Shown here: piece by piece, positions 1 through 48,912 of the stretch
Numbering within the stretch: the first letter of the stretch is position 1
How the letters are laid out: each line of letters begins with the position of its first letter
Assembly (NCBI GenBank): GCA_938048165.1
Contig: CALIBP010000041.1
Span: 1 to 48,912 of the forward strand
Source of the DNA: an uncultured Alphaproteobacteria bacterium
GTDB taxonomy: Bacteria; Pseudomonadota; Alphaproteobacteria; MPNO01; UBA2964
Reading direction: 5' to 3'
DNA length: 48,912 nucleotides
Translations under genes and position numbers: made by a program
Notes under the pieces: generated by a model
The model's input: only the letters and a program-made list of their open reading frames with translations
Databases searched by the model: none
What the model was told of the DNA's origin: nothing

Positions 1-40
1 CAGCCCTCCGCGCAAGATTGCGCGAAAATGGAAACCGCAC

Positions 41-1018
41 ATGACGGGCGGGACCCACCATCCTGTCCTCTTAAAAGCGGTTATCGCCGCTATAAACCCG
101 CGCGCACAGGCGATTTATGTCGACGGAACCTTTGGTGGCGGTGGTTACAGCCGGGAATTGCTCGAAACAACTGATTGCAGCGTCTTCGGAATAGATCGCG
201 ACCCCGATGCCTGTGCTCGTGGAGCCTCCATGGCGCAGGAATTCAACGGCCGTCTATCAATGATCCACGGCCGCTTTGGTGACATGGATCGTTTACTGGC
301 ATCCCACAACGTCTCCAATATCGACGGCATCATGCTCGATATTGGTGTCTCGTCATTCCAGATTGACGACCCGGAACGAGGATTTTCATTTCGGTTTGAC
401 GGTCCCCTCGACATGCGCATGTCCCTGGATGGGCCGACCGTTGCAGATATCGTCAATGAAACTGAGCAGAACGCACTCGCGGATATTATATACAAATACG
501 GCGAAGAGCGTCGATCACGACGCATCGCACGCGCTATCGTCGACGCCCGGGCCAATGCACCCATCAAACGTACATCTGAACTCGCCGATATCGTTAGAGC
601 TTGCTACCCCCCTGCAAAACCCGGTTCAAAATCGATTGATCCTGCAACGCGCACCTTTCAAGCGCTACGAATTTTCGTCAATGACGAGCTGGACGAACTT
701 CAGAGAGGGCTTTGTGCTGCGGAAACCCTTTTGGCTACTGGTGGTCGATTAGCCGTTGTCAGCTTTCATTCCCTCGAAGACAGAATTGTAAAAACATTCC
801 TTCGTGACAGGTCTGGTTCTGCATCGCGGGGATCACGCCACGCGCCTCAAGAGGCGTCGACGAGTCAGCCCGCGACCTTCACCGAGCTTAGTCGCCGCGC
901 CATCCGTCCCGACGATTCCGAAATAGTGGACAATCCTAGAGCGCGCTCTGCCCGCCTCCGGACTGCCGAACGTACATCTGCCGCTGCTCGGAGCCCTCTT
1001 GCCGGAGACGTCGCATGA
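41..1018 (+). CDS. rsmH: 16S rRNA m4C1402 methyltransferase RsmH (MraW)
   Basis: This is the SAM-dependent methyltransferase that N4-methylates C1402 of 16S rRNA, and it is the usual first or second gene of a dcw cluster. Visible family marks are the N-terminal HHPVLLKAV, the SAM-binding region VDGTFGGGGYSRELL near residues 27-41, GIDRDPDA, MLDIGVSSFQID, and VSFHSLEDRIVK near residue 240. At 325 residues it has the usual length. The ATG at 41 gives the normal N-terminus. The same frame is open back to base 2 but has no earlier ATG, so the start is likely but not certain. The stop overlaps the ftsL start. mraZ, if present, lies left of the window. Confidence 0.95.
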   Translation: MTGGTHHPVLLKAVIAAINPRAQAIYVDGTFGGGGYSRELLETTDCSVFGIDRDPDACARGASMAQEFNGRLSMIHGRFGDMDRLLASHNVSNIDGIMLDIGVSSFQIDDPERGFSFRFDGPLDMRMSLDGPTVADIVNETEQNALADIIYKYGEERRSRRIARAIVDARANAPIKRTSELADIVRACYPPAKPGSKSIDPATRTFQALRIFVNDELDELQRGLCAAETLLATGGRLAVVSFHSLEDRIVKTFLRDRSGSASRGSRHAPQEASTSQPATFTELSRRAIRPDDSEIVDNPRARSARLRTAERTSAAARSPLAGDVA

Positions 1019-1389
1019 TTAAACGGGCAACCCTAATTTGGATGTTCTTGGCGACCGCAGCCGGGATTGGCCTGTTTGTCCTCAAATATGAAGTTAAATC
1101 GATGGAAGGACAGCTTGCGACCATCCATAGCAAAACCTTGGAAAACCTCGAAGCTGTCCATGTTCTGAAAGCGGAATGGAGTTATCTAAATCAGCCCGAG
1201 CGCCTGGAAGATCTGGGTCGCCGCCTGTTGAATTTGGAGCCCGTAAAGGCAACCCAGACCATCGACATTGAAAATATTCCGTTCCGGCCTGTTGGCGGCT
1301 CGGAAAATAACCCCAATTTAACGAAAGTTCATCCCCCGGCGGTCGATCAGACCCCCCCCCTGTTCGCCAATATTCGGCGTAAACAATGA
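1015..1389 (+). CDS. ftsL: Cell division protein FtsL
   Basis: This is a 124-residue bitopic membrane protein of the FtsQLB division complex. It has a short basic cytoplasmic start (MIKR) and one hydrophobic segment at about residues 5-24. A periplasmic coiled-coil-prone stretch follows (about 25-60), then the LNQPERLEDLGRRLLNLEPV segment that is typical of alphaproteobacterial FtsL. It overlaps rsmH by four bases (ATGA) and ftsI starts on its stop codon, so the three are translationally coupled. Sequence conservation in the family is low; the call rests on topology, this motif and the position between rsmH and ftsI. Confidence 0.9.
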   Translation: MIKRATLIWMFLATAAGIGLFVLKYEVKSMEGQLATIHSKTLENLEAVHVLKAEWSYLNQPERLEDLGRRLLNLEPVKATQTIDIENIPFRPVGGSENNPNLTKVHPPAVDQTPPLFANIRRKQ

Positions 1390-3104
1390 TCGGCCGCCAA
1401 CCCCTTTTCCCCAAGAAACGGCGTCGCGAACCGCCAGTACCCCCACGTGTTGAAACTGGCCGCAGCAGGCTCCTAATTACCGGCGCCCTATTCTCCGTTG
1501 CATTTTTGGTTGTGACCGGTCGTTTGATCGGCGTCACAATGTTTGTTGAGAAAAGCCAACCGCAATATTCAAAAACCGTCGGCAAGCCAGCTCTTACCAC
1601 GGGTCGGGCGGATATCGTCGATCGAAACGGGAATTTGCTGGCCACGAGTCTCAAGACCGCCTCGCTCTTTGCCAACCCGCGCATCATGTTAAATGCCCGG
1701 GAGGCCGTCAACAAACTCGCGACCGTCCTCCCGGAGCTAAACCGCCGGCAAACATATGAGAAGCTTACCCAGGACCGCAGCTTTATTTGGCTAAAGCGCC
1801 ATCTAACACCACGCCAGAAATATGAGGTGAACAAGCTGGGGATACCGGGGCTCGATTTTCGAGACGAAGAACGTCGGGTATACCCGTCAGCCGCTCTCGC
1901 CTCCCATATTCTCGGCCATACCGACATCGACAACCGTGGCCTTGCAGGGGTCGAGCGACATTTTGACCAACAGTTACGAAAAAACCCTACCCCACTTAAA
2001 CTCTCGATCGATGTTCGTGTTCAACATGCGATGCGTAAAGAGCTCGCAGCAGCGGTCCGGGAATTCCGTGGTGTGGGCGCCGCGGGAATCGTTATGGATG
2101 TCCGCAACGGTGAAGTGGTCAGTATAGTCTCGCTACCTGATTTTGACCCGAACCTTCCGTCAGACATTGAATCAGACACTCGGTTCAACCGGGCGACGCT
2201 TGGCGTCTATGAAATGGGATCCACCTTTAAAATCTTCACGACAGCGATGGCCCTGGATGCCGGTCGGGTTTCGATGCGTGACGGCTATGACGCGACCCAC
2301 CCTATCCGCATCTCTCGCTTCGTCATCCGTGATTACCACGCCAAACGGCGCTGGCTCTCAATACCCGAAATTTTCATGTATTCATCAAATATCGGCACCG
2401 TAAAAATGGCACTCGATGTCGGTGTTGCCGAGCAGCGCACCTTTTTGCAAAAGGTCGGCATCCTGCATCCCTCACCCGTCGAAATTTCCGAGATTGGTGC
2501 ACCCCTGATCCCCGGGCGCTGGCGTGAAATCAACGCCATGACAATTTCATTTGGCCACGGCCTGTCCATTAGCCCGATGCAGCTGGTTGCAGGTGTTGGT
2601 GCGATGGTCAATGGCGGCATCTATCATGCACCGACATTTCTCAAGAAACCGCCACATTCAAGAAGTACCGGTCGCCGGGTTATTACGGCAAAAACCTCTG
2701 AACGGATAAGGCGTCTTCTCCGCCTTGTCGTCGCGAAAGGTACAGGCCGGAATGCCGCTGCCGAGGGCTATCTCGTTGGCGGCAAAACAGGAACAGCAGA
2801 AAAAGTTGTTGGCCGCCGATACAAAAAAAAGGCTCTAATGTCTTCCTTTATCGGCGCCTTCCCCATGAATGCGCCACGCTACGTCGTCTTCGCGATGATC
2901 GACGAGCCGAGCGGCACCAAGAAAACATTTGGATATGCGACTGGCGGTTGGGTAGCCGCACCGGTTGTTGGAAAAGTGATTGCTCGTATCGGACCGATTT
3001 TAGGTGTCCGAGCCGTTGACGAAAAAGCGCCCGAAATAGAGCGCGAGATGGCGATCGACATCGTCACACAAAAAGAAGGGAAGCGTCGCCTTGCGTCTTT
3101 CTGA
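1386..3104 (+). CDS. ftsI: Septal peptidoglycan transpeptidase FtsI (PBP3)
   Basis: This is the class B penicillin-binding protein that cross-links septal peptidoglycan in partnership with FtsW. It has a short cytoplasmic basic region and one membrane anchor (about residues 29-48), then the PBP dimerisation domain and the transpeptidase domain. All three active-site motifs are present: STFK with nucleophile Ser279 and Lys282, SSN at about 333-335, and KTG at 467-469. At 572 residues it has normal length. The ATG overlaps the ftsL stop, and its own 3' end overlaps the TTG-initiated murE. Confidence 0.96.
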   Translation: MIGRQPLFPKKRRREPPVPPRVETGRSRLLITGALFSVAFLVVTGRLIGVTMFVEKSQPQYSKTVGKPALTTGRADIVDRNGNLLATSLKTASLFANPRIMLNAREAVNKLATVLPELNRRQTYEKLTQDRSFIWLKRHLTPRQKYEVNKLGIPGLDFRDEERRVYPSAALASHILGHTDIDNRGLAGVERHFDQQLRKNPTPLKLSIDVRVQHAMRKELAAAVREFRGVGAAGIVMDVRNGEVVSIVSLPDFDPNLPSDIESDTRFNRATLGVYEMGSTFKIFTTAMALDAGRVSMRDGYDATHPIRISRFVIRDYHAKRRWLSIPEIFMYSSNIGTVKMALDVGVAEQRTFLQKVGILHPSPVEISEIGAPLIPGRWREINAMTISFGHGLSISPMQLVAGVGAMVNGGIYHAPTFLKKPPHSRSTGRRVITAKTSERIRRLLRLVVAKGTGRNAAAEGYLVGGKTGTAEKVVGRRYKKKALMSSFIGAFPMNAPRYVVFAMIDEPSGTKKTFGYATGGWVAAPVVGKVIARIGPILGVRAVDEKAPEIEREMAIDIVTQKEGKRRLASF

Positions 3105-4566
3105 CCTCGCAGGAGCAGGCATGAGAGCTCACCCAACCAACCTGGACCCGGACATCGTGGGTCTAACGGCAGATTCACGCGCCGTAAAACCCGGCTACCT
3201 CTTCGCCGCCCTCCCCGGCACTCAATCTGACGGACGAGATTTTATCGCTGATGCGTTGGCACGCGGCGCGGCAGCAATTCTCGCCCCGGCGGGCACAGGA
3301 TTGCCAACACTAACCAACGAAATTCCTGTAATCGATGTTGATAACCCGCGGCGAAGCCTTGCCCTGTTTGCAGCGCGCTATTTTAGCTCACAGCCGCATG
3401 TTGCCGCCGCAGTCACGGGCACCAACGGCAAAACATCCGTCGCCTGGTTTACCCACCAAATATGGAAACGCCTTGGTCATCGCGCCGCTGCCTTAGGGAC
3501 GCTGGGCATTACGACAGCGGAAACAAATAGCAGCCGTGGTGCCGGGCTAACAACAGCCGACCCGGTCACCCTACATCGCGAACTAAAGACCCTGGCAGAC
3601 GAGGGCGTCGATCATGTCGTTCTCGAAGCATCAAGCCACGGGCTCGAACAATCACGACTAGATGGCGTTCGTCTTACCGCCGGTGCGTTTACAAACCTCT
3701 CCCGCGACCATCTCGACCATCATGGCACTATGGATAATTACCGAGCAGCAAAACTTCGCTTGTTTGACAGTGTTCTTCCGGATGATGCCACAGCGGTTCT
3801 CAACGCGGATTCTGATGATTTTCCGATGTTCTCATCAATCGCAAGAGCGAGAGGCCTCCGCATCATCGGTTATGGACGGGCCGCCGACGAAATCCGGATC
3901 GAGCGGATTGACACCAAACCTGATGGACAGGTCTTATCGATCAAGGTGTTGGGTAAACACCATGAAGTCGCGCTCGCCATGCCCGGTATCTTTCAGGCGC
4001 GAAATGTTCTTTGTGCGCTTGGTCTTGCCCTTGCCTGCGGCGACGAGGCAGATGAGGTCATCGCTTTACTGCCTGAATTAAGTAGTCCACCTGGTCGCCT
4101 TGAACTGGTCGGCCGGACCCCGAACGGCGCTCCCATCTATGTTGATTATGCGCACACACCAGATGCCCTTGCTTCCTTGCTTGCCGCTCTCCGTCCTCAT
4201 ACCGCTGGCAAGTTAAGCGTCGTATTTGGCTGTGGTGGTGATCGAGACAAAGGCAAGCGGTCCCAAATGGGCGCAATTGCTCGAGACCTTGCGGACAGGA
4301 TTTATGTCACCGACGACAACCCACGCAGCGAAGACACAACAACTATTCGCGCGGAAATTATGGCGGGCTGCCCCGATGCTTCAGAGGTTAGGGACAGAGC
4401 GGATGCCATTCATCGCGCCATCACCGAGCTCGCCCCGCAGGATGTCCTCGTCATTGCTGGCAAGGGTCATGAAACCGGACAGATAATTGGTGATCAGGTC
4501 TTACCTTTCGAAGATCGCTCGGTCGCAACTGACGTCATTGATTCGATGGGAGATCTGAATCGATGA
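3091..4566 (+). CDS. murE: UDP-MurNAc-tripeptide ligase MurE (meso-DAP adding)
   Basis: MurE adds the third amino acid to the UDP-MurNAc-dipeptide in the cytoplasm. The ATP loop is VTGTNGKTSVAW (about residue 109), and the substrate-selecting motif DDNPRSE (about residue 411) is the one known to specify meso-diaminopimelate over lysine. The chosen start is TTG at 3091. It gives the family N-terminus MRLSDL, lies inside the end of ftsI, and has a purine-rich GAAGGGAAG about 10 bases upstream. An ATG at 3121 preceded by AGGAG is the alternative and would remove the first ten residues. The stop overlaps the murF start. Confidence 0.95.
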   Translation: MRLSDLAGAGMRAHPTNLDPDIVGLTADSRAVKPGYLFAALPGTQSDGRDFIADALARGAAAILAPAGTGLPTLTNEIPVIDVDNPRRSLALFAARYFSSQPHVAAAVTGTNGKTSVAWFTHQIWKRLGHRAAALGTLGITTAETNSSRGAGLTTADPVTLHRELKTLADEGVDHVVLEASSHGLEQSRLDGVRLTAGAFTNLSRDHLDHHGTMDNYRAAKLRLFDSVLPDDATAVLNADSDDFPMFSSIARARGLRIIGYGRAADEIRIERIDTKPDGQVLSIKVLGKHHEVALAMPGIFQARNVLCALGLALACGDEADEVIALLPELSSPPGRLELVGRTPNGAPIYVDYAHTPDALASLLAALRPHTAGKLSVVFGCGGDRDKGKRSQMGAIARDLADRIYVTDDNPRSEDTTTIRAEIMAGCPDASEVRDRADAIHRAITELAPQDVLVIAGKGHETGQIIGDQVLPFEDRSVATDVIDSMGDLNR

Positions 4567-5999
4567 CCGACATTCTCTGGACTAGAGATTCCGTATGCGC
4601 TGCGACCAGCGGCAGCGGCAGTGTTGATTGGTCCGCGACCGGCGTTTCTATCGACAGTCGAACTATTGAGAAAGGTGATCTGTTCATCGCCCTAAAAGGC
4701 CCGCGTGTGGATGGCCACGACCATGTCGTCCAAGCTCTTGATGACGGCGCCGCGGCAGTCCTGGTTGACCACCGGCCCGAGGGACTTCCAGACGATGCCC
4801 CGGTTATTGAAGTCCATGACACAATGACGGCCCTCAACGACTTAGGCAAAGCTGGCCGTGATCGCAGCACCGCAAAAATTATCGCCGTGACAGGCAGTGT
4901 CGGGAAAACCGGCACCAAGGATGCCCTCCGCAACGCATTGACATTGCAAGGAAAAACTAGCGCCAGTGCGCATAGCTACAATAACCATTGGGGCGTCCCG
5001 CTCTCTTTGGCCCGTATGCCCGCTGATGCAAAATACGGCGTTTTCGAGGTTGGTATGAACCATGCGGGGGAAATCACACCTCTTTCGCAAATGATCCGGC
5101 CAGATGTCGCCATCATCACGACGGTCGAACCCGCCCATATTGAATTTTTTGACTCGATCGAAGCCATCGCCGACGCTAAAGCCGAAATTTTTGCCGGCAT
5201 GGATGGTGGCACGGCTATTTTGAACCGCGACAATCCTCTTTTTGTTCGGATCGCAAAAGGAGCCAGACCACCAAACGTGTCGCGCACCCTGTCCTTCGGA
5301 GAAAATCCAGAGGCCGATGCGCGCCTCATTACACGAGTCGCTGATAGCTCCGGCAATAACGTCGAGGCCGTCATCTGCGGTCGCCGGATAGGCTATCGAC
5401 TTGGGCTACCCGGACAACACCTGGTTCAGAACAGCCTCGCTGTTTTAGCTGCCATTTGCGCAGTCGGGGCTGACGTTGCCGCTGCTGCCAAGACCTTGAG
5501 TGAGCTTACCCCAATCGCAGGACGCGGCGCCCGGCGAACCATTAAATTCGCCGATGGCAGCTTCACGATTATCGATGAAAGCTACAACGCTAACCCTGCC
5601 TCTATGCGGGCGGCGATGGAAACTCTCGCTGCGATGCGACCAGAACCCTGTGCCAAACGAGTTGCCGTTCTCGGTGACATGCGCGAGTTGGGCAAGAATT
5701 CGCGGGACTATCACCTCGCTCTAGCTGATGTACTTGTTCAGAACGGCATCGATAAGGTTTTTGCCTGTGGCGAACATATGGCAGCCATGTTCGATGCCAT
5801 CCCACCCGAGATGAGAGGTGGCTATAGCGAGTCAGCGGAGGAGCTTGGGCAGGTTGTCGCCACCCAAGTTCGGGCTGGCGATGTGGTCACTGTAAAAGGA
5901 TCTCTCGCCAGCGGCATGAAAACCGTCGTCGACCAGCTGAGCGCCCTAGAGACAAAAGCGGCCCCGGAACCGGGACCAGCATTAAACGGGGCCGCATAG
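4563..5999 (+). CDS. murF: UDP-MurNAc-tripeptide:D-Ala-D-Ala ligase MurF
   Basis: MurF adds the D-Ala-D-Ala dipeptide to complete the UDP-MurNAc-pentapeptide. The three Mur-ligase domains are recognisable: an N-terminal substrate domain ([16 protein letters not shown]), the central ATPase with P-loop [14 protein letters not shown] near residue 103, and the C-terminal domain with [11 protein letters not shown] near residue 337 and [10 protein letters not shown]. Its 478 residues are normal for the family. Its ATG shares bases with the murE TGA, and mraY starts two bases after its stop. Confidence 0.95.
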
Positions 6000-6001
6000 C
6001 T

Positions 6002-7090
6002 ATGCTGTACAACCTGCTCTTTCCACTCGCTGACGATTTTGGCCTCTTCAATCTCTTCAGATATCTGACTTTCCGAACCGGCGGCGCTGTCCTTACCGCC
6101 CTGATCATTAGCTTTCTACTGGGTGGGCCACTAATACGCTGGCTCAAAAGCCAGCAGGGAGAAGGCCAGCCAATTCGCGAGGATGGACCTGAAAGTCACC
6201 CGCTGACAAAGAAGGGAACGCCGACGATGGGCGGTCTCTTGATCCTCATTGCCGTCACAACGGCGACCCTCCTTTGGGCAGATCTCAGCAACCGCTATGT
6301 CTGGGCCGTTCTGATCGTGACATTAGGGTTTGGCATAATCGGTTTCCTCGACGATTACCTCAAACTCTCCAAACGGTCTTCCGACGGGCTTCCCGGAAAG
6401 ATCAAACTCATCGCCGAAATTACTATTGCTGGTGCCGTCGCCTGGTGGATTTCTGAGATCACTCTTGATCCGCTTGCCACGGGTCTCGCCGTGCCCTTCT
6501 TTAAAAATCTGCTTATCGATCTCGGCTGGTTCTTTATACCCTTTGCTGCTCTGGTCATGGTCGGTGCCTCGAATGCCGTCAACCTGACGGATGGGCTAGA
6601 CGGATTAGCTATCGTCCCCGCGATGATCGTCGCCGGGTGCCTGGCGCTAATAACTTATATTGTCGGCAATCAGGTTTTCTCGAGTTACCTACAAGTGCAC
6701 AATATTCCTGGTGCAGGTGAGCTCACCATATTCTGCGGCGCCTTGGTTGGTGCCAGTCTTGGCTTCCTGTGGTTCAACGCGCCACCCGCCATGGTCTTTA
6801 TGGGCGATACCGGCTCGCTCTCCGTTGGTGGCGCCATCGGCACAGTAAGTGTCATCACCAAACATGAACTGGTTCTTGTCATTATTGGCGGGTTGTTTGT
6901 CCTGGAAACCATTTCGGTGATTGTTCAGGTCGCTTCCTTTAAATTGACCGGCCGCCGCGTGTTTCGCATGGCGCCGCTTCATCACCATTTCGAAAAAAAG
7001 GGCTGGAAAGAGCCGACCATTGTCATCCGGTTTTGGATCATTGCCATGATCCTCGCTTTGATCGGTCTTTCCACGCTGAAATTACGATGA
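6002..7090 (+). CDS. mraY: Phospho-MurNAc-pentapeptide transferase MraY
   Basis: MraY is the polytopic inner-membrane enzyme that transfers phospho-MurNAc-pentapeptide from UDP to undecaprenyl phosphate, forming lipid I. About ten hydrophobic segments are visible. Catalytic and substrate motifs are present: [11 protein letters not shown], the aspartate-rich [32 protein letters not shown] and the cytoplasmic [12 protein letters not shown] near the C-terminus. Its 362 residues match the family. It lies between murF and murD as in other Gram-negative dcw clusters. Confidence 0.97.
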
Positions 7091-7097
7091 GGGGCGC

Positions 7098-8489
7098 GTG
7101 ATCGAGATACAATCCCGCCGCGATCAGACAATCGCTCTATTCGGCCTCGGCGCTTCAGGCCTCGCCTCCGCTCGCGCCCTGATCAAAAGCGGGGCGACCG
7201 TTCTCGCGTGGGATGACAACAAAGATCAACGAGAAGCGGTGCAACGAGACGGAATCGTGGTTTGTGACCTCTACAAACAGGATTTCGAAACCCTCGACGC
7301 CCTGGTTCTTGCCCCTGGCATTCCTCTAACGCACAAGCCACATGCCATTGCGCAGAGGGCTAAAGCGGCAAACTGCCCTATTATTGGCGACATCGAGCTG
7401 TTAATCGAGGCCTGTCCAGCGACCCAATTCATTGGCGTTACCGGAACCAATGGCAAATCCACAACGACCGCCCTCGTCGGTCATTTGCTACACACAGCTA
7501 ACATTAAATCGCAAATTGGCGGCAATCTTGGTCCCCCGGCGCTCGGCTTCAACATGCCTGCACAAGACGAAATCATTGTCCTCGAACTATCGTCTTATCA
7601 GCTCGACCTAACGTTAAAGGCAACATTTGATATCGCTGTCTTTCTCAATATCAGCCCCGATCATCTCGACCGTCACGGCGATATGGAGGGATATATCAAC
7701 GCCAAACGGCTTATTTTTCGGGACCGTGAAAACACTGTAGATCCACAGGTCGCGATCATCGGTGTCGACGACGACAATGGACGTACCCTCTTCAAAGAAT
7801 TCTCGCAACGACCTGGATGGAGAGCAATCGCCATCTCAATGTCGGAGAGACTGGATGACGGGTTATACGCCGATAACGGAACGCTCTATCAAGCAACCGC
7901 CGGAAACATTGAAGAAATCTGCGATCTCTCCCAGGCACAGAGTCTACCAGGCACCCATAATTGGCAGAACGCGGCAGCAGCAGCGGCCGTCGGACATACG
8001 CTAAAGATCAGCCACGACGACATCGCCAGCGCAATTACGAGTTATCCCGGCCTGCCACATCGCATGGAAAATCTATGTCGGGTTTATAACGCTACATTTA
8101 TAAACGACAGCAAGGCGACAAACGGTGAAGCTGCCGCGCGCGCCCTTTCTTGCTATGAAGATATTTTCTGGATCGCTGGTGGCAGGGCGAAAGACGATGG
8201 GTTGGCGGTCATTAAGCCATTCCTGCCAAACATTCGGCACGCCTTTCTAATAGGTGAAGCCGGCCCTGCCTTTGAAGCTGAGCTCGCAGGCGCTGTCCCT
8301 GTCACGCAATGCGGCGATCTGGAAACAGCGACTAAAAAAGCCTATCAAGCGGCCCTTGCCTCTAAATCGAACAGAGCAACAGTTCTGCTATCACCCGCTT
8401 GCGCCTCCTTCGATCAATGGAAAAACTTCGAAATCCGCGGCGAGGCCTTTAAAAGGTTTGTTGCCGAAATCGCGGAGGGCGACGCATGA
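7098..8489 (+). CDS. murD: UDP-MurNAc-L-Ala:D-Glu ligase MurD
   Basis: MurD adds D-glutamate to UDP-MurNAc-L-alanine. An N-terminal Rossmann-like domain starts with TIALFGLGASGLASARAL, and the ATP loop is GVTGTNGKSTTTALVGHLL near residue 114. ELSSYQLD and NISPDHLDRHG follow, and the C-terminal domain carries FINDSKATNGEAAA and WIAGG. Translation starts at GTG 7098, seven bases after mraY and with GAGGGG close upstream; no ATG gives a complete N-terminal domain. The stop overlaps the ftsW ATG. Confidence 0.95.
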   Translation: MIEIQSRRDQTIALFGLGASGLASARALIKSGATVLAWDDNKDQREAVQRDGIVVCDLYKQDFETLDALVLAPGIPLTHKPHAIAQRAKAANCPIIGDIELLIEACPATQFIGVTGTNGKSTTTALVGHLLHTANIKSQIGGNLGPPALGFNMPAQDEIIVLELSSYQLDLTLKATFDIAVFLNISPDHLDRHGDMEGYINAKRLIFRDRENTVDPQVAIIGVDDDNGRTLFKEFSQRPGWRAIAISMSERLDDGLYADNGTLYQATAGNIEEICDLSQAQSLPGTHNWQNAAAAAAVGHTLKISHDDIASAITSYPGLPHRMENLCRVYNATFINDSKATNGEAAARALSCYEDIFWIAGGRAKDDGLAVIKPFLPNIRHAFLIGEAGPAFEAELAGAVPVTQCGDLETATKKAYQAALASKSNRATVLLSPACASFDQWKNFEIRGEAFKRFVAEIAEGDA

Positions 8490-9610
8490 CCGCCTTTACC
8501 CGCACGGACACATCTTTGCTCGGCCGCTGGTGGTGGACAATCGACCATTGGACGCTCGCCGCGATCGCGCTCCTGATCGGGTTCGGCATTATGATGACCA
8601 TGGCGGCGAGCCCGCCGGTCGCTGACCGCCTTGGATATGACTCCTTTCATTTTGTCAGAAAACAGCTGTTCTATTTACCGATAGCTATCGCCGCCTTGAT
8701 CGGCGTTTCACTAATGTCACCGCGTGGCATCAGGCGATTTGCAACAGGACTTTTCGTTCTAAGCCTCATTCTATTGGTCGCAACCTTCTTCTTTGGTACG
8801 GAGATCAAGGGCGCACGCCGCTGGATCAGTATCGCAGGGCTGTCTCTACAACCCTCCGAATTTGTTAAACCCACTTTTGCTGTCGTTACCGCCTGGCTTT
8901 TCGCGATGCGAGGCGACAATGGCAAAGAAGTTGGTCGAACCGCGGCCATCGTCTTATACGGTTTTTTCGTCAGCCTGCTCTTACTCCAACCTGATTTCGG
9001 TATGACGGTCGTCGTCTCCGCCGTCTGGTTCACACAGTTTTTCCTCGCCGGTCTTCCGATGCTCTGGGTCGCTGGGTTTATCGCCGTCGGTATTGGCGGC
9101 GCTGTCGGCGCCTATTTCCTGCTACCCCATGTTGCCAGCCGCGTTGACCGGTTTATTGATCCTTCTTCAGGCGACAGCTATCAGGTCATGCGGTCGATGG
9201 AAGCCTTTATGAACGGTGGCGTTCTCGGTCGCGGCCCGGGCGAAGGTTCCGTTAAAACCGTCCTACCGGATGCCCATACCGACTTTATCTTCGCGGTCGC
9301 CGCTGAAGAATTTGGCATGATCGCCTGTCTTATCCTCGTCGGGCTTTTCGCCTTTATTGTTCTTCGCGGTTTCTCCCGCGTTATCAAGGAAACCAACTTC
9401 TTCATTCTGTTAGCCGTGACAGGTCTTCTGGTTCAGTTTGGCCTTCAATCCCTCGTTAACATGGCATCGACCCTTCATCTTATGCCGACGAAGGGTATGA
9501 CCCTGCCATTCATCAGCTATGGCGGTTCTTCGCTGGTTTCCGTTGCCCTATGTATTGGTATGGCACTGTCCCTTACGCGGCGTCGCGTTGGACAGGAGGC
9601 AGGCCTATGA
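8486..9610 (+). CDS. ftsW: SEDS peptidoglycan glycosyltransferase FtsW
   Basis: FtsW is the division-specific SEDS polymerase that works with FtsI to make septal glycan. The sequence is strongly hydrophobic with about ten membrane segments. SEDS marks include KGARRWI, LQPSEFVKP, LLQPDFGMT, the extracytoplasmic ASRVDRFIDPSSGDSYQ loop, GRGPGEGSVK, LPDAHTDFIFAVAAEEFG, and the terminal KGMTLPFISYGGSSL. At 374 residues it has the usual length. It starts on the murD stop and its own stop overlaps the preferred murG start. Confidence 0.96.
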   Translation: MTAFTRTDTSLLGRWWWTIDHWTLAAIALLIGFGIMMTMAASPPVADRLGYDSFHFVRKQLFYLPIAIAALIGVSLMSPRGIRRFATGLFVLSLILLVATFFFGTEIKGARRWISIAGLSLQPSEFVKPTFAVVTAWLFAMRGDNGKEVGRTAAIVLYGFFVSLLLLQPDFGMTVVVSAVWFTQFFLAGLPMLWVAGFIAVGIGGAVGAYFLLPHVASRVDRFIDPSSGDSYQVMRSMEAFMNGGVLGRGPGEGSVKTVLPDAHTDFIFAVAAEEFGMIACLILVGLFAFIVLRGFSRVIKETNFFILLAVTGLLVQFGLQSLVNMASTLHLMPTKGMTLPFISYGGSSLVSVALCIGMALSLTRRRVGQEAGL

Positions 9611-10737
9611 ATGTCTCCATACTCCAGGGGCGGCCAATCGTTCTCGCAGCCGGCGGCACCGGCGGCCATGTCTATCCGGCGCTTGCCTTAGCAGATGTTC
9701 TGAGATCACGGGGCTGGCCTATCGCTTTTGTGACTGATGAACGCGGCACCGCGTTTGGCGATCCATCTCCCGGTACTGAAATATACCATATCAAGGCGGC
9801 GAGCCTTGGCGGCAGCGCCTGCAGCAAACTCAAGGGGCTCACGCAGTTAGGCGTTGGGTTGTTGCAGGCGCGCGCCCTCCTTAAACGCTTAAATCCGGCA
9901 GCCGCTATCGGTTTTGGCGGCTACCCCTCAGTGCCAACGATGTGTGCGGCAACCCAAATTGGAACGCCCACTTTAATTCATGAGCAAAATGCCGTCCTCG
10001 GACGGGCAAACCGCCTGCTCGCCCCTCGGGTGGGAACGATCGCCACGTCATTCGAGAAGATATCAAGGATTCAACCCCAGGCGGTCAGTAAAACCGTCTT
10101 AACTGGGAATCCCGTTCGTGCCGCGATCTCAACAATCGGTGATATGCCTTATCCTTCACTGGCGGGAACCAACCCAATCCACATCTTGATTTTTGGTGGC
10201 AGCCAGGGAGCTCGGGTGTTGAGTGACGTTGTCCCAGCGGCGCTGACTTCACTTTCCCAAGATGAACGATCCCGTCTTCATGTTACGCAGCAATGCCGCC
10301 CAGAAGATCTCGAGCGCGTAAAGGCTGCATATAAATCAGCTGACATCGCCGCGTCTCTGGCAACATATTTCGATGATATGCCTGCGCGACTGTCTGAGGT
10401 ACATCTGGTTATCGCGCGTGCCGGCGCTTCGACAATCTCGGAACTTATGGCATCCGGTCGACCGGCAATCCTTATTCCCTACCCGCACGCCACCGATGAC
10501 CATCAAACGGCAAATGCCAATAATATCGCTGCTGCAGGGGCCGGTTGGTGCATTCCGGAACCGTCATTCACCGTCGAGTTTGTCACCGGTGAGTTCCGAC
10601 GTTTCATAGATCAGCCAGATATTTTGTCGGAGACTGCAGCAAACACCAAGACCCTGCGTAGAGCTGATGCAGCAGCGCGGCTTGCCAATGCGGTCGAAGA
10701 AAGCGTTCGCCTTTCCCAACAAGGGGAGGCCGCATGA
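9607..10737 (+). CDS. murG: UDP-GlcNAc transferase MurG (lipid II synthase)
   Basis: MurG is a peripheral GT28 glycosyltransferase that adds GlcNAc to lipid I to make lipid II. Its marks are [19 protein letters not shown] near the N-terminus, [38 protein letters not shown], the C-terminal [35 protein letters not shown] region (a continuous conserved stretch near residues 266-300), and a coiled C-terminus. The frame is open 57 bases further upstream inside ftsW. I chose the ATG at 9607 because it overlaps the ftsW stop as ATGA, has AGGAG eight bases upstream, and gives the usual 376-residue protein. Confidence 0.95.
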
Positions 10738-12173
10738 GAACACTACCTCTCTCAATTGGGAAAATTCACTTCTGTGGCATCGGCGGAATCGGCATGAGCG
10801 GCATCGCTGAGGTACTGCACAATCTCGGATACGCGGTCCAGGGCAGCGACATGGCCCAGAACGCCAATGTCGCCCGCCTGACGGAGATGGGTATTCCAGT
10901 TTCAATTGGCCAAAGCGGCGATAATCTTGGCGAAGCGACTGTCATCGTCGTTTCTTCCGCTATCCAGCCAGACAATCCCGAGCTCGTGGCCGCACGGCAA
11001 CGTCACATACCGGTTGTCCGGCGTGCGGAAATGCTTGCCGAACTCATGCGCCTGAAATGGGCCATCGCTGTTGGCGGCACACACGGCAAAACAACGACCA
11101 CCTCCTTAATTGCCGCCATGCTTGATACAGCAGGAACCGACCCTACCGTCATCAATGGCGGGATCATCAATGCCTACGGCACCAATGCGCGTCTCGGCGA
11201 AGGAGAATGGGTGGTCGTTGAAGCCGACGAATCCGATGGCACCTTTATAAAACTACCGGCCACTATCGCGGTTGTGACCAATATCGATCCGGAACATCTC
11301 GATTTCTATGGATCGTTTGACGAAGTTCGCAAGGCCTTTGTGTCCTTTGTCGCCAACATCCCGTTTTACGGCATGGCCGTCCTTTGCATCGACCATCCCG
11401 AAGTACAAGCGCTAATCCCACAAGTATCTGATCGCAAGATCATTACCTATGGCTTTAATGCGCAGGCTGATATTCGCGCAGAGAAACTGACAACGAGTGA
11501 AGGCCACACCGAGTTCGACATTGTTTTCTCGGGTCGGTCTTCAATGGCCGGCAGCCGTCTCGACAAGGTTTCGCTACCCATGGTCGGCAAACATAATGTT
11601 CAAAATGCACTCGCAGCCGTTGCGATTGCCCAGGAATTGGAAACCCCTGCAGAAACCATTCGTCAGGGCCTAGCCGCATTTTCCGGCGTCAAACGTCGTT
11701 TCACCGTTACGGGGAAAAGCAACGGTGTTACTGTTGTCGATGATTATGGCCACCACCCTGTAGAAATCAGTGCCGTCCTGGCAGCGGCCCGCGCCAGCGC
11801 CCGGGGACGGGTCATTGCTGTCGTTCAACCGCATCGTTACTCACGGCTAAAAGATTTATTTGAAGATTTCTGCACCTGTTTCAATGATGCCGATACGGTA
11901 GTCGTTGCCGATGTATATCCGGCTGGCGAAAAACCCATAAAAGGAATTGATCGCGACGGATTGATCGAAGGATTACGCGCTCATGGACATCGCGACGTCC
12001 TGGCACTCGAAGGCCCCGCTGCCCTACCGACACTCATAAGCGAGATCGCGACAGATGGCGACATGGTCATTTGCCTCGGTGCCGGAAACATTACGACGTG
12101 GGCCAATGAATTACCGAATGCACTTGAGGCACATTCTGCCGGTCCCAATAGACAGCGGGAGGCCAAAGTATGA
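10734..12173 (+). CDS. murC: UDP-MurNAc:L-Ala ligase MurC
   Basis: MurC adds the first amino acid, L-alanine, to UDP-MurNAc. The nucleotide-binding N-terminus [18 protein letters not shown], the ATP loop [14 protein letters not shown] (about residue 109), [32 protein letters not shown] and VVQPHRYSR are all present. At 479 residues it has the usual length. It overlaps murG at its start and murB at its stop, so it is translationally coupled to both. Confidence 0.96.
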
Positions 12174-13105
12174 TGGCCGCCCAGAAACTCAAACACCTGA
12201 TCGATCAACTTCCCAAAGTGCGCGGCACCTTGACGGCAGATATACCGATCGCGCGGCTTACCTGGTTTCGCGTTGGCGGCAATGCCGAGATCCTCTTTGA
12301 ACCAGCTGATCAAGAAGATCTCCAGGCTTTCCTGCAAGCTTTACCTCAGGAAATTGATGTGACCGTTCTCGGCGGCGCTTCCAACCTCATTATTCGCGAT
12401 GGTGGCATTGCCGGCGTAACAATTAAGCTCGGGCGACCCTTTTCTAAAATCGACATCGACCGTTCAACCGTGATAGCGGGGGCTGCCGCGATGGATATCA
12501 CTGTTTCCCGTAAAGCACGGGATTGCGGCGTTGGCGACCTCGAATTTTTGAGCGGTATCCCTGGCTCCATTGGGGGCGCGGTCCGGATGAATGCTGGCGC
12601 ATATGAAGCCGAGATTAAAGATGTCTTGTTAACAGCGACGGCAATCGATCGGCGCGGCCAGCTTCAAACCGTCAACGCTTCGGATCTTGGCTTCACCTAT
12701 CGCCACAGCGAAGCCCCGGAAGATTGGATTTTCATCTCCGCGACTCTGCAGGGTATTCAGGAAAAATCCGAGGCTATCGCGGCACGCATGGACGAAATCG
12801 CATTGGCCAGAGAGAGCTCTCAACCATTAAGAGAACGCACCGGCGGCAGTACTTTTAAGAATCCCAAAGGCCAGAAGGCCTGGCAGCTCATCGACAGCGC
12901 GGGTTGTCGAGGCATGCAGCGTGGCGGCGCTCAAGTTTCGAACACCCATTGTAATTTCCTGATTAATACGGGGAGCGCCACCGCCGCAGATCTGGAAGGT
13001 TTAGGTGAGGAAGTCCGTCGCCGGGTAAAGAACGAAACCGGCATCCAGCTTGAATGGGAAATCAAACGCATCGGTGTACTACCCATCGTCGGAGGCACAT
13101 CATGA
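12170..13105 (+). CDS. murB: UDP-N-acetylenolpyruvoylglucosamine reductase MurB
   Basis: MurB is an FAD-dependent reductase that turns UDP-GlcNAc-enolpyruvate into UDP-MurNAc using NADPH. The FAD-binding segment has [29 protein letters not shown] and [23 protein letters not shown]. The C-terminal substrate domain carries the catalytic-serine motif GSTFKNPKG and [18 protein letters not shown]. Its 311 residues fit the shorter type II subclass common outside the enterobacteria. It starts on the murC stop. A second ATG immediately follows the first, so either could be used. Confidence 0.95.
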
Positions 13106-14022
13106 ATAAACGTGTTGCCGTCCTCCTTGGTGGAATCTCCTCTGAACGCGAAGTGTCTCTGGTCTCTGGTGCCGCTGTGGCCTCAGCCCTGCGCGACAAA
13201 GGCTATGACGTGGTAGAAATTGATATTGGTTCAAACTTGGCCGCTGTCATCGAGGCTCTTAACCCTGCCCCAGACGTTGTGTTCAACGCGTTACATGGTC
13301 GCTACGGCGAAGATGGCTGTATGCAGGGCACACTTGACCTTCTGAACATTCCCTACACCCATTCCGGTGTCCTTGCCTCTGCCCTGGCAATGGACAAACC
13401 CATGGCCAAACGGTTGTTCGAAGATGCCGGAATTCCCTGCGCCAAACACGTCATCGCCAGTCGAGAAGATGTTTTAGGCGGTGATGTTATGGAGCCCCCC
13501 TATGTGGTGAAACCATTCAATGAGGGGTCAAGTGTCGGCGTCCAGATCGTAAGTGAAGACGCCAGTAGCGCGGCGATGAAAGCCTCTGAATGGACATTTG
13601 GCGACAAGGTTATGGTGGAAAAATACGTCCCCGGTCGAGAAATAACGGTGGCTATCATGGGCGACCGCGCCCTCGGTGTCACCGAGCTCAGAACCGATGA
13701 CGGTTTCTATGACTACGCCGCAAAATACACCGAAGGGAGAACGACCCATATCGTTCCAGCGCCACTGCCGCAATCTGTTTATGAGACCGCTATGGCCCAT
13801 GCCCTGGCGGCACACAAGACACTTGGTTGTCGCGGCGTCACACGCGCGGATCTGCGCTATGACGACACAAATCAAGACCCCGGGATGTTGGTCATGCTCG
13901 AAATCAACACACAACCGGGGATGACACCCTTATCGCTGGTCCCTGAACAAGCCGCACATGCTGGCATCGAATTTGGCGACCTGGTTTCCTGGATGGTGGA
14001 GAACGCCGCATGCGGAAGCTAA
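13102..14022 (+). CDS. ddl: D-alanine:D-alanine ligase
   Basis: This ATP-grasp ligase makes the D-Ala-D-Ala dipeptide that MurF uses. Visible motifs are LLGGISSEREVSLVSG, NALHGRYGEDGCMQG, YVVKPFNEGSSVGV, VEKYVPGREITVA, and the C-terminal metal- and ATP-binding EINTQPGMTPLSLVPEQAA. I chose the ATG at 13102, not the in-frame ATG at 13054. The later start overlaps the murB stop, has GGAGG six bases upstream, and gives the normal 306 residues starting [11 protein letters not shown]. The 3' end overlaps ftsQ. Confidence 0.95.
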   Translation: MNKRVAVLLGGISSEREVSLVSGAAVASALRDKGYDVVEIDIGSNLAAVIEALNPAPDVVFNALHGRYGEDGCMQGTLDLLNIPYTHSGVLASALAMDKPMAKRLFEDAGIPCAKHVIASREDVLGGDVMEPPYVVKPFNEGSSVGVQIVSEDASSAAMKASEWTFGDKVMVEKYVPGREITVAIMGDRALGVTELRTDDGFYDYAAKYTEGRTTHIVPAPLPQSVYETAMAHALAAHKTLGCRGVTRADLRYDDTNQDPGMLVMLEINTQPGMTPLSLVPEQAAHAGIEFGDLVSWMVENAACGS

Positions 14023-14894
14023 TGGAAATACTACATCAGGCGCGTTACCCGGACACCAGCCCGGGTAAAAAGAAAGGTGCCCAGACTGCTCGCAAGAAGC
14101 CCGCTCCTAAGTGGGTAAGGCCCGTTGTCAAAGGCGGTGCGATTGTCGCCATCACTACAGGAATCATCGGAGGACCGACCTGGCTCTGGCAAAGTGGAAC
14201 TGTTAGTCGGGGACTGGATTCCCTATGGCAAGTGACAGTGACAAAAACCGCAAACCTTGGACTCAAGATAGACAAGGTGGTGTTACGTGGTCGTCACCAT
14301 ACCTCCCGTCAAAACGTCGTTCGCGCTGTCAGTTTGAAACGTGGCGACCCCATTCTTGGCTTCAACATCGACGATCTCCGCATGCGCCTAGTGAAATTAC
14401 CTTGGGTTCGCGATGCTACGGTCACGCGGCACTGGCCCGACACGGTTGACATTCGCATCACGGAACGACAACCCATGGTGCTGTGGCAGCGGAAAAGACG
14501 CCTGTATCTCGTTGATACGGATGGCGTTGCGATCACCTCAAAGGAACTTGGCCGTTTCCGCGATTTGTTGATCGTTGTTGGCAAAGGAGCTCCCATGGCT
14601 GCGCCAACACTACTTGCTATGATTGCCAGTCAGCCGGCTCTTGCAGATCAGGTGACGGCGGCAACGCTCATCGGCAAGCGGCGTTGGAATTTGAAGCTTA
14701 AAGGCGGCATCAACGTGCGATTGCCGGAGCAAGACCCGCATAAAGCCTGGCAACGTCTGGCCCAGCTAAACGCCAAGCATAGGTTATTGGCCCGTGATGT
14801 CCGCATGATCGACATGCGACTTCCCAATCGACTTTTGATACGCCCCGGCGTACTCGGTTCGCAGACCATACGCGCAAAAGGGCAGAGGACTTAA
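14010..14894 (+). CDS. ftsQ: Cell division protein FtsQ
   Basis: FtsQ is a bitopic divisome protein that recruits FtsL and FtsB. It has a lysine- and arginine-rich cytoplasmic N-terminus (about residues 14-45), one membrane segment (about 46-62), a POTRA domain (KIDKVVLRGRHHTSRQNVVRAV onward, about 90-160) and the FtsQ beta domain. The ATG at 14010 lies within ddl and has TGGAGA upstream. An in-frame ATG at 14022, overlapping the ddl TAA, is an alternative that would remove four residues. Its position between ddl and ftsA is the standard one. Confidence 0.93.
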   Translation: MRKLMEILHQARYPDTSPGKKKGAQTARKKPAPKWVRPVVKGGAIVAITTGIIGGPTWLWQSGTVSRGLDSLWQVTVTKTANLGLKIDKVVLRGRHHTSRQNVVRAVSLKRGDPILGFNIDDLRMRLVKLPWVRDATVTRHWPDTVDIRITERQPMVLWQRKRRLYLVDTDGVAITSKELGRFRDLLIVVGKGAPMAAPTLLAMIASQPALADQVTAATLIGKRRWNLKLKGGINVRLPEQDPHKAWQRLAQLNAKHRLLARDVRMIDMRLPNRLLIRPGVLGSQTIRAKGQRT

Positions 14895-14936
14895 CGATGA
14901 TCAGTCATTTAACGTTCCAAAAGGGAGGGCCGCCCA

Positions 14937-16181
14937 GTGAATAAAACTCGGACAGGCCTCATTGCCGCTCTCGATATCGGCAGCTCGAAAATCTGCTGCC
15001 TGCTCGCGCTTCCGCTGAACGACGGCGGTGTTCGCGTTATCGGCACCGGTCATCACGCATCTAAAGGTGTACGTGGTGGTGCCGTTATCGATATGGATGC
15101 CGCGCAAAACGCTACTTTGACAGCCGTTAGCGCAGCAGAAGAGCTAGCCGGAGAACGAATTAGAGAAGTCGTCGTCAACGTCTCTGGCGGCAACCTTTCA
15201 TCTGAAACCTATAACGTCGAACTGGCGATATCAGGCCGCGAGATCAATGAAACTGACATGCGCAAGGCTCTAGCGCAGGGTAGCAGCATCCAGCACGATG
15301 CAGATCGTGAGGTCCTCCATTGTCTGCCTGTCGGATATTCTCTCGACTCCACTCGCGGCATCCGCGACCCGCGTGGCATGTTTGCAGAAACGCTGGGCGT
15401 CAACATCAATGTAATTTCGGCGCGCACAGCAGCGCTTCGAAACCTGGCGAATTGTCTTGGGCGTTGTCACCTCGATATTGAGATCGCTGTCGCCGCGCCT
15501 TACGCATCAGGTCTGGCCTGTCTGGTTGAAGATGAAGTCGATCTCGGTGTGACCATCGTTGATATGGGCGGCGGCACTACCACCATCGCGGTATTTTATG
15601 ATGGGGAAGTCATTCATGCGGACTCCATCCCGGTGGGCGGTCAACACGTAACAAGTGATATTGCCCGGGGCCTCTCAACATCTTTAGCCCATGCCGAGCG
15701 AATGAAGACTCTTTATGGCAGTGCTATCCCTTCGCCTTCTGACGAACGCGAACTTATCGACGTGCCGCTGATCGGCGAGGAAAGCACCAATCAGCCAAAC
15801 CATGTACCAAGATCGCTCCTAAACGGCATCATCCGTCCTCGCATGGAAGAAACCTTCGAATTGGTCCGCAGCCGTCTTGAGGTCGCGGGCATGGATCGAA
15901 TTTCTGGCCGCAGACTCGTCTTAACGGGTGGTGCCAGTCAATTACAGGACGCTCGCGAGCTTGCGACGCTTGTTCTTGAAAAACAGGTTCGCATGGGCCG
16001 CCCGATGCGGATCAACGGGCTCGCGGAGGCAACCAGTGGCCCGGCCTTTTCAACATGTGCCGGACTAGTGCGCTTCGCCGCCGAACGCCAAGCCGATGTT
16101 CGCGATCAGCTTGATGCCATCCCAGCCGGGGTTGGCGGACGACTTTCCCGTATCAGTCACTGGCTAAGAGAGAACTTCTAA
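14937..16181 (+). CDS. ftsA: Cell division protein FtsA
   Basis: FtsA is the actin-like ATPase that tethers FtsZ to the membrane. Actin-fold signatures are the phosphate-1 loop LDIGSSKICCLLA near the N-terminus, the FtsA-specific 1C domain (about residues 85-165), the phosphate-2 loop VDMGGGTTTIAVF near residue 208, and the adenosine motif LTGGASQLQ near residue 325. The C-terminal RLSRISHWLRENF looks like the amphipathic membrane-targeting helix. Start is GTG 14937 with GGGAGG about nine bases upstream. It is 42 bases from ftsQ and 100 bases from ftsZ. Confidence 0.95.
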   Translation: MNKTRTGLIAALDIGSSKICCLLALPLNDGGVRVIGTGHHASKGVRGGAVIDMDAAQNATLTAVSAAEELAGERIREVVVNVSGGNLSSETYNVELAISGREINETDMRKALAQGSSIQHDADREVLHCLPVGYSLDSTRGIRDPRGMFAETLGVNINVISARTAALRNLANCLGRCHLDIEIAVAAPYASGLACLVEDEVDLGVTIVDMGGGTTTIAVFYDGEVIHADSIPVGGQHVTSDIARGLSTSLAHAERMKTLYGSAIPSPSDERELIDVPLIGEESTNQPNHVPRSLLNGIIRPRMEETFELVRSRLEVAGMDRISGRRLVLTGGASQLQDARELATLVLEKQVRMGRPMRINGLAEATSGPAFSTCAGLVRFAAERQADVRDQLDAIPAGVGGRLSRISHWLRENF

Positions 16182-16223
16182 TGATTCTACCCAACCCAAC
16201 CAATTCACCACCAACCCTCGATC

Positions 16224-16242
16224 GTCGCAGCGTAACTGCGAC
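16224..16242 (+). promoter_or_regulatory. Inverted repeat in the ftsA-ftsZ spacer
   Basis: A perfect 7-base inverted repeat, GTCGCAG and CTGCGAC separated by CGTAA, lies 40 bases upstream of the ftsZ start. There is no T-run after it, so it does not look like a terminator. It could be an mRNA hairpin in the ftsZ leader or a protein-binding site; the sequence does not decide between them. Confidence 0.4.
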
Positions 16243-16281
16243 ACTTCCCTGTAACAGCCCAACGTATGTATGGAGGCTCGT

Positions 16282-18147
16282 ATGACCATCAACTTCACAA
16301 CTCCCGAAACGGACGACCATTTAAAACCCCGCATCACCGTTGTTGGATGTGGCGGCGCAGGCGGCAATGCCGTCAACAATATGATTAGCAAGCAGCTCGA
16401 AGGGGTCGAATTTGTTGTCGCAAATACAGACGCCCAGGCTCTTGCCCAATCCCTCGCAGATCGCCGGGTACAACTGGGGCGGGCCATTACACATGGCCTG
16501 GGCGCCGGATCACGACCCGACATGGGCCGCGCCGCCGCCGAAGAAGCCATGGAAGATATTGGTCAGATTCTGAATGGTTCGCACATGGTGTTTATTGCCG
16601 CTGGCATGGGCGGAGGCACGGGAACCGGAGCTGCCCCGGTTATCGCCCGCCTCGCTCGCGAACAAGGCATGCTCACCGTCGGTGTTGTTACCAAACCCTT
16701 CCAGTTCGAAGGCTCTAACCGGATGCGGATCGCCGATGCCGGCATTGAAGAAATGCAGCAATTTGTCGATACGCTGATCGTGATCCCCAATCAGAACCTG
16801 TTTCGGATCGCCAATGAGAAGACAACCTTCGCCGATGCCTTTGCAATGGCTGACGATGTTCTTCACTCTGGTGTTCGTGGGGTTACCGACCTGATGGTGG
16901 TCCCTGGCCTCATCAACTTGGATTTTGCCGACATTCGCAGTGTCATGTCTGAAATGGGCAAAGCAATGATGGGGACTGGCGAAGCTGACGGCGAAGAACG
17001 TGCCCGCCTTGCAGCAGAAGCCGCCATCTCCAACCCATTGCTGGACGATGTGTCTATGAAAGGCGCGCGCGGCGTTCTAATCAACATTACTGGCGGTCCT
17101 GACATGACTTTGTTTGAAGTCGATGAGGCTGCAAACCGAATTGGTGAAGAAGTCGATGCAGATGCCAATATCATCTTTGGTTCCGCTCTCGACCCTTCAT
17201 TGGAAGGAAAAATCCGGGTATCCGTCGTCGCAACCGGCATCGACATCGATGTCGCCGCCAGACCGAGACCGGTTCTCAAAGTTTATAACGACCCTATCGC
17301 TTCGAATTCTGTTCCAACAAGTACACCGATGCCCATGACAGGGACAGCGATGGACATACCGACTGGCATTCCAGCAGCCACGACTATGGGTGGAGGGGCA
17401 GCCACAGCGCTCAAGATGCCAGAGCCTATGCCTGAGATGGAGGCGTCCTCAATGCAAAAAGGAGCCTTGGACATACAGGAAGAACCGGCCCAGGCCGATA
17501 TTGTGGACATGGTCGAAAAGGAAGACACCACTACCGAGGCGGAAATCGACACATTCAAAGAGTCAGAGCCCGTCAAAAATGGCTTAGAAACTAGCGAGAC
17601 AAATTCAGCTCAAGCGGATGAGCCTTTTATCCCACCAGCGCCTGTCGAACCCGCTAAAGCAACGCCGGCGAAAACAGTGGCGACCGCTGACCCTTTCCGG
17701 GAAGCGGAAATGCTCAACGCAGCACCGGTCCCTGAAAAGAAACGCGGACCAGGCATTTTTCAGAGAATGACCGGGACAAGCTGGCCAAAGAAGCAGGCTT
17801 CACCTGAGGTGAAGGCCCCTGAAGACACAATCAGAGAACCAGCTGCACCACCGAAGCCTGTCGAGCCGCCAATCGTTGCCAAGGCTCCCATAACGGCTGA
17901 ACCAGAGGTGCCAGAAGCCGAAATGGCGGAAAATTCCGTGGAAACCTCCGGGATATCAACGCCAGAACCGGAAGCTGTTGTTGACTCTCCGGCAAAACCA
18001 GCGGAAGCGGCTCCGGTTATTGAAAAGCCCGTTACAGAATCGCAACCACGGTTACGGGGAGTCGAACCGCAGGAAAGGCTACCAAATTCACAGAGTGAAG
18101 AGGATTTGCTCGAAATTCCTGCATTCCTGAGACGGCAAGCAAACTAA
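16282..18147 (+). CDS. ftsZ: Cell division GTPase FtsZ (long-linker form)
   Basis: FtsZ is the tubulin homologue that forms the Z-ring. The GTPase core covers about residues 15-320, with [17 protein letters not shown], the signature loop [11 protein letters not shown] and [11 protein letters not shown]. An unusually long, Pro/Glu/Ala-rich linker of roughly 280 residues follows, ending in the conserved C-terminal peptide [12 protein letters not shown] that binds FtsA. Long linkers are normal in alphaproteobacteria. I chose the ATG at 16282 because GGAGG precedes it by five bases; an in-frame ATG at 16270 has no comparable site. The product is 621 residues. Confidence 0.96.
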
Positions 18148-18191
18148 GTGGAGAAATTACCGTAACATTCTGTAACAATTGTTGATTTGAG

Positions 18192-18230
18192 GGCTCCGAA
18201 GGAAGTTGGTAAACAACCTTCGGAGCCTTT
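18192..18230 (+). terminator. Intrinsic terminator after ftsZ
   Basis: An 11-base perfect stem (GGCTCCGAAGG at 18192-18202 with CCTTCGGAGCC at 18217-18227) encloses a 14-base loop and is followed by TTTATTAT. It lies 45 bases after the ftsZ stop and marks the end of the dcw transcript. lpxC therefore probably has its own promoter or depends on read-through. Confidence 0.85.
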
Positions 18231-18276
18231 ATTATGCTCTGATGTCAGCGAAGGTGCGCCGGGTAATTAACGATGA

Positions 18277-19311
18277 ATGTTAGGGTTAACAATCGTCAAG
18301 CCTGTAGGTCGCAGCATAAGGAAACAACTGGTGCCTGAAGTAGTAAGTCCGCGTAAAACCGTAATTGGTGTCCCCTCCCTTTCCAAGGTAGTACTCCAAA
18401 AAACGTTGAAATCACCTATTGGATGCACCGGTATAGGCCTCCATTCGGGCAAAAAAGTGACTATGTCACTTAATCCCGCCGATCCAGACACCGGGATTGT
18501 ATTTCATCGCACCGATTTAGACGGCGATGATCGGATCATTCCCGCGCGCTGGGATTGCGTCGTCGATACGCGCATGGCCACGACGATCGGCAATCAATCA
18601 GGAGCATGTGTCTCGACGATTGAGCATCTTATGGCCGCACTCGCAGGCTGTGGCATCGACAATGCAATAATCGAGATCGATGGTGCAGAAGTCCCTGTTA
18701 TGGACGGTAGTGCTGCACCCTTTATCTTTTTGGTTGAATGCGAGGGCATGAGCGAACAAGACGCACCGCGCAAAGCGATCAAAATTGAACGCCCTGTTAA
18801 AGTCGGCGATTCCGATAAATTCGTGTCGGCAACACCCGACGATTCGTTTTCTGTTGGTTTTGAAATAGATTTTGAAGACGCCGCCATTGCCCGGCAGAAA
18901 CTGAGCATGCGACTGGTTAATGGTACCTTCAAAACCGAGATTGCCAGAGCACGCACTTTTGGCTTTGTTCACGAAGTAGATGCTCTTCGCAAAGCTGGCC
19001 TGGCCCTCGGTGGTTCCTTGGACAATGCGGTCGTTATTAGTGGTGATAAGATCCTCAATGGTGACGGTCTTCGGTATGATGACGAGTTCGTTCGTCATAA
19101 GATTCTGGATTGTGTCGGGGATCTATATCTCGCCGGAGCACCTATCATTGGGCAAATTGATGCCCTCCGGTCAGGACACGCCCTCAATAATCAGTTCCTG
19201 ATTTCTCTGTTCTCTGATGACAAGGCCTGGTCCTACGTCGAGATGTCTGGTGCCTCAGTTCCCGGTGTCTCCCATAATTGGGATCAGGAAGCGGTTTTAG
19301 CCACGGCCTAG
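18277..19311 (+). CDS. lpxC: UDP-3-O-acyl-GlcNAc deacetylase LpxC
   Basis: LpxC is the zinc deacetylase that commits UDP-3-O-acyl-GlcNAc to lipid A synthesis. With this start the zinc and catalytic residues are Glu116-His117 (IEHLMAAL), His274 and Asp278 ([13 protein letters not shown]), and His301 (RSGHALNN). The family N-terminus [17 protein letters not shown] begins only at residue 42, so about 38 residues are extra compared with E. coli. A GTG at 18331 with AAGGA eight bases upstream is a credible alternative start and would remove 18 of them. The gene follows the ftsZ terminator, as lpxC often follows ftsZ. Confidence 0.94.
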
Positions 19312-19321
19312 CACCCTATAT

Positions 19322-19341
19322 CGCCTATGTTGGGCGTATTT
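19322..19341 (+). terminator. Weak candidate terminator after lpxC
   Basis: A six-base stem (CGCCTA with TGGGCG, including one G-U pair and a three-base loop, 19322-19336) is followed by TATTT. It sits ten bases after the lpxC stop. The stem is short and the T-run poor, so this is a tentative call. Confidence 0.3.
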
Positions 19342-19393
19342 CTATTAGCTCTTTCCTGTATGGCGATGACCGCCCGCCCCGTGATATAATCAA

Positions 19394-19421
19394 TTTAGAT
19401 CATGGTTAGTTGATCTATAAT
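19394..19421 (+). promoter_or_regulatory. Candidate bamD promoter with overlapping dyad
   Basis: A perfect TATAAT lies at 19416-19421 with TTTAGA at 19394-19399, a 16-base spacer and a four-of-six match for the -35. A perfect inverted repeat, AGATCA (19397-19402) and TGATCT (19411-19416), overlaps the spacer and touches the -10, as an operator would. A second TATAAT lies at 19385-19390 with a poorer -35. Direction toward bamD and recN is inferred from the gene layout. Confidence 0.4.
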
Positions 19422-19480
19422 TTCGTGATCACTACCTAAAGAGTGACACAAAATTTTGGATTGGAACTCGCGCAATAGGG

Positions 19481-20293
19481 ATGAAGATGCGCCATTTCAG
19501 ATATGTAAGCGTTTTATTATTGTTGATTTCTGTCACGGCTTGTAGCTCGGACGAAAAGGCACCCTATGTCGAACGTCCAGTAAACACGCTCTATAACCGC
19601 GCGGTTAACGCTTTGGAAGCCGGCGCCTACCTTGATGCCGCCCGATTTTTTGAAGAAGTTGAGCGACAACACCCCTACTCCGTTTGGGCGACCAAGGCGC
19701 AGCTCATGGCTGCCTATTCAAATTACGAAGCCAGCAAATATGACGATGCCGTCATAGGGCTGGATCGATTTATCCAACTCCATCCCGGTAATCGCGACAC
19801 CCCTTATGCATACTATCTGAAGGCACTCTCCTATTATGAACAGATAACCGACGTCAGCCGGGATCAGCTCGGAACAGAGAAAACACTAAAAAGCTTACGT
19901 GAGGTTATACGGCGTTACCCGCGATCTAAATACGCACGAGATGCTCGACTCAAAATCGATTTAACACGCGATCACTTGGCTGGAAAAGAAATGTCCATTG
20001 GTCGTTTTTACCTTCGCAAGAAAGAATACATCGCGGCTATCAATCGGTTCAAAAGGGTCGTCGACAATTATCAGACGACAACGCATGTGCCGGAAGCATT
20101 ACACCGGGTCGCCGAAGCCTATGCAGCGATTGGCATGACAGAAGAAGCAAAGAAAGCAGCTGCGGTCCTTGGCCACAATTATCCAGGCAGCGAATGGTAC
20201 ATCGACAGCTATTCCCTTATGACCGGTAAGGACGTTCGCGAGAAAAAGGAGAAAAAGGGTTTCCTGACCCGCGCCTGGAACGCGGTTTTCTAA
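19481..20293 (+). CDS. bamD: Outer membrane assembly lipoprotein BamD
   Basis: BamD is the essential lipoprotein partner of BamA in beta-barrel insertion into the outer membrane. A signal peptide ends in a lipobox (SVTAC) that would place the lipid on Cys21. Tetratricopeptide-type repeats follow: LYNRAVNALEAGAYLDAARFFEEV, then AYYLKALSYYEQI, and FYLRKKEYIAAINRFKRVV. At 270 residues it has normal length. The ATG at 19481 has AGGG directly against it, so the in-frame ATG at 19487, six bases from that site, may be the real start. recN begins seven bases after the stop and is probably co-transcribed. Confidence 0.93.
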   Translation: MKMRHFRYVSVLLLLISVTACSSDEKAPYVERPVNTLYNRAVNALEAGAYLDAARFFEEVERQHPYSVWATKAQLMAAYSNYEASKYDDAVIGLDRFIQLHPGNRDTPYAYYLKALSYYEQITDVSRDQLGTEKTLKSLREVIRRYPRSKYARDARLKIDLTRDHLAGKEMSIGRFYLRKKEYIAAINRFKRVVDNYQTTTHVPEALHRVAEAYAAIGMTEEAKKAAAVLGHNYPGSEWYIDSYSLMTGKDVREKKEKKGFLTRAWNAVF

Positions 20294-20299
20294 AACAAA

Positions 20300-21997
20300 A
20301 TGCTCGCCTCCGTTACGATCCGCGACATCGTCCTGATCGACAAAGTCGAAGTTTCCTTCGAAACGGGCCTGTGCGCGTTAACCGGGGAAACCGGGGCTGG
20401 TAAATCAATATTGCTTGACGCACTCGGCCTGGCGCTTGGGATGCGCGCCAACGCAAGCTTGGTTCGAACGGGCGGGAACGGAAAGAACGACACAGCCCGA
20501 GCCTCAGTCGCTGCATCGTTTGATCTCCCAACTGATCATGCCGTCTTCGCCCTGCTGGCCGACCATGACATCATGGCACCGGATCCCGGCGAACTCCTCA
20601 TTCTAAGGCGCAATCTGGATAAAGACGGCAGAGGGCGCGCTTTTATCAACGATCAACCAGTAAGCGTCACCCTTCTAAGACAGGCAGGTGAATCTCTTGT
20701 CGAAATTGAAGGTCAGTTCGCTAGCCACGGATTGATGGATCAAGCAACACACAGAAACTCTTTGGATGGTTTTGCAAATTTGAAGGATGCCTCACACGAG
20801 GTTTCTGTTCTGTACGAGAAATGGAAAGAAGCAGAGCTATCCCTGACAGAAGCAATTGCCGCCCTCGAACAAAATCGCGCCGACGAAGACTATCTCCGGC
20901 ATTCGCTGGCGGAACTCGCAGAACTCGACCCTAAATCCGGCGAAGAAACAGAACTGGCAGAAACACGGGCGCTTCTGATGAACGGCGAGCGGTTGGTCTC
21001 TGCTATGGCATCAGCCGAGAAGTCCTTATCTAACGGCGACGGCGTAGAGGATCGATTGACCGCAGCCCAGCGCATCCTCACCCACGAAGTCAAAGCCGCC
21101 GCCGGCAGGCTTGACGCCGTCATGGATGCGCTTGCCATAGCAAGCGACGCTGTCGCCGACGCGGAAGCACTTCTTCATCGCGTCATGGTCGATGCAGAAC
21201 CGGACCCCGCCAAACTGGAGTTCTGTGAAGAACGCCTGTTTGCGATCCGCGCGATGGCCAGAAAACACAATATTGCTGTTGAGGACCTCCCCACATTGCG
21301 CGTCAATTTGGAGCAAAAACTCGCCCAAATTGACGATGCCGGTGGGTTACTCCAAAAGCTACAGGCGGAACGAGACCAGGCCTTCGCAAACTATAAATCA
21401 AACGCCCAAGACCTCAGCCAAAAGAGAAAAAAAGCGGCGACCAAGCTCGACAACGCTGTCGCACTCGAACTACCGCCGCTAAAGCTCGAAAAAGCTACCT
21501 TTACAACCCGTATCGATACGGTGGACGAAAAGGATTGGGGGCCCAACGGCATTGACCGCATTCATTTTGAAGTGTCCACCAACCCCGGCGCGCCCTCCGG
21601 CCCATTGGCCCGCATTGCGTCGGGGGGCGAGCTCGCCCGCTTCCTTCTCGCCCTGAAAGTCGTCCTGCATCGTTCCAATGCAATCCCAACATTGATATTT
21701 GACGAGGTTGATTCTGGCATCGGCGGCGCCGTTGCCGCGGCCGTTGGAGAACGACTGGCCAAACTTGCTGAAACCGTTCAGGTCTTGGCCATTACCCATT
21801 CCCCACAGGTTGCGTCTTGCGCGTCGCGGCATCTGCAAATCGCAAAATCGGAGAACAAAGGCGTCGTAACGACCAATGTATCGCAACTTTCAGAGGATGA
21901 CCGGCAGGAAGAAATTGCCCGAATGCTCGCAGGGACACACATTACTGATGAGGCGAGAGCTGCCGCCGCAAGCCTAATGTCACGAGAGGGCACGTGA
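20300..21997 (+). CDS. recN: DNA repair ATPase RecN
   Basis: RecN is an SMC-like ATPase that acts in recombinational double-strand break repair. The N-terminal half holds the Walker A loop GETGAGKSILLDAL near residue 36. A coiled-coil middle with heptad-rich Glu/Ala/Leu stretches covers about residues 160-390. The C-terminal half holds the ABC-type signature ASGGELARFLLAL near residue 439 and the Walker B segment TLIFDEVDSGIGG near residue 470. At 565 residues it has the usual length. It follows bamD closely; I saw no alphaproteobacterial LexA box (GTTC-N7-GTTC) directly upstream. Confidence 0.95.
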   Translation: MLASVTIRDIVLIDKVEVSFETGLCALTGETGAGKSILLDALGLALGMRANASLVRTGGNGKNDTARASVAASFDLPTDHAVFALLADHDIMAPDPGELLILRRNLDKDGRGRAFINDQPVSVTLLRQAGESLVEIEGQFASHGLMDQATHRNSLDGFANLKDASHEVSVLYEKWKEAELSLTEAIAALEQNRADEDYLRHSLAELAELDPKSGEETELAETRALLMNGERLVSAMASAEKSLSNGDGVEDRLTAAQRILTHEVKAAAGRLDAVMDALAIASDAVADAEALLHRVMVDAEPDPAKLEFCEERLFAIRAMARKHNIAVEDLPTLRVNLEQKLAQIDDAGGLLQKLQAERDQAFANYKSNAQDLSQKRKKAATKLDNAVALELPPLKLEKATFTTRIDTVDEKDWGPNGIDRIHFEVSTNPGAPSGPLARIASGGELARFLLALKVVLHRSNAIPTLIFDEVDSGIGGAVAAAVGERLAKLAETVQVLAITHSPQVASCASRHLQIAKSENKGVVTTNVSQLSEDDRQEEIARMLAGTHITDEARAAAASLMSREGT

Positions 21998-22013
21998 CCG
22001 AAACCAGCGTTAA

Positions 22014-25393
<3,380 letters not shown>

Positions 25394-25402
25394 TGACCTT
25401 GT

Positions 25403-27445
25403 TTAGCGTGTGGCTGCGGATGAAAGAGGTTGGGTCGCTCCCTCGAGCCAGGCTGCGGTTTCGGGATCAACTAACGGGGTTATCGTCGAGCGGACACGAG
25501 CGTGATAGCCATTCAACCAGTCTATTTCATCTGGCGTCATTATTGATACATCAATTAGGCTCAAATCAATGGGGGCAAGGGTTAGCGCTTCGAATTCAAG
25601 CATATCCCGTCCATCATCGCCGGATTTATCAATCGCTGCCGAACGGACGATCTCAAGATTTTCAATTCGAATTCCAAATGCGCCCTCTTTGTAATAGCCA
25701 GGCTCGTTAGAAACGATCATCCCGGGCTGCAGGGGCACATCTGCTGACCGTTTTGCAATGCGGTGCGGACCCTCATGGACCCCTAAATAGGCCCCGACGC
25801 CGTGCCCGGTACCATGATCAAAATCCAGGCCAACATCCCACAATGGCTGACGGGCGAGCGAGTCCAGCTGTCCACCGCTCGTGCCAACAGGAAAGCGCGC
25901 CGTCGCAATCCCGGAATGCCCTTTCAACACCCTTGTAAAGCGATCCCGCATCTCGTCGGTCGGTAACCCAATGGCGACCGTTCTCGTAACATCGGTTGTG
26001 CCATCAAGGTACTGGGCACCTGAATCGACCAGAAACAGTGAACCGGGTTCCAGCTTGCGGTTTGTTGCCGGTGTCACCCGATAGTGGACAACTGCGCCAT
26101 TTGGTCCCGCCCCTGATATCGTATCAAAAGACAGTCCCTTAAAATTCTTACCACCTGCCCGAATTTCATAGAGTTTATCCACCGCCGACAGCTCATCCAC
26201 CTCACCGGCGGGACCAGCCTTAGACAACCACGCCAGAAATGTACAAAGCGCAGCACCGTCACGGATGTGGGCATTTCGCACGCCCTGCAGCTCCACGCTA
26301 TTCTTGCAAGCCTTAGGCAATACGCAGGGGTCATCCTTTGCAACGATCTCTGCCCCAGCCGCTTCTAATTGGTTCAGCACCCAAACCGGTGCCGTAGACG
26401 GGGCAACGACAACCGAAGCAGCCGCCGCGCCCAGCGTCGCCAAAGCAATTCCGAATTCGTCCGCTGGCCGCAAGGCGACCTTGTCATCAAACGAATCCAT
26501 CGTCGCTGATGTCACTTTTCGGGCATCCATAAACAACTCAACAGACCCTGAAGCATTTAAAATAGCGAAACCGAGAGCAACTGGCGTATTTGGCAAGTCA
26601 CCGCCCCGGATATTCAGAAGCCACGCTATAGAATCTGGTGCCGTTAGTACCGCTGCCTGAGCACCCTGCGCTCTAACGGTCGCAGCCGTTTCGGCAAGCT
26701 TCTCGGCAGTCGAGCGGCCAGCGATTTCTAAGGGGTGAGGATACACAGGTGCCAATGGCGCAGGTGGCTGATCTGTCCACACCTCATCAAGCGGATTAGA
26801 CTCAACCTGCACAAGATGAATTTCAGCTGTCCGACATTTTTCAACCAGCTGCGTGATACCCGCTTGAGTGTGAAGCCAGGGATCATATCCGATCCTCGAA
26901 CCTGCCGGTGCATTCTCGGCGATCCAATGCCCCGGTGGATCATCCGAAATACTACAAAATTCATAGAGTTTGGGGTCCGCCTGTTCACGGACCTGTAAGG
27001 TGTAGCGTCCATCAACAAAAAGGGCCGCCTTGTCTTTTAAGATCACCGCCATACCAGCCGAGCCTGTAAAATCTGTTAGCCAGGCAAGACGCTGTGCGCG
27101 TTTGGGCGGAAACTCCGATTGATGTTCATCCGAAAGAGGAACCAGAAACCCATCTAGGTCCCGATTGGACAGCTCGTCACGCAATGACTCAATACGTATG
27201 GTCGGGGACAGTGGCTTTTCAACGACGGATGACTCGCAGACCGCCAAAAACGACCTCAACGCATCCCGCAGCGCCGCAGAGGGGTTCGGCGCGACTAAGT
27301 CCATCCAGAGATCAGGGTCGACGGGTTCAGGCGCTGCCAATTGCCCTTCCACCAACAACCGTAACTCTTCGATGCTTAACGCACAGTCATGTGCCCTTAA
27401 CAGCGATTCCAAGCCTGCTTCGCCGTCATTTTCTGCGTTAACCAT
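25403..27445 (-). CDS. pepP: Xaa-Pro aminopeptidase (aminopeptidase P, M24B)
   Basis: This two-metal peptidase removes N-terminal residues that precede proline. The creatinase-like N-terminal domains start near residue 83 (IRIESLRDEL), and the pita-bread catalytic domain covers about 390-610. The metal ligands can all be assigned: Asp474 (LVDSGAQ), Asp485 (TDVTR), His548 (GTGHGVG), Glu581 (NEPGYY) and Glu595 (RIENL). The protein is 680 residues, about 80 more than the 600-residue bacterial members I know, because of an acidic, leucine-rich N-terminal extension. An internal Met48 could start a shorter form. The MFS transporter follows nine bases downstream. Confidence 0.92.
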   Translation of the reverse strand: MVNAENDGEAGLESLLRAHDCALSIEELRLLVEGQLAAPEPVDPDLWMDLVAPNPSAALRDALRSFLAVCESSVVEKPLSPTIRIESLRDELSNRDLDGFLVPLSDEHQSEFPPKRAQRLAWLTDFTGSAGMAVILKDKAALFVDGRYTLQVREQADPKLYEFCSISDDPPGHWIAENAPAGSRIGYDPWLHTQAGITQLVEKCRTAEIHLVQVESNPLDEVWTDQPPAPLAPVYPHPLEIAGRSTAEKLAETAATVRAQGAQAAVLTAPDSIAWLLNIRGGDLPNTPVALGFAILNASGSVELFMDARKVTSATMDSFDDKVALRPADEFGIALATLGAAAASVVVAPSTAPVWVLNQLEAAGAEIVAKDDPCVLPKACKNSVELQGVRNAHIRDGAALCTFLAWLSKAGPAGEVDELSAVDKLYEIRAGGKNFKGLSFDTISGAGPNGAVVHYRVTPATNRKLEPGSLFLVDSGAQYLDGTTDVTRTVAIGLPTDEMRDRFTRVLKGHSGIATARFPVGTSGGQLDSLARQPLWDVGLDFDHGTGHGVGAYLGVHEGPHRIAKRSADVPLQPGMIVSNEPGYYKEGAFGIRIENLEIVRSAAIDKSGDDGRDMLEFEALTLAPIDLSLIDVSIMTPDEIDWLNGYHARVRSTITPLVDPETAAWLEGATQPLSSAATR

Positions 27446-27611
27446 AATAAACTACGTTTTCCGGAATTGTTGCTAAGGCGCCTAGGCATAATTCTTCTAA
27501 CCTTAACGAATTAGGCCAAATAATTTGTACCAGTGTAACCATTTATAAAACAAGAATTGACATAAAACCGACGTTATATCGCAACAACTCTTCCAAGTAG
27601 GGAGAAAGAAA

Positions 27612-27911
27612 ATGTCAAATAGACTAGGAACCCAATATCGGTTGCCTCTGATTGCAGACCCTGAATATGCAATTCGGACCAGTAAAGACTATGAAGCTGG
27701 ACGCGCCGGTGCCCAACGTCTCGAATATTTCATCCATGATATTGCACGTGGCCCAAAACACGTTTACTCGTTTATCAACTGGACGCGGAAAATGATTGAT
27801 CTGTCGCTTTGGATGAAAAGCGTTTGGGCCCTGAGCGATGAGGAACTCGCCCGTCATGGCGTGTTCCGTCACAACATCGGCAATCTATTCGTAAAGGCTT
27901 GCCGAAGCTGA
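27612..27911 (+). CDS. Small DUF1127-like protein
   Basis: This is a 99-residue soluble protein. Its C-terminal part, MKSVWALSDEELARHGVFRH, resembles the core of DUF1127/YjiS proteins (arginine-rich helix, then LSD-x-EL-x-x-x-G). The first 60 residues are not familiar. A GGGAG sequence about eight bases before the ATG supports translation. DUF1127 proteins are small RNA-binding-type proteins involved in phosphate, RNA or stress physiology in several alphaproteobacteria, but no role can be assigned here. It is transcribed divergently from pepP and ends 11 bases before the convergent prmA stop. Confidence 0.65.
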   Translation: MSNRLGTQYRLPLIADPEYAIRTSKDYEAGRAGAQRLEYFIHDIARGPKHVYSFINWTRKMIDLSLWMKSVWALSDEELARHGVFRHNIGNLFVKACRS

Positions 27912-27922
27912 GACCGCCGCCG

Positions 27923-28816
27923 CTATTTCATCCGCAAGACCAACGTCGTCCACTCATCGATTTCAAGGTGATCGATGACCTCGAGCCCGGCTGTCTTGTG
28001 CGCAGCAATCACGCCAGCCGCCTGCTCATTTAATATGCCCGATAGGATCAGATGCCCGGCCGAAGACACCTGTTTGGCCGTGTCTGGAGCGGCAGCAATT
28101 AGAGGGCCCGCCAGAATATTGGCGACAACCAGGTCAAACGGGCTTGCTGTTGCAATCTCAGAGGCGGCGTAGAAATCGCTCTCAAATACCCTCACCGCAT
28201 GGGAACATTTGTTTTTCTCGACATTTTCTAATGCGGTCTCCACTGCAGACGGATCATTATCACAAGCCAGGATCTCGGTATCTGGCAAAAGCTTGCATAT
28301 CCCAATAGCCAGAATTGCTGATCCACAGCCAACATCAATCGCGTTACGTACCTGGAAACCACCAGCAACCAGCCCTTCCAAGCTCCTGAGGCACCCTTCA
28401 GTTGTCTGGTGTTCACCTGTTCCAAAGGCCAGTCCGGCATCAAGAGCGATGGGCATCTTGTCTGTGGGAAGATCACCGTCAAAATGATCGGGATATATAA
28501 AGAAATTGCCGATCGTTACGGGAGGCGTCCGCGCCTGATATTGCGCAACCCAATCAACTCTGGCGACCTTTTTTATTTTGATATTTGGTGCTGCTACCCC
28601 TGCCGCCAAAGCCCCAACGAGCAATCTTAATTCCAACTCTGAAGGGTCTGGCTTAATCGAACAGAAGCCAGTGACCTGGCGGCCTTCTGCACCAGCATCC
28701 TCGTCCATACTGATCCCGTCGACAAAAGGGTCTAGAATCGCTTCAAAGATCGAAAGATGGTCTTTTTCGGCGATATGGAAAACGATCTGCCAGCTATCAG
28801 ATGGGTCGTCTCCCAT
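27923..28816 (-). CDS. prmA: Ribosomal protein L11 methyltransferase PrmA
   Basis: PrmA is the class I SAM-dependent enzyme that methylates ribosomal protein L11 on lysines and its N-terminus. The N-terminal L11-recognition domain is short. The catalytic domain shows LDAGLAFGTGEHQTTEGCL, the SAM loop DVGCGSAILAIG near residue 160, the acidic CDNDPSAVETA, and the NPPY-like VVANILAGPLI. Its 297 residues are normal for the family. The start lies four bases after the stop of the upstream UvrD-type helicase gene, so the two share a transcript. Confidence 0.93.
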   Translation of the reverse strand: MGDDPSDSWQIVFHIAEKDHLSIFEAILDPFVDGISMDEDAGAEGRQVTGFCSIKPDPSELELRLLVGALAAGVAAPNIKIKKVARVDWVAQYQARTPPVTIGNFFIYPDHFDGDLPTDKMPIALDAGLAFGTGEHQTTEGCLRSLEGLVAGGFQVRNAIDVGCGSAILAIGICKLLPDTEILACDNDPSAVETALENVEKNKCSHAVRVFESDFYAASEIATASPFDLVVANILAGPLIAAAPDTAKQVSSAGHLILSGILNEQAAGVIAAHKTAGLEVIDHLEIDEWTTLVLRMK

Positions 28817-28820
28817 TGGA

Positions 28821-31115
28821 TCAAGCGAGCTCCACGAAACTATCCATCACTTTCTTGGTCCCGGCTTTCTCGAAATCTATCTCAAGTTTATTGCCGTCGA
28901 TCGATTTTACCTTCCCATAACCAAATTTTTGGTGAAACACCCGGACACCGCGTTCAATTCCGCCCGCTGATGGCAAGCTTTCGATCACTTTCGCCCGGCC
29001 ATCAATAACGCCCGCTTCTTTGCGCTTGCCGCGCGCTGACTGCATCCGTTGAAATCCTGGCCCTCGCCCTGCCGCCGTCCATTCTGAAGCGGCATCATCT
29101 TCAAATCCCGATGTCGCCGGGTAGCTACCATAAAGTCCGGCATCCGTTATGGCCTCAACATGATCCGCGGGCAGCTCTTCAACAAACCGCGATGGTATCG
29201 ACGCCTGCCATTGGTTATAGATCCGCCGGTTCGCTGCAAAACTGACATGGGCGCGTTGTCGTGCCCGCGTCAGCCCGACATACGCCAGCCTACGCTCTTC
29301 TTCGAGGGCGGGTGCGCCACCTTCATCCATCGTGCGCTGATTAGGGAATACACCCTCCTCCCAGCCCGGAAGAAAAACTGTATCAAATTCCAGGCCTTTC
29401 GCGGCATGTAGAGTCATCAGGCTAACCATTTCGCCACCATCTGCCTGACCGGCTTCCATCACCAGACTGACATGTTCGAGAAAGCCTGACAGGTTTTCAA
29501 ATTCTTCCAGCGCGCTGACGAGCTCGCGGAGATTCTCCAACCGACCGGGGGCTTCCGGAGACTTATCCTTTTGCCACATCTCGGTGTAACCGGACTCATC
29601 AAGAACGGTTTCGACGAGTTCTACCTGATCAACCGTTTCAGCGAGTCCCGACCAGCGATCAAAATCCGTCAGGAGGGCTGTAATCGCCCGCCGGGCTTGT
29701 GGTCTTAATTCGTCCGTCCCGGCCAGCCGCCGCGCGGCCTCGGTCAGCGAAATTGATTGCGCCCGCGACAAATGATGAATGGCCTGCATGGTTGCCGCCC
29801 CGATTCCTCGGCGTGGCACATTGATAATCCGTTCAAAGGCTAATCCGTCGTCAGGTTGGTTGATGACACGCATATAGGCGATAGCATCCCGAATTTCCTG
29901 GCGCTCATAAAATCGGGGACCTCCAATCACGCGATAAGGGATGCCAACGGTAATAAAGCGCTCCTCAAATTCCCGCATCTGGAAACTCGCCCGCACCAAA
30001 ACCGCGATCTGATCAAGGGAATGGCCCTTTACCTGTATGGCTTCAATTTCATCAGCAATATTTCGGGCCTCGGCTTCACCATCCCACACACCGCGGACCG
30101 TGATTTTGTCGCCAGCAGCACGCTCCGTCCAAAGCGTCTTACCAAGCCGCCCCGCGTTATGAGCGATCAAAGCCGACGCTGCCGCCAAAATCTCCGGTGT
30201 TGACCGGTAATTTTGCTCCAAGCGAAAAACCTGCGCGCCAGAGAAATCTTCCTCAAATCTCAGAATATTGCCGATCTCCGCGCCGCGCCAGCTATAGATA
30301 GATTGGTCGTCATCACCGACACAGCAAATATTTCGGTTGGTCTGAGCTAATAGTCGAAGCCACAGATATTGAGCGACATTGGTATCCTGATACTCATCAA
30401 CCAGAACATATTTAAACCGACGCTGATATTCCGCCAGGATCATTTCATCAGTGGTAAACAGCGTCAGATTGTGGAGCAGCAGGTCACCGAAATCACAGGC
30501 ATTGAGGGTGACCAGACGCTGTTGATACTCTTTGTAAAGTTCGAGTGCCTTGCCGCCGGCAAATTCGCCGATATCCGCTGTCGACACCTTCTCCGGAACA
30601 AGCCCGCGATCTTTCCAGCGCTGAATAATCGCCAAAAGCGCGCGCGCTGGCCATTTACTGTGGTCGATATCGTTGGCTTCCAATATCTGTTTTAGAAGCC
30701 GCTGCTGGTCATCCGAATCCAGAATTGTGAAGTTTGATTTGAGACCAATTATCTCTGCATGACGCCGCAATATCCGTGCCGCTACGGAATGAAACGTCCC
30801 AATCCATAGATCCTCTGCGACCGGCCCAACCAGCCCGGCAACACGCTCCCGCATCTCGCGCGCCGCCTTATTGGTAAAGGTGACGGCGAGGATCTGTCCA
30901 GGAAACGCCTTCCGGGTCACCAGAATATGAGCGAGGCGCGTTATCAGCACCCGCGTTTTACCGGTCCCCGCACCTGCCAGGACAAGAACAGGTCCATCCA
31001 CGGCTTCCACAGCACCACGCTGGACCGGATTCAACGTCGCCAGATAAGGCGGTGAGGCTTGCTGGGTCGTTTGAGGCGCAGGGGCCGACGGTGCTGGTTC
31101 TATAATGTCAGACAT
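28821..31115 (-). CDS. uvrD: UvrD/PcrA-type superfamily 1 DNA helicase
   Basis: This is a 3'-5' helicase for nucleotide excision repair, mismatch repair and removal of stalled RNA polymerase. SF1A motifs in order are: Q motif LNPVQRGAVEAVDGPVLVLAGAGTGKT including Walker A near residue 52 (a continuous conserved stretch), TFTNKAAREM, VDEYQDTN near residue 243, DDDQSIYSWRGA, LEQNYRST, VSLMTLHAAKGLEFD and YVGLTRAR. The C-terminal 50 residues (GVRVFHQKFGYGKVKSIDG onward) match the Tudor-like domain of PcrA/UvrD. At 764 residues it is full length. The family split between UvrD and PcrA names cannot be settled by eye. Confidence 0.94.
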   Translation of the reverse strand: MSDIIEPAPSAPAPQTTQQASPPYLATLNPVQRGAVEAVDGPVLVLAGAGTGKTRVLITRLAHILVTRKAFPGQILAVTFTNKAAREMRERVAGLVGPVAEDLWIGTFHSVAARILRRHAEIIGLKSNFTILDSDDQQRLLKQILEANDIDHSKWPARALLAIIQRWKDRGLVPEKVSTADIGEFAGGKALELYKEYQQRLVTLNACDFGDLLLHNLTLFTTDEMILAEYQRRFKYVLVDEYQDTNVAQYLWLRLLAQTNRNICCVGDDDQSIYSWRGAEIGNILRFEEDFSGAQVFRLEQNYRSTPEILAAASALIAHNAGRLGKTLWTERAAGDKITVRGVWDGEAEARNIADEIEAIQVKGHSLDQIAVLVRASFQMREFEERFITVGIPYRVIGGPRFYERQEIRDAIAYMRVINQPDDGLAFERIINVPRRGIGAATMQAIHHLSRAQSISLTEAARRLAGTDELRPQARRAITALLTDFDRWSGLAETVDQVELVETVLDESGYTEMWQKDKSPEAPGRLENLRELVSALEEFENLSGFLEHVSLVMEAGQADGGEMVSLMTLHAAKGLEFDTVFLPGWEEGVFPNQRTMDEGGAPALEEERRLAYVGLTRARQRAHVSFAANRRIYNQWQASIPSRFVEELPADHVEAITDAGLYGSYPATSGFEDDAASEWTAAGRGPGFQRMQSARGKRKEAGVIDGRAKVIESLPSAGGIERGVRVFHQKFGYGKVKSIDGNKLEIDFEKAGTKKVMDSFVELA

Positions 31116-31129
31116 GGGAGCCGGTACTA

Positions 31130-31144
31130 TATCAGTGACTGATA
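31130..31144. promoter_or_regulatory. Perfect palindrome upstream of uvrD
   Basis: TATCAGT-G-ACTGATA is a perfect 7-base inverted repeat around one central base, 15 to 29 bases before the uvrD start codon. Its position in the leader or promoter of the helicase gene suggests an operator. It does not match the alphaproteobacterial LexA box. Confidence 0.4.
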
Positions 31145-31232
31145 GGCCTGGGCGATTGCCGAATTGCGCTTTTCGATTCGATTTAGCGAAAATTTGGTCG
31201 TGAAATTGTGATCTCGGGGTAATTTTCTGTAA

Positions 31233-31260
31233 TTGCCCTAAGAACGCAACGCGCTATATC
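31233..31260 (+). promoter_or_regulatory. Candidate promoter for the HtrA-like gene
   Basis: TTGCCC (31233-31238) and TATATC (31255-31260) are separated by 16 bases and lie 32 bases before the start at 31292. Each hexamer matches the sigma70 consensus at four of six positions, so the call is modest. Confidence 0.3.
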
Positions 31261-31291
31261 GTTCCTAGGTCTCGGATAAGAGGGTTAAACC

Positions 31292-32329
31292 ATGCCCAAA
31301 GCAAAGATTCGTCGTTCGTCGCGTTTTTCAATTATCTCCAGAGGGATTGCTCTGGTTGCCTTGACCCTTGGGCTCATTTCCACATTTCTAGGGACGGGGT
31401 CGGCGCAATCAGGATTCACCGTCGATGGTGTTCTTGAAGCAGTCGTTCAAGTTGTTTCCAAAGTCCCGGCTGAGGCCAGAACAGCCCGGAGCCTTGGGAC
31501 CAATCGAGATGGCAGTGGTGTCATTATTGATTCTAACGGGCTCATATTAACCATCGGATACGCCATTCTCGAAGCGGAAAGCACTGAAATTATTCTCTCC
31601 AGCGGCAAACGGGTCACCGCGCGTACGATTGCATATGATCATGCCTCCGGATTTGGGCTCTTACGGGCAAATGAGAAGCTCTCCGCAAAACCCGTGGAAC
31701 TCGGCGATTCCCGCGATTTGGCGGTTAGGGACCCAATCCTCATGGTAAGCCATGGCGGCCGCAAAGGGGCACTGCCAGGACTTGTCGTATCGCGGCGACC
31801 GTTTGCGGGTTCCTGGGAATACATGCTTGAAAAAGCCATCTATACCGCCCCTCCCCACCCGGCCTTCGGCGGCGCCGCGTTATTTTCCTCTAAAGGCAAG
31901 CTGGTCGGAATTGGTTCTCTCATCGTCGGCGACGCGGTGGAACCGGGACACGCAACACCCGGCAATATGTTCATTCCCATCGACCAACTTAAACCCATTC
32001 TCGGCGATCTCCTGGAAAAAGGCCGTGCCGCCGGTCCCCATCGACCCTGGCTCGGCCTGTATGCACAGGAAATCCAGGGCCGATTATTCGTATCCCGGAC
32101 AGCCCGCGGTGGGCCGGCACAAGCTGCAGGCGTCAAGCAAGGGGATCTCGTTGTCGGTGTTGCCGGAGAACCGGTAACGAGTTTGATCGATTTTTATCGT
32201 CGGGTTTGGAAGCTGGGTGATGCTGGCATTTCAGTACCACTTGATATTTTGCAAGGCGCAAAAGTACGACCGATATCCATAAAATCGACTGATCGATACA
32301 AGTGGCTCAAACTCGACCACAGCTATTGA
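31292..32329 (+). CDS. HtrA-like periplasmic pseudoprotease with PDZ domain
   Basis: The protein starts with a basic region and a hydrophobic signal segment (about residues 15-38, ending GSAQS). A trypsin-like HtrA/DegP fold follows (GSGVIIDSNGLILT near 75-87), then a PDZ domain (about 250-335). The fold is recognisable but all three catalytic positions are changed. The LTNxHV motif reads LTIGYAI with Tyr90 for His. The Asp position reads Gly120 in DHASGFGLL. The GNSGG motif reads PAFGGA with Phe192 for Ser. It should therefore bind rather than cut. Its stop is two bases from the convergent ClC gene. The start ATG at 31292 has AGAGGG upstream. Confidence 0.8.
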   Translation: MPKAKIRRSSRFSIISRGIALVALTLGLISTFLGTGSAQSGFTVDGVLEAVVQVVSKVPAEARTARSLGTNRDGSGVIIDSNGLILTIGYAILEAESTEIILSSGKRVTARTIAYDHASGFGLLRANEKLSAKPVELGDSRDLAVRDPILMVSHGGRKGALPGLVVSRRPFAGSWEYMLEKAIYTAPPHPAFGGAALFSSKGKLVGIGSLIVGDAVEPGHATPGNMFIPIDQLKPILGDLLEKGRAAGPHRPWLGLYAQEIQGRLFVSRTARGGPAQAAGVKQGDLVVGVAGEPVTSLIDFYRRVWKLGDAGISVPLDILQGAKVRPISIKSTDRYKWLKLDHSY

Positions 32330-32330
32330 G

Positions 32331-34124
32331 CTAGAGCGCGCCGTGCTCCTCTTCGCGGGCGCGAACGATGGCATTGTTATAGGCGAGCATAACTTCGACT
32401 TCGTGAACGACACCGATCATCTGCATTGAGTCAGTGTCTTCAACTACCGCCACATGCTCTTCATGGACGTCCTCCATGAGTTTGATCGCGACTTCCAGAT
32501 CTGTTTCACGCATTAAGACCGGTGGATTTGGCCGCGTAACATCAGCCGCGTTGAGGAGGCCATCCAGAGACGGGTCATAGGCCGCTTCTGCAACATCCGA
32601 CAAGTCAATCGTCCCAACCAGCGCGCCGTTATCATCCAGAACAAAAAGCTGTGCATGAGGGGCCTGGTGAAGTTTCTCGCGCAATTCCGCAATCGGCGTC
32701 TGTCGTGAAACACTCATATAAGTCGAGGTCATGACGTCACCAATGTGAACTTCGGCGAGAAATCCGGCTTCCCTGCCCCGCGCCAAATTCACGCCTCGCT
32801 TCTGCAACTGCCAGGAAAAGAAGGAGCCCCCGAATGCCTGCTGCGTGATCACGGATGCAATCACAACAGCCACCATCACCGCTATGATAAAGGAATAATT
32901 GTTCGCACCCGTCAGCTCAAAGACGATCAAAATGGTTGAAAGCGGTGCTCCTAAGACCGCTCCCGCGACAGCCCCCATCCCCACCAGCGTATAGGCGCTA
33001 TGGCCAGAAGACAGGTGTGGAAACGCCTCCGTGGCAATAATTCCAAAGGAACCGCCAAGCATGGCACCAAGAAACAGTGACGGGCTAAACACGCCACCGG
33101 CAAAGCCAGAACCCAGACTGATCGCCACCGCAGCGGTTTTAGCTGCCAAAAGGGCCAATAACATCCCAAGCGCGATCTGCTCTTTCATCGCCGCGTCCGT
33201 TGCGCCATAGCCAACGCCAAGGACTTGCGGAAAGACCAGCGCAATAAGCCCAATGAGTAAGCCACCCACGGCTGGATGAACCCAGCGTGGTAACGGCATC
33301 TTGTTAGACATATCCTGGGCAAAAATGATGCTTTTCATCAAAATGATAGCCACCAAGGCGCTGACGACCCCCAGTAAAGCGAAGGCAGGGAACTCAAGAT
33401 AAGAGACAATTGAATGGCTGGGAGCGACGAAGGCGGAGAAATCGCCGAAATGCCCCCGCGAAATGATTGTCCCGGTAACCGATGCCAGGGCAATCGGTGC
33501 CAGTGCCGACAACGCGTAATGACCGATAATGACTTCGAGGGCGAAAATCGTCCCAGCGATGGGGGCGTTAAAGGAAGCCGAAATAGCCGCCGCCGCGCCA
33601 CATCCCAAGAGGTTGATCGTAATCGTTCGACTGACTCCCAGCCTCCGCGATATCCACGAGGACAACCCAGCGCCAAGATGCACCACGGGCCCCTCTCGGC
33701 CGACCGAGCCGCCAACGCCTATCGATGCTGCACTTACAACAGCGGCGCCCAAAGTCGATCTGATATCCATTCTGCCGGAATGCAACGAAATACCTTCCAT
33801 AACATCAGCGACCCCGCGCGGGCGGCCACCAGGCATAAAGAAATGGATAAACAGCCCAATAAACAGGCCGCCGATTGTTGGAACGGCAATGATCTGCCAT
33901 GGCGGAAGATCTTGAGCGTGGGTGTAGAGCGTTTCAGCAAAGGTGCCAAACGTCAGCCCCTGTACCAGCCGATAAAGATAGCCAAACCCGATTGCGCCAT
34001 AGGCAGCGATAGCACCCATAATTATTGCGAGAACCAGCAACACAAGCTGATCATTGCGCAGGAATCGGCGCATTTCTTCTAATATGCGTCCTCGTGGTTC
34101 ACCACGACTGGACAACAGGCTCAC
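32331..34124 (-). CDS. ClC-family chloride transporter or channel with CBS domains
   Basis: A ClC membrane domain of about ten or more helices (about residues 25-440) is followed by a C-terminal CBS pair (about 465-590, IGDVMTSTYMSV and VLMRETDLEVAI). The gating glutamate is present as Glu144 in GSVGREGP, and GSGFAGGVFSPSLFLGA is conserved. Two other positions differ from the E. coli exchanger. The internal proton glutamate is Val198 (FALEVI where the exchanger has IIEEM), and the central tyrosine region reads SFFSW. The usual GSGIP loop reads GGRPRGV. Translation starts at GTG 34124. Anion transport is secure; exchange versus channel activity is not. Confidence 0.9.
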   Translation of the reverse strand: MSLLSSRGEPRGRILEEMRRFLRNDQLVLLVLAIIMGAIAAYGAIGFGYLYRLVQGLTFGTFAETLYTHAQDLPPWQIIAVPTIGGLFIGLFIHFFMPGGRPRGVADVMEGISLHSGRMDIRSTLGAAVVSAASIGVGGSVGREGPVVHLGAGLSSWISRRLGVSRTITINLLGCGAAAAISASFNAPIAGTIFALEVIIGHYALSALAPIALASVTGTIISRGHFGDFSAFVAPSHSIVSYLEFPAFALLGVVSALVAIILMKSIIFAQDMSNKMPLPRWVHPAVGGLLIGLIALVFPQVLGVGYGATDAAMKEQIALGMLLALLAAKTAAVAISLGSGFAGGVFSPSLFLGAMLGGSFGIIATEAFPHLSSGHSAYTLVGMGAVAGAVLGAPLSTILIVFELTGANNYSFIIAVMVAVVIASVITQQAFGGSFFSWQLQKRGVNLARGREAGFLAEVHIGDVMTSTYMSVSRQTPIAELREKLHQAPHAQLFVLDDNGALVGTIDLSDVAEAAYDPSLDGLLNAADVTRPNPPVLMRETDLEVAIKLMEDVHEEHVAVVEDTDSMQMIGVVHEVEVMLAYNNAIVRAREEEHGAL

Positions 34125-34212
34125 TACACACTCCAGCGTTAAACTGTTTGCACACTATGCCATTCTTTTGGCTAGTCCGCAGGAATATAACGGAAAAACA
34201 CAAACTTTCTGT

Positions 34213-34236
34213 TATCGAAATAAAAATTTAGCGATA
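34213..34236. promoter_or_regulatory. AT-rich interrupted palindrome upstream of the selenoprotein gene
   Basis: TATCGAAAT (34213-34221) pairs with ATTT (34226-34229) and CGATA (34232-34236), with four A bases between the arms and a two-base AG interruption. It lies about 45 bases before the selenoprotein start, in the spacer shared with the divergent ClC gene, so it could be an operator for either. The assignment is only positional. Confidence 0.3.
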
Positions 34237-34278
34237 GGGTCACAGTTGGAGCATCTGACTGATTTTTGGAGTTTCATA

Positions 34279-34944
34279 ATGGCCATCTCTCTGCCGCCAG
34301 AATTCGAAGAAAGGCTCGCGAGAACAACCGACGCAGAATTGAAAACACGTGGGATGACGCTCGCCGACATGCGTGCATCCTATGAAGCCCGAGTTCTCCG
34401 CGACGAACAAACCTCCCCAAAGCTTGGCGAGATAGCCCCAGATGTCACATTGGAACAACTCGATGCGACCGGCAAACGAACGGGCGAATTCACTTCACTC
34501 TCTGAATTACGCGGCAAACCAACTGGCCTGATCTTCGGCTCTTTCACCTGACCGCCTTTTCGCCGCGAGGCCGTGCGTCTCGACGAAATCGCCAAAAAAT
34601 ATGCCGACCAGATGCAGTTCTACTGCATTTATATCAAGGAGATTCACCCGGACGACGGGGTGCAGGTCCAATCCAATATCGAGGAAGGGATCATCTTTGA
34701 TCAACCAACAACAGAGGATGCCCGCGCCGAAATTGCCGCTACCTGTATGCTGCGTTTCAATTTTTCCTTTCCCATGCTGCTCGACAACATGACCGATGAA
34801 GCAGAGGCAAAATATGTTGCCCTACCGGAACGGCTATATGTGCTGGATGCCAATGGCCGCGTGACATTTAAGGGTGGTCTCGGGCCTCACTGTTTCGACC
34901 CGGCGGCCTGGGAAATAGCGATTAAGGAACTCGTCACCTCTTAA
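34279..34944 (+). CDS. Deiodinase-like selenoprotein (Sec at in-frame UGA)
   Basis: Read through the TGA at 34549-34551, this frame encodes 221 residues with a thioredoxin fold of the iodothyronine deiodinase family. The TGA is codon 91 and gives GSFT-U-PPF, the exact setting of selenocysteine in deiodinases. The downstream half continues the family with KEIHPDDGV (Glu121 and His123 at the conserved positions), LPERLYVLD and GGLGPHCFDP near the C-terminus. The ATG at 34279 has TTGGAG seven bases upstream. Without read-through both halves would be useless fragments. Bacterial homologues are probably redox enzymes, not hormone deiodinases. The sel genes needed for Sec insertion are not in the window. 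Confidence 0.88.
34558..34588 (+). promoter_or_regulatory. Candidate bacterial SECIS hairpin
   Basis: Six bases after the UGA, TTTCG (34558-34562) pairs with CGAAA (34584-34588). Inside that, CGAG (34566-34569) pairs with CTCG (34579-34582). A G-U and a C-G pair then extend the upper stem and leave a five-base CGUGC loop that contains GU. The loop is about 20 bases from the UGA, in the range known for SelB-dependent bacterial SECIS elements. The hairpin lies within coding sequence, as bacterial SECIS elements do. Confidence 0.7.
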
Positions 34945-34950
34945 GAACCG

Positions 34951-35442
34951 CTATATCGACCTTAATGCAGGAACCTTGATCACCCGGCCCAGATGGGTGA
35001 TCTCGGGCAGATTATTGTGGGCGTCGAGAAGACTGGAGAGGGCCTCAAGTTTTTCAGCAGGCATCGGTGCCACCCGCCGCGTTGATAGATCAACATGTAG
35101 CGACAAGAATTCACAAGTTGCCGCAAGGTATCCGTCTGCCACGTGATACATCTCGTGATAATGGTGCAGACGTTTTTCATCAAAACCAACGAGACGGGTT
35201 TCGCAGCGCACCTCATCACCTTCGACAACCTCTTTATTATAGGTGATGTGATGCTCAACCGCGAAGGTGCTGCCAGTTGTTGCCTCGCGATAGTCCCTGC
35301 CCAGCCCAACATAGCTAAAGAACGCATCAACGGCATGATCAAACACCAGCGTGTAATAGGCGACGTTCATATGCCGGTTATAATCGGTCCATTTGGGCAG
35401 AATGGTCTCCTGCCATAGGGTTAGTGGTGCTGGATGCTTCAT
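34951..35442 (-). CDS. 4HBT-type acyl-CoA thioesterase
   Basis: This is a 163-residue single hotdog-fold protein. The segment WTDYNRHMNVAYY near residues 18-30 carries the family motif with Asp20, His24 and Asn26, and resembles the carnitine-pathway (betainyl-CoA) thioesterases as well as general 4-hydroxybenzoyl-CoA-type enzymes. It most likely hydrolyses a short or polar acyl-CoA in the cytoplasm. It lies 18 bases downstream of the acyl-CoA synthetase alpha-like gene on the same strand, which suggests a shared CoA-ester pathway. The true substrate is not visible. Confidence 0.85.
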   Translation of the reverse strand: MKHPAPLTLWQETILPKWTDYNRHMNVAYYTLVFDHAVDAFFSYVGLGRDYREATTGSTFAVEHHITYNKEVVEGDEVRCETRLVGFDEKRLHHYHEMYHVADGYLAATCEFLSLHVDLSTRRVAPMPAEKLEALSSLLDAHNNLPEITHLGRVIKVPALRSI

Positions 35443-35460
35443 GTCGCCACCGTCTTAGTC

Positions 35461-36852
35461 TTAAGCGAGTCCTTTGCGACACTGTGTCATGATATCCAGC
35501 ACTTTGAATGGATCTTCGATCCGTGGATAGGTCGGCACGCCCTTTGGCTCAAGGAATGCCTTAGCTGCCGCATTGCTATTTTCATCACCCGAGAAAGAGA
35601 CGTAAATCGGCTTATCCGGGAACCGTTTCTTCTGATCAATAATGAAGTCGAGCTTCATTTCGCCTAGCTCATCAGCCAAGATCAAAATCGTCACAACGGA
35701 ATCAACATTTGGATCTTCAAGCAACGCCGTCATGGATTCGCGCCAGGCAAACTCCATGCCGTTAACGGTCGCCGAAGGGAAAATATCCACCGGGTTCGTA
35801 ATATTGATAAAAGGCGGGCTGATTTCCTCGAGCCGCGCCTGTGTCTTTGCCGTTATCTTAGAAAATTCCAGCCCGGTCCGTTGCTTACAGATATCTGAAA
35901 TATGAACAATGAACGCGCCGGAAGGCGATACAAAACCAACGCGGTTGCCCGCCGGGACTGGCATTAACGCGGCTGCTTTCGCCACTGTAAATAAATGCGT
36001 AAACTCATCGATGCGCACCACGCCCGCCTGTTTCAGGGCGCCATCGAGAATATTGTCGTCCGACCCTAATGACGCCGTATGAGACATCGCCGCTTTGGCG
36101 CCATCTTCGGTCGCACCACCTTTGAGCATAACGACCGGCTTCTTTTTTGTGACTTTACGGGCGATCTCGAGAAACTTATGCGGGCGATGCAGGCTTTCGA
36201 GATACACAAAAATAGCTCCGGTCTCGGGATCATCAGCAAGAAATTCCAGAACATCAGCCTCGTCAATATCGACGGCATTGCCAAGCCCAATACAGCGCGC
36301 CACGCCATAATGTTCGCCCGACATGATAGAGCGCATCATCGCACCCGTAAAATTGCCGGTCTGTGCAATATAAGAAATTGGCCCTTTCGGGATATTGCCT
36401 AACGGAAAAAAGCTGGAGGTGAAATTCGCCGGCGTTGAAATATGACCAGCCGTATTGGGCCCGAGAACGCGAACGCCGGTTCGAACGATCACCGCCTTAA
36501 GTTCCGCTTGCAAGTCTTCACCGGCGTGATCAACCTCAGCGAAACCACCTGCTGCTAGCACGACGGACTGGATACCCCGTTCCGCACAATCGGCAATTGC
36601 TTGCGGAGTTTGCGCCGCCGGTAACATCACAATTCCCATATCAACGCCCTTTGGAAGAGCCTCAATTGTTTTCGAGACAGCGAAACCGCAAATTTCCCCA
36701 CCGCGGGGATTTACCGGGTGTATTTTGCCCTTAAAGCCATTAGCAATGAGGTTTTCGATGACAGTGCGTCCCGGCTTTCCAGGCGTGGCGGAAGCCCCTA
36801 CGACAGCAACGGAACGCGGATCGAAGAAAGAACTAAGCTTGGATTTAGACAC
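35461..36852 (-). CDS. ADP-forming acyl-CoA synthetase alpha-subunit-like protein
   Basis: This 463-residue protein has an N-terminal CoA-binding Rossmann domain (FFDPRSVAVVGASATPGKPG near residue 9) and two succinyl-CoA-synthetase-like flavodoxin domains. The phosphohistidine motif AMSHTASLG places the catalytic His at 258, almost the same position as in archaeal ADP-forming acetyl-CoA synthetase alpha chains. The enzyme class interconverts an acyl-CoA and free acid with phosphorylation of ADP. No ATP-grasp beta subunit, fused or adjacent, is present in the window, so it must work with a partner encoded elsewhere or have another role. It heads a two-gene operon with the thioesterase. Confidence 0.85.
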   Translation of the reverse strand: MSKSKLSSFFDPRSVAVVGASATPGKPGRTVIENLIANGFKGKIHPVNPRGGEICGFAVSKTIEALPKGVDMGIVMLPAAQTPQAIADCAERGIQSVVLAAGGFAEVDHAGEDLQAELKAVIVRTGVRVLGPNTAGHISTPANFTSSFFPLGNIPKGPISYIAQTGNFTGAMMRSIMSGEHYGVARCIGLGNAVDIDEADVLEFLADDPETGAIFVYLESLHRPHKFLEIARKVTKKKPVVMLKGGATEDGAKAAMSHTASLGSDDNILDGALKQAGVVRIDEFTHLFTVAKAAALMPVPAGNRVGFVSPSGAFIVHISDICKQRTGLEFSKITAKTQARLEEISPPFINITNPVDIFPSATVNGMEFAWRESMTALLEDPNVDSVVTILILADELGEMKLDFIIDQKKRFPDKPIYVSFSGDENSNAAAKAFLEPKGVPTYPRIEDPFKVLDIMTQCRKGLA

Positions 36853-36950
36853 AAGAGACCTACTTTAAAAAATAGTGGCAGAGCATAGCGAAGTCATCAC
36901 AGCCGCGATAGGCTTATGCCAAACACCGCGCAATGTTAATAGGTGAAAAA

Positions 36951-37673
36951 ATGTCATATGAAGTTGTCACACTCGATGTCCAGGGGAGCGCCATGGACTG
37001 CCTTGTCTTTAAACCACAGGGCGACGGTCCTTTTCCGGGCGTTGTCGTCGCTCAGCACATTCCGAATGCCCATGACGGACTAGAAGCAGATCCCTTCACC
37101 ATTGATATCGGGGACAAGTTTATTGCGAAGGGCTATGCCTGTGTTATTCCCTTCATTTTCCACTGGTGGCCGGTCGGCACCGATCTCGAGATCAAGCGCG
37201 AGGAATGGGACGATGCCAAAACGATCGCCGACCTGGATGCCGCTTGTGGATTGCTCACCAGTCTTGATGGCATTGATACTGATCGTATCGCGATCATGGG
37301 TCATTGCTGGGGTGGCCGTATGTCCTGGCTTGGGGCTTGCCATAATCCGCAATATAAAGTCCTCGGCACCCTCTATGGCGGTCGCATAAAAATAGGCATG
37401 GGTGAAGGTAACCCTGCCCCGATTGATCTCGTCGGCAACATGAAGTGCGACGTCATCGGGATTTTTGGCAAAGAAGATCAAAACCCCTCTCAGGAGGATG
37501 TTGCCGATCTTGATGCTGCCCTCACCGCTGCCGGGATTGATCATGAGTTCCACAGCTATGACGGCGCCGGCCACGGTTTTCAGGACTTTGTCACGGAAGA
37601 TCGCTACCGACCCGAAGCAACCGAAGATTCCTGGACAAAACTATTTGCGTATTTCGACGCCCGCCTGCAATGA
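36951..37673 (+). CDS. Dienelactone hydrolase family protein
   Basis: This 240-residue alpha/beta hydrolase has the cysteine nucleophile typical of dienelactone hydrolases. The triad can be assigned as Cys119 (GHCWGG), Asp176 (GKEDQ) and His208 (GAGHGF). There is no signal peptide, so it acts in the cytoplasm; the substrate is unknown. An in-frame ATG exists at 36933, but the ATG at 36951 has AGGTGA five bases upstream and gives the usual N-terminus MSYEVVTLDV. The TPP riboswitch begins 47 bases after its stop, so it belongs to a different transcript from the operon that follows. Confidence 0.88.
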   Translation: MSYEVVTLDVQGSAMDCLVFKPQGDGPFPGVVVAQHIPNAHDGLEADPFTIDIGDKFIAKGYACVIPFIFHWWPVGTDLEIKREEWDDAKTIADLDAACGLLTSLDGIDTDRIAIMGHCWGGRMSWLGACHNPQYKVLGTLYGGRIKIGMGEGNPAPIDLVGNMKCDVIGIFGKEDQNPSQEDVADLDAALTAAGIDHEFHSYDGAGHGFQDFVTEDRYRPEATEDSWTKLFAYFDARLQ

Positions 37674-37681
37674 GGCACAAC

Positions 37682-37709
37682 TTGACGTTCAAATAACGTC
37701 AGTCATAAT
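37682..37709 (+). promoter_or_regulatory. Promoter of the TPP-riboswitch operon
   Basis: TTGACG (37682-37687) and CATAAT (37704-37709) are 16 bases apart and each matches the sigma70 consensus at five of six positions. Transcription would start about seven bases later, just ahead of the aptamer. A perfect inverted repeat, TGACGTT (37683-37689) and AACGTCA (37695-37701), overlaps the -35, so a repressor may act here in addition to the riboswitch. Confidence 0.6.
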
Positions 37710-37720
37710 AAATCCACTTG

Positions 37721-37829
37721 TTCCCAGGGGAGCCTCGTTAGGAGGCTGAGATCCCGCCAGCATTACCACTCACGGTGCTGCAACGCGGAGACCCTTCGAA
37801 CCTGATCCGGGTTATGCCGGCGTAGGGAA
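37721..37829 (+). promoter_or_regulatory. TPP riboswitch (thi box)
   Basis: The RNA aptamer that binds thiamin pyrophosphate is clearly present. TTCCC (37721-37725) pairs with GGGAA (37825-37829) as P1. AGCCTC/GAGGCT forms the next hairpin and ends in the invariant CUGAGA (37746-37751). CCGC/GCGG and CAGCA/TGCTG form the variable arm. The second conserved half reads ACCCTTCGAACC then TGATCCGGGT and ATGCCGGCGTAGGGA up to 37828. The downstream gene starts 88 bases later. CATCC (37856-37860) can pair with GGATG (37905-37909) over the ribosome binding site, which suggests translational control; a weak stem before TTTTT at about 37892 leaves early termination possible. Confidence 0.95.
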
Positions 37830-37916
37830 AGGGAAATCGTGCTTGTTACCCCCTTCATCCCTGCATTTTTGGCAACCGGATTCAGGCCGTGTTTTTGCTC
37901 GTGAGGATGTCTGTTT

Positions 37917-38996
37917 GTGACCGAGGCGCAGATCATTGAGACCCTACTCGATTTCATCGCTGCCGATAGCACCAGTGACGATCAATTCAATGCGCTCGCG
38001 TTGCAGATATTTGCCTATCAATTCGAAAATAACGTCCCCTATCAGCGCTTCTGCCGCCAGCGCGAAAAAACACCGCGAACCGTACAGAACTGGCGGAGCA
38101 TTCCTGCAGTTCCGATCAATGGCTACAAAGATCTAACACTCAGCTGTTGTGACCCCGAATCCGCAGAGCGGATTTTCATGACCAGCGGTACGACTAAAGA
38201 CGGAGTCCGGGGAAAATGTCATCACCCATCACTGTCGGTCTACGACGCCTCGATGATTACGGCTTTTCGCCAACGCTTTATGCAGGAACACGCCTCGCTG
38301 CGGATGGGCATCCTGTTTTCAACAGAACAGACAATGCCCAATTCTTCGCTGGCGCATTATTTGGCTTTAGCGCTCGATAAGTTCGGGTCAGACGGCAGCC
38401 GCTATTTTTTCAATGATGGCGGGCTGGATAGTGAACAGCTCTTTGCGGAACTGGAGCGTGCCGTACAAACTGGCGAACCCTATGCCCTGCTTGGTGCCAG
38501 TTTCAGTTTTGTTCATGTGATGGACGAGATGGACCGTCTCGGCAAAACTGTTTCGCTACCGGAAGGCAGCAGAATCCTCGATACCGGTGGCTTTAAGGGC
38601 CAGTCACGCGAACTGGAGCTCGATGAGTTTTATGATCTCCTCGAAGCCCGTTTTGGTGTTCCGCGGGGTCAATGCATCAATATGTATGGCATGACCGAAC
38701 TCAGCACGGAGTTTTACGACTGGGGCAACGCCACCTGCCCTTCCGTTAAATCCGGACCCCACTGGATACGCAGCCAAATCGTCAATCCGTTGACGGGCGA
38801 AGAACTGCCGAAAGGAGAAAAAGGCGTTCTGGTTCATTGCGACCTCGCCCATTTTAATTGTGTCTCGTCAATCCTCACTGAAGATGCCGGTATCGAAGTC
38901 GATGACGGTTTCCTGTTGCTCGGGCGTGCCGAGGGTGCCGAAGCCAAAGGCTGCTCGATGGCGGTCGATGAGTTCCTGAAAGCAGCGCAGGGGTAA
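37917..38996 (+). CDS. LuxE-like acyl-protein synthetase
   Basis: This 359-residue protein belongs to the LuxE family, which activates a carboxylic acid with ATP and holds it as a thioester before passing it to the LuxC reductase. The adenylate-forming loop FMTSGTTKDGVRG lies near residue 89, with INMYGMTELS near 261. Cys346, 13 residues from the C-terminus, matches the position of the acylated cysteine of Vibrio LuxE. The start is GTG 37917 with GAGGA nine bases upstream; no in-frame ATG upstream suits. It is the first gene after the TPP riboswitch and is followed four bases later by the LuxC-like gene. The substrate is unknown; context points to a thiamin-related acid. Confidence 0.85.
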   Translation: MTEAQIIETLLDFIAADSTSDDQFNALALQIFAYQFENNVPYQRFCRQREKTPRTVQNWRSIPAVPINGYKDLTLSCCDPESAERIFMTSGTTKDGVRGKCHHPSLSVYDASMITAFRQRFMQEHASLRMGILFSTEQTMPNSSLAHYLALALDKFGSDGSRYFFNDGGLDSEQLFAELERAVQTGEPYALLGASFSFVHVMDEMDRLGKTVSLPEGSRILDTGGFKGQSRELELDEFYDLLEARFGVPRGQCINMYGMTELSTEFYDWGNATCPSVKSGPHWIRSQIVNPLTGEELPKGEKGVLVHCDLAHFNCVSSILTEDAGIEVDDGFLLLGRAEGAEAKGCSMAVDEFLKAAQG

Positions 38997-39000
38997 ATAG

Positions 39001-40452
39001 ATGTCACTCAAAGCAGGATATCTTCCAGGTTTGCAAGACGACGATGTCGAATGGCAAACGCTATCCTATGAGCGGGACGGCCCGGCGATAGAGGTATCGG
39101 TTCCGCTGCTCAGTCACCGGCAAATGAAAGCTCTGTCCGGACGTATTAAAGAGGCTAGCCAACGTCACCTGAAACCAATGGCGGTCTCTGACATTGCAGC
39201 AACGATAGATACCGTCATTGCTAGGCTTTTGGACCGCAGCGACCCCTACCGTGAACAGGCCGAAGAATATCTCCCCAAAATCACCGGTTATGATGCCGAA
39301 ATGGTGAGGTTGGGCCTGACAGGCTATCTCAAGACATTTCGACTGTCGGAGCTTAACCGGTTTCTTGCCGAGGATTTCGTCAATCCAAAAATACTCGATG
39401 AATTCCAACCTTTGCCCAAGGGTGGTTATGGTAAAGCCTACGGTCCCGATCTACTCGCTCATATCTGGGCCGGTAATGTTCCTGGTCTGCCCCTATGGAG
39501 CCTCATATCCGGCTTACTGGTAAAGGCCGGAAACATCGGCAAGGTCGCCAGCGCCGAGCCCCTCATGGCGAGTTGGTTCGCAGAACTGGTAGCCGAGATC
39601 AACCCTACGCTTGGCCAATGCCTGGCCGTTGTGTGGTGGAAGGGCGGTGACATAGACCGCGAGCAGGCTTTGCTCAACCAGGCCGACCTGGTGGTTGCCT
39701 ATGGCAATAACGACACACTGCAGCAGGTTCGTGATCGGACGCCGATCACCACACGCTGTCTGACCTACAGCCATAAGGTCAGCTTTGGCATGATCTCGAG
39801 GGCCGCCCTCGACACTGGCAAGGCCTGGGCCGTCGCCCATCAGGCCGCCTATGACATCGTGCGCTATGACCAACAGGGCTGTTATTCGCCGCATCTATTC
39901 TTTGTCGAAAAGGGTGGTGCCGTCACGCCACAGGAATTCGCACAGTATATAGCCAACGAGCTCAATTGTTTTGAAGAGAAATTTCCGCGTCGTGCCCTGA
40001 GCATCGAAGAAGCTGGTGGGGTCGCAGCATGGCAGCAGACAGAAGAGATGAAGTCATTTTCTGATGAGAACAGTACCGTCATGAGTGATGCCAACGGAGC
40101 CTGGAGTGTCGCCTATTCCGAAGCAGAAGATAATTTGGCGCCCTCCGGCCTGAACCGGACGGCCAAGGTCATTTCTGTCGAGACTCTGGACGATGTCCCC
40201 GCCCGAATTTCCCCTTATAAAGCATTCCTCCAGACTGTCGGAATTGCCGCGGCACCGGAAGAATTACGTCGCCTGGCCGATTTGCTTGGAACGGTTGGAG
40301 TCACCCGGATCAGCGCTCTCGAGCATATGACATCTCCGGAAGCGGGATGGCATCATGATGGTCGCTTTAATCTGCTCGACCTTGTCACCATGACTGAAGT
40401 TGAACGATCAGCCGAGACCGCCGCCGAAGCTTTTTCGGATTATGTTGATTGA
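39001..40452 (+). CDS. LuxC-like acyl reductase
   Basis: This 483-residue protein is of the LuxC / acyl-CoA reductase family, related to aldehyde dehydrogenases. It reduces an enzyme-bound acyl thioester to an aldehyde with NADPH. The family region LAHIWAGNVPGLPLWSL lies near residue 152, and the active-site motif DQQGCYSPH places the nucleophile at Cys294, close to the Cys286 I recall for Vibrio LuxC. It is four bases downstream of the LuxE-like gene, so the pair forms a carboxylate reductase. No luxAB, luxD or luxG gene is nearby, so light production is not its role. Confidence 0.85.
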   Translation: MSLKAGYLPGLQDDDVEWQTLSYERDGPAIEVSVPLLSHRQMKALSGRIKEASQRHLKPMAVSDIAATIDTVIARLLDRSDPYREQAEEYLPKITGYDAEMVRLGLTGYLKTFRLSELNRFLAEDFVNPKILDEFQPLPKGGYGKAYGPDLLAHIWAGNVPGLPLWSLISGLLVKAGNIGKVASAEPLMASWFAELVAEINPTLGQCLAVVWWKGGDIDREQALLNQADLVVAYGNNDTLQQVRDRTPITTRCLTYSHKVSFGMISRAALDTGKAWAVAHQAAYDIVRYDQQGCYSPHLFFVEKGGAVTPQEFAQYIANELNCFEEKFPRRALSIEEAGGVAAWQQTEEMKSFSDENSTVMSDANGAWSVAYSEAEDNLAPSGLNRTAKVISVETLDDVPARISPYKAFLQTVGIAAAPEELRRLADLLGTVGVTRISALEHMTSPEAGWHHDGRFNLLDLVTMTEVERSAETAAEAFSDYVD

Positions 40453-40470
40453 GCTGATGGAATTGGGCCG

Positions 40471-41214
40471 ATGAGTTTCCTGACAGTCAACGAAGCGTCC
40501 TACTGCTATCAAGGCAATGAGGCCGTCGTCGACAGGGTGCAATGGTCAATTGCTCAGGGTGAATTTCATTGCCTGGTCGGTCGTAGCGGTTGCGGCAAGA
40601 CAACATTACTCAAGATTGCCGCAGGCCTTTTGCAACCGACCTCCGGTTCGATCTTTATCGATGATACTCAGGTTGTCGAACCCAGCGATCAGGTCGGCTT
40701 CGTGTTTCAGGCCCCGACCCTGCTCGAATGGCTACCCGTCACTGACAATGTATTGCTACCTATCTCTCTGAAACGGCGGGTAACAGCCAAAGACTATACC
40801 CGCGCCGCAGAACTTCTGGAGTTAGTCGGGCTGGGCAGCTTCACCAAACGCCATCCACAAGAGCTGTCGGGCGGACAGCAAAGCCGGGTGGCCATCGCCC
40901 GCGCGCTGATCAGGGAGCCAGCATTCCTGATGCTCGATGAACCGTTTGCGGCGCTCGACGCGATTACCCGGGCCGAGCTGCAGGATGATTTGCTGCGCCT
41001 GTGCGAACACCAAAAGACCACGGTCCTGTTTGTGACCCACGATATCGCGGAAGCCGCTTATCTGGGAGATTTCGTAACCGTTATGTCTCAGGGCGAACTC
41101 CAACAAGCTATCCCTATTGATCTCGCGAAACCGCGGGCACCCGAAATTCGTTATGACAGTACGTTTAACGCGCTATGTCTCAAAATCCGGAAAACCATGG
41201 ATGGTACGGCATGA
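40471..41214 (+). CDS. ABC importer ATPase (NitT/TauT type)
   Basis: This 247-residue ATP-binding subunit powers the importer formed with the next two genes. Walker A is GRSGCGKTT at 37-45, the Q-loop is Gln80 (FVFQAP), the signature is LSGGQ at 132-136, Walker B is FLMLDE at 152-157, and the switch histidine is His190 (VTHD). It is closest to the nitrate/taurine/thiamin-precursor family (including ThiZ). The permease ATG overlaps its TGA. Control by a TPP riboswitch suggests a thiamin-related substrate. Confidence 0.93.
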   Translation: MSFLTVNEASYCYQGNEAVVDRVQWSIAQGEFHCLVGRSGCGKTTLLKIAAGLLQPTSGSIFIDDTQVVEPSDQVGFVFQAPTLLEWLPVTDNVLLPISLKRRVTAKDYTRAAELLELVGLGSFTKRHPQELSGGQQSRVAIARALIREPAFLMLDEPFAALDAITRAELQDDLLRLCEHQKTTVLFVTHDIAEAAYLGDFVTVMSQGELQQAIPIDLAKPRAPEIRYDSTFNALCLKIRKTMDGTA

Positions 41215-41969
41215 GTATCCGGATTTATTCCTTTTTTCTGCTCATAGCCCTGCTCGTTGGGTGGGAAGTGATTTGCAGGCTGTTAGGCATTTCGGCATTG
41301 GTGATCCCGACCCCTACTGCAGTCCTGGAAGCCTTATGGAGCACACTGGAAAGCGGCTATTTGTGGCCGCATATATGGATCACAACAGCAGAAATGGTGC
41401 TTGGGCTCGCCTTGGGCTGCGGTATCGGCTTTGTCTGCGGCATCATTCTTGGCGAGACCGAATTTCTCAGGCGATTGCTCTACCCCTACATCATCGCCAG
41501 CCAGGTTGTCCCAAAACTGGCTCTTGGGCCTCTCTTTATCGTCTGGTTCGGGTTTGGCATGACGTCCACGGTCGTCATCACAGCTTTGATTTGCTTTTTT
41601 CCGTTACTGGAAAACACCCTGACCGGCATCCACCATATCGATCCGCAAAAGCGGGAGCTGTTTCGCATGCTGCGGGCCAGCCGAATGCAAACGCTGTTCC
41701 GGCTCAAAATCCCCTCTGGATTGCCGGTGATCATGGCCGGTGTCCGCGTCGCCGTTGTCCTGGCACTGGTCGGCGCCGTCGTCGGTGAGTTTATCGGTGG
41801 CCGGGAAGGCCTCGGCGCCGCCATTATTGCCGCACAGGGAATGATGGATTCAACCCTGATGTTCGCGCTCTTCATCGTCATCACCTTCCTTGGGATGATT
41901 TTTTATCAAGCAGCTATCTGGTCGGAGCGTTGGTTACTCCGTCGCCATATTAAAGGAAAAACACAATGA
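41211..41969 (+). CDS. ABC importer permease (NitT/TauT type)
   Basis: This is a 252-residue inner-membrane subunit with about six helices. The cytoplasmic EAA loop, which docks the ATPase, is seen around HIDPQKRELFRMLRASRMQT (residues about 141-160). PKLALGPLFIVWFG and VGEFIGGREGLGAAI are typical of the TauC/SsuC/ThiX group. A start at 41175 is also open, but the ATG at 41211 overlaps the ATPase stop as ATGA and removes a hydrophilic tail, so I prefer it. The binding-protein ATG again overlaps its stop. Confidence 0.93.
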   Translation: MSIRIYSFFLLIALLVGWEVICRLLGISALVIPTPTAVLEALWSTLESGYLWPHIWITTAEMVLGLALGCGIGFVCGIILGETEFLRRLLYPYIIASQVVPKLALGPLFIVWFGFGMTSTVVITALICFFPLLENTLTGIHHIDPQKRELFRMLRASRMQTLFRLKIPSGLPVIMAGVRVAVVLALVGAVVGEFIGGREGLGAAIIAAQGMMDSTLMFALFIVITFLGMIFYQAAIWSERWLLRRHIKGKTQ

Positions 41970-42934
41970 AATTTTTGGGAATTTTGACAGCCTTATCGCT
42001 GACTGCCAGCATCGCTCAGGCGCAAAAATTGGACAGCTTTACCGTCGCAGGGTGGAGCAAACCCATCAGCGAAATTACCAATCTGCTTGCCGAACCCGAT
42101 AAGGGTTTCTTCAAAGCCAGGGGGATCAAGCTGGGATACGTACCGGGAACCGGTGGGGGTTCTGCTATTCGGAATATGCTAACCGGCAAGGCCGACGTGG
42201 CCTTTACGGACCCAGCCTCATTTTATCAGGCGCTGGACAAAGGCGAGAAGCTTGTTGCGATCTACAATATTTATCCGCAGAACGTCTTTAATGTCGTATC
42301 GCCCAAAGACCGCAACATCACCAAGCCATCAGATCTTAAAGGTAAAAAGATCGGCGTTTACAGCCTGTCCAGCGGAACCCGCCAAAACTTGCAGGTCCTG
42401 CTTCATCAAGTCGGCCTAAAGGAATCTGACGTCACCATACAGGTAACCGGGCTTTTGAACTTTGCCCCCGTAATCCAGGGCCAGGTCGATGCAACAGCGG
42501 CAACGGATACCGGCCTGTTTGTCGGTAAGTTAAAAGGCCTCAAAGAGGTAAACGTTATTGAGGTTAGAGACTACCTCAACGTGCCGAGCGACATGTTTGT
42601 CGTCACTGAGAAGACCTACCAGACGAAAAAGCCGCTCCTGAAGCGCTTCCTTGCCGCCTATCGCGACAGCGCAGCCTGGATGATCAAGAATCCAAAAGAG
42701 GCCGCCAAGATTGCCAAAAAACGGGCTATTAATGGCCGTAATGAAGCCATAAATCTTGAGATAATCAAGATCCGGAACATTTCATCGGTTTCGCCGACTA
42801 CAGCAAAAAAGGGATTGGGCGCCTTTGACCTTGATTTGCTGCAAAAGGGCGCCAATACCTTTAAACAGCTGGGATTGATCAAAAAGGACATCGACATTTC
42901 CAGTGTCGTAAAATCGGATTTAATCCCTAAATAA
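41966..42934 (+). CDS. Periplasmic substrate-binding protein (NMT1/TauA family)
   Basis: This 322-residue protein has a signal peptide (about residues 1-19, ending SIAQA) with no lipobox cysteine, so it should be free in the periplasm. The body is a type II periplasmic binding fold of the NMT1/THI5-TauA family: GWSKPISEITNLLAEPDKG, GKADVAFTDPASFYQAL and GVYSLSSGTRQNLQVLL are recognisable. The CCCFC signature of the yeast Thi5 suicide enzyme is absent, so it binds and does not synthesise. Ligand preference cannot be read from the sequence; riboswitch control argues for a thiamin precursor or breakdown product. Confidence 0.9.
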   Translation: MKFLGILTALSLTASIAQAQKLDSFTVAGWSKPISEITNLLAEPDKGFFKARGIKLGYVPGTGGGSAIRNMLTGKADVAFTDPASFYQALDKGEKLVAIYNIYPQNVFNVVSPKDRNITKPSDLKGKKIGVYSLSSGTRQNLQVLLHQVGLKESDVTIQVTGLLNFAPVIQGQVDATAATDTGLFVGKLKGLKEVNVIEVRDYLNVPSDMFVVTEKTYQTKKPLLKRFLAAYRDSAAWMIKNPKEAAKIAKKRAINGRNEAINLEIIKIRNISSVSPTTAKKGLGAFDLDLLQKGANTFKQLGLIKKDIDISSVVKSDLIPK

Positions 42935-42952
42935 ACCACCGGGTCTTCGCTG

Positions 42953-43720
42953 ATGAATTTTGACGGAAAAATTGTTCTGGTTACCGGTTCCAGCCGCGGC
43001 ATAGGCGCCGCCATTGCCAAGGCTTTTGCCGCTGAGGGAGCAACCGTCATCGTCAACTATGTCCAAAACGTGGACGCCGCCGATGACGTCGTCGCCGCCT
43101 GTAAAAAAGCGGGTGGCGACGCAATAGCCATTCAGGCAGACGTAACATCAGGCGATCAAATTCAGGCGCTGGTTGATCAAACTTTGATGGACTTTGCGAA
43201 AATAGATGTTGTCGTTAACAACGCCTTTAAACCCTACACTTTTGATCCCGATAATCGCAAACAGTTCTCAGAGCTGAACTGGCAGGATTATCAGGACCAG
43301 CTCGATGGTGCGCTGTTCTCGACCTACACAATGTGTCAGGCAGTCCTCCCTGCCCTCAAGAAACGGACCCAGGGCAGTATCATTAACATTGCGAGCGACC
43401 TCGTTGCCCGGCCCACGATCCCCTATCATGACTATACGACGGCGAAGTCAGCCTTGATCGGGTTCAGTCGCAACCTGGCGATGGAGCTCGGCCCGCTCGG
43501 TATACGCGTGAATTGTGTGGCACCTGGATTGGTGTATCCAACCGATGCCAGCCGCGAGACCAAGGAGCGCGTTAAAGAGATGATTATTGCGCAAACGCCA
43601 ATGCACCGCATTGCCTCCCCGGAAGACATTACTGGTCCTGTGATGTTCCTCGCTTCTGACTGGAGTCGTTTCATGACCGGCCAGACTCTTTATGTCGATG
43701 GCGGATTGGTGATGAAATGA
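42953..43720 (+). CDS. Short-chain dehydrogenase/reductase
   Basis: This 255-residue classical SDR resembles 3-oxoacyl-ACP reductases. The cofactor loop is TGSSRGIG at 11-18, the NNA motif is at 89-91, and the catalytic Ser148, Tyr161 and Lys165 (YTTAK) are intact. The C-terminal GQTLYVDGG is typical. It follows the binding protein by 18 bases and overlaps the next gene by four. In this operon it may reduce the aldehyde released by the LuxC-like enzyme to an alcohol; that is inference from gene order. Confidence 0.92.
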   Translation: MNFDGKIVLVTGSSRGIGAAIAKAFAAEGATVIVNYVQNVDAADDVVAACKKAGGDAIAIQADVTSGDQIQALVDQTLMDFAKIDVVVNNAFKPYTFDPDNRKQFSELNWQDYQDQLDGALFSTYTMCQAVLPALKKRTQGSIINIASDLVARPTIPYHDYTTAKSALIGFSRNLAMELGPLGIRVNCVAPGLVYPTDASRETKERVKEMIIAQTPMHRIASPEDITGPVMFLASDWSRFMTGQTLYVDGGLVMK

Positions 43721-44241
43721 GAATGTTTATGTATAAGACAATTCGGGTCTCCGCTACACTGGCCCTATTATTTGGCATACAGGCGGTTTCAAACCCTGCC
43801 AACGCTTTTTGCGTCGTCAACCTTTGGAAAGACACACTTCACGTAAAGCTGAAGACCTACAACCCCCTGGGAAATTTTCACCGGATGATAAAATCCGGGG
43901 ACAAAGCCTGTTGCGAATGGTTTGACCGAAACTGCAATCCCAGCGCATCGCGTGACGGCACCATTGTCTTTGATATTCGGAGCCGAAACAAAAAGCCGCG
44001 AGAACTATATTGTTCGACAGGCTTGCAAAAACGCGTTGTTGGCGTCGGCGGCGGTACGATCACCGTTCGGGAAAATATTTCCAAGATCGGTGGCCTGGAA
44101 TGCGACAGCCGAGACTATCTGGCCCGCCCTGTCACAGCGACATTACCAGCCAATAGCTATGGTGTTCCGATGTTCAAACTTCCAGACCAGGTCCCCCCTG
44201 TTGGGCCAAGTCTGCATGATCAAAACGCCGCCCCTCAATAG
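43717..44241 (+). CDS. Secreted cysteine-rich protein of unknown function
   Basis: I do not recognise this 174-residue protein. An N-terminal signal peptide (about residues 1-30, ending NANA-like PANA) precedes a mature part that starts with FCVVNLW. It has seven cysteines after the cleavage site, including a CC pair at about 65-66, which suggests disulfide bonds in the periplasm. The C-terminal 25 residues are proline-rich. It overlaps the SDR stop by four bases (ATGA) and is the last gene of the TPP-riboswitch operon, so it is probably co-regulated. Its 3' end is 25 bases from the convergent metH stop. Confidence 0.75.
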   Translation: MRMFMYKTIRVSATLALLFGIQAVSNPANAFCVVNLWKDTLHVKLKTYNPLGNFHRMIKSGDKACCEWFDRNCNPSASRDGTIVFDIRSRNKKPRELYCSTGLQKRVVGVGGGTITVRENISKIGGLECDSRDYLARPVTATLPANSYGVPMFKLPDQVPPVGPSLHDQNAAPQ

Positions 44242-44266
44242 CAATAGGCAACGTCACTGGAAAAAT

Positions 44267-47200
44267 TCAGGAACTATATCCAAGGTTTGGCGACAACCAC
44301 TTTTCCATATCTGCCAGATCCCTGTCCTTCCGCTTTGCGTAATCTGCCACCTGGTCCTTATTGATTTTCCCAACTCCAAAATAGTGCGCCTCGGGATTCC
44401 AAAGGTACCAACCCGATACGGCAGCGCCGGGATGCATAGCAAAAGATTCTGTCAGGGTTATACCCAGCCGATCCGCATCAAGGAGCTTAAACAACGTTTC
44501 TTTTTCGGTGTGATCGGGACAGGCTGGATAGCCGGGAGCTGGACGAATTCCCTGATAGCGTTCCTGGATCAAATCGTCGTTTTCAATGACTTCATCCCGG
44601 GCAAAACCCCAATACTCTTTTCGGACACGCTCATGCAACCGCTCCGCAAAGGCCTCCGCCAACCGGTCAGCCAAAGCCTTGACCATGATTGCGTTGTAAT
44701 CATCATTATCAGCTTCATATTTTTCCGCTAACGCATCAGCACCAAAAATCGCCACCGAAAAGCCTCCGAACCAATCAGCGAGCCCGGTTTCCTTTGGTGC
44801 GACAAAGTCAGACAGGGCGTAGTGCGGTCGACCGGCGGATTTCTTACCCTGCTGACGCAACGTATGGACGGTCGCCAAAATTTTGGCGCGTTTAACATCG
44901 TCATAGAGCACAATGTCATCACCATCGGCATTGGCAGGCCAGAAACCGATCATACCGCGTGCCGTGAATAACCCTTCAGAGACAATTTTGTCGAGCATTT
45001 GACGACCATCAGCGAACAGACTTCGCGCCGCTTCACCGATGACTTCATCCTCCAGAACGCGGGGATAGGCGCCGTGAAGCTCCCATGCATGGAAGAAAGG
45101 CGTCCAATCGACACGGGGCAACAATTCCTCTAAAGGATAATCATCAAAGTCCCAGGTCCCGATAAGACGCGGTCGCGGCGGCAAGACTTCTGACCAGTCG
45201 ATCGCAAACTTATTCTCGCGGGCTTCTTCGATCGACACACCACGCGTGCCGTCATCAGCACCTTCATAACGTGCCCGCACATTTTCGTAATCTTCGGAAA
45301 CCTCTTTTACAAACGGGTCGCGCCCATCGTCTGACGTCAATGCCGACACGACACCGACGCTACGAGATGCATCGAGAACGTGAACTACCGGCGCATGATA
45401 GGACGGTTCAATTTTAACGGCGGTGTGAACCTTTGACGTCGTTGCGCCACCAATCAGCAAGGGTAGATCCAACCCCTGACGCTCCATCTCTGAAGCGACA
45501 TGCACCATCTCATCAAGGGACGGCGTGATAAGACCGGAAAGGCCAATCACGTCTGCCTTTTCTTCAATAGCCGTATCGATAATCTTCTGGGCCGGAACCA
45601 TGACACCCAGATCAATGACCTCATAATTGTTGCACTGCATAACGACGCCAACGATATTCTTGCCGATGTCATGCACATCGCCTTTGACCGTCGCCATGAC
45701 AATTTTACCTTTGGCCTGATGCGACAAACCCGACTTAAGCTTTTCCTCTTCGATATAGGGGATCAGGTGGCCAACCGCCTGTTTCATCACCCGGGCGCTC
45801 TTTACAACCTGGGGCAAAAACATTTTGCCCGCTCCAAAAAGGTCACCGACAACATTCATCCCGTCCATCAGCGGCCCTTCGATCACCTCAATCGGGCGAT
45901 CAAATTCCAGCCGGGCTGCTTCCGTATCTTCAATGATGTAGGCGTTAATACCATTGACGAGGGAGTGGCTTAGCCGTTCATTCACAGGCGCCTCACGCCA
46001 GGAGAGATCCTCCTCTTTTTTTGATCCGCCACCGACGAACTGATCAGCAACTTCGAGCAAACGCTCTGTTGCATCATCGCGACGGTTTAGGATGACATCT
46101 TCAACGCGCTCGCGAAGATCATCTGGAATGTCGGCGTAAACCGCCAGCTGACCAGCATTAACGATACCCATCGTCATGCCGGCTTCGACCGCATAATACA
46201 AAAACACAGAATGCATCGCGCGCCGAACCGGCTCGTTCCCCCGGAAAGAGAACGAGATATTACTCAGTCCGCCCGAAACCTGGACATGCGGCAACTGTTG
46301 ACGAATGAGACGCGTCGCTTCGATGAAGTCGACGGCATAGTTGTTATGCTCTTCGATACCTGTCGCAACGGCGAAAATATTGGGGTCGAAAATGATATCT
46401 TCTGGCGGGAACCCAACCTGATTGACCAGAATGTCATAAGCTCGGGAGCAAATTTCAATTTTGCGCGCTTGCGTATCAGCCTGGCCCTCTTCATCAAACG
46501 CCATAACGATTACCGCCGCTCCATATCGGCGCACCAGACGGGCCTGCTCAATGAAACTCGCCTCGCCTTCCTTCATGCTGATAGAGTTGACGATCGGCTT
46601 GCCCTGGACGCATTTCAAGCCTGCTTCGATAACCGACCATTTCGACGAGTCGATCATCACGGGGACACGGCTGATATCGGGTTCAGCGGCAATTAAATTC
46701 AGGAACGTAACCATTGCCGCTTCGGAATCAAGCAACCCTTCATCCATATTAACGTCAACAATCTGGGCGCCGTTCTCGACCTGTTGCAGGGCTACTTCTG
46801 TTGCCGTTTGATAGTCGTTTTCCTTGATCAACTTTGCGAACCGGGCGGAGCCGGTAACATTTGTGCGTTCACCGACATTCACAAATAGCGAATCCGAACC
46901 GATATTTTGCGGCTCTAATCCAGAAAGCCTGAGCTGCAGGTCAATTTCGGGGACTTTCCTGGGCGCTAAACCTTCTACTACATCCGCGATGGCCCTGATG
47001 TGATCTGGAGTCGTCCCACAACAACCACCGACCATATTAAGGAACCCTGACTGGGCAAACTCGCCCAATGTCTCCGCCATCATTTCGGGAGTCTCGTCAT
47101 AACCGCCAAACGCATTTGGGAGACCAGCATTGGGGTGACACGAAACATATGTATCAGCGATACGCGAGAGCTCTTCGACATAGGGCCGCAGATCCTTGGG

Positions 47201-48031
47201 GCCCAAAGCGCAGTTTAACCCAATGGAAATTGGATTTGCGTGACGGATTGAATTCCAGAACGCCTCTGTCGTTTGCCCTGTGAGCGTCCTGCCGCTCTGA
47301 TCTGTGATTGTCCCGGAAATCATGACCGGTACATCGAAATCAAACGTCTCCGCAACGCTATCGATCGCAAACAAGGCTGCTTTACAGTTCAAGGTATCGA
47401 AGACGGTTTCGACCAGGATGAGGTCAGCACCACCTTCTAGCAATCCCCGAACGGCCTCAGAATAGGTCTCGACGAGCTCGTCAAACTTTACGTTTCGAAA
47501 CCCCGGATCATTCACATCAGGTGAGATTGATGCCGTTCTGTTAGTGGGACCGAGAACACCGGCGACGAAACGGGGACGGTTTTCATCATTCGCAGTAACC
47601 GCGTCGGCCGCTTCGCGGGCCAAACGGGCGCCATCACGGTTCAAATCAAAAACCGCGTCTTCCATCATGTAATCAGCTTGTGCAATCCGTGTGGAAGAAA
47701 ACGTATTTGTCTCCAACACATCCACACCCGCATTCAGATAGGCCGTATGCAGGTCCCGTATAAGGTCTGGCTGCGTTAGAATCAGCAGATCATTATTGCC
47801 TTTAACGGGGCAGGGATGGTCAGCAAAGCGATCTCCACGAAAACTCGCCTCATCGAGCTCATGTCCCTGGATCATCGTCCCCATCGCGCCGTCGATGATG
47901 ACAATCCTGTTGTCGAGCTGCTCTTTTAATTTGCGAAATCGCTCGGCACGAACCTCAGGATCCAAAGCGCCGAGAACCGCTTCTGATCGATCAGCAGTAT
48001 CTTTTAACATTGTGGTACTCGTACTACTCAT
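44267..48031 (-). CDS. metH: Cobalamin-dependent methionine synthase MetH
   Basis: MetH transfers a methyl group from 5-methyl-THF to homocysteine through cobalamin. The 1254 residues hold all four modules. The homocysteine domain (about 30-355) has [10 protein letters not shown] and the zinc cysteines in GLNCALG and [10 protein letters not shown]. The pterin domain (about 385-640) follows. The B12 domain (about 680-920) has the histidine motif GDVHDIGKN that ligates cobalt. The C-terminal reactivation domain has [12 protein letters not shown] for SAM binding. It lies two bases after the metF stop on the same strand. The organism therefore needs or makes B12. An N-terminal stretch of about 25 residues precedes the first domain. 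Confidence 0.97.
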
Positions 48032-48033
48032 GG

Positions 48034-48912
48034 TTATGCGTCTTTCAGATTTTGAGGACGCAAGCCAAGAATATGAGCAATGGCATAGGTCAAATCGGCG
48101 CGATTAAGCGTATAAAAATGAAAGTCAGTTATGCCCTGGGCGTGTAGTTGACGGCATTGTTCAGCGGCAACGGTCGCAGCGACGAGCCGTCGGGATTCAG
48201 GATCGTCATCAAGCCCTTCAAAGAGTTCCGCCATCCAGTCGGGTACGCTGGTTCCAGACATTTCGCTGAATTTTACGACTTGGGCAAAGTTCTGGACCGG
48301 GAGAATGCCCGGAACGATTGGCGCTTCAATACCCGCATCTCTGACCCGGTCCATAAATCGTAGGAACGGCTCTGCGCCAAAAAAGTACTGGGTAATAGCC
48401 CGGTCGGCGCCAGCATCCAGCTTGCGCTTTAAATTATCAATATCCGAGTCGACGTTTTCTGCGTGTGGATGTCCCTCTGGATAGGCTGCAACACTAATAT
48501 CAAAATCCGCAATTTTCTTGAGCCCAGCCACTAGATCGACAGCATAGGCGTACCCATTCGGGTGCGGCTGATAGGCACTTTCCCCATCAGGTGGGTCGCC
48601 CCGCAGGGCAACAATATGACGCACTCCCGCGTCCCAATAATCACGCGCAACCGCATCCACCTCATCAGTCGTCGCATTGACACAGGTCAGGTGGGCTGCG
48701 GGAGTGAGACTTGTTTCTTTGAGAATCCGGACGACGGTCGCATGGGTCCGTTCGCGCGTCGAACCTCCTGCCCCATAGGTGACTGACACAAAACGTGGCT
48801 GTAAAGGCTCTAGTCTTTGAATTGATGCCCAGAGCGTTTCCGCCATTTTTTCCGTTTTTGGGGGGAAAAACTCAAACGAGACTTTCAGGTCACGTGGAGC
48901 GCCAGCAGGAAA
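48034..48912 (-). CDS. metF: Methylenetetrahydrofolate reductase MetF (5' end outside window)
   Basis: MetF reduces 5,10-methylene-THF to 5-methyl-THF, the methyl donor for the adjacent MetH. The visible part is about 293 residues and runs to the right edge of the window without a stop. The family N-terminal motif [12 protein letters not shown] lies just upstream of the internal ATG at 48846, so that ATG is not the start; the real start is beyond base 48912. [25 protein letters not shown] and [12 protein letters not shown] are present. It is the upstream gene of the metF-metH pair. Confidence 0.95.

Follow-up and report, generated by a model that had tools for sequence, protein, structure and literature searches.

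The riboswitch and the genes that follow it

The window, that is, the whole 48,912-nt stretch of DNA that was analysed, contains a single TPP riboswitch aptamer (THI element), located on the + strand at positions 37716..37846. It matches the RF00059 model over its full length (1-105) with a score of 72.3 bits (E 2e-12), the gathering score being 54.3 bits. This confirms the complete thi-box aptamer of the original prediction. Folding of the whole leader sequence gave a z of -1.4. Judging from its sequence, the riboswitch would respond to TPP and repress the operon, the first gene of which, luxE, starts 70 nt downstream. Seven ORFs follow on the + strand. The junctions between them are, in order, 4, 18, ATGA, ATGA, 18 and ATGA, so that the 4-base gaps or ATGA overlaps claimed for four of the six junctions can be read off the sequence. 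The source genome, a 2.9 Mb assembly that is 68% complete, carries two TPP riboswitches in total, the second one being upstream of thiO-thiS-thiG-thiE.

The first two genes encode a LuxE-like acyl-AMP ligase/acyl-protein synthetase (37917..38996, + strand; PF04443, 4e-14) and a LuxC-like acyl-thioester reductase (39001..40452, + strand; PF05893, 1e-88). In lux enzymes, the acyl group is carried on a cysteine of LuxC and on the C-terminal cysteine of LuxE. The C-terminal Cys346 of the window LuxE, in a KGCS motif, is invariant among 34 homologues and is the presumed acyl carrier. Cys294 of LuxC, within YDQQGCYS, is invariant among 26 homologues and is the predicted catalytic residue. As compared with structure 7xc6, the KGCS end of LuxE aligns with the C-terminal KGCS of the 7xc6 LuxE, and the YDQQ-C motif is common to both LuxC proteins. 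The AlphaFold model of LuxE (pLDDT 91.7) has PaaK and other aryl-acid AMP ligases as its nearest structures, in a comparison to which the 7xc6 LuxE contributed just 118 residues. Scores against the NCBIfam luminescence equivalogs were 102.3 bits for LuxC and 57.8 bits for LuxE, below the respective cut-offs of 750 and 550 bits.

The next three genes encode a ThiXYZ-type importer: a ThiZ-like ATPase (40471..41214, + strand; PF00005, 8e-34), a ThiX-like permease (about 41211..41969, + strand; PF00528, 6e-29) with ATGA overlaps at both ends, and a ThiY-like substrate-binding protein of the NMT1/THI5 family (41966..42934, + strand; PF09084, 2e-48). The arrangement of an NMT1/THI5 binding protein, an ABC permease and an ATPase with RF00059 upstream is that of ThiXYZ systems. 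A model of the binding protein (pLDDT 89.9) showed the overall ThiY fold, with 3ix1 as the top PDB match (Z 31.6, rmsd 2.8, 293 residues). Thiamin-bound 4nmy was nearly tied with it (Z 30.6, rmsd 3.0, 291 residues), and both stood ahead of Thi5 (Z 26.9) and SsuA (Z 25.9). One structure prediction used an alignment without plasmid sequences. Binding proteins within the operon's own family are 58-86% identical to the window protein, as compared with 24% for the TPP-controlled ThiY of a relative; on these sequence grounds the window protein is assigned to a subfamily separate from canonical ThiY. Arg139 is found in 33 of 34 binding-protein homologues, while the ThiY of three relatives has a Glu at the equivalent position. 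Such a change, at a putative ligand contact, would fit a carboxylate ligand.

The sixth gene encodes an SDR family reductase (42953..43720, + strand; PF13561, 1e-61; NF006393 above its cut-off), which is FabG-like, with a YxxxK motif visible in its sequence, and which is predicted to perform the aldehyde-to-alcohol step. Taken with LuxE, LuxC and their catalytic cysteines, it leads to a predicted route from acid to acyl-AMP, thioester, aldehyde and finally alcohol. The acid-to-aldehyde-to-alcohol chemistry originally proposed thus fits the families and the invariant cysteines. The seventh gene encodes a secreted Cys-rich protein (43717..44241, + strand) that has no Pfam or NCBIfam match. It is restricted to the genus, being present solely in L003-L007 when the 80 loci described below were compared, and is probably not a pathway component. 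Of the predicted seven-gene operon, the seven ORFs and the families of the first six stand, but the last gene lies outside the conserved unit.

Recurrence of the riboswitch and of the gene order

To define the family, the window LuxC was searched against one genome per species. This gave 80 loci, with 54-87% identity, from two phyla (Alpha-, Beta- and Gammaproteobacteria, Bacilli and Clostridia). Using a covariance model made from eight TPP aptamers, a riboswitch was found upstream of luxE at 76 of the 80 loci. The distance between the two was 53-277 nt (median 75), excepting four loci with an inserted thiD. Riboswitches of the Firmicutes were confirmed with Rfam's own model. No upstream riboswitch was found in L017, L021, L028, where the locus is cut, and L053; with relaxed thresholds, there was still none before luxE in L017, L053, L114 and L115. 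Two additional matches were located elsewhere: L026 has one before thiC, and L049 has one at its end. The order luxE, luxC, SDR was kept at 74 of the 80 loci, 63 of these also having the binding protein. Among the clusters listed in an all-against-all clustering, nearly all of those beyond the core were shadow ORFs or lineage neighbours.

Recurrence of the riboswitch with LuxC/LuxE had been set beforehand as the refutation test of the original prediction, and it is observed together with a conserved gene order. Because the source genome has only two TPP riboswitches and one precedes luxE at 76 loci, the pairing goes beyond chance. The link to thiamin is strongly supported.

The importer behaves differently. 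The ABC ATPase is syntenic at most related loci. However, the window's sister species (L003-L009), and also L011-L013 and L077, have none of the three ABC genes, while keeping the riboswitch and luxE-luxC-SDR. Pantoea megaplasmids likewise carry TPP-luxE-luxC-SDR with the importer missing. On Lactobacillus plasmids, the TPP riboswitch is followed by an NCS2 permease, luxE, luxC and the SDR gene; Niallia taxi has a tandem pair of TPP riboswitches, after which come ThiW, an NCS2 permease, luxE, luxC and the SDR gene. In NCBIfam, these permeases match best to the xanthine permease and the NCS2 nucleobase symporters, with scores under the curated cut-offs, so that nucleobase-like substrates are suggested by family only. 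On a quick LuxC tree, the presence of the importer changed at least four times. Overall, the importer is exchangeable, being a ThiXYZ-like ABC system, an NCS2 nucleobase permease or none. Since the SDR gene is kept even at loci without ABC genes, the conserved core is luxE-luxC-SDR. The proposed coupling to an ABC importer holds in the window and in many relatives; because the importer is dispensable, it is true of just part of the family.

Gene content and the two halves of thiamin

Linkage and gene content were used to compare the substrates initially offered, a pyrimidine carboxylate and a thiazole-acetic acid. In four betaproteobacterial loci (L037, L045, L047 and L052), thiD is inserted between the riboswitch and luxE, its stop directly abutting the luxE ATG in three of them. 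These bacteria are related and the four loci may reflect one event. In L026 (same contig region as L119, genome G018), TPP-thiC lies directly upstream of TPP-luxE-luxC-ABC-SDR. Downstream of the SDR gene, Metabacillus has thiM, thiD and thiE and Ammoniphilus has thiM; this context does not discriminate between the two halves of thiamin.

The comparison with thiC, thiG and thiM that had been suggested was made across the operon genomes. Ten operon genomes contain thiG, thiE and thiD and are devoid of thiC and thiM (G000, G007, G009, G010, G011, G014, G016, G017, G029 and G030). They belong mostly to one family and are non-independent. Several are 96-99% complete, and G017 is a single contig. 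The window's genus belongs to this group. The reverse situation, a thiazole-only gap with thiC present and thiG missing, was found in none of 39 genomes; indeed, all 23 operon genomes with thiC also carry thiG. None of the 22 genomes tested from the window's order yielded a ThiM. At the level of the class, five of five operon genomes have no thiC, as compared with about two thirds (~67%) in the background; loss of thiC is so common there that, taken by itself, the class-wide luxC/thiC survey does not reach significance.

In those genomes of the window's genus that are near-complete, exactly two TPP riboswitches are present, at thiO-thiS-thiG-thiE and at the luxE-luxC operon; the genes at both sites were read in G017 and in the window's own genome. 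Relatives from the same order without luxC (G023, G024 and G026) carry TenA in its place, together with a ThiXYZ-like importer under TPP control. No TenA is encoded in the operon; most operon genomes within the genus lack a true TenA, G011 being one that has it. Together, the linkage to thiD and thiC, the thiC-less genomes, the two riboswitches of the genus and the ThiXYZ-like/TenA relatives point to the pyrimidine half of thiamin. Of the two substrates, the pyrimidine is thus favoured by the genome evidence, and the thiazole is disfavoured by the presence of thiG, the absence of thiM and the lack of a thiazole-only gap.

A candidate salvage route, its alternatives and known systems

The reading that we favour, with moderate confidence, is a TPP-repressed salvage of the thiamin pyrimidine, in which a pyrimidine carboxylate is taken up and reduced to HMP at the expense of ATP and NAD(P)H. 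The acid would probably be 4-amino-2-methylpyrimidine-5-carboxylate, a thiamin breakdown product. We infer which compound is the substrate, in which direction the pathway runs and what each enzyme of the operon catalyses; the pyrimidine branch is the strongest part of the argument and the identity of the acid its weakest step. At low TPP, the operon would be expressed and the carboxylated pyrimidine, most likely the above compound, would enter through the ThiXYZ-like importer or, elsewhere, through an NCS2 nucleobase permease or an unlinked route. After activation by LuxE with ATP, the acid would stay bound to the C-terminal cysteine of that protein as a thioester. LuxC would accept the acyl group on its own cysteine and reduce it with NAD(P)H to the aldehyde, which the SDR would convert to HMP. 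Finally, ThiD would phosphorylate HMP and ThiE would couple the product to the thiazole.

Some genomes fit this salvage of the pyrimidine poorly. Five of them (G004, G005, G006, G022 and G025) carry luxE-luxC-SDR and have no thiC, thiG, thiM or clear Thi4; G025 also has no clear thiD. G004-G006 show no recognisable TPP riboswitch before the operon. When Thi4 was considered as a hidden thiazole synthase in the thiG-less genomes, weak FAD-domain matches only were obtained. With no known thiazole source, HMP alone would be insufficient in these five genomes, unless an unrecognised source exists. G023 and G024, which have no luxC but the ThiXYZ-like importer and TenA, show the same thiazole gap, so that an unrecognised thiazole source in these families may explain the misfits.

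Absent such a source, thiamin acetic acid would fit the five genomes better. In this alternative, which we consider unlikely overall, thiamin with an oxidised hydroxyethyl side chain would be reduced to thiamin and then pyrophosphorylated. Repair of this kind accounts for the operon genomes that have none of thiC, thiG and thiM, and of the two nearest binding proteins one, 4nmy, has intact thiamin as its ligand. However, it needs neither ThiD, co-transcribed in four loci, nor the linkage to thiC; under it, the TPP-controlled thiOSG-thiE operon of the window's genus would lack a supply of the pyrimidine; and an NCS2 nucleobase-type permease would be an odd importer for thiamin acetic acid. The operon might instead produce hydroxyethylthiazole (HET) from 4-methylthiazole-5-acetic acid. 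The chemistry would be identical, the SDR gene of Metabacillus and Ammoniphilus is followed by thiM, and Niallia has the thiazole transporter ThiW ahead of the genes. Yet ThiM, which is required for the use of HET, was detected in none of the 22 genomes of the window's order that were tested, the window's genus has thiG, thiC never occurs without thiG in the operon genomes, and the gene inserted in four loci is thiD, not thiM. Salvage of the thiazole is therefore improbable.

Members of the family without an importer must either take up the acid in a different way or obtain it internally. In these lineages, the carboxylate could arise within the cell from an oxidation or a novel biosynthesis, the operon then replacing ThiC as the supply of HMP. 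The sister species and Pantoea, which keep the riboswitch and luxE-luxC-SDR, argue for this idea, as do the near-complete genomes of the genus without thiC. On the other side, an unlinked or unrecognised importer may exist, and the window and other relatives retain the ABC importer; we hold an internal acid to be distinctly unlikely, if slightly less so than salvage of the thiazole. Fatty or other non-thiamin acids, with the riboswitch incidental or serving a TPP-dependent pathway, are suggested by name and family (LuxC/LuxE, "acyl-CoA reductase"). Such substrates are very improbable given scores far under the curated lux cut-offs (102 vs 750 and 58 vs 550 bits), the riboswitch at 76 of 80 loci and the linkage to thiD, thiC, thiM, ThiW and a ThiY-like protein.

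Among marine microbes, the vitamin B1 auxotrophy reported to be commonest is that for HMP, through loss of thiC (PMC11452348), and the vitamers now considered are HMP, AmMP, FAMP, HET and cHET (PMC10881298). If a pyrimidine carboxylate is indeed reduced to HMP, one more vitamer joins this list, an enzyme set overlooked by genome-based auxotrophy predictions is now named, and the LuxC/LuxE families gain a role in vitamin metabolism. If the acid were instead made internally, importer-less bacteria classed as HMP auxotrophs would not actually be auxotrophs.

In the TPP regulon catalogue of Sun et al. 2013 (PMC3766115), riboswitches precede genes of thiamin synthesis and precursor transport, and its main text mentions neither LuxC nor LuxE. 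A LuxC/LuxE-TPP association is mentioned neither in the HMP-PP riboswitch paper nor, as far as main texts go, in two riboswitch surveys. Nothing relevant on LuxC/LuxE with thiamin or a TPP riboswitch was found in the openly licensed literature, although subscription papers or regulon databases might list the association uncommented. The earlier statement that no thiamin salvage route using LuxC/LuxE is known to have been described agrees with this search. Overall, a TPP-controlled operon for precursor salvage is a known theme, in which, according to the openly licensed literature, the LuxE/LuxC acid-reduction chemistry is probably new.

Three known systems resemble parts of the operon. The LuxC-LuxE fatty acid reductase of Photobacterium phosphoreum (7xc6) has the same Pfam families, adjacent genes and the YDQQ-C and KGCS motifs; the same acyl-AMP, thioester and aldehyde logic is thus expected here. 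As compared to the luminescence genes, however, the operon has no luxA, luxB or luxD, its order is luxE-luxC, and a TPP riboswitch and an SDR gene are added. With ThiXYZ/TenA salvage, represented by the FAMP-binding ThiY of Bacillus halodurans (3ix1), it shares a TPP-controlled NMT1/THI5 importer and, as predicted here, a role in the pyrimidine branch, but the importer of the window is paired with an acid reductase, not with TenA. Finally, ThiV of SAR11 also supplies pyrimidine to thiC-less marine bacteria; in contrast to the operon, it imports finished HMP by sodium symport, without reduction chemistry (PMC11452348).

NCS2-bearing cassettes

The same cassette, composed of a TPP riboswitch followed by NCS2 (nucleobase permease), luxE, luxC and SDR genes, is carried by plasmids of two food-origin lactobacilli (L146 and L147), with identical protein accessions in both. 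This plasmid cassette would be a mobile module for vitamin salvage. In the Niallia taxi locus L148, ThiW (thiazole transporter)-NCS2-luxE-luxC-SDR is preceded by two TPP riboswitches in tandem (5540-5648 and 5727-5837).

Genes adjoining the TPP-luxE operon

The seventh gene of the window operon (43717-44241), whose start overlaps the SDR stop by ATGA, encodes a secreted Cys-rich protein of no known family, confined to the window's genus. In two lineages, the operon is adjoined by luciferase-like flavin monooxygenases, SfnG/RutA-like or NtaA/DmoA-type (L118, 2755-3855, minus strand; L117, 2066-3262, minus; L140, 5803-7125, plus), which could use a precursor as a substrate.

Other TPP riboswitches and thiE paralogues

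A TPP riboswitch also precedes a branched-chain-amino-acid-type ABC importer with a periplasmic binding protein in loci L126 (1155-8366, minus) and L141 (13256-17650, minus; binding protein Peripla_BP_6), possibly a further importer of thiamin or of a precursor. Downstream of the importer genes, L126 also encodes an SDR and then a protein of 475 aa assigned to no family.

Genomes of the window's family (G000, G010, G011, G014, G017 and others) each contain two thiE paralogues. One, in the TPP-controlled thiO-thiS-thiG-thiE operon, scores below its NCBIfam cut-off; the other is encoded outside this operon. Finally, genomes G005 and G003, both without thiM, contain an APH-family phosphotransferase (PF01636, 369 aa) preceded by a TPP riboswitch (L124, 4423-5602, plus; L125, 8222-8323, minus), a candidate thiamin or thiazole kinase.

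Follow-up and report, generated by a model that had tools for sequence, protein, structure and literature searches.

Gene organization of the locus

The window analyzed here is a 48,912-nucleotide stretch (positions 1 to 48,912) of contig CALIBP010000041.1 (assembly GCA_938048165.1) of an uncultured Alphaproteobacteria bacterium. A LuxE-like gene (37917-38996, + strand, GTG start, 359 aa) and a LuxC-like gene (39001-40452, + strand, 483 aa) lie next to each other in the window. The LuxE-like protein matched the Pfam family PF04443 with 52.7 bits (cut-off 24.9), and the LuxC-like protein matched PF05893 with 298.4 bits (cut-off 21). To determine if both thioester cysteines are present, the proteins were aligned with the LuxC-LuxE structure 7xc6. 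Cys346 (codon at 38952-38954), located 13 residues from the LuxE-like C-terminus, fell on the KGCSLS cysteine of the LuxE of 7xc6 (profile match to 7xc6_E, E 7.6e-38), while Cys294 (codon at 39880-39882), located in DQQGCYSPH of the LuxC-like protein, aligned with DQQACFS of 7xc6_A (E 9.7e-21). Both cysteines were invariant in the relatives, in 83 of 83 LuxE rows and 84 of 84 LuxC rows, after genes with an internal stop or under 200 aa were left out. The LuxE model (pLDDT 90.1) was predicted to fold like PaaK-type ANL enzymes; 7xc6 was not listed among its first 50 fold matches, although it was found by the sequence profile.

A sequence-only reading had described the pair as a carboxylate reductase with both catalytic cysteines but no luciferase, and our data confirmed the observation. 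No bacterial luciferase family was detected among the 30 window proteins scanned with Pfam, although the rest of the genome was not searched for lux genes. That reading did not include the riboswitch or the remaining genes of the operon, which give the substrate class. A TPP riboswitch (37716-37846, + strand) was detected directly upstream, ending 70 bases before the LuxE-like start codon (RF00059, 72.3 bits, gathering 54.3, E 2.1e-12, full model 1-105). RNA folding of 37716-37930 (z -1.12) did not show the expression platform.

Four genes follow closely on the same strand: an ABC transporter ATPase of the NitT/TauT/SsuB type (40471-41214; PF00005, 117.6 bits); an ABC transporter permease of the SsuC/TauC type (41175-41969; PF00528, 101.3 bits), which overlaps the ATPase and whose exact start is uncertain; a periplasmic NMT1/THI5-like substrate-binding protein without cysteine and with an apparent signal peptide (41966-42934; PF09084, 165.6 bits); and a short-chain dehydrogenase/reductase (SDR) (42953-43720; PF13561, 208.9 bits; NF006393, 297.7 bits, cut-off 292). 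The two Lux-like genes are thus part of a thiamin-regulated unit from 37716 to 43720. A dienelactone hydrolase gene (36933-37673) was not considered part of the unit, as it precedes the riboswitch and was found at that place in only eight loci (L014-L021; L and G numbers denote loci and genomes of this study). An apparently secreted, cysteine-containing ORF of 174 aa (43717-44241) overlaps the SDR stop codon and is conserved after the SDR in L014-L018, with no Pfam or NCBIfam match.

Conservation of the riboswitch and the operon

In a sample of 385 genomes of the class, 7 had a LuxC relative at E <= 1e-30, including the window's own genome, and the six others all had RF00059 over gathering upstream. 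A scan of one genome per species yielded 277 relatives, of which 80 were kept, from Azospirillum, Polaromonas, Acidovorax, Achromobacter, Variovorax, Geobacillus, Domibacillus, Desulfosporosinus and uncultured marine lineages among others. With hits on the minus strand or under the bit limits left out, all six genes were present in order in 64 of the 80 loci, 61 with the riboswitch and 3 without it (L028, L032 and L062, which also showed none in a permissive Rfam search). In L062, the only TPP riboswitch found in the genome (G410) precedes thiM, thiE and thiD on another contig. Eleven loci had riboswitch-LuxE-LuxC-SDR without ABC genes, and 5 were cut by contig ends, 4 of them with the riboswitch. 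A scan of viral contigs with LuxC found no relative.

The total of 76 of 80 loci with a TPP-type riboswitch, from Proteobacteria and Firmicutes, rests on a model (R1) that we built from seven members, some of which reappear among the loci and match by construction (L015, L017, L018, L065). Many Burkholderiales hits were weak (20-33 bits), and six of eight weak sites tested did not reach the Rfam gathering score, but their fixed place, mostly 47-125 bases before luxE, supports them. As a control, a Pseudomonadota sample of 398 genomes was searched with PF05893, yielding 30 loci. R1 matched six of the 30 (one is the window), exactly the six whose LuxC is at least 54% identical to that of the window, and Rfam gathering was reached in three of the 18 tested. 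The other LuxC proteins that aligned by BLAST were 24-29% identical and had no match in the flanks examined, about 1.5 kb on each side. The riboswitch is therefore a property of this clade, not of LuxC proteins in general.

Association with thiamin genes

To determine which half of thiamin the operon serves, neighboring genes were examined. In Ramlibacter and relatives, a thiD gene lies between the riboswitch and luxE in 5 of 80 loci (L047, L061 and L092 by NCBIfam TIGR00097 at 310-318 bits; L056 and L090 by tblastn). In Variovorax L066 (8644-8900), L068 (8646-8865) and L077 (8646-8865), the same place holds a short frame that, read by eye, looks like the two ends of thiD with the middle gone, apparently a deletion scar, and L079 (4728-4924) keeps only the start. 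L037 has thiC with its own riboswitch directly upstream. In Metabacillus L080, thiM, thiD and thiE follow the SDR, and in L061 a ThiO-like gene (208 bits, cut-off 250.8) and thiG follow.

ThiC was sought in 72 carrier genomes, ThiG in 31, and ThiD, ThiM, thiamin pyrophosphokinase, ThiE and TPP sites in 18. ThiC was over the cut-off in 49 of 72 (40 of 50 and 9 of 22 in two sets), fragmentary in one (G393) and absent in 22, indicating that the operon is not in general a replacement for ThiC and is an extra route in most carriers. However, all six carriers known to be at least 98% complete (G210, G300, G378, G104, G080 and G195) were among the 22; the first four entered the larger set as L018, L017, L015 and L065, the same contigs by length. 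In these six and the window's own genome (67.86% complete), ThiD was present in 7 of 7, ThiM in 0 of 7, thiamin pyrophosphokinase in 0 of 7 and strong ThiG in 5 of 7 (not G080 and G195), while ThiE was matched in 7 of 7 (G000 below the cut-off). G300, a single contig of 4.1 Mb, has two TPP sites, one at this operon and one before thiO-thiS-thiG-thiE (51.2 bits, just below gathering; thiO and thiS were named by eye). Judged by these genes, which did not include TenA or other HMP salvage genes, such a genome makes the thiazole and needs the pyrimidine.

Predicted transport

The model of the binding protein (pLDDT 87.4) was closest to a thiamin-bound protein of C. difficile (4nmy, E 1.7e-19) and to the formylaminopyrimidine-binding protein 3ix1 (E 3.6e-19), followed by sulfonate-binding SsuA. 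The structure alignments of this study used 40 and 33 chosen sequences of those available, the former including two from outside the clade. A THI5-like HMP-P synthase, a cytosolic enzyme that appears to carry a cysteine-rich CCCFC motif (the yeast motif is visible in the alignment), was set aside for this protein because it has no cysteine and an apparent signal peptide by eye.

On plasmids, 53 records had a LuxC match, and a TPP-type riboswitch was found in 8 of 8 loci examined (L182 below gathering). More distant members, 38-39% identical, have a different importer: L. plantarum L186 (10 kb plasmid) and L. brevis L187 (pLBN-5) carry riboswitch, NCS2 nucleobase permease, LuxE, LuxC and SDR, whereas Niallia taxi L184 carries two riboswitches, ThiW, NCS2 permease, LuxE, LuxC and SDR. 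The two lactobacillus units have identical protein accessions, suggesting recent transfer. Exchange of a thiamin-pyrimidine-type ABC importer for a nucleobase permease, with LuxE, LuxC and SDR constant, points to a small pyrimidine-like substrate; similar reasoning was used for CytX (Beaudoin et al., PMC5874261). The five sister MAGs of the window's genus (L014-L018) have no ABC genes between LuxC and SDR, and no close homologue of the binding protein was found elsewhere in them (E <= 1e-20; G210, G300, G378, L014 and L016), so their uptake is unexplained.

Proposed function of the operon

In line with the sequence-only reading, the context supports a carboxylate reductase outside bioluminescence whose substrate is not a fatty acid, although activity itself is inferred and has not been assayed. 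A role in thiamin metabolism is very likely, the pyrimidine branch is likely, and the exact acid is somewhat more likely than not. Our best explanation, held with reasonable but not high confidence, is a TPP-repressed operon for salvage of the thiamin pyrimidine in oxidised form. When TPP is low, the riboswitch would let the operon be made, and the ABC importer would bring in 4-amino-2-methylpyrimidine-5-carboxylate or a close relative. By analogy with the Lux enzymes, LuxE would adenylate the carboxylate with ATP, take the acyl group onto Cys346 and pass it to Cys294 of LuxC, which would reduce the thioester with NADPH to the pyrimidine aldehyde. The SDR, which stays next to LuxE and LuxC also where the ABC genes are missing, suggests that the aldehyde goes on to an alcohol. 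The alcohol of the pyrimidine branch is 4-amino-5-hydroxymethyl-2-methylpyrimidine (HMP), the substrate of ThiD, and ThiE would join the phosphorylated product to the thiazole phosphate. In the window's genus, with ThiG, ThiD and ThiE but no ThiC, this would supply the missing half of thiamin. The substrate, direction, cofactors and essentiality are inferred. The proposed acid is a thiamin metabolite of rat urine (Neal and Pearson 1964, cited in PMC7780320).

Other substrates appear unlikely but were considered. Reduction of the thiazole-side acid (4-methylthiazole-5-acetic acid) to hydroxyethylthiazole for ThiM would require the same chemistry, and thiM lies in the operon of Metabacillus L080. 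However, the absence of ThiM and the strong ThiG (5 of 7 genomes) in the window's circle argue against it, as do the location of thiD, not thiM, between riboswitch and luxE and the presence in Niallia of ThiW, probably a thiazole transporter, beside a nucleobase permease. Restoration of thiamin from thiamin acetic acid, by reduction of the side-chain carboxylate of intact oxidised thiamin, is suggested by the thiamin-bound 4nmy as the best fold match of the binding protein, but is doubtful given that thiamin pyrophosphokinase is lacking in the circle while ThiD and ThiE are kept in 7 of 7 and ThiG in 5 of 7; an NCS2 permease for cationic thiamin would also be odd. It remains possible, though improbable, that another heteroaromatic or pyrimidine acid, for example one with a different ring substituent, is reduced to HMP or an HMP-like alcohol, as the context fixes the branch and not the exact molecule; HMP with this ring is nevertheless the product that ThiD and ThiE need.

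An ordinary fatty-aldehyde maker of the Lux type that only happens to be thiamin-regulated is very unlikely. This reading is favored by family names and by public records (L180-L183), in which the genes are annotated as 'long-chain fatty acid--CoA ligase', 'acyl-CoA reductase' (bioluminescence) and '3-oxoacyl-ACP reductase' or 'SDR family oxidoreductase'. The proteins scored far below the NCBI equivalog cut-offs for long-chain LuxE (NF052244, 57.8 of 550 bits) and LuxC (NF052251, 102.3 of 750 bits), and the riboswitch and thiamin-gene association extends across two phyla. Pyridoxine-type substrates were set aside because of the TPP riboswitch and thi genes. A more speculative and unlikely possibility is that, in the ThiC-less marine relatives carrying riboswitch-LuxE-LuxC-SDR without importer genes beside them, the pyrimidine acid is not scavenged but made in the cell, so that LuxE, LuxC and SDR form the last steps of a ThiC-independent way of making the thiamin pyrimidine.

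Comparison with known systems

The protein families are ordinary, whereas the predicted pathway, a LuxE/LuxC carboxylate reductase serving vitamin B1 salvage, appears to be new; no paper linking LuxE/LuxC to thiamin was found in the open-access literature searched, which excluded subscription papers and preprints and does not prove absence. It predicts that an oxidised, so far dead-end thiamin fragment is reduced back to HMP, providing ThiC-less marine bacteria with a second way, besides uptake of HMP or aminopyrimidines, to obtain the pyrimidine, and suggests that LuxE/LuxC pairs can serve on small heteroaromatic acids. The LuxC-LuxE fatty acid reductase of luminous bacteria (7xc6) shares the two-protein carboxylate-to-aldehyde logic and both aligned cysteines, but the window has no detected luciferase and adds a TPP riboswitch, an importer and an SDR. 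In griseoluteic acid biosynthesis, an AMP-binding protein, an aldehyde-dehydrogenase-family protein and an SDR (EhpF, EhpG and EhpK) occur in one cluster type that turns phenazine dicarboxylate into a hydroxymethyl phenazine acid (PMC3175449; PMC11278526), although the assignment of these exact steps to the three proteins is tentative. The phenazine-biosynthesis ANL structures 3l2k/3hgv were among the fold matches of the LuxE model, but the ehp cluster belongs to secondary metabolism, apparently without riboswitch or importer. ThiXYZ with YlmB and TenA, which salvages base-degraded thiamin, also uses a TPP-regulated NMT1/THI5-type importer feeding the pyrimidine branch (PMC5627462), but there the intermediate is an aminopyrimidine for TenA, while here a carboxylate would be reduced. 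CytX/PLUTO-type uptake in ThiC-less organisms solves the same lack of ThiC with a nucleobase-type permease in thiamin clusters (PMC5874261), but takes up HMP itself without a reductase.

In G080 and G195, which lack ThiC, ThiG and ThiM but keep ThiD and ThiE, a second TPP riboswitch (L131, contig C28 of G080, around 38712-38810; L132, contig C5 of G195, around 72540-72649) precedes a branched-chain-amino-acid-type periplasmic binding protein with permease, so this may be a new kind of thiazole or thiamin importer.
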